Part shown: piece by piece, positions 1 to 35,428 of the stretch
Layout of the letters: the number at the start of each line of letters is the position of its first letter
How positions within the stretch are numbered: position 1 is the stretch's first letter
Assembly (NCBI GenBank): GCA_040881685.1
Contig: JBBECS010000015.1
Location: 96,159 to 131,586 of the forward strand
DNA length: 35,428 nt
Source of the DNA: Acidimicrobiia bacterium
GTDB lineage: Bacteria > Actinomycetota > Acidimicrobiia > IMCC26256 > PALSA-555
Direction: 5' to 3'
Translations under genes and position numbers: made by a program
Notes under the pieces: model-generated
Told to the model about the DNA's origin: nothing
Databases searched by the model: none
The model's input: the letters and a program-made list of their open reading frames with translations, nothing else

Positions 1-126
1 CGAGCGAGCCATGGGGCCCGAGCGAGTGCCCGCGCTGCAGGTACCCTGCGGCGCAACGCGCGAGCGAGCCATGGGGCCCGAGCGAGTGCCCGCGCTGCAG
101 GTACCCTGCGGCGCAGCGAGCGAGCC
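1..126. repeat. Tandem REP-like repeat, two 60-bp units plus a partial third
   Basis: Bases 1-60 and 61-120 are the same 60-bp unit with about two differences near the end. A third unit begins at about 117 and runs into the truB start codon. Each unit holds a hairpin of about 10 bp per arm with a TAC loop (32-54 and 92-114; one G-T wobble) and GAGCGAG direct repeats on both sides. Related single copies lie at 15415-15460, 20040-20080 and 27560-27606, so this is a dispersed family and not just a local duplication. The TACCCT in the loop region (102-107) could also act as a -10 box for truB, 20 bases upstream of its start. Confidence 0.85.
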
Positions 127-1014
127 ATGGTGACGGACGGGCTGGTTGTCGTCGACAAGCCGGCGGGGTTCACGTCCCATGACGTCGTGGCGAAGCTGCG
201 CAAGGCGTACGGACAGCGGCGCGTTGGTCACGCAGGGACGCTCGATCCCGACGCAACCGGTTTGCTGCTCGTGGGCCTCGGTCGAGCCACGCGTCTGCTG
301 CGCTACCTCCAGGCTGCGGGCAAGGAGTACCGCGCTGATGTGCGCTTCGGCGTGGCCACGAGCACGCTCGATGCGGCCGGTGAGGTGCTGGACCGACAGG
401 AGATGCCGCTCACTCGAGAGCAGGTGGAGAAGGCTGCGACTCATTTCGTGGGAGACATCGAGCAGGTGCCGCCGATGGTGTCGGCGATCAAGGTGGGTGG
501 GCGACGGTTGCACGAGCTCGCACGCCGCGGGGTAGAGGTCGAGCGTGCTCCGCGCCGCGTGCACATCGGCCGCGTGGAAGTGGAGGCGTTCGAGCCAGGT
601 CCGTATCCGCTGGCAACCCTGTTCATCGAGTGTGGGAGCGGCACCTATGTGCGCACGCTCGCGGCCGATCTTGGGACCGCGCTCGGCGGGCTCGCGCACG
701 TCGAGTCCCTTCGACGCCTGCGAACCGGCTCGTTCGGTCTCGACGAGGCACGAACCCTGGAGGCGATCGAGGGTGACCCTTCGGCCGCCGTGCTCCCGCC
801 GCGCGAAGCCGTGCGTGACCTCGAGCCGCTGAAGGTGGACGTGGAGTCGGCACGGGGCATCCGCCATGGCATGACGTTCCCGTCCGGGGCGCTCGGAGAA
901 GCCGGCCCGGGTCCGTTCGCCGTGATCGGTCCGGATGGCGAGCTGCTCGCGGTGTACGAGCGCCGCGGCGGTGGCGTCAAGCCCACCGTCGTGGTCGGAC
1001 ACGAAGAGTCGTGA
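127..1014 (+). CDS. truB: tRNA pseudouridine(55) synthase TruB
   Basis: Converts uridine 55 in the T-loop of tRNAs to pseudouridine. The 295-residue protein has the family N-terminus (VVVDKPAGFTSHDVV) and the catalytic motif GHAGTLDPDATG at about residues 35-46, where Asp40 is the expected nucleophile. The later motif GSGTYVRTLAADLG lies at about 172-185. Length is normal for bacterial TruB. The ATG at 127 is the last part of a repeat unit (CCATGG); a GTG directly after it (130) is an alternative start. The stop codon overlaps the ribF start by 4 bases (GTGA), so the two genes are translationally coupled. In many bacteria truB follows infB and rbfA, which would lie left of the window. Confidence 0.95.
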   Translation: MVTDGLVVVDKPAGFTSHDVVAKLRKAYGQRRVGHAGTLDPDATGLLLVGLGRATRLLRYLQAAGKEYRADVRFGVATSTLDAAGEVLDRQEMPLTREQVEKAATHFVGDIEQVPPMVSAIKVGGRRLHELARRGVEVERAPRRVHIGRVEVEAFEPGPYPLATLFIECGSGTYVRTLAADLGTALGGLAHVESLRRLRTGSFGLDEARTLEAIEGDPSAAVLPPREAVRDLEPLKVDVESARGIRHGMTFPSGALGEAGPGPFAVIGPDGELLAVYERRGGGVKPTVVVGHEES

Positions 1015-1979
1015 GCACGGTGCGCGTCGTCAACGATCTCGTCGGGTACACGCCCACGGCTTCGGGTGCTGTCGTGACGATCGGGGCGTACGACGGCGTC
1101 CACCTCGGTCATCAAGCGGTCTTGCGTCTCGCGCGCGAGTTGGCAAGTGCGCGTAACCGCGAGGCGGTGTGCCTCACGTTCGATCGCCATCCGGCGGAGG
1201 TCGTGCGGCCCGAATCGGCGCCGAAGGTGCTGACTCCGCTCGATCAGAAGCTCGAGCTGCTCGATGCCACCGGCTTTCTCGACACGGTCTGCGTGCTCGC
1301 GTTCGACAAGGACCGAAGTCGAGAGCCGGCCGAAGACTTCGTCAGGACCGTGCTCGTCGAGGGTCTCGACGCCCGTTTGGTCGTCGTCGGCGCCGACTTC
1401 CACTTCGGGCATCGGCGGCACGGCAACGTTCGACTGCTCGAGCAGATGGGCGCGGAGCTGGGCTTCGAAGTGCTCGGGTTGGGTCTGGTGTCGGTCGAGG
1501 GCGATGCCACCGGCTTGCCGTACTCCTCGACGAAGATCCGTGAGCTCCTGGCGGCCGGTGACGTGGCTGCCGCGGCGCAGATGCTCGGGCGTCCTCCTCG
1601 CCCGCACGAGGTGCGCGGTCAGGTGGAGCGAGGCGATGCCCGCGGTCGCGAGCTCGGCTTCCCGACGGCGAACGTGGCGGTGCCCGAGAGCGTGTGTCTC
1701 CCCGCCGACGGCATCTATGCGGGCACGTTCGTGGCCGAGGATGGTGTCGAGCGTGACGCGGCGATCTCTCTTGGTCGCCGGCCGACCTTCTATGTCGGCG
1801 CCAAGGCCTCGCTGCTCGAGGCGTACGTCCTCGACTTCGAGGGTGACCTGTACGGACAGCGCGTCAAGGTGCGCTTCGTGGAGCGCATCCGCGGTGAGGT
1901 GCAGTTCGAGTCGGTCGACGCCCTCGTCGCCCAGATGACCCAAGACGTAGATGTCGCCCGCCATCTCCTCGCTACCTAG
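1011..1979 (+). CDS. ribF: Bifunctional riboflavin kinase / FMN adenylyltransferase
   Basis: Makes FMN from riboflavin and then FAD from FMN in the cytoplasm. The N-terminal nucleotidyltransferase half shows GAYDGVHLGH (about residues 25-34), TFDRHPAEV, GADFHFGHRRHGN and SSTKIRELL. The C-terminal riboflavin kinase half shows GRELGFPTANV (about 212-222), YAGTFV and LEAYVLDFEGDLYG. At 322 residues it has the usual RibF length. The GTG start overlaps the truB stop. truB-ribF-rpsO is a common bacterial order. No FMN riboswitch can precede it because the gene starts inside truB. Confidence 0.95.
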   Translation: MSTVRVVNDLVGYTPTASGAVVTIGAYDGVHLGHQAVLRLARELASARNREAVCLTFDRHPAEVVRPESAPKVLTPLDQKLELLDATGFLDTVCVLAFDKDRSREPAEDFVRTVLVEGLDARLVVVGADFHFGHRRHGNVRLLEQMGAELGFEVLGLGLVSVEGDATGLPYSSTKIRELLAAGDVAAAAQMLGRPPRPHEVRGQVERGDARGRELGFPTANVAVPESVCLPADGIYAGTFVAEDGVERDAAISLGRRPTFYVGAKASLLEAYVLDFEGDLYGQRVKVRFVERIRGEVQFESVDALVAQMTQDVDVARHLLAT

Positions 1980-2031
1980 TTCTGACCGACTTCCTGTGGG
2001 GGCCCATGTGTCCAGGGAGCACGGTGCCTGG

Positions 2032-2037
2032 TACCCT
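2032..2037 (+). promoter_or_regulatory. Candidate -10 box (TACCCT) of rpsO, with leader inverted repeat
   Basis: TACCCT matches the TAnnnT -10 form seen repeatedly in this window and would give a leader of about 53 bases before rpsO. The -10 lies in a CCAGGG (2012-2017) / CCCTGG (2034-2039) inverted repeat. rpsO leaders in other bacteria often bind S15 for feedback control; whether this one does cannot be told from the sequence. No good -35 was seen. Confidence 0.4.
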
Positions 2038-2096
2038 GGCTGGGTTCCGGCCGTCCGGCTGGGCACCTTCCAACGTGAGAAGACTCCAGCAAACGC

Positions 2097-2354
2097 ATGC
2101 CCGACAAAGCCGCCACGATCACTGAGCACCGCCGCCACGAGACCGATACGGGCTCGGCAGAGGTCCAGATCGCGCTCGTCACCGAGCGGGTCAACCACCT
2201 CACAGAGCACTTGCAGGTCCACGGTAAGGACCATCACTCGCGTCGTGGGTTGCTCATGTTGGTGGGGCAGCGTCGTCGGATGCTCGACTATCTCCGACAC
2301 AACGACGTCGAGCGATATCGAGCCTTGATCGCAAAGCTGGGGCTTCGGCGGTAA
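2097..2354 (+). CDS. rpsO: 30S ribosomal protein S15
   Basis: Primary 16S rRNA-binding protein of the small-subunit platform. The 85 residues (family about 89) carry the family signature: [21 protein letters not shown] in the middle, then [21 protein letters not shown] and [13 protein letters not shown] at the end. ATG at 2097 follows a weak purine-rich GTGAGA. It is followed by a strong hairpin terminator and then pnp, the usual rpsO-pnp pair. Confidence 0.97.
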
Positions 2355-2360
2355 TACCTC

Positions 2361-2396
2361 GGGGAGCGGAGCGTCCGCTCCCCGTCTCGCGAGACG
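2361..2396 (+). terminator. Hairpin terminator after rpsO plus a second palindrome
   Basis: GGGGAGCGGA (2361-2370) and TCCGCTCCCC (2374-2383) form a perfect 10-bp stem with a 3-base loop, 6 bases after the rpsO stop. It touches a perfect 14-bp palindrome, CGTCTCGCGAGACG (2383-2396). There is no T-tract, which is common for actinobacterial terminators. The two stems could attenuate transcription into pnp. Confidence 0.7.
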
Positions 2397-2434
2397 AGAG
2401 CACGCGAGCGGCGTCGGTTGTCAGTCGCCAGTGC

Positions 2435-2462
2435 CCGGGTTCGACCACCGAGTCGAGCCCGG
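2435..2462 (+). promoter_or_regulatory. Stem-loop in the pnp leader
   Basis: CCGGGTTCGAC (2435-2445) and GTCGAGCCCGG (2452-2462) form an 11-bp stem with one G-U pair and a 6-base loop, about 55 bases before the pnp start. In E. coli a pnp leader hairpin is cut by RNase III and used for PNPase autocontrol; a similar role here is inference only. Confidence 0.45.
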
Positions 2463-2516
2463 ACCCTGCCAACTGGGAACCGCCGCTCTCGCCACAGATG
2501 AGAGGAGCGGCATCCC

Positions 2517-5027
2517 ATGCCCAATTCCAACGGGTCTGGCGCCATCCGAGTTTCCGGCGCAGTCAACGCGGCCGGCAAGGCCATGTCCTTCGAGACGGGC
2601 AAGCTCGCCCAGCTGGCCGACGGCGCCGTCGTCGTGCAACTCGGTGAGACCACCCTGCTCACGACGGTCGTCACGTCCAAGCCCCGCGAGGGCATCGACT
2701 TCTTCCCGCTGACGGTCGACGTCGAAGAGCGCATGTACGCCGCGGGCAAGATCCCCGGCTCGTTCTTCCGGCGTGAAGGACGCCCGGGCGAGCAGGCCGT
2801 GCTCACGTGCCGCCTCACCGACCGGCCGCTGCGCCCCTCGTTCCCCGAGGGGTTCCGCAACGAGGTGCAGGTGATCTCCACGATCCTCGGCGCCGACCTC
2901 GAGAACCCGCACGACATCGCGTCCATCAACGGCGCGTCCGCCGCGCTCATGGTGTCGGGCATCCCGTTCAACGGACCGATCGGCGCGGTGCGCATCGCGC
3001 AGGTGAACGGCGAGTGGATCGCACACCCCACCTATCAAGAGGGCGACGAGTCCACGTTCGAGATGGTGGTCGCCGGGCGAGAGCTGCCCGACGGCGACGT
3101 CGCCATCATGATGGTCGAGGCGGGTGGCACCGACGCCACGTGGAAGCTCTACGAGGGCGGCGCACCCAAGGTCACCGAAGAGGTGATCACCGAGGGTCTC
3201 GAAGCGTCGAAGGAGTGGATCAAGGCGTCCATCGGCCTCCAGAACCAGCTCGTGAAGGACTACGTCGCGGCGCGCGGTCCGATCACACCGGTGCCGTTCG
3301 AGCCGAGCGTCGACTACCAGCCCGACGCGCAGGCGGCCGTCGAGAAGGCGGCACACGCGGGGTGTTCTGACGCGATGAAGATCGCCGACAAGCACGACCG
3401 CAACACGACGCTCGACGAAATCGAGAAGTCGCTCCTCGCCGACCTCGTGGGCACCGCCGACGCGCCGGGCGAGTTCGCCGGTCGCGCGGGCGAGGTGACG
3501 AAGGCGTTCCGGTCGCTGCAGAAGCAGATCGTGCGCACCCGCATCGTCGACGAGGGTGTGCGCATCGACGGGCGGGGTACGGCCGACCTCCGGCCGATCT
3601 CGTCCGAGGTGGGCATCATTCCGACGTCGCACGGCGACGGGCTCTTCCAACGGGGTGAGACCCAGGTCCTCAGCGTGGCCACGCTCGGGATGCCCCGCAT
3701 GGAGCAGATGCTCGACACGATCGGTATCGACGACCGCAAGCGCTACATGCACCACTACAACTTCCCTCCGTTCTCCACGGGTGAGACGGGTCGAGTGGGT
3801 TCACCGAAGCGCCGCGAGATCGGTCACGGTGCGCTTGCCGAGCGGGCGATCGTGCCGGTGCTCCCGAGCGCCGAAGAGTGGGCGTACACGATGCGCGTCG
3901 TCTCCGACGTGCTCGCGTCGAACGGGTCCACGTCGATGGCGTCGGTCTGTGGGTCGACGCTCTCGTTGATGGACGGCGGGGTGCCGATCAAGGCACCGGT
4001 CGCCGGCATCGCGATGGGTCTCGTGCTCCACGACGGCAAGTACGTCACGCTCACCGACATCCTCGGCACCGAGGACGCGTTCGGCGACATGGACTTCAAG
4101 GTCGCGGGCACGCGTGAATTCGTGACGGCGCTCCAGCTCGACACGAAGATCGACGGCCTCCCGGCCGACGTGCTCTCCAAGGCGCTCACCCAGGCCAAGG
4201 AAGCACGGTTGAAGATCCTCGACGTGATGGCCGACGCGATCAGCGAGCCGCGTTCCGACGTGCGCCCGGCGGCACCGAAGATCATCAGCTTCGAGATCCC
4301 GATGGACAAGATCGGCGAGGTGATCGGCCCCAAGGGGAAGGTCATCAACACGATCACCCAGGAGACGGGCGCCGACGTGTCGGTCAGCGACGATGGTGTC
4401 GCCGGCCGCGTGTCGATCGGCTCGCGAGACGGGCTGGCCGTCGAGGAGGCGAAGCGGCGCATCGAGCTCATCCTCGACCCGCCGACCGCCGAGCTCGGGG
4501 CCAACTACACGGGGCGTGTCGTCAACATCACGAAGTTCGGTGCGTTCGTGAACGTCCTTCCGGGGCGTGACGGCCTGCTGCACATCTCGAAGCTCGGTGG
4601 CGGGACGCGGATCGACCGCGTGGAAGACGTGCTGAACCTCGGCGACGAGGTCGAGGTGCGCGTCGACGACATCGACAATTCCGGCAAGCTCTCGTTGAGC
4701 CTCGTCGGTGCTGAAGGTGAAGGCGACGGAGGCGATGCGCCGGCGAGTGGGTCCGATGGGGATGACCGCCCGCCGCGGCGCGAGCGCACCCCCCGGCCGC
4801 GCGGCGACGACGGTGACTCGGGCGGTAACGGTGAGTCCCGCGAGCGCACGGCGTCGGCGGTCAAGGCCCCTTCGTTCGAGGACCAATGGGAATCGCAGGC
4901 CAAGGAAGAGTTCGGTGACCTCGGCCCGTCGGAAGCAGCCCGTACGGGCGGTGGCGGTGCACCTCGTCGTGGCGGCAGCGGTGGCGGCGGTGGCCGCAGT
5001 CGAGGCGGGCGCGGCGGCCGGCGTTAG
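2517..5027 (+). CDS. pnp: Polyribonucleotide nucleotidyltransferase (PNPase) with RGG-rich tail
   Basis: Phosphorolytic 3'-5' exoribonuclease of RNA turnover. Two RNase PH domains are visible; the first contains FFRREGRPGE and TDRPLRPSF, and the active second one contains FSTGETGRVGSPKRREIGHG. A KH domain (GEVIGPKGKVINTI, about residues 600-613) and an S1 domain (TGRVVNITKFGAFVNVLPG through HISKL, about 663-731) follow. After residue about 735 there are about 100 low-complexity residues rich in Asp, Gly and Arg, ending in a Gly/Arg (RGG-like) stretch, which is longer than the tail of E. coli PNPase. ATG 2517 has a GAGGAG ribosome site at 2502-2507. This is the normal position after rpsO. Confidence 0.97.
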   Translation: MPNSNGSGAIRVSGAVNAAGKAMSFETGKLAQLADGAVVVQLGETTLLTTVVTSKPREGIDFFPLTVDVEERMYAAGKIPGSFFRREGRPGEQAVLTCRLTDRPLRPSFPEGFRNEVQVISTILGADLENPHDIASINGASAALMVSGIPFNGPIGAVRIAQVNGEWIAHPTYQEGDESTFEMVVAGRELPDGDVAIMMVEAGGTDATWKLYEGGAPKVTEEVITEGLEASKEWIKASIGLQNQLVKDYVAARGPITPVPFEPSVDYQPDAQAAVEKAAHAGCSDAMKIADKHDRNTTLDEIEKSLLADLVGTADAPGEFAGRAGEVTKAFRSLQKQIVRTRIVDEGVRIDGRGTADLRPISSEVGIIPTSHGDGLFQRGETQVLSVATLGMPRMEQMLDTIGIDDRKRYMHHYNFPPFSTGETGRVGSPKRREIGHGALAERAIVPVLPSAEEWAYTMRVVSDVLASNGSTSMASVCGSTLSLMDGGVPIKAPVAGIAMGLVLHDGKYVTLTDILGTEDAFGDMDFKVAGTREFVTALQLDTKIDGLPADVLSKALTQAKEARLKILDVMADAISEPRSDVRPAAPKIISFEIPMDKIGEVIGPKGKVINTITQETGADVSVSDDGVAGRVSIGSRDGLAVEEAKRRIELILDPPTAELGANYTGRVVNITKFGAFVNVLPGRDGLLHISKLGGGTRIDRVEDVLNLGDEVEVRVDDIDNSGKLSLSLVGAEGEGDGGDAPASGSDGDDRPPRRERTPRPRGDDGDSGGNGESRERTASAVKAPSFEDQWESQAKEEFGDLGPSEAARTGGGGAPRRGGSGGGGGRSRGGRGGRR

Positions 5028-5078
5028 CCGCCGGGAACCCCCCTCGATGAGTGTGGTTTCCGAGCCGGTGAGCATCTG

Positions 5079-6356
5079 ATGGCTGGAGCGCCCGCGAACG
5101 CGGCGATTCTGCGCACGCGTCTTCCTTCGGGAGCGCGAGTCGTGACCGAGTCGATGCCGTCGCTGCGTTCGGTCGCCGTCGGGTTTTGGGTCGGCACCGG
5201 TTCGCGTGACGAGCCAGCCGAGCTCGCGGGCGCGAGCCACTTCCTGGAGCACCTGCTGTTCAAGGGAACCGACGCGCGCACGGCAACGGAGATCGCTGAG
5301 TCCGTGGAGTCAGTCGGCGGCGACATGAACGCCTTCACGACGCAAGAGCTCACCGCGTTCTATGTGCGGGTTCCCGATGAGTGCCTCCCCCTCGCGATCG
5401 AGATCCTCTCCGACATCGTTTGGACACCGGCGCTTCGCGCCGAAGACGTCGATGCCGAGCGGCAGGTGATCCTCGAAGAGATCCGGATGCGCGACGACGC
5501 GCCCGAAGATCTGGTCCACGACGTGTTCGCCGATGCCATCTTCCCGGGTCACCCGATCGGTCGCGAGGTCATCGGATCGCCTACCACGATCAACGCGATG
5601 GGGTCGGTCGACATCGGTACGTTTCACCAGCGCCACTACCACCCCAGCAACGTGGTGGTCGCGGCCGCGGGCAACCTCGATCACGACTACGTCGTCGAGC
5701 TCGTGGAGAAGGGCCTCAACGGCGCGACGGGCGACCGCCCACCGCGCGAGATGTACGCAGGTGAGCCGGCGCCGCGACCGCTCGCCGTTCTCGAACGGCC
5801 GACCGAGCAGGCGCACGTCGTGCTCGGCATGCGATCGCTTCCTCGGGCTGACCCCGATCGCTACGCGCTCACGGTGCTGAACCAGACGCTTGGTGGCGGC
5901 ATGTCGTCGCGGCTGTTCCAGGAAGTGCGGGAGCGACGTGGCCTCGCGTATTCCGTCTACTCCTTTCGCGCCGCCTTCGAGGAGACCGGCGCGTTCGCGG
6001 TGTCCGCCGGCACTGCACCCGAACGGCTCCCCGAGCTGCTTGGCGTGATCGACGCCGAGCTCGCGCGGGTGGTCGCCGATGGCGGCATCTCCGACCGCGA
6101 GCTCGACGCGGCCAAGGGCCACCTGCGCGGATCGCTGGCCTTGTCGCTCGAGAGCTCGGCGAGCCGGATGCACCGACTGGGCAGGAGCGAGCTGACGATG
6201 GGGGAGGTCCCGTCGCTCGACGAGGTGGTCGCCGATGTCGAGGCCGTCGGCGCCGAAGACGTGGCCCGCGTCGTCGAGCGCGTCGTGGCCACCGACAAGC
6301 GCACGCTCGCGGTGGTGGGCCCGGTCGACGAATCGCAGCTCACCCGGCACACGTAA
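5079..6356 (+). CDS. M16 family zinc metallopeptidase (processing-peptidase-like)
   Basis: Zinc protease of the pitrilysin/M16B family. The inverted zinc motif HxxEH appears as HFLEH (His54, Glu57, His58), with a downstream acidic region EEIRMRDDAPED that should supply the distal Glu ligand. The C-terminal half has the expected GGGMSSRLFQEVRERRGLAYSVYSF. At 425 residues it is a complete single-chain M16B protein; no signal peptide is seen, so it is probably cytoplasmic. pnp-M16 peptidase-dapB is a conserved actinobacterial order. The gene begins 51 bases after pnp. Its substrate cannot be told from sequence. Confidence 0.93.
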   Translation: MAGAPANAAILRTRLPSGARVVTESMPSLRSVAVGFWVGTGSRDEPAELAGASHFLEHLLFKGTDARTATEIAESVESVGGDMNAFTTQELTAFYVRVPDECLPLAIEILSDIVWTPALRAEDVDAERQVILEEIRMRDDAPEDLVHDVFADAIFPGHPIGREVIGSPTTINAMGSVDIGTFHQRHYHPSNVVVAAAGNLDHDYVVELVEKGLNGATGDRPPREMYAGEPAPRPLAVLERPTEQAHVVLGMRSLPRADPDRYALTVLNQTLGGGMSSRLFQEVRERRGLAYSVYSFRAAFEETGAFAVSAGTAPERLPELLGVIDAELARVVADGGISDRELDAAKGHLRGSLALSLESSASRMHRLGRSELTMGEVPSLDEVVADVEAVGAEDVARVVERVVATDKRTLAVVGPVDESQLTRHT

Positions 6357-6509
6357 GCCCCGGCCCGACGCGGGCACCTGAGGCGCGGGACCGCCGAAAT
6401 GGGTCTAGAAAGTGCAAGGACCGGCCGGTCTCCGAACGCTCTCGGCGGACAGGGAGGGCCGTGACTTGAAGAGGCGGGTTGGGCAGCGGGGGGCGAGCGA
6501 GCGGACCGA

Positions 6510-6515
6510 TACCCT
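6510..6515 (+). promoter_or_regulatory. -10 box (TACCCT) for leaderless dapB
   Basis: TACCCT ends 7 bases before the dapB GTG, so transcription would start at or next to the start codon. The flanks (GCGAGCGAGCG before, TGCGAACG after) resemble the REP-like repeat of this window without its left arm. No convincing -35 was found. The rest of the 165-bp gap (6357-6521) shows nothing recognisable. Confidence 0.55.
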
Positions 6516-6521
6516 GCGAAC

Positions 6522-7313
6522 GTGATCCGCGTGGGTGTGTTCGGTGCCGGTGGGCGCATGGGCTCAACCGTCTGTGGCGCCGTCGCCGCCGACCCCCAGC
6601 TGGAGCTGGTGGCCGCGGTCGATCCGTACCACGAGGGCATCGACCTCCATCAGCTCGGAGTGTCCGATACCGGATTGACAGTTGCGCGCAAGGCTGATGC
6701 GTTTGCGGACGCGGGCGTCGACGTTGCGGTCGACTTCACGGTCATCGATGCCGCACGCGAGAACATCGCATGGTGCGCCGAGCACGGTGTGCACGCGGTC
6801 GTCGGAACCACCGGTTTCACAGAGACGGAGATCGACGATCTACGCATGAAGTTGCTCGACGGCGCAGCCAACGCGGTCATCGTCCCCAACTTCGCGATCG
6901 GCGCCGTGCTCATGATGCGATTCGCTGAGCTCGCGGCGCCGTACTTCGAGACGGCAGAGATCATCGAGCTCCACCACGACGAGAAGGTGGACGCGCCGTC
7001 GGGCACCGCAATGCTCACGGCGCAGCGCATGGCCCAAGCGTCGGACACGTGGGGACAGGATCCGACCGAGAAGGTCGTGCTCGAAGGTGCGCGAGGCGGT
7101 GAGGGTCCTGGAGGGATCCGGGTTCACTCCGTGCGTCTCCGCGGCCTGGTTGCTCACCAAGAGGTTGTGCTCGGCACCACCGGCCAGTCGCTGTCGATTC
7201 GCCACGACTCCTACGAGCGCACCTCGTTCATGCCCGGGGTGCTCCTCGCGATCCGCGCGGTGCGCGAGCGTCCGGGCTTGACCGTGGGCCTCGACGCACT
7301 GCTCGGCCTCTGA
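6522..7313 (+). CDS. dapB: 4-hydroxy-tetrahydrodipicolinate reductase
   Basis: NAD(P)H-dependent reductase of the diaminopimelate/lysine pathway. The N-terminal Rossmann motif is GVFGAGGRMG (residues 5-14). VGTTGF and VPNFAIGAV surround the cofactor cleft, and the signature ELHHDEKVDAPSGT (about 149-162) holds the proton-donor His and the Lys. At 263 residues it has normal length. The GTG start has no ribosome site but has a -10 box 7 bases upstream, pointing to leaderless translation. It follows the M16 peptidase as in many actinobacteria; dapA is not adjacent here. Confidence 0.95.
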   Translation: MIRVGVFGAGGRMGSTVCGAVAADPQLELVAAVDPYHEGIDLHQLGVSDTGLTVARKADAFADAGVDVAVDFTVIDAARENIAWCAEHGVHAVVGTTGFTETEIDDLRMKLLDGAANAVIVPNFAIGAVLMMRFAELAAPYFETAEIIELHHDEKVDAPSGTAMLTAQRMAQASDTWGQDPTEKVVLEGARGGEGPGGIRVHSVRLRGLVAHQEVVLGTTGQSLSIRHDSYERTSFMPGVLLAIRAVRERPGLTVGLDALLGL

Positions 7314-7333
7314 CGCCTTCGGCTACTGCCAAG

Positions 7334-7339
7334 TAGGGT
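7334..7339 (+). promoter_or_regulatory. -10 box (TAGGGT) of the liv operon
   Basis: TAGGGT ends 9 bases before the livF GTG in the 34-bp gap after dapB. It fits the leaderless pattern used elsewhere in this window. Read-through from dapB is also possible. Confidence 0.45.
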
Positions 7340-7347
7340 CGCCCGCC

Positions 7348-8160
7348 GTGGGGGGTGAAAATTCCGCACCGCTTCTGGCGGTGCGGAATCTCGAGGTCGT
7401 GTACGGCGGCACGATCACGGTCCTGCGCGGGGTGAGCCTGGACGTTCCCCGAGGAGAGGTCGTCGCGCTGCTGGGAGCGAACGGCGCGGGCAAGACGACG
7501 CTCCTGCGCGCGGTGTCAGGGCTCCTTGCGGTGCATTCCGGGCGAGCAGAGCGCGGCACGATCGAGCTCGACGGCGAGTCGATCCTCGGTGAGCCGACGC
7601 CCGACATCGTGCGGCGAGGACTCGCGCAGGTGATGGAGGGGCGGCGGATCTTCGCCGAGCTCAGCGTCGACGAGAACCTCAAAGCAGGCGCGTTCACGAG
7701 GCACGATCGCGACGGCATCCGCGACACGTACGCGCACGTGCTCGAGATGTTCCCGGTCCTAGCCACGCGCCGGCGTGATGTCGCGGGGTACCTCTCGGGT
7801 GGCGAGCAACAGATGCTCGCAATGGGTCGGGCCCTCATGGCCAAGCCGCGCCTGCTGCTCCTCGACGAGCCGTCGCTCGGACTCGCGCCGTTGATCCAGC
7901 AGCAGATCCGCGATATCGTCGCGGCGATCGCCGCGGAGGGCGTCAGCGTGCTGCTCGTGGAGCAGAACGCGATGCTCGCGCTCTCCGTTGCCAGCCGCGG
8001 CTACGTGCTCGAGAGTGGCCAGGTCGTACGCGAGGGGCCAGGCCAGGAGCTGCTCGAGGACGAGGAGATCCGGGCCGCGTACCTGGGCATGGGGGAGCAC
8101 GGCCGTCGTTCGTTCAAGGACCTCAAGACGTATCGGCGGCGGCGGCGGTGGTCGGCATGA
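7348..8160 (+). CDS. livF: Branched-chain amino acid-type ABC transporter ATP-binding protein LivF
   Basis: One of two ATPases powering the importer encoded downstream. Walker A is GANGAGKTT (about residues 43-51), the ABC signature LSGGEQQ lies at about 150-156, and Walker B is LLLLDEPSLGLAP. The order, and the LSGGEQQMLAMGRALM form of the signature, are typical of LivF. It is longer (270 residues) than usual LivF proteins (about 235), mostly because of a basic C-terminal tail ending in RRRRRWSA. The last bases overlap livG. The substrate may not be an amino acid, since the operon also carries an acyl-CoA ligase. Confidence 0.92.
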   Translation: MGGENSAPLLAVRNLEVVYGGTITVLRGVSLDVPRGEVVALLGANGAGKTTLLRAVSGLLAVHSGRAERGTIELDGESILGEPTPDIVRRGLAQVMEGRRIFAELSVDENLKAGAFTRHDRDGIRDTYAHVLEMFPVLATRRRDVAGYLSGGEQQMLAMGRALMAKPRLLLLDEPSLGLAPLIQQQIRDIVAAIAAEGVSVLLVEQNAMLALSVASRGYVLESGQVVREGPGQELLEDEEIRAAYLGMGEHGRRSFKDLKTYRRRRRWSA

Positions 8161-8954
8161 CGGGCATCATGCACAAGCCGCGCTACGACGGTCCGCTCCT
8201 CCAAGTCTCCGACGTCAGCCTGTCGTTCGGCGGGGTCAGCGCGCTCCGAGGTGTGAACTTCGACGTCAACGAAGGTGAGCTCTTCGCGATCATCGGCCCG
8301 AACGGCGCGGGCAAGACCTCGATCTTCAACTGTCTCAGCGGGGTCTATCGGCCGCAGATCGGCACCATCCGCTTCCAGGGTGAGGAGCTTGTCGGTGAGC
8401 GGCCGCCCGCGATCGCACAGATGGGGATGGGACGCACCTTTCAGAACCTCGGCTTGTTCGTGAACCTCAACGTCATCGACAACCTGATGCTGGGCCGCCA
8501 CATCAGGATGCGCACCGGCTTCATCGCCGGGATGCTCTGGCTCGGCCGCGCGCGCAATGAAGAGGTCGCGAACCGGCGACGCGTCGAGGAGATCATGGAG
8601 TTCCTCGCGCTCCAGGAGTACCGGTACGAGCCCGTCGGAACTCTGCCGTACGGAGTCCAGAAGCGCATCGAGCTCGGTCGCGCGCTCGCGATGGATCCCG
8701 TGCTGCTCCTGCTCGACGAGCCGGTCGCAGGCATGAACCTCGAGGAGACCGAGGACATGGCGCGCTTCATCCTGGAGATCCGCCGCCAGCTCGACATGGC
8801 GATGATCCTCGTGGAGCACGACATGCCGCTGGTGATGGAGCTGGCGGAGCGCGTCTTGGTGCTCGACTTCGGTGAGCCGATCGCGCTCGGCCTCCCCGAG
8901 GACGTGCAGAAGGACCCGCGCGTCATCGAGGCCTATCTGGGGGCCGAAGCGTGA
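8157..8954 (+). CDS. livG: Branched-chain amino acid-type ABC transporter ATP-binding protein LivG
   Basis: Second ATPase of the importer. Walker A is GPNGAGKTSIFN (about residues 45-56). The signature region LPYGVQKRIELGRALAM is the LivG-type variant, followed by Walker B LLLLDEPVAGMN and the switch His in VEHDM. I chose the ATG at 8157 because it overlaps the livF stop as ATGA; a GTG 9 bases upstream (8148) is the alternative. 265 residues is normal for LivG. The stop overlaps the next gene as GTGA. Confidence 0.92.
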   Translation: MTGIMHKPRYDGPLLQVSDVSLSFGGVSALRGVNFDVNEGELFAIIGPNGAGKTSIFNCLSGVYRPQIGTIRFQGEELVGERPPAIAQMGMGRTFQNLGLFVNLNVIDNLMLGRHIRMRTGFIAGMLWLGRARNEEVANRRRVEEIMEFLALQEYRYEPVGTLPYGVQKRIELGRALAMDPVLLLLDEPVAGMNLEETEDMARFILEIRRQLDMAMILVEHDMPLVMELAERVLVLDFGEPIALGLPEDVQKDPRVIEAYLGAEA

Positions 8955-10789
8955 GCACGGTGACGGAGCCGATCCCGGCTGGCGCCGAAGTCGTTGCCGA
9001 GCCGACTTCACTGCCTGGGTGGCTCCTGCGCCAGGCCGAGACCCGACCCAAAGCCGTCGCGCTTCGCGTCAAGGAGCTCGGCCGGTGGCTCGAGATCAGT
9101 TGGGCGGAGTACGCCGGCCGCGTCGCGAGCGTCGGTCGTGCACTCGTGCACCAAGGCGTGGGGACGGGTGATCGCGTCGCGATTGTCAGCGACAACCGCG
9201 TGGAGTGGTTGCTGACCGACCTCGCCGTGCAGGGGCTGGGCGCGGTCAGCGTCGGGTTGTTCGAGACGAGTGACGCAGCAGAGCTCGCTTCGCTGATCGA
9301 GCGCGCAGGCGTCACGGTCGCCATTGTCGAGAACGAGGAGCAGTTCGACAAGCTGGTGGAAGTCGCCGACCGCGTCGCGCTCCGCCACCTGGTCATCATC
9401 GACCCGCGCGGCATCCAGCGCCTCGAGGGTCCGGCGAGCAGCTTCGAGGCCTTGGAGGCGCTCGGGAACCCCGAGGCCGTGCAGCTGCGGGCGGGCGATG
9501 TGCGCTCCTGGCAGACACTCGTGGGCGCGCTCGATCCCGATGCGGTCGCGACCATCGTCTTCACTCCGGGCACCTGTGGCGATTCCAAAGGCGTGCAGCT
9601 CACGCACGCCAACCTCGTGAGCGCCGCGAACGCGGGGGTCGACGCACTCGGTCTGCGCGCGGACGACGAGATCGTGTCGTCATTGCCCTTGTGCGACATC
9701 TCTGAGCGCATACTCATCGTCGCTCACGCGGTTCGTGCCGGCGCCACCGTCAACTTCGGCGAAGGTGGTCCAGCGCTCGTGAACGACCTGCGCGAGGTGC
9801 AGCCCACGGTGGTGCAGGGCACGCCGCGCCTCTGGGAACGCCTGCGCGGAACGGTCGAGACCGGACTCCGGGTCGCGGGGCACATCAAGCGCACTGCGAC
9901 ACGTATGGCCGGCGGCGACGGTCAGTCGTCGAGTGGTGCGGTGGCGAACGCACTCGTGATGCGACCGCTGCGAAAGCGCCTGGGGCTGGGGCGTACGCGC
10001 GTGGCGTTGAGCGTCGGCGACTCGGCGCCACCCGAGCTGGTCGGGTGGTGGCAGTCGGTCGGGGTTCCGCTGCGCGCCACCTATGCCCTTTGCGAGACGG
10101 CCGGCGTGGCGACCCTCGCGTCAGCTGGGCAAGAAGCCGCAGGAACAGCGGGAGGAGCGGTCCCCGGGGTGGAGCTGCGCATCGATGGAGCGGGTGCTGA
10201 TGGCGAAGTGCTCGTGCGGGGCCCAGTGGTGTTCGCGGGGTACATCGACAGCAAAAGCGCGCCCGCCGCGACGCGCGACGCCGAGGGTTGGCTGCACACC
10301 GGCGACCTGGGAGCTCTCGCGGGAGACGGTGCGCTCACGATCGCAGGGCGCGCGAGTGACCGCGTCTCCACGTCGACAGGTCACAACGTCGACCCGCGTG
10401 TCATCGAGCTGCGCCTCGAAGCGTCGCCGCACGTACGGAGCGCGATCATCGTCGGCGACGGCCGACCGCACCTCGGAGCGTTGCTCGCGATCGACGGTGT
10501 GGTTGTGGGTGACTGGGCTGCGGCGCATGGTGTGCCGTACACGACGTACCGCACGCTGACCGAGCGACCTGAGGTCCGTGAGCTGCTGAGCCGCGTCGTC
10601 GACGAAGCGAATGCGGCACTCGTCGACGCCGACCAAGTTGGATGCTTCGGCCTGTTGTCGCAAGAGCTCGATGTGGAGGACGGCACCCTCACGCCCACGC
10701 TCAAGGTGCGGCGTAAGGCCGCGGCCGAGCGGCACGCCGAGCTCGTGGACGCGATGTACGGATCCGATCGGGGAGGCCAGTCGCCGTGA
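8951..10789 (+). CDS. AMP-forming acyl-CoA synthetase (long-chain-type) inside the liv operon
   Basis: ANL-superfamily adenylating enzyme, 612 residues, expected to activate a carboxylic acid with ATP and CoA. Visible motifs: WAEYAGRVASVGRAL near the N-terminus, the phosphate-binding loop FTPGTCGDSKGVQLTH, GWLHTGDLG, the hinge region GRASDRVSTSTGHNVDP, and a C-terminal LTPTLKVRRKAAAERH with the candidate catalytic Lys. The phosphate-binding loop is unusual: family members normally read YTSGTTGxPKG, but here P replaces the second S/T and C the later T. It overlaps livG and livH by GTGA junctions, so it belongs to the operon. This suggests the importer brings in an organic acid that is trapped as its CoA ester; substrate unknown. 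Confidence 0.88.
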   Translation: MSTVTEPIPAGAEVVAEPTSLPGWLLRQAETRPKAVALRVKELGRWLEISWAEYAGRVASVGRALVHQGVGTGDRVAIVSDNRVEWLLTDLAVQGLGAVSVGLFETSDAAELASLIERAGVTVAIVENEEQFDKLVEVADRVALRHLVIIDPRGIQRLEGPASSFEALEALGNPEAVQLRAGDVRSWQTLVGALDPDAVATIVFTPGTCGDSKGVQLTHANLVSAANAGVDALGLRADDEIVSSLPLCDISERILIVAHAVRAGATVNFGEGGPALVNDLREVQPTVVQGTPRLWERLRGTVETGLRVAGHIKRTATRMAGGDGQSSSGAVANALVMRPLRKRLGLGRTRVALSVGDSAPPELVGWWQSVGVPLRATYALCETAGVATLASAGQEAAGTAGGAVPGVELRIDGAGADGEVLVRGPVVFAGYIDSKSAPAATRDAEGWLHTGDLGALAGDGALTIAGRASDRVSTSTGHNVDPRVIELRLEASPHVRSAIIVGDGRPHLGALLAIDGVVVGDWAAAHGVPYTTYRTLTERPEVRELLSRVVDEANAALVDADQVGCFGLLSQELDVEDGTLTPTLKVRRKAAAERHAELVDAMYGSDRGGQSP

Positions 10790-11685
10790 CGAAGTTCTTG
10801 CAGCTGCTCGCTTCGGGAGCCGCGCTCGGCGCCATCTACGCGCTCGTGTGCCTCGGCTTCGTGGTCATCTTCCGCGCGACTGGCGTCATCAACTTCGCTC
10901 AAGCGGGCCTCGTCGTGGTCGGCGCGTTCTTTGTGTACAACGCCACTTTCACCTGGGGCCTGAGCTTCTGGGTCGCACTACTCCTGGGGATCCTGTTCGG
11001 CGCCGCGCTCGGGATCGTCATCGAGCGCCTTGTGCTCCGCAGGATGGTGGGGCAACCGCTCCATGCGATTTTGCTCGTTACCGTCGGCGTGCTCCTCCTC
11101 GTCGAACCGATCGTCACCACGATCTGGCGAACGCCGCAGTCGAGCATCGAGACGCCGTTCAAGATCTTGCCTCTCGACGATGACTGGAGTGTGAGGATCA
11201 ATCAGATCGACGTGGCGGCGATCGTGATCGCCGCCGTGGTGCTCCTGTCGTTCTTCCTTTTCTTCCAGAAGACCAAGTACGGCGTGGCCATGCGCGCCAC
11301 TGCGGTCGACCAGGAAGCCGCGCTCATGCAGGGCATCAATGTCAACGGCATCGTCGCCCTGTCGTGGGCCATCGCCGGGGTGGTCGCGGTGCTCGGTGGT
11401 GCGATGCTCGGTGCCAACGCCGGGCCCAAGACCGGCCTGAGCGTCGGGATCGGGATCATTGCCTTGAAGGCGCTTCCTGCGATGGTCCTGGGAGGCCTCG
11501 ACTCGCCCGGGGGGGCGGTCGTCGGCGGCCTCGTGATCGGCATCGCGGAGCTCATGACGAAGGGTTACGCCCCGGATTGGATTGAGGGCGGCTTCGACCA
11601 GGTGCTGCCGTGGATCCTCATGCTCGTCGTCCTGCTCGTCCGGCCCTACGGGCTGTTCGGCACTCGTCAGGTGCAACGCCTGTGA
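10786..11685 (+). CDS. livH: Branched-chain amino acid-type ABC transporter permease LivH
   Basis: Membrane permease subunit. 299 residues with about eight hydrophobic segments. Family motifs are clear: GAALGAIYALVCLGFVVIF at the N-terminus, GVINFAQAGLVVVGAF, the EAALMQGINVNGIVALSWAI loop that contacts the ATPase, and LGGLDSPGGAVVGGLVIGIAE near the end. The GTG start overlaps the ligase gene and the stop overlaps livM, both by 4 bases. Confidence 0.94.
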   Translation: MTKFLQLLASGAALGAIYALVCLGFVVIFRATGVINFAQAGLVVVGAFFVYNATFTWGLSFWVALLLGILFGAALGIVIERLVLRRMVGQPLHAILLVTVGVLLLVEPIVTTIWRTPQSSIETPFKILPLDDDWSVRINQIDVAAIVIAAVVLLSFFLFFQKTKYGVAMRATAVDQEAALMQGINVNGIVALSWAIAGVVAVLGGAMLGANAGPKTGLSVGIGIIALKALPAMVLGGLDSPGGAVVGGLVIGIAELMTKGYAPDWIEGGFDQVLPWILMLVVLLVRPYGLFGTRQVQRL

Positions 11686-12848
11686 GCCGCGCGCGCGGGA
11701 TGCTGCGCAACTACGCCCAGGACGTGCGCCTCGTGCGCTCGCCGAAGGGGTTCATTGGCGTGGCTGCTCTCGTCGTGCTGTTCCTGGGCCTTCCGCTGTT
11801 CGTGAACGACTCGTGGGCCAACATCTTCGTGATCGCCGGGTACTCCGCGATCGCCGCGCTCGGGCTGAACCTGCTGACGGGGTATACCGGGCTGCCGTCG
11901 CTCGGCACCGCCGGCTTCATCGCGCTCGGAGCGTTCTGCGCGAGCTACCTCGGGCGGCCCGAAGACGCACTGCCGCCCGGTGGGCTCGACTGGGCGTTCT
12001 GGAAGTACGCCCTTGCCGCGCTCGCGATCGGCGCCGGCGTCGGCTTCGTCGTCGGGCTCCCGGCCCTCCGCCTGCGCGGTGTGTACCTCAGCATCGCCAC
12101 GCTCGCGATCGTGTTCGTCACGCTGTACGTGCTCAAGAGCTGGGAAACCGTGTCGGGCGGCAACTCGGGCGCGTCGATGCCCATCGAGGTACGGCTCTTC
12201 GGCTTGGACTTCGCCGATCTCGGTGGCGACGACGACATCTTCCTGGGGGATCTTCCGTTTCGAAAGGGCGCGGAGCTGTTCAGTCGCAACCACGGGCTGA
12301 TGTACCTCATCTGGGGCTTCGTGGCCGTCGCCGCGCTGCTGTGCAAGAACATCGTCCGCTCTCGTCCCGGGCGCGCGCTCCAAGCGGTTCGCGATCGCGA
12401 CGTCGCGGCCGCCGTCGTGGGTGTGAGCCTCTTCCGAGCCAAGGTTGGCGCGTTCGTGATCTCGAGCGCGCTCGCCACGCTCGCCGGTGTGTTCTACGGG
12501 CTCTACATCCAATACGCGGTGGCCGACGAGGCCGCGTTCGGGCTTCCCCTGTCGATCCAGTTCCTGGCGATCATCGTGGTCGGTGGCATCGGCACCACCT
12601 ACGGCCCGATCATCGGCGCACTGCTCATCGCCACGATTCCCAAGTTCATCGGGTTCCTCTCCGACCTCCCGCTCATCAAGGAGATCTTCACCGAGACGCC
12701 CGGCGAGGTCGGGTTCTCCGAGGGGAACTTCGCCGCGGTCCTGTACGCCTTGCTGATCATCGTCGGGCTGATCACGCAGCCCCATGGCCTGGCGGGTATT
12801 TCGCGGCGAATTGGGGGATACTTCCGGTCCTGGCCGCTGGCCCGGTAA
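11682..12848 (+). CDS. livM: Branched-chain amino acid-type ABC transporter permease LivM
   Basis: Second permease, 388 residues from the GTG at 11682, chosen because it overlaps the livH stop (GTGA). The N-terminal region before the first membrane segment is about 25 residues. Family motifs are NLLTGYTGLPSLGTAGFIALGA, LRLRGVYLSIATLA, ALQAVRDRDVAAAVVGVSLFRAKVGAF (ATPase contact) and VGGIGTTYGPIIGALL. A loop of about 50 residues with several acidic residues (about 165-205) is typical of LivM-type permeases. The binding-protein gene follows after 39 bases. Confidence 0.93.
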   Translation: MSRARGMLRNYAQDVRLVRSPKGFIGVAALVVLFLGLPLFVNDSWANIFVIAGYSAIAALGLNLLTGYTGLPSLGTAGFIALGAFCASYLGRPEDALPPGGLDWAFWKYALAALAIGAGVGFVVGLPALRLRGVYLSIATLAIVFVTLYVLKSWETVSGGNSGASMPIEVRLFGLDFADLGGDDDIFLGDLPFRKGAELFSRNHGLMYLIWGFVAVAALLCKNIVRSRPGRALQAVRDRDVAAAVVGVSLFRAKVGAFVISSALATLAGVFYGLYIQYAVADEAAFGLPLSIQFLAIIVVGGIGTTYGPIIGALLIATIPKFIGFLSDLPLIKEIFTETPGEVGFSEGNFAAVLYALLIIVGLITQPHGLAGISRRIGGYFRSWPLAR

Positions 12849-12887
12849 AGCACCCCGCCAGCAGCACACGAACACAGGGGGAGATGG

Positions 12888-14138
12888 ATGCGAACTCCGA
12901 GTCCGAGGAAGTTCCTGACCGGCGTGCTCGCCGTAGCCATGGTGGCTGCGTTCGCCGGACCAGCAGGGGCTGGCGGGAAGGCACCCGCGGAGACCGCCGG
13001 CTTCGACGGCGACACGATCAACCTGGGTGTCATCACGCCGCTGTCCGGGCGCGTGAGCATCATCGCCAACCCGCTCACCGCCGGCAACCAGATGTGGTGG
13101 GACCACTACAACGAGGAAGAAGGCGGCATCGCCGGCAAGTACAAGGTGGAGCTGCTGAAGGAAGACAGCGCGTACGCAGCGCCGACTGCCGTGCAGGCGT
13201 ACGACAAGCTCAAGGGCGATGTTGTCGCGTTCCAGCAGATCCTCGGCACGCAGATCACCCAGGCGCTGTTGCCCAAGATGCAGGCCGACCAGGCCGTGGC
13301 TGCGCCCGCGACGCTCGACGCGACGTGGGTGCACAACCCGAACCTGGTGCCGGTCGGTGCGCCGTACCAAGTCGAGGCGATCAACGCGCTCGACTACTAC
13401 GTGAACAACGGCGGCAAGGGCACCAAGGTCTGCGCCCTCGCGCAGGACGACGAGTTCGGTGAGGCCGGTCTCGAGGGGCTCGCGGCGGCCAAGAAGGCGC
13501 TGAAGCTCAAGACAGGACCGTCGCCCCGATTCAAGACGGGCGAGGACCTCACCGCGCAGATCCAGGAGCTGGTCGACGCCGAATGCGACGCGACACTGGT
13601 CGTCGCTACGGCGGCCGACGCCAGCGCGATCATGACGACCTCGGTCTCGCTCAACTTCGAGACGCGGTACATCGCGTTGGCTCCGTTCTGGCTCCCGCTG
13701 CTCGCCGGTTCGCCGAACATCGCCGACTACCTGGTGGAGCACCTGTGGGTCTCCGCAGGCCAGTTCGTGGCGTGGGGCGACTCGACCATCCCGGGGATGG
13801 ACACAGCTATCGAGCGGCAAGAGACGTACGCGCCCGACCAGGCGCCTGACCCGTACTTCATCTTCGGGTACCTCCAAGGCCAGGCCATGGCCCAGGTGCT
13901 CGAGAAGGCGGTCAAGAACGGCGACCTGAGTCGTGCCGGCGTGCTGAAGGCTGTGAGCCAGGTCAAGAAGCTCACGTTCGACGGCCTCGACGAGGACTAC
14001 AAGTACGGCGCAGCCGCGAAGCGGAACCCGCCTCGCGCGACTGCGGTGCTCGAGATCGACCCGGCCGGCGTCGTCGGCCTTGCGATCCTGGGTCCGCAAA
14101 CCGCGTCGAAGGCTGCGGAGAAGTACAAGATCAAGTAG
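12888..14138 (+). CDS. ABC transporter substrate-binding protein (LivK/periplasmic-binding type 1)
   Basis: Extracellular receptor for the importer, 416 residues. It begins with a signal peptide (basic MRTPSPRK, hydrophobic FLTGVLAVAMVAAFAG) and an AGA-like cleavage region at about residues 25-28. No lipobox Cys is present, which is unusual for a Gram-positive type binding protein. The mature part opens with INLGVITPLSGRVS and continues with YKVELLKEDSAY, as in the peripla_BP_6 family. A purine-rich AGGGGGAG ribosome site precedes ATG 12888. A strong hairpin terminator follows the gene. Ligand cannot be read from sequence; the neighbouring acyl-CoA ligase suggests an organic acid. Confidence 0.9.
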   Translation: MRTPSPRKFLTGVLAVAMVAAFAGPAGAGGKAPAETAGFDGDTINLGVITPLSGRVSIIANPLTAGNQMWWDHYNEEEGGIAGKYKVELLKEDSAYAAPTAVQAYDKLKGDVVAFQQILGTQITQALLPKMQADQAVAAPATLDATWVHNPNLVPVGAPYQVEAINALDYYVNNGGKGTKVCALAQDDEFGEAGLEGLAAAKKALKLKTGPSPRFKTGEDLTAQIQELVDAECDATLVVATAADASAIMTTSVSLNFETRYIALAPFWLPLLAGSPNIADYLVEHLWVSAGQFVAWGDSTIPGMDTAIERQETYAPDQAPDPYFIFGYLQGQAMAQVLEKAVKNGDLSRAGVLKAVSQVKKLTFDGLDEDYKYGAAAKRNPPRATAVLEIDPAGVVGLAILGPQTASKAAEKYKIK

Positions 14139-14163
14139 CAAGCGCTGCTCGATTGGGATTCAC

Positions 14164-14201
14164 ACCGGGCCCGCTCCGCCACCACGGGGAGCGGGCCCGG
14201 T
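14164..14201 (+). terminator. Strong hairpin terminator after the liv operon
   Basis: Perfect 14-bp arms, ACCGGGCCCGCTCC (14164-14177) and its complement (14188-14201), with a 10-base loop, 25 bases after the binding-protein stop. No T-tract. It separates the operon from the TetR gene. Confidence 0.8.
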
Positions 14202-14215
14202 CGCGTCCGGGGCCG

Positions 14216-14221
14216 TAGCGT
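14216..14221 (+). promoter_or_regulatory. -10 box (TAGCGT) of the first tetR gene
   Basis: TAGCGT ends 9 bases before ATG 14230, directly after the operon terminator. It fits the leaderless spacing. No clear -35 because the hairpin occupies that place. Confidence 0.45.
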
Positions 14222-14229
14222 TCGTGGCG

Positions 14230-14829
14230 ATGGCGTCCCGCGCGGATCCGAAGGAGCGAGTGTTGGCCGGCACCTACGACTGCGCGGCCCGGTTCGGTCT
14301 CGGCAAGACCACGGTCGACGACGTCGCGCGCGCCTCGGGCGTCTCGCGGGCCACGATCTACCGCCTGTTCCCGGGCGGGCGCGACCAGATCCTGCGCGAG
14401 ACGGTCGGTTGGGAGATGAACCACTTCTTCGTACGCCTGGCCGAGGCGGTGGCCGATGCGCCCGATTTCGCGACCCGGCTCGAGCGTGCGCTGGCGTTCG
14501 CTCGTCAGGCGGTGCTGGAGCATGCGGTGCTCCAGAAGGTCCTCGCTGCGGAGCCGGACGTGCTGCTCCCGCTCCTCACGCTCGAGCAGCACCGGGTGCT
14601 CGGCTACATCCGCGACTACCTGGGCCCACTGCTCCGAGCCGAGCAGGATGCCGGGCGGCTCGTCCTCGGCATCGACCTCGACGCGGCAGCCGACCACGTG
14701 GCCCGGCTCCTCCTGTCGCTCATCGGCACGCCCGGGCGCTGGGATCTCGCCGATCCCGCGCAGGTGAGGAACCTCGTGCGTCATGAGCTCCTAGGTGGCA
14801 TCGTTGTCCCGGTGGACGCCGCTGAGTGA
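14230..14829 (+). CDS. TetR/AcrR family transcriptional regulator
   Basis: 199 residues from ATG 14230 (GTG 14224 is an alternative). The N-terminal helix-turn-helix is clear: GLGKTTVDDVARASGVSRATIYRLFPGGRDQIL at about residues 23-55. The rest is helical and variable, as usual for ligand domains of this family. It stands alone after the liv operon terminator and may control that operon or the small gene downstream; neither can be shown. The ligand is unknown. Confidence 0.88.
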   Translation: MASRADPKERVLAGTYDCAARFGLGKTTVDDVARASGVSRATIYRLFPGGRDQILRETVGWEMNHFFVRLAEAVADAPDFATRLERALAFARQAVLEHAVLQKVLAAEPDVLLPLLTLEQHRVLGYIRDYLGPLLRAEQDAGRLVLGIDLDAAADHVARLLLSLIGTPGRWDLADPAQVRNLVRHELLGGIVVPVDAAE

Positions 14830-14934
14830 GGGGTGACCCGGAACGCGCGGGCTCATTCAGACAGTCAGGGGCGGTGGCGGGACAACCAGACCACACCGGG
14901 CGCACCCCGCGCCCCTCGAGAGGAGTCAACCGGT

Positions 14935-15372
14935 ATGGGCATGTTCAAGGACATCAAGAAGCTCTCGGATCAGGGCAAGGAAGCCCAGAAGGCCCAGGGC
15001 AAGCGCACCGGCATGATCGGGATGATGAAGGACATGCCCGACCAGCTGCACCAGGCCACCGAGGCCATCGATGACGCGATGGCGCTTCAGGCCGACATGG
15101 CCAAGCAGCAGGCGCTGCTCGCCACCGGCACGCCTGGCACGGCCACGATCAAGGGCTTCACCGACACCGGCGTGCAGGTGAACTTCAACCCGCAGGTCGT
15201 GCTCGACGTGTCGGTCGAGGTCGAGGGCAAGGGTGCGTACGACGCGAAAGTCACCACGTCGGTGCCGCAGATGCACATCCCGCTCGTGCAGCCCGGCAAC
15301 AAGATCGGCGTGAAGGTCGACCCGGCCGATCAGAACAACCTCGCAATCGACTGGACCCGCCCCCAAGGCTGA
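14935..15372 (+). CDS. Conserved hypothetical protein, helical N-terminus and beta-rich C-terminus
   Basis: 145 residues, no signal peptide or membrane segment. I chose ATG 14935 because GAGAGGAG (14918-14925) lies at ribosome-site distance; an upstream in-frame start (14833) would add 34 low-complexity residues. Residues 1-62 are Lys/Met/Gln-rich and helical. Residues 63-145 start with GTPGTATIKGFTDTG and end PGNKIGVKVDPADQNNLAIDW, a beta pattern I recall from small actinobacterial proteins of unknown function. The 105-bp gap upstream holds a GGGCGC/GCGCCC hairpin (14898-14914) just before the ribosome site. Function not assigned. Confidence 0.75.
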   Translation: MGMFKDIKKLSDQGKEAQKAQGKRTGMIGMMKDMPDQLHQATEAIDDAMALQADMAKQQALLATGTPGTATIKGFTDTGVQVNFNPQVVLDVSVEVEGKGAYDAKVTTSVPQMHIPLVQPGNKIGVKVDPADQNNLAIDWTRPQG

Positions 15373-15388
15373 TCCAACTTTCCGCTCT

Positions 15389-15403
15389 CCGCCCGGTGGG
15401 CGG
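15389..15403 (+). terminator. Hairpin after the small hypothetical gene
   Basis: CCGCCC (15389-15394), loop GGT, GGGCGG (15398-15403), 17 bases after the stop and within the gap between convergent genes. Short but very GC-rich; it may work together with the REP-like hairpin next to it. Confidence 0.45.
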
Positions 15404-15414
15404 GGCCGCTCAGG

Positions 15415-15460
15415 CCCCGCTCGCTGCGGCGCAGGGTACCTGCGCCGCTCACGCTCGCTC
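15415..15460. repeat. REP-like hairpin repeat between convergent genes
   Basis: Perfect 10-bp arms at 15426-15435 and 15439-15448 around a GTA loop. CGCTCGCT-type direct repeats flank both sides, as in the other copies (inverted orientation here). The repeat reaches into the minus-strand gene and supplies its stop codon (15449-15451) and last codons. It may also act as a bidirectional terminator. Confidence 0.8.
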
Positions 15461-16048
15461 CTCTGTCAGGGCGTAGGGGGGCGCGGGGTCGTACTCGATG
15501 ACGCGCTGCACGGCCCGGGCGTGGTCGATGTCGTACATCTGGCCGACGAGCCACAGCGACATGTCGATGCCGGCCGACACGCCGGCCGCCGTGACCACGT
15601 TGCCGTCGCGCACGTACCGCTCGTCATCGACCACGGTCAGATCGGGTTGCTCGCGCAGCGTGTCGACGTAGGCCCAATGCGTCGTGACTCGGCGACCCGC
15701 GAGGAGCCCGGCTGAGTTCAGCAGGATTGCACCGGTGCACACGCTGGTGACCCACGTGCAGTCGGCCGCGACCTTCTTGATCCAGTCGATGTGAGCGGCA
15801 TCGTCGGCCAGCTTCCGCGTCCCCATCCCACCAGGCACGACGAGCACGTCGAGCGCCGGCGCGTCGGAGAAGCCATGGTCGGGGACCACCTTCAGTCCGT
15901 TGAACCCAGTGATCGGATCGGCGGTGACCGCGATCGTCACGACGTCGTCGCCCTCCTTCTTGGCGGTCGTGAAGACCTCGAAGGGCCCGGCGAAGTCGAG
16001 CTCTTCCACACCGTCGAACAGCAAGATCCCGGTTGTGAGCGGCCTCAC
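15449..16048 (-). CDS. DJ-1/PfpI family protein (isonitrile-hydratase-like)
   Basis: 199 residues of the class-I glutamine-amidotransferase-like fold. N-terminus LTTGILLFDGVEELDFAGPFEVF, then LVVPGGMGTRKL, and the nucleophile elbow TSVCTGAILLNSAGLLAGRR with the catalytic Cys, followed by VTTHWAY. The Cys-Thr-Gly and THW pattern resembles isonitrile hydratase and related DJ-1 proteins, but the substrate is not certain. GTG start at 16048 has an AAGGAG ribosome site. The gene is divergent from the second tetR gene with 113 bp between, and its last three codons and stop lie in a REP-like repeat. Confidence 0.88.
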   Translation of the reverse strand: MRPLTTGILLFDGVEELDFAGPFEVFTTAKKEGDDVVTIAVTADPITGFNGLKVVPDHGFSDAPALDVLVVPGGMGTRKLADDAAHIDWIKKVAADCTWVTSVCTGAILLNSAGLLAGRRVTTHWAYVDTLREQPDLTVVDDERYVRDGNVVTAAGVSAGIDMSLWLVGQMYDIDHARAVQRVIEYDPAPPYALTEERA

Positions 16049-16123
16049 GCACTCTCCTTCGTGGCTCGGCCGACCCTAGGCATCGCGCTCGTCTCCCTGA
16101 CCCAAATTGTGCCCCGGACCACG

Positions 16124-16157
16124 TTGACATTGAGACGCTTTCGGTCCTATCGTCTCA
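16124..16157 (+). promoter_or_regulatory. Promoter with TetR-type operator
   Basis: TTGACA (16124-16129) and TATCGT (16148-16153) form -35 and -10 boxes with an 18-bp spacer; the ATG is 9 bases after the -10, so the transcript is nearly leaderless. TGAGACG (16131-16137) and CGTCTCA (16151-16157) are a perfect 7-bp inverted repeat lying over the spacer and the -10, the classic place for an autorepressor. I infer that the adjacent TetR protein binds here. Confidence 0.7.
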
Positions 16158-16161
16158 GGTC

Positions 16162-16788
16162 ATGACCGTGCTGGCCGATCCGGTCGCTCCGTCCGTCCCC
16201 GGCATCCACGAGCGGGCCGCCGCCGCCACGCTCTCGTGCCTCGCCCGCCACGGCATCTCCAAGACGACGATCGACGACATCGCCCGCGAGGCCGGGTGCT
16301 CCCGCGCCACGCTCTACCGGTACTTCGGCGGCAAGGCCGAGCTCGTCCAGACCGTCGTGCGCGCCGAGGCGGCGCGAGTGGCTGGCACGGTCCGCGCGGC
16401 TGCCGACACGACAGATACGCTCGAAGACGCAGTCGTCGCGATGTTGCACACCGCGGGGTATGAGCTCGGTGAGCACCCGGCGTTGCGCTTCGTCGCCGAC
16501 TTCGAACCGGAGCGGCTGCTCCCGCACCTCACGTTCGCCGGCGGCGAGCGATTCCTCGCTCGTGCTGGTGCCGCCATCGCGCCGAGTCTCGAGCGGTTCC
16601 TCCCCGGCCGGGCCGAGCGCGCCGCCGAGTGGGTCGCGCGCGTGGGCCTCACGCTCTGGCTGTGCCCCAGCGGGCCTGTCTCGCTCGTCGATCCTGTGTC
16701 CCTGCGCGCGTACGTGCGCGCGTTCGTCGTTCCCGCGCTCGACCGAATCCTCCCCGACCCAGCCCTCACCTTCTCCCCGAAGGGGTAG
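16162..16788 (+). CDS. TetR/AcrR family transcriptional regulator
   Basis: 208 residues with the HTH HGISKTTIDDIAREAGCSRATLYRYFGGKAELVQ at about residues 30-64. The C-terminal part is Ala/Arg-rich helical. An inverted repeat in its own promoter suggests autoregulation. It is followed after 4 bases by the diiron-protein gene, so the two are probably one transcript and the diiron protein is its likely target. Similar TetR plus ferritin-like pairs may exist elsewhere, but I cannot confirm this. Confidence 0.9.
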   Translation: MTVLADPVAPSVPGIHERAAAATLSCLARHGISKTTIDDIAREAGCSRATLYRYFGGKAELVQTVVRAEAARVAGTVRAAADTTDTLEDAVVAMLHTAGYELGEHPALRFVADFEPERLLPHLTFAGGERFLARAGAAIAPSLERFLPGRAERAAEWVARVGLTLWLCPSGPVSLVDPVSLRAYVRAFVVPALDRILPDPALTFSPKG

Positions 16789-16792
16789 CGCC

Positions 16793-17932
16793 ATGGCCAT
16801 CGAACAGAACCTGTCCAACGCCGAGCTCATCGGTCGCGACGACGTCAACGACGTCAACGCGATCCTCGCCGTCACCAACACCGACGTCGCCGAGGTTGCA
16901 CACGCCGTGCACGCCGCCGGAGACGCCATCTTCACGTGGGACTACGAGCAGAGCCGCCAGCCGCTTCAACGGCTGTACGAGAAGGCGAAGACGTCCCAGT
17001 GGAACGCCACCACTGACCTGCCGTGGGACACCGAGGTCGACCAGGAGGCGGTCGTCATCGCCAACCAGGCGCAGAACGACTTCCTCTACAACTCCAGCAT
17101 GGACATGTCCGGCACGCCCTTCGCGAACTGGGGCGACAAGGAGTGGGTCGAGTTCGGCATCCAATCCCAGAACTGGACGCTGTCGCAGTTCATGCACGGT
17201 GAGCAGGGCGCGCTGCTGTGCACCGCACAGATCGTCGAGACCGTGCCGTGGATCGACGCCAAGTACTACGCGTCGACCCAGGTGATGGACGAAGCCCGTC
17301 ACGTCGAGGTGTTCTCGCGCTATCTCGACACGAAGCTGTCGGGTCACTACCCGATCAACGCGCACCTCAAGATGCTCCTGGACGACATCATCGCCGACAG
17401 TCGCTGGGACATGACCTACCTCGGCATGCAGGTGATGGTCGAGGGGCTCGCGCTCGCAGCCTTCGGGTTCATGCACCAGATGACGACCGAGCCACTGCTC
17501 AAGCAGCTTCTGCGTTACGTGATGAGCGACGAAGCTCGCCACGTGGCCTTTGGTGTGCTCTCGCTTCAGGAGTACTACGCGGAGCTGAGCGCGGCCGAGA
17601 TCCGCGAGCGCCAGGAGTTCGCGTTCGAGGCCGCGGTGCGTATGCGTGACCGGTTCCTCCAGCAGGAGGTCTGGGAGCGCATGGGTGTCGACGTGAAGGA
17701 GGCCGTGAAGGTGGTGCTGAACTCGCCGGACCGGCCGATCTTCCAGTCGATGCTGTTCTCGAAGATCGTGCCCAACTGCAAGAAGCTCGGCTTGCTCGAC
17801 GCGGCCGACGGTTGGCTGCGCGACCGCTTCACCGACCTCGGGGTCATCCAGTTCGAGGACTGGACCGACACCGGCGAGGAGTACACGACCCTCGACGAGG
17901 TCGCCAAGGACCGTGAAGCCGCGACCGCGTAA
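16793..17932 (+). CDS. Ferritin-like diiron protein
   Basis: 379 residues. It carries the carboxylate-bridged diiron ligand pattern twice: HGEQGALL (Glu at about 138) with DEARHVEVF (about 165-173), and VEGLAL with DEARHVAFG (about 246-254). This E...DExxH repeat is found in ferritin-like oxygenases and ribonucleotide-reductase R2-like proteins. Nothing in the sequence fixes the reaction; a hydroxylase, desaturase or N-oxygenase (AurF-like) role are all possible. No signal peptide. ATG 16793 is 4 bases after the tetR stop, with an AAGGGG ribosome site inside the tetR end. It probably forms a regulated two-gene unit with that tetR. Confidence 0.82.
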   Translation: MAIEQNLSNAELIGRDDVNDVNAILAVTNTDVAEVAHAVHAAGDAIFTWDYEQSRQPLQRLYEKAKTSQWNATTDLPWDTEVDQEAVVIANQAQNDFLYNSSMDMSGTPFANWGDKEWVEFGIQSQNWTLSQFMHGEQGALLCTAQIVETVPWIDAKYYASTQVMDEARHVEVFSRYLDTKLSGHYPINAHLKMLLDDIIADSRWDMTYLGMQVMVEGLALAAFGFMHQMTTEPLLKQLLRYVMSDEARHVAFGVLSLQEYYAELSAAEIRERQEFAFEAAVRMRDRFLQQEVWERMGVDVKEAVKVVLNSPDRPIFQSMLFSKIVPNCKKLGLLDAADGWLRDRFTDLGVIQFEDWTDTGEEYTTLDEVAKDREAATA

Positions 17933-17962
17933 GCGCTGATCGGGACGAGGGACGCGCCGCGG

Positions 17963-18325
17963 GTGAAGATTCGAGCATGTGGAGTTCGCGAGCTCTGCGG
18001 TATCGCAGCGCTCGTGCTCGGAGTCCTGGTCGCGCTGTCGGTCACCGCGGTCGCGGCAACCCACCGCGGCGAAGCGGTGGATCCGGTCTCCTCCTCCACC
18101 ACCACCACCCTGATCGAGCTCGGGCCGGCAACCTCGGTGACCGAGGAACCCGAGTCTGACGTCCCGACGACGAAGCCGGTCGAGGTCAAGGGTGAGCGGG
18201 CCGTGGTTGAGGGTCGCGGCGGCGCGTCCTGGGCATGGTGGCTGCTGCTCTTGCTTCTGCTCGCGCCGCTGGTCGGATTCGTGTTCGGAATCACGCGCCG
18301 TCGCCTCGATTCGGCGCGACGCTGA
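17963..18325 (+). CDS. Small hypothetical membrane protein
   Basis: 120 residues from a GTG. It has a hydrophobic N-terminal segment (about 12-32), a Ser/Thr/Pro/Glu-rich middle, and a second membrane segment (WAWWLLLLLLLAPLVGFVFG, about 89-108) followed by a basic RRR tail. This suggests two anchors with an extracellular linker, or a signal peptide plus C-terminal anchor. No domain recognised. It lies 30 bases after the diiron gene and 37 bases before rnj. Confidence 0.6.
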   Translation: MKIRACGVRELCGIAALVLGVLVALSVTAVAATHRGEAVDPVSSSTTTTLIELGPATSVTEEPESDVPTTKPVEVKGERAVVEGRGGASWAWWLLLLLLLAPLVGFVFGITRRRLDSARR

Positions 18326-18349
18326 CCGCTGCGCGTGAGGCGGGGGGAG

Positions 18350-18355
18350 TACCCT
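18350..18355 (+). promoter_or_regulatory. -10 box (TACCCT) for leaderless rnj
   Basis: TACCCT ends 8 bases before the GTG of rnj, in the 37-bp gap after the small membrane protein gene. No ribosome site precedes the GTG. Confidence 0.55.
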
Positions 18356-18362
18356 CGTCACG

Positions 18363-20024
18363 GTGAGCGCGACCGTCCGGATCGTCTTCTTGGGCGGGCT
18401 GGGGGAGATCGGTCGGAACTGCTTCTGCATCGAGGTCGACGGCCGCATCGTCGTGGTCGATTGCGGCCTGATGTTCCCGAACGCCGACATGCCCGGCGTC
18501 GATCTGGTCCTTCCCGACTTCACGTACCTGCGCGCCAACGCCAACCGCGTCGACGGCATCGTGCTCACACACGGGCACGAGGACCACGTGGGTGCGCTGT
18601 CCTACCTGCTCGCCGACGTGTCCGCCCCGATCTACGGCTCCGCGCTGTCGCTCGGCTTTGCCCGCAAGCGCATCGAGGAAGCCGGCGTGCTCGACCAGAC
18701 CGAGCTGCACCCCGTTGGCGACGGCGATGTGGTGACCATCGGTCCGCTCGAGGCCGAATTCGTGCCGGTCACGCACTCGGTGCCCCACGCGTTCGCCGTG
18801 GCGTACCGCACGCCGATCGGCACCATCCTCCATACCGGCGACTTCAAGCTGGACCTCACGCCGGTCGACGGGCGCACCACCGACCTACCCCGGCTCGGTC
18901 AGATCGGGAGCGAAGGCGTGCGCCTCCTCCTATCGGACTCCACGAACGCCGAGCGACCCGGGTTCACCGAGTCGGAGACCACCGTCGGTCCGGTGCTGCG
19001 CGATCTGTTCCGCGACCATCCCGATCGGCGGCTCATCGTCACGTCGTTCGCGTCGCACCTGCACCGCGTGCAGCAAGTGGCGGAGGAAGCAGTTGCCGCG
19101 GGCCGTCATGTGGCGTTCCTGGGACGCTCCATGGTGCACAACACGACATTGGCCCGGGAGATGGGCCTCTTCGACATCCCTGCCGACAAGGTCGTCGACA
19201 TCGAGGACGCGCCGCGCTTCTCACCCGGTGAGCTGTGCGTGATCTGCACCGGATCCCAGGGCGAGCCCATGAGCGCGCTGTCGCTCATGGCGGCGCACGA
19301 GCACAAGCACGTGAAGATCAGCGCGGACGACGTGGTCGTGATCTCAGCCCACGCGATTCCTGGCAACGAATCCAACGTCGACCGCGTGATCGACTCGCTG
19401 CACCGAGCCGGTGCCGACGTCGTGTACGGCCACGACGCGCACGTCCACGTGTCCGGCCATGCGAACAGCGAAGAGCTCAAATTCATGCTGGACCTGGTGC
19501 GGCCCGAGTGGTTCGTTCCGGTTCACGGCGAGTACCGCCACATGGTCCATCACGCGCGGCTGGCCGAGGCGGTCGGTGTTCCGTCGGACCGGATCCTCGT
19601 GTGCGAGGACGGCGACGTCGTCACGATCGATGCAGTTGCAGCCGACGTTGAACGGCGTGCTGTGCCCGCGGGCTACCAGTACGTGGACGGCATCGGCGGC
19701 GACGTGGGCCAGGGCGTGCTGCGCGATCGTCGCTCGCTCTCCGAGGAGGGCTTCGTGGTGGTGATCGTGACCGTCGATGCCACGAGCGGTGAAGTCGTCA
19801 CGGGCCCCGAGATCGTCACCCGCGGTTGGGTCTACGAGGCCGAGGCCGAGGTGCTGCTCGAGGACGCGCGCGTGGCGGTTCGAGAGGCCCTTGCCGACGC
19901 CGCCGCCGAGGGCGCGACCGACTTCGAGAACCTGCGGCGAGTCAGCCGCCGAGCGCTGGGGCGCCTCATCAGTGCCCGCACTCGCCGCCGACCTGCCATC
20001 ATCCCCGTCATCATGGAAGTCTGA
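18363..20024 (+). CDS. rnj: Ribonuclease J
   Basis: Metallo-beta-lactamase/beta-CASP ribonuclease with 5'-3' exo- and endonuclease activity in RNA processing. 553 residues, normal length. N-terminus IVFLGGLGEIGRNCFCIE, zinc motif LTHGHEDHVGAL (about residues 67-78), HTGDFKLD, the beta-CASP region with ICTGSQGEPMSAL, and the late motif VHVSGHANSEELK; it ends with the small RNase J C-terminal domain. The GTG start is chosen because the homology begins a few residues later and the -10 box excludes upstream starts. A REP-like repeat lies 16 bases after the stop. Confidence 0.96.
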   Translation: MSATVRIVFLGGLGEIGRNCFCIEVDGRIVVVDCGLMFPNADMPGVDLVLPDFTYLRANANRVDGIVLTHGHEDHVGALSYLLADVSAPIYGSALSLGFARKRIEEAGVLDQTELHPVGDGDVVTIGPLEAEFVPVTHSVPHAFAVAYRTPIGTILHTGDFKLDLTPVDGRTTDLPRLGQIGSEGVRLLLSDSTNAERPGFTESETTVGPVLRDLFRDHPDRRLIVTSFASHLHRVQQVAEEAVAAGRHVAFLGRSMVHNTTLAREMGLFDIPADKVVDIEDAPRFSPGELCVICTGSQGEPMSALSLMAAHEHKHVKISADDVVVISAHAIPGNESNVDRVIDSLHRAGADVVYGHDAHVHVSGHANSEELKFMLDLVRPEWFVPVHGEYRHMVHHARLAEAVGVPSDRILVCEDGDVVTIDAVAADVERRAVPAGYQYVDGIGGDVGQGVLRDRRSLSEEGFVVVIVTVDATSGEVVTGPEIVTRGWVYEAEAEVLLEDARVAVREALADAAAEGATDFENLRRVSRRALGRLISARTRRRPAIIPVIMEV

Positions 20025-20039
20025 GGCTTCCTCAAAAGG

Positions 20040-20080
20040 CGAGCGACCGCGACGCAGGTATCCTGCGGCGCAGCGAGCCG
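20040..20080. repeat. REP-like hairpin repeat after rnj
   Basis: CGCAGG (20053-20058), loop TAT, CCTGCG (20062-20067), with GAGCGA before and GCGCAGCGAG after. The stem is shorter than in the other copies. It may terminate rnj. The rest of the 97-bp gap is GC-rich with GGGCC-type repeats. Confidence 0.7.
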
Positions 20081-20121
20081 GGGCCCTAGCGGCCCGGCCC
20101 ACGGGGCCGAGAGCGGAAAAG

Positions 20122-20916
20122 ATGATTCGGGACTGGTCGAACTTCATCGGCGGACGGGTGGCGCTCATCACCGGATCAGGCGCGGGGATCGGCCGGGCCA
20201 TCGGCATCCAGATGGCGCGCGCCGGGGCCGAGGTGTGGATCAACGACCTCGACGAGACGCGCGCGCAAAGCGTCGCCGGTGAGATCGAGGCCGAGGGGGG
20301 TAAGGCGCACGTGGTGATCGCCGACGTGTGCGACCCGGGCTCGGTGCGTGAGATGGCCGCGACCACCGGACCGCTCGACATCCTCGTGAACAACGCCGGG
20401 AGTGGCGTGCGGGCATTCGACGCCGGCACGGGAGGCACGCGGCTCGTGCTGTTCGCCGAGAGTGAGCCGGCCGACTGGGAGCCCGTGATGCGGGTGAACC
20501 TCACCGGTGTGCTGCACGTGACCCACTCGTACCTGCCCGACATGATCGAGCGGGGCTGGGGCCGGATCCTGACGATCGTGTCCGACGCCGGGCGCAAGGG
20601 GGAGCGGCGCCAGGTGGTGTACGGCGCGGCGAAGGCGGCCGCGATGGGGTTCACGCGTGGGCTCGCGGCTGAGGTCGGCCGTCAAGGTGTCACGGCCAAC
20701 TGCATCTCGCTCGGGTCGATGCGCCACGGCGCGCTCGCGGCCGCGGTCGAGCAGGACCCGGAGCTCGAGCGGCGTCTCTCCTCGGCGTACCCCGCCGGTC
20801 GCCTCGGCCGCGTCGACGACCCCGCGCCCCTCGCTGTGCTCCTCTGCAGCGACGCCGCAGAATGGATCACCGGCCAGGTCTATCCAGTCGACGGCGGCTA
20901 CGCCCCTTCTCTGTAG
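20122..20916 (+). CDS. Short-chain dehydrogenase/reductase (SDR)
   Basis: 264-residue classical SDR. Cofactor motif TGSGAGIG (about residues 17-24), NNAGSG in place of NNAG, catalytic Ser in TIVSDAG and the YxxxK pair in VYGAAKAA. It ends ITGQVYPVDGGYAPSL, typical of the family. An acidic residue after the second strand (INDLDE) suggests NAD(H) preference. ATG 20122 follows a purine-rich GAGCGGAAAAG. The 20 residues after NNAGSG form a longer loop than usual. The substrate cannot be told. It stands between rnj and ftsK as a single gene. Confidence 0.88.
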   Translation: MIRDWSNFIGGRVALITGSGAGIGRAIGIQMARAGAEVWINDLDETRAQSVAGEIEAEGGKAHVVIADVCDPGSVREMAATTGPLDILVNNAGSGVRAFDAGTGGTRLVLFAESEPADWEPVMRVNLTGVLHVTHSYLPDMIERGWGRILTIVSDAGRKGERRQVVYGAAKAAAMGFTRGLAAEVGRQGVTANCISLGSMRHGALAAAVEQDPELERRLSSAYPAGRLGRVDDPAPLAVLLCSDAAEWITGQVYPVDGGYAPSL

Positions 20917-20945
20917 GCAAGCCCCGCCCGGTTCTCAAGATGCCC

Positions 20946-20973
20946 TTGTTGTTTGTGGGGGCGGTGTTACGGT
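20946..20973 (+). promoter_or_regulatory. Promoter of ftsK
   Basis: TTGTTG (20946-20951) and TACGGT (20968-20973) with a 16-bp spacer; the GTG start at 20983 is 10 bases after the -10. This supports the GTG as the true start over an upstream in-frame TTG (20953). Confidence 0.55.
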
Positions 20974-20982
20974 CGTTGGGCT

Positions 20983-23403
20983 GTGGCTACCCGAACTGCT
21001 GCGAAACGTCGCGCCCCTGCGAAGCGGGCGAAGAAGCCACGCGCGCGGCGTCCTGCTCCTCCTCCTGAGCCCACGCTCCGGATTCGGGCGCGGGAGGCGG
21101 CGAGGCGTGAGCTCGGAGGCCATGGGGCGGACGCCGCCGCCGTCGGCCTGCTGGTCCTCGCCATCCTCACCACGCTCGGGCTGACCTCGGACCTCGCGGG
21201 GCCGGTCGGGCAAGGCTTGGCCGACGGCTTCGCCACCCTGGTCGGGAAGGCGCGCTACGCGGTGCCCGTGGTCGGGATCGGGTTCGCGATCCTCCTTTTC
21301 CGTGTCGGGCCCTCGGCCCGCCGCGCCGCAGAGGTCGACCCGGCTGACGACGACGAAGAGGCCCGTGCCGAGCCGGCGCCGGTGCGCGTCGGCACCGGCA
21401 TCGCGCTGCTCGGTCTGGCCGCGGTCGGCGCGCTGCACCTCCTCGGTGACAGCCCGGCGCTCGACGGGAAGCTCGAGCGGCTCCAGGATGCGGGCGGGTA
21501 CCTCGGTGGCGCGATCGCCGGTCCGCTCCAGGCGGGGACCGGCACGGTCGGGACCTCGGTGGTGCTCGCGGGGCTCGCAGTGCTCGGCGCGCTCCTCGCG
21601 CCGGGCGTGCCGATGCGCGACGTGATCGCCAGCCTCGGGCGCGGGACGCGCTGGCTCGGCCACCAAGCGCGTGCCTACTCCGATCTCCCTCCGCGTGACG
21701 AGGCGTTGCTCCCCGACGACGACGGGCACGGCCTCGACGAGATCGACCTCACGGGTGCCGGCGCACCTGAGTCCGCGGAGCTTTACGACGTCGAGCTCGA
21801 CGCCCTGCCGGCGGTGACACTCGATGACGACCCGACGCTTACTGACCTGCCGCCGCCGGCAATCGCAGAGGAGCTCGACGGCCAGCTCGCCATCGATGTC
21901 GGCGGGCGTCAACGCGGCGGATCGTGGAAGCTCCCACCGTTGTCGGTGCTCAAGAAGGGTGACGCCAAGCAGACGGATCGCAAGCTCGTCGACGAGGCGG
22001 GCAAGGCGCTCCAGGCCGCGCTGCACCAGCACGGTGTGGATGCGAAGCTCGTCGGCGCGACGGTGGGACCGACCGTGACGCGCTTCGAGCTAGAGCTCGC
22101 GCCGGGCGTCAAGGTGAACCGCGTCACCGGCCTCGCGCACGACCTCGCGTACGCGATGGCGTCGGCCGACGTGCGCATCCTCGCTCCGATCCCAGGTCGC
22201 TCGGCGGTGGGCGTCGAGGTGCCGAATCGCCAACGCCAGCTCGTCACGCTCGGCGACATCCTGGTGTCGCCCGAGGCGAAGGCCGCCACCCAACCGCTCG
22301 AGGTCGGGCTCGGGCGAGACATCTCGGGGCGCAGCGTGATGCTCAACCTCGCCGAGCTGCCCCACGTGCTGATCGCGGGTGCAACGGGCGCGGGCAAGTC
22401 GAGCTGCATCAACTCGCTGGTCACGTCGTTGCTCATGCGCAACACGCCCGATCAGGTGCGCCTCATCCTCGTCGACCCGAAGCGTGTGGAGCTCGGTGCG
22501 TACAACGACCTTCCGCATCTGTTGACCGCGGTGGTCACGAACCCGAAGCGGGCCGCCAACGCCCTCGACTGGGCTGTGCGCGAGATGGACATGCGCTACG
22601 AGCTCCTCGCCGAGGTCGGTGTGCGTGACATCGCCGGTTTCAACGCGGCGATCGACAACGGTGATCTCCCGACCGCCGATGCGCCGGACCGTGTCACCGG
22701 GAAGGGGTATGAGCGCCTCCCATTCATCGTTGTGGTCGTCGACGAGCTCAACGACCTGATGATGGTCGCGGCGCGTGACGTCGAGGCGAGCATCTGCCGC
22801 ATCGCACAGATGGCGCGTGCCGTCGGCATCCACCTGGTGATCGCGACGCAGCGTCCATCCGTGGATGTGATCACCGGCGTGATCAAGGCCAATGTGCCGA
22901 GTCGGCTCGCGTTCAGCGTCACGAGCATCGCTGACTCGAGGGTCGTGCTCGACCACGCCGGCGCCGAGAAGCTCATCGGTCTCGGCGACATGCTCGTGGT
23001 GACCGCGAGCGAGAGCAAGCCCACCCGTGTGCAGGGTGCCTGGGTCGACGAAGCGTGCGTACGGCAGGTGGTGGCGCACTGGAAGCGCCAGGCCGGCGGA
23101 CCGATGTACGTGGAGGGGATCGCCGAGGAGACGGTCGGCGCCTCCGGGTCGTCGAAGGGCGGCCGAGGGGCCGACGACGACGACGTGCTGCTCGTGGAGG
23201 CGATGGAGCTCGTCGTGCGCTCGGGCCTGGGCTCGACCTCGATGCTCCAGCGCAAGCTGCGGGTCGGCTTCGCCCGGGCCGGTCGCCTCATGGACCTGCT
23301 CGAGCGCCGTGGGGTCGTGGGCCCCTCGGAGGGCTCGAAGGCCCGGAACGTCCTCATGACCACCGAGGAGTTCGACGCGATGGAGCGGCGAGGGGCCGAA
23401 TAG
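20983..23403 (+). CDS. ftsK: DNA translocase FtsK/SpoIIIE
   Basis: Septum-linked motor that clears chromosomes at division. 806 residues. A very basic N-terminal tail (Arg/Lys/Pro/Ala) is followed by about four hydrophobic segments (about residues 48-210), an acidic linker, then the alpha/beta motor: Walker A GATGAGKSS (about 466-474), VDPKRVELGAYNDLPHLLT, Walker B FIVVVVDELNDLM, and ATQRPSVDVITGVIKANVPSR. The C-terminal gamma winged helix, which reads DNA polarity, is present (LVVRSGLGSTSMLQRKLRVG). The family's DELADLM appears here as DELNDLM. The 3' side leads into the conservon operon. Confidence 0.95.
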   Translation: MATRTAAKRRAPAKRAKKPRARRPAPPPEPTLRIRAREAARRELGGHGADAAAVGLLVLAILTTLGLTSDLAGPVGQGLADGFATLVGKARYAVPVVGIGFAILLFRVGPSARRAAEVDPADDDEEARAEPAPVRVGTGIALLGLAAVGALHLLGDSPALDGKLERLQDAGGYLGGAIAGPLQAGTGTVGTSVVLAGLAVLGALLAPGVPMRDVIASLGRGTRWLGHQARAYSDLPPRDEALLPDDDGHGLDEIDLTGAGAPESAELYDVELDALPAVTLDDDPTLTDLPPPAIAEELDGQLAIDVGGRQRGGSWKLPPLSVLKKGDAKQTDRKLVDEAGKALQAALHQHGVDAKLVGATVGPTVTRFELELAPGVKVNRVTGLAHDLAYAMASADVRILAPIPGRSAVGVEVPNRQRQLVTLGDILVSPEAKAATQPLEVGLGRDISGRSVMLNLAELPHVLIAGATGAGKSSCINSLVTSLLMRNTPDQVRLILVDPKRVELGAYNDLPHLLTAVVTNPKRAANALDWAVREMDMRYELLAEVGVRDIAGFNAAIDNGDLPTADAPDRVTGKGYERLPFIVVVVDELNDLMMVAARDVEASICRIAQMARAVGIHLVIATQRPSVDVITGVIKANVPSRLAFSVTSIADSRVVLDHAGAEKLIGLGDMLVVTASESKPTRVQGAWVDEACVRQVVAHWKRQAGGPMYVEGIAEETVGASGSSKGGRGADDDDVLLVEAMELVVRSGLGSTSMLQRKLRVGFARAGRLMDLLERRGVVGPSEGSKARNVLMTTEEFDAMERRGAE

Positions 23404-23410
23404 GGCGGCG

Positions 23411-23440
23411 GCCCGGGTATCCCGGACGCCGAGCGAGCGC
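23411..23440. repeat. Degenerate REP-like copy after ftsK
   Basis: CCGGG-TAT-CCCGG (23413-23425) followed by GCCGAGCGAGCGCG. The loop and the GAGCGAG flank match the repeat family, the arms do not. The rest of the 122-bp gap to the next gene shows no clear promoter. Confidence 0.4.
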
Positions 23441-23525
23441 GACCATCGGTTGATGGAGGCTCGCGGGGCCGACTGACCCCTGTCTGGGCGGCTCAAGACC
23501 GGGGCCCCCCGATGCCGAAATCCTT

Positions 23526-25760
23526 GTGGGGTGGCCTGAGGCCCGCGGGGTTCCATTGCTGCGCAAGCTGTCGTTCCGGTCGAGGCTGGTCCTCGTCGTC
23601 AGCGTCCCTCTGCTCGTGCTGCTCGCCTTTGCCGGCGTGACCATCACGGACCGCTTCGGTGCTCTCTCGGCCGAGGAGCAGTACGGGAGCCTGGTCGGGC
23701 CGTTCGAGGTCCTCACCGAGGTCGCCCGCGCCGCCGGCGACGAAGCGGTCGTTGCGGCTGACCCGAGCGCGTCGGCTCGAGAGCTCGCTGCGGCTCACCG
23801 GAGCACGAATGCCGCCGCGGCGGCGCTCGAAGACGCGATGCCCCAGCTCGACGGGAACGTCTCCAGCGGGACCCGGCGGAACGTGCGCGACGTGGCCAAC
23901 CGCCTGGTCGAGCGCGGCGGCGATGCTGCACTCACCGCGATCGGTGCTTCGGCGTTGTCGGCGGCGTCGAACGTGGCGCGCGAGGTCGAAGACCCGAACC
24001 TGGCCACCAGCCTCAGTGCGATCGTCGACCTCCGGCGCCAGCAGCTCGCCATGTCCGTGGAAACCGAAGTCGTGACGAGCTACTTGGCGGGTGGCGCTCC
24101 CGATCTCGATGACTGGGTGACGGCCATCACCGAGCAGACGGCACAGGCTCGGCTGTTCGCCGAGAACGCAACCGCACCCGAGCGTTCGGCGTACGCGCAC
24201 AGCGGCGCCAGGAACTTGCCTGCCGATCCGGTGCGCGCGGCAACGAGCGGCGCGCTTCCCCGTGAGTTCCCCGCGGTGACGACCACGCCGGCCGAGTACC
24301 GCGACATCTATGCGCGCAGGCAGGCAGCCGCCGACCTCGGTGTCGTCGAAGTACAAGGAGTCGTCAACGCGGAAGCGGACGAGCGTCAGTCCGAGACCCG
24401 CGGGGTGGCCATCGTCGTCGCCCTCGGGACCGCGGCGGTGATCTGGATGGCGCTGATGCTGATCTGGGCGCTCGTGCGGTCGGTGAGCAAGCCGCTGCGC
24501 GCGCTCACGCGTGGTGCACGAGACGTGTCCGAGCGCCGACTCCCGTTGCTCGTGGACACGCTGCACCGGGGCGGCGATCTCAGCGCCGACGCATTGGGCG
24601 ACTTGACGCCGATCCGAGTCGACTCGAAGGACGAGATCGGTGATCTCGCGCAGGCGTTCAACACCATTCAGGAAGTCACGGTCACCGTCGCGCGCGAGCA
24701 GTCCGACCTGCTGAAGAAGGGCATCGGCGACCTCTACGTGAACCTCGCCCGACGCAACCAGAGCTTGCTCGACCGCCAGATCTCGCTCATCGACGACCTC
24801 GAGGCGTCGGCCGATCCGGACGAGCTCGCGTCCCTCTTCGAGCTGGACCACCTCGCGACGCGGATGCGCCGCAACGCAGAGAGCCTGCTCGTGCTGTCCG
24901 GGGCCGAGCCACCCCGGCATTGGGGCACATCGGTCCCGGTTGTCGACGTCGCTCGCGCGGCCGCGGCCGAGATCGCCGACTTCGCACGACTGCACGCCCA
25001 CGGCTTCGAGGGCGAGGTCGCGGTGGTCGGGCATGCTGTCGCCGATCTCACGCACTTGGTGGCGGAGCTGCTCGAGAACGCCACCGCCTTCTCGCCGCCG
25101 TCCACGCCGGTCACCGTCGGTGGGAGGATGCTCGATCAGCGCTTCGTGATCGGTGTGACCGACCGTGGGATCGGGATGGACGAGCCCCGGATCGCACAGG
25201 CCAACGCGCTGCTCGCGCGACCCCCCGCGCCAGGACTCGCGCTCTCCCGCACGTTGGGACTCCACGTGGTTGCCCACCTCGCGGCGCGCCATGGCATCCA
25301 CGTGCAGCTTCGGCCGGCGTCGCCAACGGGTGTGACCGCGCTCGTGGTGCTGCCGCCGACGCTGCTCACGCACGTCGAAGCCGCCGCGGAGACCGAGGCC
25401 GCGGCCGCTGTCGTCCCGATCGCCGCGCCCGAGAGGGCGCGCGACCCGGAGCCGATCACGGTCGCGGAGCCGACCGAGCCGGTTGCGGACGAGCCGGAAC
25501 CGGCGCGAGAGCCGGAGCCCGCCGTGGTGGGCGCGGCGCCGGCGTTCGCGTCCGACGCCGCGACGGAGGCGAACGGCAAAGGCAACGGCAACGGCAACGG
25601 CAACGGTCTCGTCGGTCGCGTGCCCGGTGCCAACCTGACCCATCAACCGGGCGACAGCACGCCGGCGGTGGGCGAGGCGCGGCCTCGCCCGGAGGGTGTG
25701 CACGACCTGCTCAGTCGCCACGAGCGCGGCAAGCGCGACGGCAAGGGTAAAGGCACATGA
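23526..25760 (+). CDS. Conservon sensor histidine kinase-like protein
   Basis: First gene of a four-gene conservon. 744 residues: membrane segment at about 19-41, an extracellular helical region to about residue 295 resembling nitrate/nitrite-sensing (NIT) domains, a second membrane segment (about 298-320), a HAMP-like linker, and a HATPase_c domain with N-box ELLENATAFSPP and G-box VTDRGIGMDEP. The His region reads FELDHLATRMRRNAESLLVLSG, the form typical of conservon kinases; no receiver partner is near. The last about 150 residues are low complexity. GTG 23526 is the longest start; TTG 23556 (LRKLSFRSRL) is equally plausible. The stop overlaps the roadblock gene as ATGA. Confidence 0.88.
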   Translation: MGWPEARGVPLLRKLSFRSRLVLVVSVPLLVLLAFAGVTITDRFGALSAEEQYGSLVGPFEVLTEVARAAGDEAVVAADPSASARELAAAHRSTNAAAAALEDAMPQLDGNVSSGTRRNVRDVANRLVERGGDAALTAIGASALSAASNVAREVEDPNLATSLSAIVDLRRQQLAMSVETEVVTSYLAGGAPDLDDWVTAITEQTAQARLFAENATAPERSAYAHSGARNLPADPVRAATSGALPREFPAVTTTPAEYRDIYARRQAAADLGVVEVQGVVNAEADERQSETRGVAIVVALGTAAVIWMALMLIWALVRSVSKPLRALTRGARDVSERRLPLLVDTLHRGGDLSADALGDLTPIRVDSKDEIGDLAQAFNTIQEVTVTVAREQSDLLKKGIGDLYVNLARRNQSLLDRQISLIDDLEASADPDELASLFELDHLATRMRRNAESLLVLSGAEPPRHWGTSVPVVDVARAAAAEIADFARLHAHGFEGEVAVVGHAVADLTHLVAELLENATAFSPPSTPVTVGGRMLDQRFVIGVTDRGIGMDEPRIAQANALLARPPAPGLALSRTLGLHVVAHLAARHGIHVQLRPASPTGVTALVVLPPTLLTHVEAAAETEAAAAVVPIAAPERARDPEPITVAEPTEPVADEPEPAREPEPAVVGAAPAFASDAATEANGKGNGNGNGNGLVGRVPGANLTHQPGDSTPAVGEARPRPEGVHDLLSRHERGKRDGKGKGT
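25581..25604 (+). repeat. Hexanucleotide repeat (GGCAAC)x4 in the kinase tail
   Basis: Four perfect GGCAAC units, preceded by one GGCAAA, encode a Lys-Gly-Asn-Gly-Asn run in the disordered C-terminus. Copy changes would keep the frame, so length variation between strains is possible. Confidence 0.85.
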
Positions 25761-26179
25761 TCAAGCTCAGCTCCGAGGCCCGAAACCTGAACTGGCTCGT
25801 ATCGAACTTCGTCGCGGGAGTGCCGGGCGTCACCCAAGCCGCCGTTGTGTCCTCGGACGGGTTGCTCGTCGCGATGTCCGACGGACTCGACCGTGTCGCG
25901 GCCGACCGCCTCTCCGCGGTGGCCGCCGGCCTCCAGAGCATCGCTCGGGGCGCGTCGGTGCCGCTCGACGGCGGCGCCGTGCACGAGGTGATCGTCGAGC
26001 TCGAGCACGTCATCTTGTTCGTGATGAGCGTGAGCGAGACCTCGGTGCTCGCAGTCGCGGCGTCACGGCCGTGCGACGTCGGACTTGTCGGCTACGAGAT
26101 GGCAGTGCTGGTGGAGCGGTGTGCGGCTGCGCTCACGCCATCCCTCGTGGCGGAGCTCCAAACGGCGCTGCCGCGGTGA
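25757..26179 (+). CDS. Roadblock/LC7 domain protein of the conservon
   Basis: 140 residues, single roadblock/LC7 fold: NWLVSNFVAGVPGVTQAAVVSSDGLLVAMSDG at the N-terminus and LAVAASRPCDVGLVGYEMAVLVER near the end. Roadblock proteins pair with small GTPases, here the one two genes downstream, probably as a regulator at the membrane kinase. ATG overlaps the kinase stop (ATGA) and its stop overlaps the next ATG (TGATG), so expression is coupled. Confidence 0.93.
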   Translation: MIKLSSEARNLNWLVSNFVAGVPGVTQAAVVSSDGLLVAMSDGLDRVAADRLSAVAAGLQSIARGASVPLDGGAVHEVIVELEHVILFVMSVSETSVLAVAASRPCDVGLVGYEMAVLVERCAAALTPSLVAELQTALPR

Positions 26180-26550
26180 TGTGGCCGCCCGAGCACCGTG
26201 CTGGTGGCCACCATCCTCGTCTTGTCCGGCCGTACGTGCTCACGCGCGGGCGTACGCACGTACCGGGCCCGCTGATGGCGCTGGAAGCAGGCGTGCGCCG
26301 CATCGCAGACCCGGGAAGCTTCCCCGCGGGTGCGCCTCCCGAGTCGCGCCGCATCGTCGACCTGTGCGAAGCGCCGATGTCGCTCGCTGAGGTTTCCGCC
26401 CGCATGCTCCTGCCGGTCGGCGTCGTGCGCGTGCTCGTCGGCGACCTGGTGACCGCGGGTGTGGTGGCCGTGGACGATCCGCACCTGGTGGAGCACGCGA
26501 CCGACGTCCATCTCCTCGAGAGGCTGCTCGATGGCATCCGCGCTCTTTGA
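26179..26550 (+). CDS. DUF742 protein of the conservon
   Basis: 123 residues. The DUF742 pattern is visible: LVRPYVLTRGRTHVPGPLMALEA, then RRIVDLCEAPMSLAEVSARMLLPVGVVRVLVGDLVTAGVVAV, a winged-helix-like stretch. Members occur almost only beside roadblock and GTPase genes in actinobacteria; molecular role unclear. The ATG overlaps the roadblock stop, and the 3' end overlaps the GTPase gene by 20 bases. Confidence 0.9.
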   Translation: MWPPEHRAGGHHPRLVRPYVLTRGRTHVPGPLMALEAGVRRIADPGSFPAGAPPESRRIVDLCEAPMSLAEVSARMLLPVGVVRVLVGDLVTAGVVAVDDPHLVEHATDVHLLERLLDGIRAL

Positions 26551-27121
26551 CCACGTGCGGGCGCCGGCCGCGCCCGTCGCGATGAAGATCGTGGTGGCGG
26601 GAGGCTTCGCGGCCGGCAAGACCACCTTCATCGGAGCGATCTCCGAGATCGAGCCGCTGCGCACCGAGGCCGAGATGACGGTGGAGAGCCTCGGGGTCGA
26701 CCGCACGGGTCAGGTCGGCAAGACGGGGACCACCGTCGCCATGGACTTCGGCCGCATCACGCTCGGTCCCGACATGGTGCTCTACATGTTCGGCACGCCC
26801 GGGCAGGACCGCTTCTGGTTCCTGTGGGACGAGCTCGTGCGCGGGGCGGTTGGCGGTGTGGTGCTCGTCGACACCCGGCAAGTCGTCGAGTGCTTCGCCG
26901 CGGTCGACTACTTCGAGGCGTTGGGCATCCCGTTCGTCGTGGCCGTGAACATGTTCGACGGGATCGCGACGCATCACCCGCGTGCGGTGCGCGAGGCGCT
27001 CGCGGTTCCGGCCAACGTCCCGATCGTGCTGTGCGACGCCCGGCGCAAGACGCACGTGCAGGAGACGCTCGTGCTCCTGGTGGAGAGCGCCCTGCGTCAA
27101 GCCCAACGCGCCGCAGTCTGA
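26531..27121 (+). CDS. Conservon small GTP-binding protein
   Basis: 196 residues with P-loop GGFAAGKTTFIGAISE (about 25-40), switch II FGTPGQDRFWFLWDEL and VVAVNMFDG in place of the NKxD motif, the form seen in conservon and MglA-like actinobacterial GTPases. It completes the set kinase, roadblock, DUF742, GTPase. In Streptomyces, conservon proteins assemble at the membrane and affect development and metabolism. ATG 26531 chosen because the conserved part begins soon after and it overlaps the DUF742 gene. Confidence 0.93.
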   Translation: MASALFDHVRAPAAPVAMKIVVAGGFAAGKTTFIGAISEIEPLRTEAEMTVESLGVDRTGQVGKTGTTVAMDFGRITLGPDMVLYMFGTPGQDRFWFLWDELVRGAVGGVVLVDTRQVVECFAAVDYFEALGIPFVVAVNMFDGIATHHPRAVREALAVPANVPIVLCDARRKTHVQETLVLLVESALRQAQRAAV

Positions 27122-27156
27122 GTCCAGCGGCAGGGGGAACGGTGCAGACCGGCCGG

Positions 27157-27162
27157 TAGCAT
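27157..27162 (+). promoter_or_regulatory. -10 box (TAGCAT) for leaderless rimO
   Basis: TAGCAT ends 9 bases before ATG 27171 in the 49-bp gap after the conservon. No clear -35. Confidence 0.5.
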
Positions 27163-27170
27163 CGTCACCC

Positions 27171-28580
27171 ATGGCGGCCCCTCCGAGGTTCTGGATCGAG
27201 ACGCTCGGCTGCCCCAAGAACGCCGTCGACTCGGACAAGGCGCGCGCGTCGCTGCTCGCCGACGGGCTCGAGCCGGCGAGTGACGCCGAGTCTGCCGACC
27301 TCGTCGTCGTCAACACCTGCGCGTTCGTCGAAGCGGCCCGCCGCGAGTCGGTGGAGGCGATCCTGGCCCTCAGCGATGCGCGTCAGCAGGGTGCCAAGCT
27401 CGTCGTCACGGGTTGCCTGGCCGAACGCGAGGGCGCCGAGCTGGCCGCCGCGATCCCCGAAGCCGACGCGGTCGTCGGCTTCGCGGGCGAGGGCAACCTC
27501 GCGTCGGTGTTCGTAGACCTTCCTCGCGTTCGACCGCGCGGCACCGGAGGTGCTCGCCAGGGAGCGAGCGCCCGCGCCGCAGGTACCCTGCGGCGCAACG
27601 AGCGAGTGAATGATGCGGGCGTGCGTGACCTGCTCGAGCTGCCGCGTGCCGCTCCGAGCGCGCCATGGGCTTACGTGAAGGTCGCCGAGGGGTGCGACCG
27701 AGCCTGCACGTTCTGCGCCATCCCGTCGTTCCGCGGCAAGCAGCGATCCCGCACGCCCGAGGCGCTGCTCGCGGAGGCCCGGTCGCTGGTCGAGGGCGGC
27801 GTCGTCGAGATCGTGCTCGTCGCCCAGGACCTCGCCTGGTACGGCCGTGACGTGGGCGAGCTGGGTGCGCTCGTGCCACTGCTGCGCCGACTCGACGCCG
27901 AGCTCTCGCCCCTCGGGCTGCGGCGGATCCGCCTCCTCTACCTGTATCCGAGCGAGGTTCGCGATCCGCTCGTCTCCACGATGCTCGAGGTGCCCACCGT
28001 CGTCCCGTACTGGGATCTCTCGCTCCAGCACGCCGACCGCGCCTTGCTGGCCCGCATGAAGCGCTGGGGGAGTGGCGACACGTTCCTCTCGATGATCGAC
28101 GGGATCCGCACGCAGGAGCCGGACGCCACGTTCCGCTCGTCGTTCATCGTGGGGTTTCCTGGCGAGACCGAGGCCGAGCACGACTCGCTGCTGGGCTTCC
28201 TCGCCGCCGCCCGGCTCGACTGGGCCGGGTTCTTCCCGTTCTCGCGTGAGTCGGGCACGCCGGCGGCGACGATGGAAGGTGCCGCGCCGCCGCAGCTGGT
28301 CGGCGAGTGGCTGCGCGAGTGCGACGAGGTGCAGACACCGATCACCGAGGCTGCGCGCGACGCGCTCGTGCGGGCTTGCGCAGAGGTCGAAGTGCTCGTC
28401 GACGGCCACGACGAGGACACTGGTGACCCGATCGGGCGCACCCACCGCGAAGCGCCGGAGATCGACGGCGTCGTGCGATTGGACGGCGCGACCGCGCGGC
28501 CGGGGTTGATCGTGCGGGCCAAGGTGACCGAAGCGCTCGGCGTCGACCTGGTCGCCGAGGCGATCGAAGTGGTGCCGTGA
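27171..28580 (+). CDS. rimO: Ribosomal protein S12 methylthiotransferase RimO
   Basis: Radical-SAM enzyme that methylthiolates an Asp of ribosomal protein S12. 469 residues. The N-terminal cluster domain shows ETLGCPKNAVDSDK, VVNTCAFVE and VTGCLAER; the radical-SAM domain shows EGCDRACTFCAIPSFRGKQRSR (CxxxCxxC), and the C-terminus is a TRAM-like domain (VEVLVDGHDEDTGDPIGRTHREAPEIDG). The linker between the first two domains (about residues 130-146) is encoded by an in-frame copy of the REP-like repeat. The start is set by the -10 box. rimO-pgsA-cinA is a conserved actinobacterial order; the stop overlaps pgsA as GTGA. Confidence 0.95.
   Translation: MAAPPRFWIETLGCPKNAVDSDKARASLLADGLEPASDAESADLVVVNTCAFVEAARRESVEAILALSDARQQGAKLVVTGCLAEREGAELAAAIPEADAVVGFAGEGNLASVFVDLPRVRPRGTGGARQGASARAAGTLRRNERVNDAGVRDLLELPRAAPSAPWAYVKVAEGCDRACTFCAIPSFRGKQRSRTPEALLAEARSLVEGGVVEIVLVAQDLAWYGRDVGELGALVPLLRRLDAELSPLGLRRIRLLYLYPSEVRDPLVSTMLEVPTVVPYWDLSLQHADRALLARMKRWGSGDTFLSMIDGIRTQEPDATFRSSFIVGFPGETEAEHDSLLGFLAAARLDWAGFFPFSRESGTPAATMEGAAPPQLVGEWLRECDEVQTPITEAARDALVRACAEVEVLVDGHDEDTGDPIGRTHREAPEIDGVVRLDGATARPGLIVRAKVTEALGVDLVAEAIEVVP
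27560..27606. repeat. REP-like repeat inside rimO, in frame
   Basis: Perfect 10-bp arms (27574-27583 and 27587-27596) around a TAC loop, with GAGCGAGCG before and ACGAGCGAG after, the full form of the dispersed family and nearly identical to the unit at 1-60. It codes for about GASARAAGTLRRNERV in the RimO interdomain linker without breaking the frame. Confidence 0.88.
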
Positions 28581-29221
28581 CGAACCGTCGGCCGCGCGAG
28601 CGCGGTGAGCTCGCTAGCGAGCTGGCCGCGGCCACGAGTGAGCTCGTCGAGGTCACCACCGAGCGTGTGCGCAAGTTCAGCGAGACCGCGATCAAGACGC
28701 CGGCCAACGCGGTCACGTTCCTTCGACTCGTTTTCAGCATTCCGGTGTTGGTGTGGATCCTCGACGAGGGCGGTGCCACCTGGGGCACGTTCACCGGCTG
28801 GCTGATGCTCTGGATCACCGACGGGCTCGACGGCTGGCTCGCGCGGCGCGACGGCACCACGCGCTCGGGCGCGTTCCTCGATCCGCTGGCCGACAAGATC
28901 CTCGTGCTCGGTGGCTTCATCGCGCTGGCGATCAACGGCAACTTCGGATGGATCCCGGTTGGGATCGTGGCGGCACGCGAGATCTTCATCTCCGCGTTCC
29001 GGATCGTCGAGGGACGTCGCGGTGTGTCGTTCCCGGCGCGACGGCTCGGCAAGTGGAAGGCAAACGTCCAGTTCCTCGCGGTTGCACTCGTGCTCTTCCC
29101 ACCCACGGCCGACAACCCCGACGTCCACGATGTCGCACTCTGGACCGCGGTCGCCTTGTCCATCGTGTCGGCGGTGGACCTCGTGTGGACGGCGTTTCGG
29201 GATTACGAATATGCGAGCTGA
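28577..29221 (+). CDS. pgsA: CDP-diacylglycerol--glycerol-3-phosphate 3-phosphatidyltransferase
   Basis: Membrane enzyme of phosphatidylglycerol synthesis. 214 residues with the CDP-alcohol phosphotransferase motif TDGLDGWLARRDGTTRSGAFLDPLADK (about residues 78-104), containing all the conserved Asp, Gly and Arg. About five membrane segments follow. A hydrophilic N-terminal stretch of about 40 residues precedes the usual start of homology (ANAVTFLRLVFSIPV). GTG overlaps the rimO stop; the 3' end overlaps cinA by 11 bases. Confidence 0.93.
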   Translation: MTNRRPRERGELASELAAATSELVEVTTERVRKFSETAIKTPANAVTFLRLVFSIPVLVWILDEGGATWGTFTGWLMLWITDGLDGWLARRDGTTRSGAFLDPLADKILVLGGFIALAINGNFGWIPVGIVAAREIFISAFRIVEGRRGVSFPARRLGKWKANVQFLAVALVLFPPTADNPDVHDVALWTAVALSIVSAVDLVWTAFRDYEYAS

Positions 29222-30458
29222 CGTCCTGGCGATCGGGACCGAGCTTTTGCTCGGTCACATCGTCGACACGAACAGCGCGTGGATCGGCGAGCAGCTCGCG
29301 ACGATCGGCATCGACACCTACGACCACCGCAAGGTCGGCGACAACCTCGACCGCATGGTCGACTCGCTGCGTGACCTGCTGCGCGAGGCGGATGCCGTCA
29401 TCGTCTGTGGCGGGCTCGGACCCACACCCGACGACGTCACCCGCGAGGCGATCGCGGCCGTGATGGACGTCGAGCTCGAGCGCCGTGAGGAGCTCGTCGA
29501 GCACATCGCCAAGCTGTTCGGGATCCGCCAGCGCGACATGCCACAGAACAACCTGCGTCAGGCCGACATCCCCGTCGGCGCCGAGCCGATCCCGAACCCG
29601 ATCGGCACCGCCCCTGGTGTTCGCGCCGAGGTGACCGGTGACGACGGCGTGAAGCGCGTCATCTACGCCGTGCCAGGCGTGCCGTACGAGATGCAGCAGA
29701 TGGTGAACGACTTCGTGCTCCCCGACCTGCTCGAGCTGTCGGGGGAGCGGGCGGTGATCGTGTCGCGGTCGCTCAAGACGTGGGGTACCTCGGAGTCGGG
29801 CCTGGCCGAGATGATCGCCCACCGTGTCGACGCGCAGCAGAACCCGACGATCGCGTTCCTGGCCCGTGGCATCGAGGGCCTCTACGTGCGGCTCACGGCC
29901 AAGGCCGCGTCCAAGGACGCCGCCGCCGCGCTCATCGAAGACGAGGAGCGCGAGCTGCGCAAGATCCTCGGCGATCTGGTCTTCGGTGTGGACGACGAGA
30001 CCATGGAGCACGCCGTCATCCAGCGTTGCTGCGATCGCGGTTGGACGCTCGGCGTGGCCGAGTCGGTGACCGGCGGGCTCGTGGGCGCGCGCCTGGCCGA
30101 CCCTCCCGGTGCGAGCGATGTCTATCGAGGGTCGATCGTCTCGTACGCCACCGACGTGAAGCGTTCGGTGCTCGGCGTCACGGCCGAGCACGTCGTGAGT
30201 CGCGAGTGCGCGCAGCAGATGGCCGAAGGCGCGCGCCGCGTCCTCGGCGCCGACGTCGGGATCTCGGTCACCGGCGTGGCGGGCCCGACGGAGCAAGACG
30301 GTCACCCGGTCGGCACCGTGTACTTCGGAGTGGCTGTACCCGGCGCGCCGGCCGAGGCGATGGGGGCGCACCTGCCGGGCGACCGCTTCCGCATCCGCCA
30401 GTTCGCCACGATCTCGTTGCTCAACCTCGTGCGGTTGCGTCTCGACGCCCTGCCGTGA
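29211..30458 (+). CDS. cinA: CinA family protein (competence/damage-inducible, NMN deamidase)
   Basis: 415 residues. The N-terminal MoCF-like domain has LAIGTELLLGHIVDTNSAWI and CGGLGPTPDDVTREAI; the C-terminal domain has LGVAESVTGGLVGARLADPPGAS and VTGVAGPTEQDGHPVGTVYFG, matching the nicotinamide-nucleotide deamidase half (PncC). It helps recycle pyridine nucleotides. In many bacteria cinA is followed by recA and can be part of a damage-induced transcript. Here recA is separated by other genes. ATG 29211 lies inside the pgsA end. The stop overlaps thpR as GTGA. Confidence 0.95.
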   Translation: MRADVLAIGTELLLGHIVDTNSAWIGEQLATIGIDTYDHRKVGDNLDRMVDSLRDLLREADAVIVCGGLGPTPDDVTREAIAAVMDVELERREELVEHIAKLFGIRQRDMPQNNLRQADIPVGAEPIPNPIGTAPGVRAEVTGDDGVKRVIYAVPGVPYEMQQMVNDFVLPDLLELSGERAVIVSRSLKTWGTSESGLAEMIAHRVDAQQNPTIAFLARGIEGLYVRLTAKAASKDAAAALIEDEERELRKILGDLVFGVDDETMEHAVIQRCCDRGWTLGVAESVTGGLVGARLADPPGASDVYRGSIVSYATDVKRSVLGVTAEHVVSRECAQQMAEGARRVLGADVGISVTGVAGPTEQDGHPVGTVYFGVAVPGAPAEAMGAHLPGDRFRIRQFATISLLNLVRLRLDALP

Positions 30459-31012
30459 GTACCACTGGCCGCGCGTTCGTCGCGGTCGTGCCTCCACCCG
30501 AGGTGCTCGACGCGATCGGCGCCGCCGTCGGACCGCTCCGTGAGCGGATGGGACAGGTCCGCTGGGCGCCCCGAAAGCAGTGGCACATCACGTTGCAATT
30601 CCTCGGGAACCACGTGGATCTCGACGCGACGGCCCGCGCGCTTGGAGAAGGGTTGGACGCCGCCGCGGGTCCGGCTCGCCTCGGGTCGGCCGGCGCCATT
30701 CCGAGTGAGCGGCGCGGGCGCCTGCTGTGGATCGGCGTCGAGCAAGGCACCGAGCTGCTCGCACAGCTGGCGAGCGCGGTCGCCGACATCATGCGGCCGC
30801 TCGGCGTCGAGCCCGACCGCGACCGGTTTCACGCGCACCTTACGGTGGCTCGGATGAAGCGACCGGCCGATCTGAGCGCCCCGGTGGCCGCGTTGCGCGC
30901 CGCGCACATCGGCCCCGAATGGCCGATGAACGAGATCGTGCTCGTCAGGAGCCTTACGAAGCCGACGGGCGCCGAGTACGAGACGATCGCCCGCGTCGCG
31001 CTCTCGGGGTGA
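30455..31012 (+). CDS. thpR: RNA 2',3'-cyclic phosphodiesterase (2H family)
   Basis: 185 residues with the two HxTx motifs of 2H phosphoesterases: HITLQFLG (about 45-52) and HAHLTVARMK (about 125-134). N-terminus RAFVAVVPPPEVLDAIG and C-terminus EIVLVRSLTKPTGAEYETI match the ThpR/LigT family, which opens 2',3'-cyclic phosphates and can join tRNA halves in vitro. GTG overlaps the cinA stop, so it ends the rimO-pgsA-cinA-thpR operon. Confidence 0.93.
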   Translation: MSTTGRAFVAVVPPPEVLDAIGAAVGPLRERMGQVRWAPRKQWHITLQFLGNHVDLDATARALGEGLDAAAGPARLGSAGAIPSERRGRLLWIGVEQGTELLAQLASAVADIMRPLGVEPDRDRFHAHLTVARMKRPADLSAPVAALRAAHIGPEWPMNEIVLVRSLTKPTGAEYETIARVALSG

Positions 31013-31037
31013 CCGCAGAACAGCGCGCGACGACCGG

Positions 31038-31043
31038 TAGGCT
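31038..31043 (+). promoter_or_regulatory. -10 box (TAGGCT) of the GMC oxidoreductase gene
   Basis: TAGGCT ends 12 bases before ATG 31055 in the 42-bp gap after thpR. It marks a separate transcription unit between thpR and the presumed recA. Confidence 0.4.
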
Positions 31044-31054
31044 CCCGGCTTCGT

Positions 31055-32605
31055 ATGCTCGAGCGCGCGAACGATCTCACGCGGGGGTCGACGCTGCGCG
31101 CGGACGTGTGCATCGTCGGAGCCGGTGCAGCAGGGATCACCCTGGCGCGTGAGCTGGCCGGTGGCCGGCACTCCGTCGTCGTGCTCGAGAGCGGCGCGTT
31201 CGATTTCTCCGAAGCCACCCAAGATCTGTACGCGGGAACGAACAGCGGATTGCCGTACGACGTCTTCGGGAGCCGCTTGCGCTTCTTCGGCGGGTCCACG
31301 AATCACTGGGCCGGGCAGTGTCGGCCCTTCGATCAGGCCGACTTCGAAGAGCGCGCGTGGGTTCCCAACAGCGGTTGGCCGTTCGGGCGAAAGGAGCTCC
31401 TCCCGTACTACGAGCGTGCGCAGGACATGTGTGACCTGGGGCCGTTCGAGTACGACGCTGAGTTCTGGCTCGACCGCATGAAGGACGTCGACGCGCTGCT
31501 CGACACCAACACCGTTCGGACCGCCCTGTACCAGATCGGCCCGGCGACGCACTTCGGCACGAAGTATCGAAAGTCCGTCGTCGACGCGAAGAACGTCAAC
31601 CTCGTTCTCGGCGCCAACGTCGTGAACGTTCGCGTCGACGGCAAGCGGGTCGCGGGGGTCGACGTCAAGACACTGGAGGGCAACGACTTCCTTGTCGACG
31701 CCAAGCTCGTAGTGCTCGCCCTCGGCGGCATCGAGAACGCGCGACTGATGCTCGCGTCACGGGCCCAGCGGCCCGCTGGCCTGGGGAACGAGCACGACCT
31801 CGTCGGTCGATACTTCATGGATCACTCGTTGGTGGCCTTCGGTCGTCTGTTGCTGAGCGAAGCCGCCCCGGTTCCTGCGCTGTACTACTTCGTGGGTGTG
31901 CCGATGAAGAAGGCCGGGTTCCCCGACCTCAAGAACCTCGCGACGCGCTACGTGTTCGGTCAGTTCATCCTCACCTCGCAGGCGACGCGCGACGCGGAGA
32001 TCCCGAACTTCGCCGCGATGCTCAGCGGCCTACGCACCGGGCAGGACACCCCGGGCATCACCGGGGCCGACATCGCGGCGCTGGTCGGCGACATCGAGGG
32101 ACGCACCGGGTTGGAACGCCCGACGCTCGAGATGACCACCATCACCGGTGAGACGCGCAAGGGGTCCGACCACTTCGAGCTCCAGGTCAACATGGAGCCC
32201 ACGCCCAACCCCGACAGCCGGATCACGCTGACCGCAGAGCTCGACCCACTCGGCGTGCCGCGCGTCGATCTGCGGTGGGCGTTCCATCCCAACGACTACG
32301 CGTCGATGGAGCGAGGCGCCGCGATCCTGGCTCGCGAGTTCGGGCGCCGCGGTCTCGGACGCGTGCACCTCCAGCCCGCGGAGACGCTCCCCGTCAAGTA
32401 CGGGAACCACCACATGGGCACGACCCGCGCGCACAGGCGCGCGACCCAGGGTGTGGTTGACGCCAACTGCGAGGTCCACGATGTCGTCAACCTCTACGTC
32501 GCGGGGAGCTCGGTGTTCCCGGCGGGGGGGTTCTCCAACCCGACGCTGACCATCGTCGCGCTCGCGCTCCGCCTCGCCGAGCGGGTGGACAAGGTGCTCT
32601 CGTGA
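31055..32605 (+). CDS. GMC family FAD-dependent oxidoreductase
   Basis: 516 residues. N-terminal dinucleotide motif CIVGAGAAGITLARELAGG, ESGAFDF, and the substrate-entrance stretch FGGSTNHWAGQCRPF. The C-terminal GMC domain has GNHHMGTTRAH (the His pair region of the active site) and NLYVAGSSVFPAGGFSNPTLTIVALALRLAE. It resembles alpha subunits of FAD-dependent sugar/alcohol dehydrogenases. It has no signal peptide of its own. The next gene, overlapping by GTGA, encodes a small twin-arginine-signal protein, suggesting export as a complex. Electron acceptor and substrate unknown; no cytochrome gene is adjacent. Confidence 0.9.
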   Translation: MLERANDLTRGSTLRADVCIVGAGAAGITLARELAGGRHSVVVLESGAFDFSEATQDLYAGTNSGLPYDVFGSRLRFFGGSTNHWAGQCRPFDQADFEERAWVPNSGWPFGRKELLPYYERAQDMCDLGPFEYDAEFWLDRMKDVDALLDTNTVRTALYQIGPATHFGTKYRKSVVDAKNVNLVLGANVVNVRVDGKRVAGVDVKTLEGNDFLVDAKLVVLALGGIENARLMLASRAQRPAGLGNEHDLVGRYFMDHSLVAFGRLLLSEAAPVPALYYFVGVPMKKAGFPDLKNLATRYVFGQFILTSQATRDAEIPNFAAMLSGLRTGQDTPGITGADIAALVGDIEGRTGLERPTLEMTTITGETRKGSDHFELQVNMEPTPNPDSRITLTAELDPLGVPRVDLRWAFHPNDYASMERGAAILAREFGRRGLGRVHLQPAETLPVKYGNHHMGTTRAHRRATQGVVDANCEVHDVVNLYVAGSSVFPAGGFSNPTLTIVALALRLAERVDKVLS

Positions 32606-33015
32606 CGACCATCGGCCGCCGCGGCTTCCTTGCGTCGATCCTCGGCGCGTTCGTCGCCCTCGTCACTCCGTTCGGCCAGCTCGTGCGGGCGTCCGCGAGC
32701 ACTGTGGCCGGTCCGTTCGGCGCGGGTGCGGTGGTGGGTCTGTTCTTCAGTGACGCCGCGGCTGCGGCCCGCATCGGCGGCGCGTACCTGGCCGTCGTCC
32801 CGCAAGAGGGCGACGTCAACTTCCTCCTCGAGGCGCTCACGCCCGAAGGCGAGGTCACCGCGGAGTGGTGGGCGACCGTCACGCTGGAGGAGCTCCAGCA
32901 GACGGTGCGGGACGCAGCCCACGCCGACTTCAAGGCCGAGGACGTGGCCGACGTGGCGGGCTGGCAGCTGGCCCGCACCGAAGCCCGCCTCGCCGCCCTC
33001 TCCACCATGCTGTAG
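32602..33015 (+). CDS. Small Tat-signal protein, likely partner subunit of the GMC oxidoreductase
   Basis: 137 residues. N-terminus TTIGRRGFLASILGAFVALVT is a twin-arginine signal. The mature part is helical, with EWWATVTLEELQQTVRDAA and a C-terminal ARTEARLAALSTML. Its place and size resemble small subunits of FAD-dependent dehydrogenases (gluconate 2-dehydrogenase subunit 3 type), whose Tat signal carries the folded flavoprotein across the membrane. The sequence match is weak, so this rests mostly on context. GTG overlaps the GMC stop. Confidence 0.7.
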   Translation: MTTIGRRGFLASILGAFVALVTPFGQLVRASASTVAGPFGAGAVVGLFFSDAAAAARIGGAYLAVVPQEGDVNFLLEALTPEGEVTAEWWATVTLEELQQTVRDAAHADFKAEDVADVAGWQLARTEARLAALSTML

Positions 33016-33030
33016 CCCCGCTGCTCCAGC

Positions 33031-33038
33031 ATCCTTGA
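33031..33038 (+). repeat. Left target site duplication (ATCCTTGA)
   Basis: Identical 8 bp flank both ends of the element (33031-33038 and 35384-35391). 8 bp is the typical duplication of IS1595-family insertion. Confidence 0.95.
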
Positions 33039-33080
33039 GGCAATTGGGTATTGACTGTAGAGAACGGTTGTTCTACAGTG
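33039..33080 (+). repeat. Left terminal inverted repeat
   Basis: 42 bp; 35 positions match the right end (35342-35383). Contains the element's promoter and a palindrome AGAAC-GGTT-GTTCT (33061-33074) with outer CTGT and ACAG. The first four mismatches (33049-33052) fall at the start of the -35 box, so only this end carries a promoter. Confidence 0.93.
33051..33079 (+). promoter_or_regulatory. Element promoter with LexA-like palindrome
   Basis: TTGACT (33051-33056) and TACAGT (33074-33079) with an exact 17-bp spacer. The spacer is mostly the AGAAC-N4-GTTCT palindrome. The -10 ends 7 bases before the ATG of the first gene, so the transcript should be leaderless. GAAC-N4-GTTC is the core of Gram-positive SOS boxes; binding by LexA or by the transposase are both possible. 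Confidence 0.75.
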
Positions 33081-33085
33081 CGGGT

Positions 33086-33322
33086 ATGGACCTTCGCCAA
33101 GCCCTTACGGACCATCGCAATCAGGCAGAGGCGGCAACGCCCCTCAGGGACATCATGAACGCCGTGCGGGCAGGCAGCCCGCCCGCCTACGGCTCCGGGG
33201 ACCGGCTCATCCCTGATGTTGAGATCTTCGGCGGGATGCTCGTCATGTACGAAGCCCTTTGGGACGCGGTGCTGCGCCTGTCGGACGAAATCGACACCCT
33301 TCGCGACGAGATCAGAAAGTAG
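33086..33322 (+). CDS. Small protein of unknown function, first gene of the IS1595 element
   Basis: 78 residues, cytoplasmic. Starts MDLRQALTDHRNQAEAATPL and ends in a charged helix (LRLSDEIDTLRDEIRK) with coiled-coil spacing. ATG 33086 is set by the promoter box 7 bases upstream. It ends 7 bases before the transposase ATG, so both are one transcript. I do not recognise it; being first in a transposase operon it may regulate or assist transposition, but this is a guess. Confidence 0.65.
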   Translation: MDLRQALTDHRNQAEAATPLRDIMNAVRAGSPPAYGSGDRLIPDVEIFGGMLVMYEALWDAVLRLSDEIDTLRDEIRK

Positions 33323-33329
33323 CGACACG

Positions 33330-34289
33330 ATGCCTCCTGCGAATCGAAAGAATCCCCAGCGAGCGGACTCGTCGGAGTCCCGGTACTCGCTGGTCGAGTT
33401 CATGGCCGAGTACCCCGACGACGAGGCGTGCCTGGTCGCGCTCTGGCGCGAGCGGTACTCGCCCGATGGGGAGCACGCCTACTGCCCCTCGCCGTCGTGC
33501 AAGACGGAGCGGACCTTCAAGCGGTACGCGACGACCCAGCAACGGCAATCGTGGACGTGCACGACGTGCGGCCACCACCTGCACCCGACCGCGGGGACGA
33601 TCTTCCACAAGTCGTCCACGTCGCTGCGCCAGTGGTTCTACTGCATGTACCTCATGACGAGTACACGCTGCGGAATCTCCGCGAAGCAGGTCGAGCGCGA
33701 GCTGGGATGCGCGTACAAGACCGCGCTGCGGATGATGCGGCTGATCCGCACCGAGTTGATGAATGACCAAGACGACGATCCCGAACCTCTCGCGGGTGAA
33801 GTCGAAGTGGACGAGACCTACGTGGGTGGCCGCACCCACGCGTACCCGCCGGTGCCATTCGCAGAGCAAAAGAGTCGCAAGGTGCCCGTACTCGCCATGG
33901 TCGAACGTGGCGGAAGCGTGCGGGCCGAAGTGCTCCCCACCGCAGGTGGCGCAGGCGCGCTGGAAGTCCGGCCGCTTGTGATGGAGAACGTCAAAGCCGG
34001 TTCGGTGCTCTACACCGACGAGTCCGTCCTGTACTGGGGGATGGACGCGCTGTACGACCACCGCCAGATCAACCACTCCGAGAAGGTGTACGTGCGCGGC
34101 GACGTGCACACCCAAACCATTGAAGGGTTCTTCTCGACCGTGAAGACCGGACTGATGGGCGTCTTCCACGGCGTGTCGCGCCGTTGGTTGCAGTCCTACA
34201 TCAACGAGTACGTCTTCCGGTACAACCACCGCGAAGGGATCGACCCCTTCAAGGTGCTGGTCGCGCTCGCGGCGCGGGCTACTCGCTAG
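33330..34289 (+). CDS. IS1595-family transposase
   Basis: 319 residues. An N-terminal zinc-ribbon has CPSPSC and CTTCGHH (about residues 50-90), followed by an HTH-like region (GISAKQVERELGCAYKTALRMMR). The ISXO2-like catalytic domain has GEVEVDETYVGGR (first Asp), LYTDESVLYWG (second Asp), and HTQTIEGFFSTVKTGLMGVFHGVS with the Glu, then FRYNHR at the end. Length is normal, and no frameshift or stop is seen, so the enzyme is probably active. The start at 33330 was chosen over an upstream in-frame start (33216) because it follows the 78-codon gene. Confidence 0.94.
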   Translation: MPPANRKNPQRADSSESRYSLVEFMAEYPDDEACLVALWRERYSPDGEHAYCPSPSCKTERTFKRYATTQQRQSWTCTTCGHHLHPTAGTIFHKSSTSLRQWFYCMYLMTSTRCGISAKQVERELGCAYKTALRMMRLIRTELMNDQDDDPEPLAGEVEVDETYVGGRTHAYPPVPFAEQKSRKVPVLAMVERGGSVRAEVLPTAGGAGALEVRPLVMENVKAGSVLYTDESVLYWGMDALYDHRQINHSEKVYVRGDVHTQTIEGFFSTVKTGLMGVFHGVSRRWLQSYINEYVFRYNHREGIDPFKVLVALAARATR

Positions 34290-34416
34290 CGGGCTTGGGC
34301 TTCTCGGGCTTGGGGGTAGCGACCTTGCGCAGCAAGCGATCCCAGGCTCCACGCTTCGGGACAGGGATCTCATGCCCCTGCTCCGTGTGCTGTGTCGGTT
34401 CCTGCTTCTTGCCCAT
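34279..34416 (-). CDS. Small 45-residue protein, minus strand
   Basis: MGKKQEPTQHTEQGHEIPVP followed by KRGAWDRLLRKVATPKPEKP and a short end. It has a very good ribosome site on the minus strand (GGAGG at 34420-34424, 3 bases before the ATG). Its 3' end overlaps the last 11 bases of the transposase gene in antisense. The 'EIPVPKR' stretch is familiar to me from small actinobacterial and phage hypothetical proteins, but I cannot confirm it. Highly basic and Pro-rich. The next plus-strand gene starts 19 bases away in divergent orientation. Confidence 0.6.
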   Translation of the reverse strand: MGKKQEPTQHTEQGHEIPVPKRGAWDRLLRKVATPKPEKPKPASE

Positions 34417-34435
34417 GATCCTCCGAGGGTAGACC

Positions 34436-35281
34436 GTGCTGGACCCCAGCGATTCTTGGTGGCTCAAGCTCGCGCGAGCACAGAAGCACCTCGACGACTT
34501 CAACGGGGTGGCCGCCAAGTACGCCTCGACTTGTGAACACCCGGTGCGTAAACGGTTGGAAGGCGAGGGCAAGCGCCAACGGACCGTGCATCGGATCGAC
34601 ATCGCTCAACCCGCCCCAGGTTTGTTCCTCCCCGTCGTGCTTGGAGACTTTCTGTTCAATCTCCGATCGGCACTCGATCACATCATGGTGCGCTCGGTCC
34701 CACGAAGGCGGCGGTTCAGCACTCAGTTTCCGATTTTCACTCAGGACATTTGGGAACGAAACGCTAAGGGGGACTACCTCAAGCGCCATGACGACGCTCG
34801 GAGAAATTGGTACACCTGGACACACGGACTGTCCGACGACGCTTTGACAATCGTCAAGGCTGCGCAACCGTTCAACGCAACCAACCCCGATCCAGCGGAA
34901 ATCGGCGTCAAGAATCACATGCTCGCGATACTCAGCGCCCTCCAGAACGCCGACAAGCACCGAGAGTTGGTCGTTGTCGGTGGTTACGTCAGCATGGAGC
35001 ACGTCCTTGCGAGGCTCCAGGATGGCAGCACCCACGCGATTCAGAGTTCGGTTCCTCCGCCCCCCGGACAGTCCCGGCACATACTTGAGCACCGCGCAGA
35101 AATCGATGTCGCGACGGTTCTCGACGCCGACCCCGCAACCGTGAATGTGGAGGTCAAGGGTTCCGTTGAAGTACTCGTCGGCCGCGGAGGTGACGACGCT
35201 CCCAAATGGAACCTCAGCACGTTGACCGATATGCACGGGTTCGTGAACAACCGCCTTTTGGACCTCGCGCGGCTGCTCTGA
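34436..35281 (+). CDS. Passenger protein of unknown function, IS1595 element
   Basis: 281 residues, no signal peptide. N-terminal charged helix (WWLKLARAQKHLDDF), a central GDFLFNLRSALDHI (about 70-83) and LQNADKHRELVVV (about 169-181), then a beta-rich C-terminal half. I recall this NLRSALDH plus NADKHR pattern from widespread uncharacterised bacterial and phage proteins. RSALDH fits the R-x4-H form of HEPN nucleases, but that alone is weak evidence. GTG start preceded by GAGGG; this ribosome site touches the one of the divergent minus-strand gene. Third-position GC is clearly lower than in the host genes. Confidence 0.75.
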   Translation: MLDPSDSWWLKLARAQKHLDDFNGVAAKYASTCEHPVRKRLEGEGKRQRTVHRIDIAQPAPGLFLPVVLGDFLFNLRSALDHIMVRSVPRRRRFSTQFPIFTQDIWERNAKGDYLKRHDDARRNWYTWTHGLSDDALTIVKAAQPFNATNPDPAEIGVKNHMLAILSALQNADKHRELVVVGGYVSMEHVLARLQDGSTHAIQSSVPPPPGQSRHILEHRAEIDVATVLDADPATVNVEVKGSVEVLVGRGGDDAPKWNLSTLTDMHGFVNNRLLDLARLL

Positions 35282-35285
35282 CCGC

Positions 35286-35337
35286 CCGGTCATGACCGGC
35301 CCCCGATAGCGCTTCACTGACCACCTCGCCAAGGTGG
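35286..35337 (+). terminator. Two hairpins after the passenger gene
   Basis: A perfect 14-bp palindrome CCGGTCATGACCGG (35286-35299) begins 5 bases after the stop, and CCACCT/AGGTGG with a 5-base loop lies at 35321-35337, just before the right end. Either may stop transcription leaving the element. Confidence 0.5.
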
Positions 35338-35341
35338 ACCC

Positions 35342-35383
35342 CACTGTAGAACAGGCGTTCTATACAGTCGTGCCCCAATTGCC
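35342..35383 (-). repeat. Right terminal inverted repeat
   Basis: Matches the left end over 35 of 42 bp. Contains the perfect 16-bp palindrome TAGAAC-AGGC-GTTCTA (35347-35362). The -35 box of the left end is destroyed here, so no inward promoter. Confidence 0.93.
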
Positions 35384-35391
35384 ATCCTTGA
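35384..35391 (+). repeat. Right target site duplication (ATCCTTGA)
   Basis: Same 8 bp as 33031-33038. Its last four bases TTGA are the first bases of the -35 box of the host promoter to the right. Confidence 0.95.
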
Positions 35392-35428
35392 CCCCGAACG
35401 GGTGTTCGGGTACGGTCTTGCACACGTG
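35388..35428 (+). promoter_or_regulatory. Host promoter with LexA (SOS) box, probably of recA
   Basis: TTGACC (35388-35393) and TACGGT (35411-35416) with an exact 17-bp spacer. The spacer contains CCCGAAC-GGGT-GTTCGGG (35393-35410), whose core CGAAC-N4-GTTCG matches the Gram-positive/actinobacterial SOS box. A GTG at the window end (35426-35428) lies 10 bases after the -10 and could be the start of the next gene. rimO-pgsA-cinA is usually followed by recA in actinobacteria, so recA is the best guess; the coding sequence itself is outside the window. Confidence 0.7.

Follow-up and report, generated by a model that had tools for sequence, protein, structure and literature searches.

The site choice of simple insertion sequences is poorly understood. 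Elements of the IS30 type insert into sites that resemble their own ends. Within the IS1595 family, ISApl4 generates AT-rich 8-bp duplications (PMC12561309). SOS control of insertion-sequence transposases is already known: the ISCR1 and ISCR8 transposases are SOS-controlled, with demonstrated LexA binding (PMC13393415), and there is older, disputed evidence for LexA control of IS50/Tn5 (PMC4265352). A full-text literature search covering few subscription papers returned no report of an insertion sequence or transposon that targets LexA boxes, and this target choice may be without published precedent. Here we describe an IS1595-type group of Actinomycetota, including an element inserted upstream of recA, that probably uses SOS operators (LexA boxes) as insertion sites.

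The window, a stretch of 35,428 nt from an Acidimicrobiia bacterium, holds at 33039–35383 an intact IS1595-family element whose exact boundaries follow from its terminal inverted repeats (TIRs) and an 8-bp duplication. Its features, and those of the target, are as follows.

33031..33038, no strand: left copy of the 8-bp target duplication ATCCTTGA, from the sequence
33039..33083, + strand: left TIR, 45 nt, 82% complementary to the right end
33051..33079, + strand: putative promoter TTGACT-17-TACAGT embedded in the left TIR, from the sequence
33062..33073, no strand: left LexA-like box GAACGGTTGTTC, pattern match, motif score 12.0
33086..33322, + strand: 78-aa ORF preceding the transposase, read from the sequence
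33330..34289, + strand: IS1595-family DDE transposase, 319 aa, with PF12762 and NF033547 matches
34436..35281, + strand: passenger gene, 281 aa, of the same family as in L131, L190, L191, and L130
35339..35383, − strand: right TIR, 45 nt, by complementarity to the left end
35349..35360, no strand: right LexA-like box GAACAGGCGTTC, pattern match, motif score 15.6
35384..35391, no strand: right copy of the target duplication ATCCTTGA, whose TTGA rebuilds the recA −35
35388..35416, + strand: recA promoter TTGACC-17-TACGGT of the target, from the sequence
35396..35407, no strand: recA LexA box, separated from the duplication by 4 nt, pattern match

A reading of the sequence alone had assigned the element to the IS1595 family, and this assignment was borne out. 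The transposase matched PF12762 (E = 2.5e-34) and NF033547 (E = 1.2e-50; 172 bits against a cut-off of 75), both TIRs start with GGCAATTGGG and thus with the GG characteristic of the family, and ATCCTTGA on both sides agrees with the duplication of about 8 bp known for IS1595 elements and with the 8 bp found in the relatives. Residues D161, D230, and E265, presumed to be catalytic, are intact and are conserved across a 27-sequence alignment (A3). The predicted structure (pLDDT 85.6) has an integrase fold; a fold search with it matched the integrase core alone and gave nothing on how a box might be read, a PDB sequence search returned nothing useful, and no part of the transposase was recognized as a LexA-like domain. 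Neither the 78-aa ORF nor the 281-aa passenger had a match in Pfam, NCBIfam, or PHROG, and the passenger model (pLDDT 35) was too poor for use. Passengers of the window element, L131, L190, L191, and L130 share GDxxxNxRSALDH..NxDKH; those of L005, L188, L193, L024, L135, and the window are unlike one another. By eye, the RSALDH segment conforms to R-x4-H, a motif of HEPN nucleases, and RNNFEH is present in the passenger of L188. A search of the host genome revealed no extra copies of the element, with one transposase and only these two ends.

Directly beyond the right end of the element lies a third LexA box, 12 bp outside it and within the recA promoter, which the sequence-only reading had missed. 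The junction runs ATCCTTGA-CCCC-GAACGGGTGTTC upstream of recA, such that the duplication stops 4 nt before the recA box and its TTGA restores a −35 (TTGACC, 35388) that pairs with the −10 TACGGT (35411). The downstream gene was reached through contig C19, which shares 55 bp with the end of the window, begins in the right tip of the element, and continues into recA (identified by Pfam; GTG start at L002:180). The 55-bp stretch shared by the end of contig C15 and the start of C19 (window 35374–35428) sits at the element–recA junction and may reflect the coexistence of cells that have the insertion and cells that lack it. Altogether, GAAC-N4-GTTC occurs three times in the window compared to 0.53 expected, a count reached in 2 of 100 shuffles, and 58 times genome-wide compared to 25 for a reversed control.

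Transposase relatives were gathered from genomes, most of them draft assemblies, and from viral contigs, and their element ends were located by script. Three near relatives (L026, L027, L028) have right flanks that extend beyond contig ends. A plasmid search yielded distant relatives alone, and family-level searches around genomes G455 and G686 gave no new members. The insertions beside LexA boxes, with the distance from the duplication to GAAC and the gene behind the box, were as follows.

L005: 7 nt; imuB, then dnaE2
L190: 4 nt; imuB
L191: 4 nt; imuB
L188, two stacked copies: 4 nt for the outer copy, inner spacing blurred by a lost stretch; imuB
L131: 4 nt; a small LysM protein
L193: 4 nt; an HTH plus LAGLIDADG-like gene, by eye
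L135: 4 nt; a PDDEXK-like gene, element in the opposite orientation
L024: 5 nt; a DUF222-like gene

The target genes recA, imuB, and LysM were assigned by Pfam, and the matches to DUF222 and PDDEXK_5 were below the cut-off. At these targets the boxes have the LexA-operator core and stand upstream of SOS genes, and in every such case the element lies on the gene-distal side of the box. Spacing follows the transposase clade where the clade is known (4 nt for L131, the outer copy of L188, L190, and L191; 7 nt for L005), and insertion at LexA sites occurs in five transposase lineages with unlike TIRs. Different element types are stacked at one site in L188, and a third end lies to the left of L190. 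No box was found near L025, L130, L133, L134, L138, L139, L192, L199, or L206.

Among cellular elements with both flanks available, 9 of 23 had a LexA box no more than 20 nt away from the duplication, compared to 0.0003 boxes per element predicted from local background (P about 5e-26). The viral-borne relatives had no neighboring box and were used as a control set; of 50 IS1595 elements that were either viral-borne or distant, none had a box nearby (Fisher 8e-6). As an independent and blind assay, 299 genomes belonging to a single class were scanned for a pattern consisting of a TIR end, 12–15 nt, and a box, in which a gap of 12 corresponds to a spacing of 4 and a gap of 15 to a spacing of 7. 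This pattern gave 10 matches, each in a separate genome (4 known and 6 new), and the reversed pattern gave none. All 10 were upstream of imuB or an SOS-type LysM gene, and of the gaps allowed only 12 (six matches) and 15 (four matches) were used. Common ancestry of some imuB insertions within one family is possible and would lower the effective number; the imuB-site insertions in that family involve two transposase clades and different duplications.

Several further arrangements were also recorded. Several IS1595 ends are stacked at one imuB site in L190 (3935) and L188 (3611–6284), with the same duplications, GGCTTGAC and CCCTTGAC, and L033 (G045) has two tandem IS1595 copies with a common duplication, ACGCGTGA. 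A sister lineage with the TIR tip CACA(C) inserts in TGTG-N8-CACA, which resembles the CRP-type site TGTGA-N6-TCACA, and both junctions rebuild the palindrome (L194, L196, L202, and more weakly L197, together with the left flanks of L198, L208, and L210). The left flank of L210 (G974) has GAACACCTGTTC at a distance of 7 nt from what is presumably the duplication of an element of the CACACATATG type. The L192 element (G959) interrupts the palindrome CCTAGTAACAGACTGTTACTAGG at its center and seems to have a 9-bp duplication, and L195, L200, L201, and L203–L205 have TGTCAAG..CTTGACA-like palindromes on the left, both within the transposase promoter and ahead of it.

The operator is most likely recognized during target choice, either by the transposase or via bound LexA, because the spacing is fixed and different elements use the same sites repeatedly. 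The −35 sequence TTGAC was rejected as a landmark: L193, L135, and L024 have no TTGAC and yet retain spacings of 4, 4, and 5 nt, which identifies the box as the landmark, and at recA the cut preserves the 4-nt distance from the box while its position relative to TTGAC changes. Under our preferred model, strand transfer would take place at a fixed distance from the operator. The 8-bp duplication would then stop 4 nt short of GAAC (7 nt in one subclade) and invariably lie on the gene-distal side of the box. The element would land within the −35 or immediately upstream of it, the promoter would be rebuilt by the duplication, and the SOS gene could stay under LexA control after insertion. SOS operators would thereby offer a harmless and widely conserved landing place at recA, imuB-dnaE2, LysM, and nuclease-like genes. 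Selection could hide insertions made elsewhere or on the side toward the gene.

Two versions of operator recognition appear equally plausible to us. The transposase may contact operator-bound LexA, much as Ty3 uses TFIIIB, and insert at the edge of the repressor footprint; we give this version a little under an even chance. Because TIRs differ widely across lineages and the target box does not, bound LexA is attractive as a conserved host protein that would be the simplest common factor, and insertion at 4–7 nt is where the footprint edge would be expected. However, the spacing is lineage-specific, a LexA tether would be lost upon SOS induction, and insertions of the sister lineage split TGTG-N8-CACA at its middle and restore it at both junctions, which looks like direct reading of DNA. 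Alternatively, and with a standing that likewise falls somewhat short of even, the transposase may itself recognize GAAC-N4-GTTC in the target, with LexA merely masking ends and targets until DNA is damaged. This version is made plausible by the lineage-specific spacing (4 or 7 nt at the same promoters) and by the tip of the sister lineage, whose CACA matches its target and rebuilds it; the window copy, moreover, has the same core in both TIRs. Against direct recognition, the other LexA-targeting elements have no GAAC-N4-GTTC core in their TIRs, and no LexA-like domain was recognized in the transposase.

The same core at the ends of the window element had been noticed from the sequence alone, where it was proposed to be either a LexA operator that makes transposition damage-inducible or, more simply, the transposase binding site. 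Both palindromes are present where they had been placed. Each has the GAAC-N4-GTTC core of a LexA operator within a longer, imperfect dyad, ACTGTA-(GA/TA)-GAAC-N4-GTTC-TACAGT, with two extra bases in one arm. The left palindrome (33062–33073) lies between a −35 (TTGACT, 33051–33056) and a −10 (TACAGT, 33074–33079) spaced by 17 nt, just as the box in the host recA promoter does, and the right one is at 35349–35360. The first gene downstream of this promoter is the 78-aa ORF, with the transposase second, and the first ATG (33086) is only 6 nt past the −10, so the transcript would probably be leaderless.

To score these boxes, a host LexA motif was built from 14 SOS boxes of the same genome, with leave-one-out scoring; the source genes were recA, lexA (two boxes), and, by eye, imuA, dnaE2, ruvC, dinB, uvrA, DUF222-type, and alkB-like genes. 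The Streptomyces motif tCGAAC-N4-GNNCGa (PMC9380542) agrees with it. Thirteen of the 14 host boxes have C-GAAC..GTTC-G, the exception being lexA box 1 (C..T), and their scores ranged from 16.3 to 27.5 bits. The TIR boxes scored 12.0 (left) and 15.6 (right), under all 14, and are flanked by A..T instead of C..G, so that the full host motif cGAAC-N4-GTTCg is absent from both. Nevertheless, the right-end core GAACAGGCGTTC is identical in every letter to one of the two boxes upstream of host lexA. LexA binding to the predicted TIR boxes is thus possible, if perhaps weak. As an account of the palindromes, damage-inducible control by LexA is a credible, partly supported reading that we hold slightly less probable than its negation: the core, the promoter position, the core shared with a lexA box, and the precedents of ISCR1/ISCR8 and IS50 support it, and the low scores, the A..T flanks, and a right-end copy that has no promoter to control argue against it. 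Alignment of the TIR ends of relatives, the check proposed with that reading, also went against it, as the palindrome does not track host LexA and GAAC-N4-GTTC was absent from the TIRs of every relative found.

Those relatives retain the outer ACTGTA half without the LexA core, and the nearest of them (L130, L132, L133, L027, and L066) have TTGACTGTA(G/T)A in their TIRs. Conservation of the whole palindrome among relatives was therefore rejected, and the core is peculiar to the window copy among the elements found, because the relatives' ends keep TTGACTGTA(G/T)A without GAAC..GTTC. The shared outer half is what a transposase binding site would predict, and none of the eight positions at which the two TIRs differ lies in the dyad arms (P = 0.005), for which reason the arms look constrained at both ends. 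That the palindrome is solely such a binding site, resembling a LexA box by chance, is nonetheless doubtful: the core is missing in relatives, and a chance match would be odd where kin target exactly GAAC-N4-GTTC. Neither LexA control nor transposase binding covers the main fact, which is insertion beside LexA boxes. Random insertion, with survivors only upstream of tolerant SOS promoters, would fit the gene-distal position of all insertions but is very improbable, as neither a 4-nt spacing seen in four lineages nor the 10-to-0 outcome of the pattern assay can arise from survival.

If operators are recognized during target choice, whatever recognizes the target boxes may act on the LexA-like ends of the window copy as well, and damage-induced transposition of this copy is possible. 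Should the transposase read DNA directly, LexA on ends and targets could, as a conjecture, form a common lock released by DNA damage, which would simultaneously switch on the transposase, uncover the ends, and uncover the targets. The full combination, in which a lineage inserts by LexA operators at fixed geometry and the window copy bears operators on its own ends, we regard as unlikely, though worth stating. Across several lineages and hosts, these small single-transposase elements have repeatedly settled, to the exact nucleotide, at one kind of regulatory site. As the SOS regulon controls mutation and repair, they sit where expression of recA or imuB could change. Whether the repressor guides the transposase or the transposase reads the operator is a testable question, and a compact transposase with a defined target is a possible yield.

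Compared to IS30-type elements, the window copy is alike in that its target motif is also found in its TIRs, whereas other LexA-targeting relatives do not have the motif there. The group shares with the IS1595 family (Siguier et al., 2009; for example, ISApl4) the DDE_Tnp_IS1595 transposase, GG-initial TIRs, 8-bp duplication, and passenger genes, but for ISApl4 AT-rich duplications and no operator target are reported (PMC12561309), whereas the window group keeps a constant spacing between insertion and LexA box. Tn7-like elements, in the accessible part of PMC10293859, likewise use a conserved, harmless site by a core gene, spare that gene, and can stack. They have a dedicated target selector, whereas none was found in the window group, in which an unrecognized selector is possible; and their landmark, in that same part of the source, is the end of one gene, whereas here it is an operator upstream of several SOS genes. 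ISCR1/ISCR8 and IS50/Tn5 likewise have a LexA box inside the transposase promoter; in the accessible parts of PMC13393415 and PMC4265352, LexA concerns expression, with no mention of a box at the second end or of LexA-box targeting, and the window element has a LexA-like box at each end and is inserted next to a LexA box.
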